DNA from: Candidatus Poribacteria bacterium
GTDB taxonomy: Bacteria > Poribacteria > WGA-4E > WGA-3G
Length of the DNA: 7,119 bases
Assembly (NCBI GenBank): GCA_028818995.1
Contig: JAPPMR010000202.1
Coordinates: 1-7,119, forward strand
Direction of reading: 5' to 3'
A program made the position numbers and the translations under genes. The notes beneath the pieces were generated by a model, which saw only the letters and a list, made by a program, of their open reading frames with translations, made no database searches and had not been told where the DNA came from. Below, piece after piece: positions 1 through 7,119 of this stretch (positions are counted from its first letter, which is position 1; every line of letters begins with the position of its first letter).

Positions 1-887
1 ATCCCAGCCCCTACATTTTTCCCAGGTGCAGCAGACCGACCAAACCGGCTCCGTATAGACGGTTTTGATACAACATCAAGAACGATAGGTGCATCAATGA
101 TTTCAATAGTAGGTTCAGATCTCGCCTCGAAACTATACGGCTTTTGAAACCGAGTAAGATATTGTTGACTAACACCCAGCAGGAACATAACCAAAATTGT
201 CGCCGCGCCGAAAGATACCCACGGCACTAACGGTTTTCCAGACGGATGAATCGTCGGGTTAATATCGGCGACTTGCCGCATAATGCGCGCCGTTAAATCA
301 GCAGGTAACTGCACGCTCCGAAGCACTTCGCTCACCAAGGATTTTGACGCTTGTAGACGCTCTCGTCCCCGGCGAAGCCGACTTTTTATTGTGTCTACCG
401 ACACACCTAAGAAGTTGCCTATCTCCCTCACCGTCATCTCGCCAAGATAGTAGAGTGTCACGACTGTCCGCTCACTCTCTGGCAACCTTTTTAAAAGTTT
501 TTTGACAATCTCAGAGTTCTGCTCAGCGGCGTCTGCCTCACGCTCCAGCGTTACGTAATGTGTATAAGAGGATTCATCTATCTCTTCCAAGGGTGTCTCT
601 TCCAGCGACTGCATCGCTGGTTTATGCCTCTGAATCCAATTAAGTGTCAGTCGATGCGCAATCACATACAACCATCCGGCAAAACACTTATGCTCTTTCA
701 AGGTCCCAAGTTTTTTGTATACTTGAAGAAAAACATCTTGGGTCAGTTCTTCCGCATAGTGAAAATCTCCTATCTTTCGCCAGATAAGCGCGTGAACCCC
801 CTTCTGATGCCTTTCGACCAAGGTATTGAATGCCGAATCATCACCTGATAAAATCCGCTGTATTAACTGAACATCATTTTCCAACAT
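1..887 (-). CDS. ECF-type sigma-70 family RNA polymerase sigma factor with membrane-anchored C-terminal extension (partial, runs off left edge)
   Basis: The frame is open from an ATG at 887 to the window edge (295 codons, no stop). GGAGG at 894-898 lies 6 nt upstream of the ATG. Residues about 8-88 form sigma region 2: an EELTQDVFLQVYKKL core-binding helix (46-60) and a region 2.4-like FAGWLYVIAHRLTLNWI (69-85). Residues about 127-180 form region 4, with a helix-turn-helix MTVREIGNFLGVSVDTIKSRL (151-171). ECF factors normally end near here (about 180-200 aa). This one continues with a basic linker, one hydrophobic segment (about 222-239, WVSFGAATILVMFLLGV) and a Pro/Ser-rich tail, so it probably tethers itself to the membrane. 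The expected role is directing RNA polymerase to stress or envelope promoters; no separate anti-sigma gene is visible. From memory the tail resembles poribacterial sigma factors. Copy A of the repeated element lies about 217 nt upstream, suggesting autoregulation. Confidence 0.93.
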   Translation of the reverse strand, partial: MLENDVQLIQRILSGDDSAFNTLVERHQKGVHALIWRKIGDFHYAEELTQDVFLQVYKKLGTLKEHKCFAGWLYVIAHRLTLNWIQRHKPAMQSLEETPLEEIDESSYTHYVTLEREADAAEQNSEIVKKLLKRLPESERTVVTLYYLGEMTVREIGNFLGVSVDTIKSRLRRGRERLQASKSLVSEVLRSVQLPADLTARIMRQVADINPTIHPSGKPLVPWVSFGAATILVMFLLGVSQQYLTRFQKPYSFEARSEPTIEIIDAPIVLDVVSKPSIRSRFGRSAAPGKNVGAG

Positions 888-1089
888 TAGAGACCTCCGA
901 GACGAATACACGCTCCTATATCCTTCCAAATTTAGGAACACTCGGCAGTAAGATACGCAAGGTTCCCGACGAACACCTAACAGTTAACTACACTGCCTCA
1001 AACCCTTGAGATTATAATGTAGGTGGTCGATTCCTGTTTCAACCAAATTCAATAGAGTGTGAGATAGAAAAGAATCCTTCACGACACCC
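888..1089. other. Sigma-factor 5' leader / intergenic DNA
   Basis: No gene is visible in this stretch, which would be the long untranslated leader of the sigma factor if transcription starts at element A. On the minus strand it holds a TATAAT-like hexamer (1011-1016) without a well-spaced -35 box. Closer to the gene is a GGAACC (about 960-966) with GTGTTCC further down (about 934-943), loosely like an ECF -35/-10 pair. Neither is strong enough to call as a promoter. Confidence 0.4.
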
Positions 1090-1136
1090 TCTTTAAATAT
1101 AAAGACACAACTTTTTGAAGGAAAGGGTGCATTATA
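1090..1136 (-). promoter_or_regulatory. Repeated element copy A (ATGCACCC-N16-GTGTC plus hairpin), upstream of the sigma factor
   Basis: On the minus strand ATGCACCC (1132-1125) is followed after exactly 16 nt by GTGTC (1108-1104). A 6-bp, 4-nt-loop hairpin TCTTTA/TAAAGA (1090-1105) overlaps its end. Copies B (5157-5202) and C (5445-5494) share both boxes, the same 16-nt gap, an A-rich patch before GTGTC and a following hairpin. It points at the sigma gene 217 nt downstream. It could be an ECF-type promoter (TGCACC about -35, TGTC about -10) or a transcribed 5' element. The repetition is seen directly; the function is inferred. Confidence 0.6.
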
Positions 1137-1159
1137 AAAAATAAAAAGCAAATTTGCAA
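1131..1159 (-). promoter_or_regulatory. Candidate sigma70-type promoter for the sigma factor gene
   Basis: The minus strand reads TTGCAA (1159-1154), 17 nt, then TATAAT (1136-1131). That is a perfect -10 box, optimal spacing and a 4/6 match to TTGACA. It lies inside the 3' half of the terminator hairpin and its U-tract, so AT-richness may produce it by chance. A start about 7 nt after TATAAT would fall in the ATGCACCC box of element A. Confidence 0.35.
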
Positions 1160-1179
1160 TCAAAATTGCAAATTTGCTT
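1137..1179 (-). terminator. Rho-independent terminator of the Cys-rich peptide gene
   Basis: Positions 1146-1160 and 1165-1179 form a perfect 15-bp inverted repeat with a 4-nt loop. On the minus strand the hairpin is followed at once by TTTTT, A, TTTTTT (1147-1137). It sits about 50 nt after the peptide stop codon, so the transcript carrying the peptide should end here and be separated from the sigma gene. The stem is rich in A-T pairs but long and uninterrupted. Confidence 0.85.
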
Positions 1180-1230
1180 GAAATCGTATGGGATTTCGAC
1201 TGCGAAAAACAGTGGAAACACAAACACGGA

Positions 1231-1494
1231 TTAACTATCATAAACACACTTAGATTCCCATGTTACACAAGTACCCTCGGAGTACTCTTTACATGCCCAA
1301 TCACACCGCCCCTCCGAGCCACAATCATCATTGCTCAAACACTCAAGTCCAGCTTCGGCGGATGGTGTATGGATTCCTTGCGATAATAAAAGGGTTCCAC
1401 TTGCTACACCCAAAGCCAACGGTGCCCGTATACCAACCCGTCCACTCTCAGATGTAAGAAACCGCTTTGCTCTATCGCGTGTCTCCTTTTTCAT
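1231..1494 (-). CDS. Secreted six-cysteine small peptide; candidate substrate of the adjacent PqqD-domain glycosyltransferases
   Basis: This encodes 87 aa. The ATG at 1494 is chosen because AGGAGG (1503-1508) lies 8 nt upstream; an in-frame ATG at 1533 has no ribosome site. Residues 1-24 are charged (MKKETRDRAKRFLTSESGR, then VGIRAP). Residues 25-41 are hydrophobic (LALGVASGTLLLSQGI). TPSAEA (43-48) is a good signal peptidase I site, giving a mature peptide of about 39 aa. That part holds Cys 52, 58, 64, 68, 76 and 83 (C-x5-C-x5-C-x3-C-x7-C-x6-C), enough for three disulfides, plus several Ser/Thr and two Trp. The spacing recalls small secreted Cys-rich folds (C-x-N-x-D-C start). It is the last gene of the glycosyltransferase cluster and ends in a strong terminator. 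Modification by the neighbouring enzymes is inferred from RRE domains and position; I do not recognise the family. Confidence 0.8.
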   Translation of the reverse strand: MKKETRDRAKRFLTSESGRVGIRAPLALGVASGTLLLSQGIHTPSAEAGLECLSNDDCGSEGRCDWACKEYSEGTCVTWESKCVYDS

Positions 1495-1502
1495 TTGGAT
1501 TT

Positions 1503-1508
1503 CCTCCT
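1503..1508 (-). promoter_or_regulatory. Ribosome binding site of the Cys-rich peptide gene
   Basis: AGGAGG on the minus strand is a full Shine-Dalgarno match 8 nt before the ATG at 1494. It selects this start over the in-frame ATG at 1533, which would add MAGCKSGRKEEIQ and spoil the signal-like N-terminus. The strength of the site suggests high translation, as expected for a peptide substrate. Confidence 0.8.
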
Positions 1509-1538
1509 TTCTGCCGGATTTACATCCAGCCAAATTAA

Positions 1539-1571
1539 TTTTCCAAACTTAGTTGGAAAACCTATTCCAAC
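1539..1571. promoter_or_regulatory. Overlapping, mutually exclusive inverted repeats in the leader of the Cys-rich peptide gene
   Basis: TTTTCCAA (1539-1546) pairs perfectly with TTGGAAAA (1553-1560) across a 6-nt gap. The central arm, as GTTGGAA (1552-1558), also pairs perfectly with TTCCAAC (1565-1571) across another 6-nt gap. Three TTGGAA-type half-sites therefore alternate about every 13 nt. This could be a tandem operator for a dimeric repressor, or an RNA switch with two competing hairpins. It lies 45-77 nt before the start codon. Confidence 0.55.
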
Positions 1572-1577
1572 ATCAAA

Positions 1578-1674
1578 GACCTACTTGAAAATCAGGCGTA
1601 GAGGTCCTCTTTTGTCTTAACTTCACATTCTCAATTCAGTAGACTTATAGGGTCAATCTCCGCTGAAGTAGGTC
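1578..1674. repeat. 9-bp inverted repeat spanning the glycosyltransferase-peptide intergenic region
   Basis: GACCTACTT (1578-1586) is the exact reverse complement of AAGTAGGTC (1666-1674). The right arm overlaps the TGA stop (1673-1675) of the upstream glycosyltransferase. In the shared transcript the arms could close a stem around 79 nt of leader just upstream of the overlapping inverted repeats. At this separation a 9-bp match may be chance, so the functional call is weak. Confidence 0.35.
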
Positions 1675-3355
1675 AAGGTTTCATACCACTTCCAAATGCA
1701 AAGTTGCCCCGCTGTTGAACAGATCTTTCCATCTTGAAATGCTTGAAAACCGACGCTACTTCAGTCGATTTGTGCTGTTCCATGAGTGTCTCTGCCAAAG
1801 CTTTTTCGAGATGTTCATACCTGTTAATCCCCAATCTATACACATTGGATGTTATTTTACGCGTCTCAGAACTATACCGACGACAGAAAATAGGACGGAA
1901 CAAATTTTCATCCCTTGGATAACTCCTCGTCATCAACGGATGGTTCTCTTCAAACACTCGGACAATATTTTTTGCTGTCTTCTGCCAAGTGTATTTCCGA
2001 GCGAAACCTTTCGCAATCCGTTCATATTCAGCGCGCATCTTAGACGGTTCTAACCCTTGATTGATCGCTGCCGAAAGCGGGTTCATGGATACATGAAAAT
2101 CACCAAAATTATTCCATTCCAATCCGATACTCACCCCTGCCCCGTTCACTTCTGTAGGGAGACCGTATTTCGTCATGGCAATACACGGGGTTCCATAAGC
2201 CATTCCCTCTAAAACCACTGAAAGCGGTGTCCCTGGCATTGCAGGAAAACAGACCAGATCCAGTGCCTGAAAGAAAAGCGGCAAAATTGCTGACATCTCC
2301 TTATCATCTGTCCTGAAAATCACTACATTGTCGGGCGGATTCTTATAGTGCTGTGCTAATACATAATCATAGACAAAAATCGAGAGGTGTGAGTTGGCGC
2401 GGGCAAACGCAGAAATCCACTCTGCTCCAAGGTTCGGCTCAAATCCAGAAATCAATCCAACGATGGAGCGTTCGGCAAACTGCGGTTTATCAAAAATAGC
2501 AGCAGTGTGTTGCTTCGCTAACCCTTTATCAATCGGTTCAACAACGTTGATACCGTCGGGAATCACATGGACATGTCTTTCCGGAATACCAAACTCACTC
2601 AACCATTCCTTCATCCATGATGCTTTGACAACCAAACTATCATTCGTTTTCTGGGCTACATAGAGCGCCAAGAGTGATTCAAGCAGCGAACTTTGTAGTT
2701 TCTGGCTGTTTTCTATACAGTGAACAATTGGAATATCTGGGACCTGATAGTATAACAGGTCATTCTCCATTAATTGAGAAAGCAGTAAAATACCATCATA
2801 TCCTTCCCTGGCATACCATACAGGTACAAAGGTATCGTCCTCATCATTTGTTATCTGCCGAATACGAATCTTCCCTAAATCTCTCTTGTTCCCTGGGCGT
2901 ATACCGCCATCTCTGACTTGCGAAAAAGCCAGCGTCTCTAACGATGCTTTACGCGTAAGGGCAGATAAAAGTTGATACCGATTCATAGTCGTGATGTAAT
3001 CAATCGATGATTCTTCTTCCCTAAAACCGAATGGAACCAACAATCGGAGTTCCCGACGTACAGGTTGAGAGGCGTTAAACTCACCAGATGACTCGGGCAT
3101 CTGTGCTAAAAGTTGTCCTCGCTTACCAAACCACTCCAACCGTTTAATCCCTTCAAAAACGGATGACACCTTATACTTTTTTTTCAAAGCTTCAACAATT
3201 TGATACTCCGTCTGAGTCCCATAGCGACTCAGGATATCCCATTCTACATCGTTGATTTCAATGATGTCGTGGGTTTCAAGGTCAGCAACATATTTGCGTC
3301 CCTCTCGTTCAAATTTATGGTGGGATTTTAAGCGATAACCTAAGTTATGTGTCAC
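1673..3355 (-). CDS. PqqD-like (RRE) domain fused to GT4-type glycosyltransferase, with first Glu of the EX7E motif missing
   Basis: This encodes 560 aa from a GTG at 3355. Residues about 8-84 match the PqqD fold pattern: KYVADLETHDIIEIN (21-35), a helix with an IVEALKKKY motif (53-61), then a GIKRLEWFGKRGQL helix (69-82). PqqD-like domains bind leader peptides in RiPP pathways. Residues about 100-475 are a GT-B fold GT4-type transferase: VIPDGIN (264-270, the usual acceptor/donor hinge motif), VGLISGFEPNLG (299-310), ALDLVCFPA (364-372) and LSVVLEGMAYGTPCIAM (378-394). The second Glu of EX7E is E383, but the first is G375, so activity may be altered or lost. An unassigned basic tail follows (about 475-560). 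There are no membrane segments, so it should be cytoplasmic. The gene begins 23 nt after its sister glycosyltransferase and precedes the Cys-rich peptide, so all three look co-transcribed. The sugar and true acceptor are not visible. Confidence 0.88.
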   Translation of the reverse strand: MTHNLGYRLKSHHKFEREGRKYVADLETHDIIEINDVEWDILSRYGTQTEYQIVEALKKKYKVSSVFEGIKRLEWFGKRGQLLAQMPESSGEFNASQPVRRELRLLVPFGFREEESSIDYITTMNRYQLLSALTRKASLETLAFSQVRDGGIRPGNKRDLGKIRIRQITNDEDDTFVPVWYAREGYDGILLLSQLMENDLLYYQVPDIPIVHCIENSQKLQSSLLESLLALYVAQKTNDSLVVKASWMKEWLSEFGIPERHVHVIPDGINVVEPIDKGLAKQHTAAIFDKPQFAERSIVGLISGFEPNLGAEWISAFARANSHLSIFVYDYVLAQHYKNPPDNVVIFRTDDKEMSAILPLFFQALDLVCFPAMPGTPLSVVLEGMAYGTPCIAMTKYGLPTEVNGAGVSIGLEWNNFGDFHVSMNPLSAAINQGLEPSKMRAEYERIAKGFARKYTWQKTAKNIVRVFEENHPLMTRSYPRDENLFRPIFCRRYSSETRKITSNVYRLGINRYEHLEKALAETLMEQHKSTEVASVFKHFKMERSVQQRGNFAFGSGMKP

Positions 3356-3371
3356 TGATTCATATTCCTCC
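3353..3371 (-). promoter_or_regulatory. Unusual translation initiation region: three-codon minicistron overlapping the GTG start
   Basis: On the minus strand GGAGG (3371-3367) is followed 3 nt later by ATG-AAT-CAG-TGA, whose stop overlaps the GTG start of the glycosyltransferase (GTGA). The SD-to-GTG distance is 11 nt, rather long, and SD-to-ATG is 3 nt, rather short. Ribosomes could start on either. The N-terminal PqqD alignment supports the GTG as the real gene start. Confidence 0.45.
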
Positions 3372-3378
3372 TTTCATG

Positions 3379-5124
3379 TTATGCAGTCGCCTGTATTAAG
3401 CCGTGAACCCTTTTAAGTGTCGCCTTTGCTCGTTCCTCATCCTCAACCACCGCAGCAAGGACTGCCTCGGCTTCCCTCACAGTGTGATTCTTCAAAATGC
3501 TTAACGCAAGACCGTCCTCAACATGCATGGAATAGGCTGTATCCCTTATTAGACAGCGCTCATAATGTTGATCCATCCCCAATACAATCGATTTGTATTT
3601 CAACCACTCACTGCCTTGATGTGTTAAGCCGTCCGCTTCTAAACCATGAGTTGCTTCTGACGGCGTCGGTACGAACATATTTAAAAGTCTATTTGGATTG
3701 ACAAGCCGTCTCTTTTCGTGGAGTCTCTCAAAGCACTTCATAATCCGTCGCGCCGTTTTGTCCCAAGTGAACAACTCTGCCCGTTCTCTTGCCTTCCGAG
3801 AAAGTTCTTGTCGCATTTCCTCATCATTCAGTAGCAAATTAATCTTCTCCGAAAAATCTAAGGGTGAAGGGTAACTTACAACCGTCGCTATATCCTCTTC
3901 AAAGCTCTCGGCATCGGCAATCAGCCCCGTATTTCCAACAACCGATGGCACACCATCAAAATTGGGAACGATCGGTGGAACACCACATGCCATCGCTTCA
4001 AGAACTGTCAAGCCAAAGGTTTCCTCGCCTGACATTGAAAGGAAACAGTAGACGTCAAATGCGTTATAGACCATCGGCAACTTCTCGCGCGGATGGAATC
4101 CGGCGTAGACGAGATTATCAGGAAGTTCCCTCGATTGATATCTTCCAAGGTTCGGACCCGCAATCAAAAACAAAAAATGCGGATTCAACTCAGCGAGTTT
4201 CAAGTAGACAGAAGCCCCTTTTTCAGAATCTACCCGAGAAAGATAACCAACTGTTGGAGTTGTTACAATACGCTCGTCTCCAACCTGTTCAGCCAACTCT
4301 CGCTTGGCTTTTTGTTTATTCATCGGACGGAACAACGCCGAATCTACACCATTGGGGAGTGTATTAAAGAAACTCGAATCCCATACATAATCCGAATAGA
4401 ACTCCCGGACATAATCCGATGGTGCTGTGAAAGCATCAAAATCTCGCATCGCCGCGTAATGCCGCAATATGGAGTTTATCGCCTTCCCCCCATGTCCACG
4501 AGGGGCATGACACTGAACTAAGATCGGTGGGAGTTCTATATGTTCGTAAAGTGGTAGCAGCCACGTTTCCTGGTCGCGATGTAAGGTAAGAATACCGAAA
4601 TAGGTTTCATTGATCCTTCGGCTGAGTCTACCGAAGTCAGACACCTTAACATCAACTTCATACACGTTATCCGCTAATTTTCGATTTTGGTTGCCTGTAA
4701 AATGGAGATCTACGTATTTGGTGAGGTGTTCAAACATGTAAGACAATGCCATGTTCGTCCCCGCATACAACGTTTCAATATCAAAATACGAGTCAACATT
4801 GATACCCGGTATCGCAACAAGCAACTTCCGCCGATCCGCTCCTACTGAGATGATCTCCTCGAGATTTTTACCGCGATTGAATACTAACCCTTCCTTTTCG
4901 AATTCTGCAAATCTCTCAAACGCTTCATAAATCTCGTCCTCTGCATAAGTGGTTTTCAGGACCTGGACAATTTCTTCATTTGTCTGCTCTTCCGCCAGTT
5001 TCAGGATGTCGAACATTACGGCGGAGAGTTCGATAATGCTCGCTTTTTCAAGGTCTGCAGCATAAAACACCGCATCCTTTTCAAAGAGGTAAAGCGGGTG
5101 TAAAATTCTTGGGAAATCAAACAC
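3379..5124 (-). CDS. PqqD-like (RRE) domain fused to GT4-type glycosyltransferase with intact EX7E motif
   Basis: This encodes 581 aa from GTG at 5124, chosen because GGAG (5131-5134) lies 6 nt upstream and the PqqD-like domain begins at once. An upstream in-frame ATG (5277) would add 51 residues translated from repeated regulatory DNA. Residues about 7-84 are PqqD-like: FYAADLEKASIIELS (20-34), EEIVQVLKTTYAEDEI (50-65), AFERFAEFEKEGLVF (68-82). Residues about 98-470 are a GT4-type GT-B enzyme: QCHAPRGHGGKAIN (204-217), LPNGVD (256-261), VGYLSRVDSEKG (292-303), then EETFGLTVLEAMACGVP (367-383) with EX7E Glu368 and Glu376. A tail of about 110 aa (471-581) is unassigned. There is no signal peptide, so it should be cytoplasmic. 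It is the promoter-proximal gene of the cluster, 50 nt after element B. Family knowledge predicts retaining transfer from a nucleotide sugar; the acceptor is inferred to be the Cys-rich peptide. Confidence 0.9.
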   Translation of the reverse strand: MFDFPRILHPLYLFEKDAVFYAADLEKASIIELSAVMFDILKLAEEQTNEEIVQVLKTTYAEDEIYEAFERFAEFEKEGLVFNRGKNLEEIISVGADRRKLLVAIPGINVDSYFDIETLYAGTNMALSYMFEHLTKYVDLHFTGNQNRKLADNVYEVDVKVSDFGRLSRRINETYFGILTLHRDQETWLLPLYEHIELPPILVQCHAPRGHGGKAINSILRHYAAMRDFDAFTAPSDYVREFYSDYVWDSSFFNTLPNGVDSALFRPMNKQKAKRELAEQVGDERIVTTPTVGYLSRVDSEKGASVYLKLAELNPHFLFLIAGPNLGRYQSRELPDNLVYAGFHPREKLPMVYNAFDVYCFLSMSGEETFGLTVLEAMACGVPPIVPNFDGVPSVVGNTGLIADAESFEEDIATVVSYPSPLDFSEKINLLLNDEEMRQELSRKARERAELFTWDKTARRIMKCFERLHEKRRLVNPNRLLNMFVPTPSEATHGLEADGLTHQGSEWLKYKSIVLGMDQHYERCLIRDTAYSMHVEDGLALSILKNHTVREAEAVLAAVVEDEERAKATLKRVHGLIQATA

Positions 5125-5130
5125 TTTTTT

Positions 5131-5134
5131 CTCC
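5131..5134 (-). promoter_or_regulatory. Ribosome binding site that decides the GTG start of the first glycosyltransferase
   Basis: The minus strand reads GGAG, six A residues, then GTG. The spacing is ideal and no comparable site precedes the in-frame ATG codons at 5277, 5235, 5226, 5202 or 5181. Starting here places element B wholly in the untranslated leader. Confidence 0.7.
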
Positions 5135-5156
5135 AATCTTTTCGTTGTTTGTAATT

Positions 5157-5202
5157 GTGCTCTTAAAATTAAGGACACCATATTTTGTGGCAGGGGGTGC
5201 AT
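5157..5202 (-). promoter_or_regulatory. Repeated element copy B, upstream of the glycosyltransferase operon
   Basis: On the minus strand ATGCACCC (5202-5195) and GTGTC (5178-5174) are separated by exactly 16 nt. The second box opens a hairpin, GTGTCCTTA paired with TAAGAGCAC (5157-5178), including one wobble and one mismatch. The start codon is 50 nt downstream. This would be the promoter or leader element of the operon; its upstream edge merges with direct repeat copy 5200-5228. Confidence 0.6.
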
Positions 5203-5228
5203 AATTTGAAAAAAATATGCGAACATAA
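5200..5228. repeat. 29-bp direct repeat, copy 1
   Basis: This is identical to 5344-5372 at 24 of 29 positions with no gaps (CATAATTT, variable A/G run, AATATGCGAAC, one change, TAA). The start-to-start distance is 144 bp. It overlaps the ATGCACCC box of element B, so it may be an activator or operator site for the glycosyltransferase operon, or the trace of a local duplication. Confidence 0.6.
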
Positions 5229-5343
5229 AATGCATAAAGTCCCACCAAACCCGCACATATTTCGGTATGAAAGCCACAATTTATCAAGGAATAAGGCATA
5301 ATTCGCTGATAAAAAATCAATAATCTATTGCGAAAAAGAGATA

Positions 5344-5372
5344 CATAATTTAGGGAAAATATGCGAACGTAA
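5344..5372. repeat. 29-bp direct repeat, copy 2
   Basis: This is the second copy of the sequence at 5200-5228, lying between the divergent elements B and C. It has no ATGCACCC box: the bases outside the 29 bp differ, so the repeat is not simply a duplicated element B. Between the two copies is a 7-bp inverted repeat, TTTATCA (5280-5286) and TGATAAA (5307-5313); no gene is seen here. Confidence 0.6.
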
Positions 5373-5444
5373 CACGCCAACTTGATCTTTACTGGAAAGC
5401 AAAGGTGCTACTTTAGAAGTGCAGATAAAAATTAAAGTATCAGA

Positions 5445-5494
5445 ATGCACCCTCAGTAACCCAAAATTGTGTCCTTAAATAATAAAGGGACGCA
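5445..5494 (+). promoter_or_regulatory. Repeated element copy C, upstream of the 63-aa small protein
   Basis: On the plus strand ATGCACCC (5445-5452) and GTGTC (5469-5473) are 16 nt apart. The second box opens an 8-bp hairpin, TGTGTCC with GGGACGCA (5468-5494), held partly by G-U pairs. The start codon of the small gene is 72 nt further on. With copy B facing the other way about 240 bp away, the region is a divergent control region. Confidence 0.6.
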
Positions 5495-5544
5495 ATCTGA
5501 CATAAGAAATATAGAACAATCCACCCAGAGAGGAGGAAATAACA

Positions 5545-5736
5545 ATGCGTATTGATTCACTGGTTAAACATGTCGAAAGTCTCAACGATAGCATTCGCGT
5601 TGAGAGAACAGATGAATATCTTAGCGTAAAAGGGAACACGTATTATGTGAGGGGCAAATTGAAGCTATTAGGTTTTCGATGGAATCCCAATAAGCGAGAA
5701 TGGTATTACATGGTAAAAGGGATGGACTCAAACTAA
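5545..5736 (+). CDS. Small protein with LG-x-RW-x-P-(x)4-EW motif (DUF5710-like)
   Basis: This encodes 63 aa, ATG at 5545 with AGGAGG (5531-5536) 8 nt upstream, so it is well supported as a real small gene. There is no signal peptide or membrane segment. The C-terminal half reads KGNTYYVRGKLKLLGFRW (29-46), then NPNKREWYY (47-55). This LK-x-LG-x-RW-(D/N)-P-x(2)-K/R-x-W pattern is seen in short domains such as DUF5710, found in bacterial and phage DNA-metabolism contexts. Molecular function is unknown. It is transcribed divergently from the glycosyltransferase cluster and shares the same class of upstream element (copy C). It could belong to the same regulon, for instance as a small regulator, but the sequence does not show that. 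Confidence 0.75.
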   Translation: MRIDSLVKHVESLNDSIRVERTDEYLSVKGNTYYVRGKLKLLGFRWNPNKREWYYMVKGMDSN

Positions 5737-5761
5737 AACGAATCTGGAGAGCTTACAGCGT

Positions 5762-5902
5762 TTAGGTTGAAATAACGGCGGGCCATTCAGGGACAATTTT
5801 GACAGCGAGTATTGCCATACTTTCACCGGCAAAGATGCCTAATCCAATACCGATGGCACCGCCTACGCTACATATTATCACCGCCTCTATTAAAAACTGA
5901 AA
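5762..5902 (-). pseudogene. Remnant of MacB/FtsX-type ABC transporter permease (C-terminal transmembrane fragment)
   Basis: The minus strand from 5902 encodes FQFLIEAVIICSVGGAIGIG, LGIFAGESMAILAVKI and VPEWPAVIST, then TAA at 5764-5762. QFLIEAV-x(4)-GG-x-IGI-x-LG is the hallmark of the last part of MacB-like permeases, and PAVIS begins the following segment. Intact proteins (about 400-650 aa) continue with another membrane helix and a conserved PA-x-x-A-x-x-DP-x-x-AL end, absent here. No start, SD or upstream permease sequence is visible: the frame enters directly from the end of the TolB-like gene. This looks like a fossil left by deletion. It gives no usable exporter for the peptide cluster. 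Confidence 0.7.
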
Positions 5903-5904
5903 AC

Positions 5905-6885
5905 CTATTCTGCTTTCAGTTTTCCCCATATTGTCGTCAGCAATTGGGGTTGTGGTGAAACTGGCAATGCATACGCTGGATCAAACCAATCCACTGGACT
6001 ATTCCAGATGCCAATATGCGTGAGTTGTTCTGACTGACCTCCATTCAAAGCGATTTTGAAGATTTGCTTCGCTTCGTGTTTCCATCTTGCATAAAGGAGT
6101 TCATCCCCTCGTGGGGACCAAACCGGATCCGTCGCTCGCGGACCGGCTTCATCAACAATTTGTGTAAGCCCTGTGCCATCACGATTCACAACATAGATTG
6201 TCTCCCTATTCTCGAAGGCAACAAGCGGCACTTTATGTTGCCAAGAAAACGCAAGTTTGTCGCCTTCTGGAGACCACGCCGGGATAGAGCCCATCCACGT
6301 GGGCATCGCCTTGGGTGGAAAAAATACTTTCTGTTTTCGTGTACGTACATTGAGGATATGCATTTCCCAACGGTCCTGTCCCGCTTTGACGGTATAAACT
6401 ATTTCCATCCCATCCGGCGACCATGCAGGACCGCTGCCAATCGCCAAGCGTTCTTCTTTTTTGCTGTCTATTGAAGCGATATAAATAACCCTTTTGCCTT
6501 GCTCGCGTCGTGTATAAGCGATCTGTTTGCCATCCGGCGACCACGTCGGAGCTTCCCTATGGACAGATTTTCCGAACACCCGTCGTACCTTTTGCCCATC
6601 GATATCCATCAGATATAGGTCATACCCTCCGTCTCGGTCAGAAGCGAAAAGAATCTGCTCCCCCGTGGGGGACCAAGCACCAGAGATGTCATCTGCTGGA
6701 TGGTTCGTTACGTTAATCTGCTCACTTCCATCTATATTCATCAGGTAGAGGTCTCGATTTCCCTCACGGCTTGCTCCAAACAGGATTTTCGCTGTCTTGG
6801 GTGCTTTTGCCAACACAGGACAGATTCTTGCTCCTAACAGGGTGCAGGTAAAAACGAAAATAAGGACTGGTATTGACGGTTTCAT
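5905..6885 (-). CDS. Secreted TolB-like six-bladed beta-propeller protein (PD40 repeats)
   Basis: This encodes 326 aa, ATG at 6885 with GGAGG (6894-6898) 8 nt upstream. Residues 1-26 are a Sec signal peptide (hydrophobic 5-19, VLA before K27); C22 does not sit in a good lipobox. About six propeller blades follow. Their ends are AWSPTGEQ (70-77), TWSPDGKQ (114-121), AWSPDGME (154-161), AWSPEGDK, VWSPRGDE and a final VDWFDP. Two blades carry DLYLMNIDG/DLYLMDIDG strands (45-53, 89-97). These are PD40/TolB-C repeats. Classical TolB (about 430 aa) has an additional N-terminal domain that is lacking here, and no tol/pal genes are adjacent. It is therefore probably a free-standing periplasmic or extracellular propeller for protein or glycan binding rather than TolB itself. 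It is transcribed alone; the next minus-strand sequence is a permease fossil. Confidence 0.85.
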   Translation of the reverse strand: MKPSIPVLIFVFTCTLLGARICPVLAKAPKTAKILFGASREGNRDLYLMNIDGSEQINVTNHPADDISGAWSPTGEQILFASDRDGGYDLYLMDIDGQKVRRVFGKSVHREAPTWSPDGKQIAYTRREQGKRVIYIASIDSKKEERLAIGSGPAWSPDGMEIVYTVKAGQDRWEMHILNVRTRKQKVFFPPKAMPTWMGSIPAWSPEGDKLAFSWQHKVPLVAFENRETIYVVNRDGTGLTQIVDEAGPRATDPVWSPRGDELLYARWKHEAKQIFKIALNGGQSEQLTHIGIWNSPVDWFDPAYALPVSPQPQLLTTIWGKLKAE

Positions 6886-7083
6886 AAAAATCCCCTCCGA
6901 AACTTAGGATAGAAGCGTTGATCCGATCAATATACCATTAAATGTCCGATGCGTTGATATACTCAGAGCGACATTCCTACTTCCTTTCAATTTCTATTCC
7001 ACCCGATGTCTGACTGAATCGCCTTCTATGCCTATACTTCAAATCTACTTTTCTCAAGGTTCAAAAGCACATTAGAGGAAGAA
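6886..7083. other. Intergenic region upstream of the TolB-like gene, with short palindrome and direct repeat
   Basis: No gene is seen. TTGATC-C-GATCAA (6918-6930) is a perfect 6-bp palindrome about 33 nt before the TolB-like start. The word GCGTTGAT occurs at 6915-6922 and again at 6951-6958. On the minus strand two TATAT-containing stretches (GGTATATTGATC and AGTATATCAACG) could be -10-like. These may mark an operator/promoter, but nothing here is decisive. Confidence 0.35.
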
Positions 7084-7119
7084 ATGCCGGGGCGCATTGT
7101 GGCAAAAGCTATCACGCCC
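7084..7119 (+). CDS. Possible 5' end of a gene running off the right edge
   Basis: ATG at 7084 follows AGAGG (7074-7078) with 5-nt spacing and stays open for 12 codons (MPGRIVAKAITP) to the edge. This is too short to recognise, and the opposite strand is also open here. It is a candidate only. Confidence 0.25.
   Translation, partial: MPGRIVAKAITP

Follow-up and report, generated by a model that had tools for sequence, protein, structure and literature searches.

How might a sugar be aimed at one chosen peptide? The question is raised by a locus of Candidatus Poribacteria bacterium (GCA_028818995.1, contig JAPPMR010000202.1, positions 1 to 7,119, forward strand; this whole stretch of 7,119 nucleotides is the window referred to below). 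The original prediction described three minus-strand genes here, two encoding RRE-fused glycosyltransferases and one an 87-aa peptide with six Cys, and all three were confirmed at the positions given. The locus most likely represents a new variety of RiPP-like system in which RREs guide glycosylation; the chemistry, the sugar and the cleavage are predicted from sequence. The genes and domains concerned are:

3379..5124, minus strand: GTB, an RRE plus a GT4-type glycosyltransferase (581 aa, start GTG at 5124), proposed catalytic subunit
4870..5100, minus strand: RRE (PqqD-like) domain of GTB, approximately residues 9-85 (CteB profile match, structure model, Foldseek)
1673..3355, minus strand: GTA, an RRE plus a GT-B-fold domain (560 aa), proposed pseudo-glycosyltransferase partner
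3101..3337, minus strand: RRE (PqqD-like) domain of GTA, approximately residues 7-85 (CteB profile match, hhalign to the GTB domain)
1231..1494, minus strand: precursor peptide of 87 aa with six Cys (residues 49-87)

The N-termini of GTB and GTA are genuine RRE/PqqD domains. Single sequences of both proteins remain sub-threshold against the PqqD Pfam model (E 0.16 and 0.14), but when profiles built from these N-terminal domains are used, CteB (PDB 5wgg/5why) is matched with E values of 7e-12 for GTB and 8.6e-6 for GTA, and the two domains align with each other by hhalign at a probability of 99.1. The structure model of the GTB domain contains three strands and three helices in RRE order, as expected of the winged-helix fold. 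Foldseek ranks 1-15 for this model are CteB, TbiB1, a lasso B1 protein, McbB chains and ThcOx, presumably all RRE carriers, with E values below 0.001 for ranks 1-3, 0.02-0.06 for ranks 4-9 and 0.4-0.9 for ranks 10-15. In genome searches 13 of 14 control genomes likewise yield weak matches to PqqD (E up to 1), which exceed the cut-off in three; therefore profile and fold evidence alone was counted for the RRE. The predicted PqqD-like domain is thus borne out on both enzymes. In known systems RREs recognise precursor leaders, according to the accessible part of PMC12710340.

The glycosyltransferase halves are conserved in different ways. GTB matches the Pfam family Glycos_transf_1 (E 8e-26) and has an intact donor site, composed of R297, K302 and the two glutamates of EX7E, E368 and E376. 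An R/K pair plus EX7E is what we take to be the GT4 donor site, and all 14 aligned orthologues retain the four residues (R, K, E, E); by family match and donor site, GTB is a GT4 enzyme. GTA has a predicted GT-B fold and matches GT4 Pfam models weakly (E 2e-4, below cut-off). Its donor site is altered: every one of the 50 rows of alignment A9 has Gly304 in place of the Arg and Gly375 in place of the first EX7E Glu, the chosen rows being the window, 36 of 120 listed proteins (540 found) and 13 loci. A strict pattern for the Gly304 motif fits 97 of the 120 GTA-type proteins among the matches listed. Because GTA has lost these two residues in 50/50 rows while GTB keeps them in 14/14, GTB is probably the one active enzyme and GTA a pseudo-enzyme partner, as in GtfA-GtfB. 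We know of no RRE in the GtfA-GtfB system. As described in the available text of PMC12809243, GtfA-GtfB of the accessory Sec pathway combines an active GT4 with an inactive acceptor-binding subunit, and its substrates are Ser-rich repeat adhesins, unlike the short Cys-rich peptides found here. The active/inactive pair offers a testable parallel to that system.

The alternative that both RRE-glycosyltransferases are active, adding two sugars one after the other or to separate sites, is favoured by the conserved tandem pair, each member of which has an RRE and a GT-B-type domain. GTA may possibly still be active, as the alignment stops short of proving it dead: the second EX7E Glu is present in 46/50 rows, and the variable Lys position is occupied by Arg in 15/50. 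That glycine occupies both positions, donor-site Arg and first Glu, throughout the alignment nevertheless makes this quite improbable, and the earlier idea of two enzymes acting in sequence loses ground.

In their N-terminal, leader-binding winged-helix fold, GTB and GTA resemble other RRE-bearing RiPP enzymes (CteB, TbiB1, McbB, SuiB and others), CteB being the closest relative by sequence and fold; they differ from these in the partner of the RRE, a GT4-type glycosyltransferase. The usual RRE partners are radical SAM, cyclodehydratase or lasso proteins. The arrangement had been proposed as new, and this holds in part. Family matches are to GT4-type families, which supports GT4-type rather than SunS-type enzymes, but RRE-glycosyltransferase fusions as such are already in print, being mentioned by RRE-Finder among potentially novel clusters (PMC7470986, accessible part). 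RRE fusions with PF00535, a family that differs from the GT4 Pfam families matched here, appear in the accessible part of PMC12710340. Both sources, as far as their accessible text extends, share the same idea by mention only, and the accessible main texts make no mention of Poribacteria.

The third gene encodes a peptide that can be divided as follows:

1441..1494, minus strand: charged leader (residues 1-18) with SE-x-G at its end, the part proposed to bind the RRE and to be cleaved by A24
1351..1440, minus strand: residues 19-48, hydrophobic stretch ending A-x-A, a possible signal peptidase I site (alignment A1)
1234..1350, minus strand: residues 49-87, six-Cys variable core, proposed to become the mature disulfide-rich glycopeptide (entropy, even Cys counts)

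This peptide belongs to a real family and is not a chance ORF. As a single query it retrieves 41 proteins including the window's own, 56-100 per cent identical, and profile A2 retrieves 740 clusters from a database clustered at 90 per cent identity, with up to 21 matches within one genome; these numbers suggest that Poribacteria have many disulfide-rich peptides so far unseen. A conserved leader and a variable, Cys-rich core are supported by alignments and entropy. Mean column entropy is 1.83 bits in the non-Cys core against 0.59 for residues 1-48 (37 of the 41 A1 rows, four partial or divergent sequences being omitted). The split is drawn from entropy and not from dN/dS, which differs little between leader (0.20) and core (0.36) and, coming from six sequences, carries little weight. 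With an encoded precursor, a conserved leader, a variable core and putative modifying enzymes adjoining, the locus has the make-up of a RiPP system.

Of 108 unique family members, drawn from the 114 motif-bearing sequences among 115 collected, 96 have an even number of Cys and 12 an odd one; three of the 108 have none in the region counted. These mostly even counts fit disulfide cores with an O- rather than an S-linked sugar, and make S-glycosylation of an unpaired Cys, as in sublancin, less likely. A G-[TS]-C motif is common in the cores and missing from 39/108 members. The window peptide matches no Pfam or NCBIfam family at E 1. Among 35 family members scanned, weak matches to Cys-rich families were seen (squash inhibitors, EB, DX, WAP and others; the best was DX, 4e-4, in one member), as were weak matches to DUF4342 in 14 (best 0.0029). 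Membership of these families was not accepted, the matches being weak.

Peptide and glycosyltransferase pair travel together, in agreement with the prediction that a short Cys-rich ORF would lie near such fusions. The peptide stands beside the pair at 15/15 loci examined, in the order GTB-GTA-peptide. Among 55 GTA matches in Poribacteria, 46 have GTB within 700 bases and at least 51 have a same-strand peptide no more than 10 kb away, counted on 150 of 191 peptide matches listed. The remaining four lie near contig ends: one is truncated there, two end about 50 and about 160 bases short of it, and the fourth has about 2 kb of contig beyond it. By genome, the peptide occurs in 26/26 with GTA and in 11/58 without it (26/0/11/47; Fisher p 2e-13, kinship ignored), so that between 26 and 37 of the 84 Poribacteria genomes carry the family. 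Two GTB-bearing genomes in which the genome-wide search missed the peptide have weak peptide matches by the pair on local reading (L088, L089).

Besides sugar genes of the GDP-mannose type, clusters of relatives encode a methyltransferase, an ECF sigma factor and propeller proteins. The nucleotidyltransferase is closest to mannose-1-phosphate guanylyltransferases and is joined by a phosphomannomutase-like enzyme, both with NCBIfam scores below the curated cut-offs. GT4 enzymes frequently produce glycans and lipids, and with sugar-nucleotide genes nearby in relatives the pair could be imagined to build a polysaccharide or lipid glycan, the link to the peptide being regulatory only. This is barely plausible given dedicated RREs on both proteins, the order GTB-GTA-peptide and the association in 26/26 genomes; moreover, no flippase or polymerase family was detected in 10 proteins scanned from relatives' clusters. 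Two outcomes would have told against the original prediction, N-terminal domains matching no RRE and pairs lacking a peptide within polysaccharide or LPS clusters, and neither was found. Another conceivable substrate is a TolB-like propeller protein, the peptide then being an unmodified secreted knottin or signal, since a TolB-like gene follows 29/45 peptide genes within 900 bases (loci L062-L081). Modification of such a different partner is very unlikely: in the window and several relatives the run GTB-GTA-peptide is not immediately followed by a TolB-like gene, and precursor leaders are what RREs bind in known systems (PMC12710340, accessible part).

The leader has features of two export signals. 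S15, E16 and G18 are invariant in alignments A1 and A2, where SE-x-G directly precedes the hydrophobic stretch, and charged residues at +6 to +24 after the conserved Gly occur in only 2/108 members. A charged leader with a Gly just ahead of a single hydrophobic stretch is prepilin-like, and an A24 prepilin-type peptidase is encoded in relatives' clusters and found in 38/84 Poribacteria genomes. Whole-genome searches exceed the A24 Pfam cut-off, with one cluster protein at 24.6 bits (cut-off 26.5); the catalytic Asp motifs TD and GD are invariant in 12 aligned rows, and family match and motifs together place the relatives' protein in A24. Its profile matched no PDB sequence at E 10. The window itself contains no A24 gene, and it is the relatives that suggest a role for the peptidase here. 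Since some clusters (L062-L065) combine peptide and A24 while lacking RRE-glycosyltransferases, leader conservation is not due to the RRE alone. No listed peptide (150 of 191 matches) lies within 10 kb of 32 of 83 A24 matches, these being 83 of 105 rows with the 22 weakest omitted. The Sec-type signal of the original prediction stands as far as Sec-like features including A-x-A go; the label is incomplete because of the invariant SE-x-G before the hydrophobic stretch and the A24 gene in relatives' clusters.

The same features raise the alternative that the peptides are pilin-like subunits of the Flp or pseudopilin type, cleaved by A24, held in the membrane or in a filament and glycosylated by the RRE-glycosyltransferases as pilins are. 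In the accessible parts of PMC3244431 and PMC12075869, Flp/Tad prepilins with a TadV-type A24 likewise combine a charged leader, a Gly before a hydrophobic stretch and a dedicated peptidase, and the occurrence of peptide plus A24 without glycosyltransferases points the same way. However, prepilins usually have D/E at +5 (PMC3244431, accessible part), whereas this position is K or R in 114/114 motif-bearing sequences (115 collected), at odds with the Type IV/Flp motif (G/A)-x4-(D/E). There is also no Tyr at +6 in A1 and A2, the core is Cys-rich, and the relatives' A24 has a long C-terminal part, unlike what the accessible text of PMC3244431 and PMC12075869 describes for Flp/Tad and TadV-type enzymes. 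None of the 35 members scanned matched Flp, TadE or TadF in Pfam (filters drop most matches above E 0.1), and no pilus ATPase or platform family was detected in the 10 cluster proteins scanned. The conserved A-x-A would suggest that the core is released, and variable Cys-rich cores would be unusual in filament subunits. A pilin-like role is therefore rather unlikely.

An RRE-guided peptide glycosylation system, with GTB as catalyst, GTA as partner and processing by A24 or signal peptidase I, is the preferred reading, with a probability of roughly 0.65. The RREs of GTB and GTA would hold the 87-aa precursor by its conserved, charged N-terminus. GTB would then add a hexose-type sugar to the core, most simply O-linked to Ser/Thr, from a GDP-mannose-type donor supplied by genes that are clustered in relatives, while GTA, with its damaged donor site, would serve as acceptor-binding partner. 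The A24 peptidase of relatives' clusters may cut after Gly18, signal peptidase I after A48, or both may act; the core would be exported and its six Cys paired as disulfides.

Glycocins such as sublancin and glycocin F are likewise Cys-rich glycosylated peptides, glycosylation being proposed in the present case. They depend on SunS-type enzymes, double-glycine leaders and ABC exporters. Here there is neither a SunS-type glycosyltransferase nor a double-glycine leader (Gly-Gly ahead of the core is absent from A1 and A2), and the locus differs further in its RRE-GT4 enzymes, prepilin-like leader, A24 in relatives and mostly even Cys counts. If the preferred reading is correct, RRE-glycosyltransferase fusions gain a coherent family, and RRE-guided glycosylation becomes a new way of aiming sugars at chosen peptides. 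It would also join prepilin-type processing to RiPP leader removal, a union for which a search largely outside subscription journals found no literature, and would point to a glycopeptide repertoire of Poribacteria and an undescribed family of sugar-modified peptides.

Regulatory elements surround these genes:

3..887, minus strand: ECF sigma factor gene, running off the window (Sigma70_r2/r4 matches), proposed regulator
1104..1130, minus strand: GCACCC-N16-GTGTC motif upstream of the ECF sigma gene
1492..1579, minus strand: structured 5' UTR of the peptide gene, two hairpins followed by the ribosome-binding site
5174..5200, minus strand: GCACCC-N16-GTGTC motif upstream of GTB
5447..5473, plus strand: GCACCC-N16-GTGTC motif upstream of a 63-aa ORF
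5545..5736, plus strand: 63-aa ORF beside the cluster, with similar ORFs in relatives' loci

Expression of the set is probably turned on by the neighbouring ECF sigma factor, whose relatives reach about 990 aa with a C-terminal propeller-like part (longer relative at L008). Three copies of the promoter-like motif lie in the window against 0.03 expected, and the motif is common to the upstream regions of GTB, sigma factor, peptides and a sugar gene; the next labelled gene is GTB at 12/45 sites and a sugar gene at 2/45. A structured RNA precedes many peptide genes. Model R1 scores 73.8 bits at 1492-1576, the window row being one of its seeds; in four genomes it gives 35 matches, all of them located at the start of a peptide. 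Covariation is found mainly in the second hairpin of alignment A10, which leans towards structure: it holds 50 of 76 unique upstream stretches and omits second-type leaders, loci without glycosyltransferases, near duplicates, one false hit and several stretches without visible hairpins. Rfam gave nothing at gathering in five sources, and two weak matches in one 261-base stretch were judged to be chance.

Taken together, these elements allow a tentative reading, with chances slightly short of even, as a new RiPP class. A prepilin-like signal would be both RRE leader and A24 substrate, RRE-GT4 and pseudo-glycosyltransferase would glycosylate fast-diversifying disulfide-rich peptides, a cluster-specific ECF sigma factor would act as the switch, and many peptides would have their own RNA element. 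Beside the cluster, the 63-aa ORF has counterparts of at least 60 aa, 54-89 per cent identical, at 8/15 relatives' loci.

The system encoded in this contig is best accounted for as RRE-guided, glycosylated and RiPP-like, with two proteins that fuse an N-terminal RRE (PqqD-like) domain to a GT4-type glycosyltransferase domain (GTB) or to a GT-B-fold domain (GTA), and a small peptide as the proposed precursor. GTB would act as the transferase and GTA probably as a partner that binds the acceptor without being catalytic; the likely leader peptidase would be an A24 prepilin-type enzyme encoded in relatives' clusters. Mannose, or a sugar derived from it, may be what is transferred. The elements of the window are as follows.

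Elements of the proposed system in the window
3379-5124, minus: GTB
1673-3355, minus: GTA
1492-1579, minus: two-hairpin RNA, directly 5' of the peptide gene
1231-1494, minus: peptide, 87 aa
after the peptide gene, running off the window, minus: ECF sigma factor
1104-1130, 5174-5200, 5447-5473: GCACCC-N16-GTGTC, before the ECF sigma gene, GTB and a 63-aa ORF, respectively

The RRE-glycosyltransferase fusion is not new in itself, since two papers already mention such proteins: RRE-Finder names them among potentially novel clusters (PMC7470986), and fusions with PF00535 appear in a paper of 2025 (PMC12710340). A literature search returned no paper joining prepilin peptidase, RiPP and leader peptide, and a term search of a review of RiPP leader proteases did not find "prepilin". 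As far as these searches reach, the assembled system, the putative pseudo-enzyme GTA, the A24 partner and the scale appear to be new.

The original prediction placed a PqqD/RRE domain on both enzymes, and profile comparison bears this out. Single-sequence Pfam searches left both N-terminal domains below the PqqD threshold (E 0.16 and 0.14), while profiles of these domains match the RRE-bearing maturase CteB at E 7e-12 (GTB) and 8.6e-6 (GTA), and also match one another. Residues 1-105 of GTB, modeled with AlphaFold2, show the RRE topology (mean pLDDT 76, with blocks of 83-95 over residues 11-80). Foldseek ranks 1-15 with this model are all RRE proteins: CteB, TbiB1 and a lasso B1 protein (both with leader), McbBCD chains and ThcOx; E falls below 0.001 at ranks 1-3 only, all CteB. 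In two single-contig genomes, GTB or GTA copies account for four PqqD matches with E 0.002 to 0.04, all short of the cut-off set for the family. These prove little alone, because weak PqqD matches arise in 13 of 14 control genomes (above cut-off in three). GTA residues 488-545 and the GTB C-terminus form a common region with conserved His and Glu, modeled in GTA, at modest confidence, as strands followed by two helices.

In the genome collection, each of the 15 GTA-bearing loci carries the label Candidatus Poribacteria or uncultured Poribacteria, and GTB and a peptide-family ORF adjoin GTA in every one. The three proteins closest to GTA among the matches listed are 86-91 per cent identical to it. 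Profile searches of 84 genomes of the phylum found the peptide in 37 (191 matches, up to 21 per genome), the A24 peptidase in 38 (105 matches), GTA in 26 (55 matches) and GTB-type proteins in 33 (97 matches). Every GTA genome has the peptide (26/0/11/47; Fisher p 2e-13, uncorrected for kinship). GTB lies within 700 bases of 46 of the 55 GTA matches. Counting the 150 peptide matches listed of 191, 51 GTA matches have one on their own strand no more than 10 kb away, and 39 have one within 500 bases. Four are exceptions: one GTA is truncated by a contig end, two stop about 50 and 160 bases from one, and the fourth has no peptide in the roughly 2 kb of contig remaining. Two genomes with GTB and no peptide in the genome-wide search (G016, G075) show weak peptide matches beside the pair on local reading (L088, L089). 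For A24, 32 of the 83 rows used (of 105 matches) lack a listed peptide within 10 kb; two of these (L069, L073) belong to a second, divergent cluster type and have a peptide close by that matches weakly. This second type (L069, L073, L074, L077-L079) has RRE-GT pairs, other leaders and its own A24, and in L079 its peptides have no Cys in the core region.

The A24 peptidase (about 390 aa; above model cut-off in whole-genome searches) is found in 11 of the 15 loci, with the order GTB-GTA-A24-peptide in L005, L006 and L007. Other recurring neighbors are a methyltransferase, a UshA-like/cytochrome c554/DsbA-like protein, TolB-like propellers, the ECF factor and, both under NCBIfam curated cut-offs, a phosphomannomutase-like enzyme and a nucleotidyltransferase closest to mannose-1-phosphate guanylyltransferases. 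G043, the genome of L008, carries sugar genes, GTB, GTA, peptide, TolB-like gene, methyltransferase, A24, peptide, a TolB-like fragment, then a second GTB, GTA, peptide and sigma gene (L091, L092). Four genomes (L062-L065), probably one lineage, lack RRE-GTs but have peptide, TolB-like, A24, UshA-like and sigma genes. These loci show the peptide-A24 link to be at least as basic as the peptide-GT link, and they restrict any claim that the leader is there to serve the RRE. Across L062-L081, a TolB-like gene follows 29 of the 45 peptide genes within 900 bases, and the two alternate in L067, L068, L070, L075 and L080. In the window, a short FtsX/MacB-like ORF (5762-5929, minus), perhaps a remnant, lies immediately 3' of the TolB-like gene; in L003 a fuller MacB-like permease adjoins its TolB-like gene.

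Searches for peptide relatives gave 41 proteins with one sequence as query (the window's own included) and 740 matches by profile. Mean column entropy, from 37 of the 41 alignment rows, is 0.59 bits for residues 1-48 versus 1.83 for the non-Cys core. Neither alignment shows any variation at S15, E16 or G18, and divergent second-type leaders keep E-x-G alone. The conserved Gly is followed by x-[VIAT]-x-x-[KR]; of 115 sequences collected, some from overlapping loci, 114 bear the motif, with K (63) or R (51) at +5. A-x-A occupies residues 46-48, directly before the core. Core Cys number is even in 96 of 108 unique members (none in three of these), and 69 of the 108 contain G-[TS]-C. The four-Cys cores of L062-L065 lack G-[TS]-C, which agrees with, without proving, a role for this motif as a modification site.

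Two hairpins and a ribosome-binding site precede many peptide start codons. In 50 chosen sequences, from which the structure was also drawn, 83.7 per cent of cells pair versus at most 56.5 when slid, and 46 cells changed on both sides versus 23.4 on shuffling, a count that none of 500 shuffles reached. Two stricter measures gave unexceptional values: 11 pairs changed on both sides versus 8.5 (23/500), and 30 pair types versus 27.5 (83/500). Covariation lies mainly in the second hairpin, the only one RNAalifold recovers unaided; its pair 63-82 is CG in 31, UA in 10 and UG in nine, with none broken. No Rfam family reached gathering in five sources. A covariance model, scoring 150 of the 1387 to 1705 candidates in each of four genomes, gave 35 matches; 34 terminate at a listed peptide start and the last precedes an internally deleted peptide gene. 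This restriction is partly expected, because several matches are model seeds, the model includes flank, and the peptide units were probably duplicated together. The match is weak or absent for second-type, some first-type and the GT-less peptides.

The window has three copies of the promoter-like motif GCACCC-N(12-22)-GTGTC versus 0.03 expected, and 82 sequences (from overlapping loci) have 57 versus 1.3 in mononucleotide shuffles. Genome-wide counts are low, at 12 to 26 in each of four genomes versus 4 to 6 for a reversed-pattern control, and 7 of 12 sites in G043 lie on the cluster's contig. With 15-16 spacing, the window and 35 loci hold 45 sites; the first labelled gene after the site is GTB (12), sigma (11), the 63-aa ORF (7), peptide (5), sugar nucleotidyltransferase (2), TolB (1), methyltransferase (1) or none (6). 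We infer that these sites are under ECF factor control. One relative's ECF sigma factor (L008:12365-15340) is about 990 aa long, and its C-terminal part weakly matches Sortilin/BNR-type propellers.
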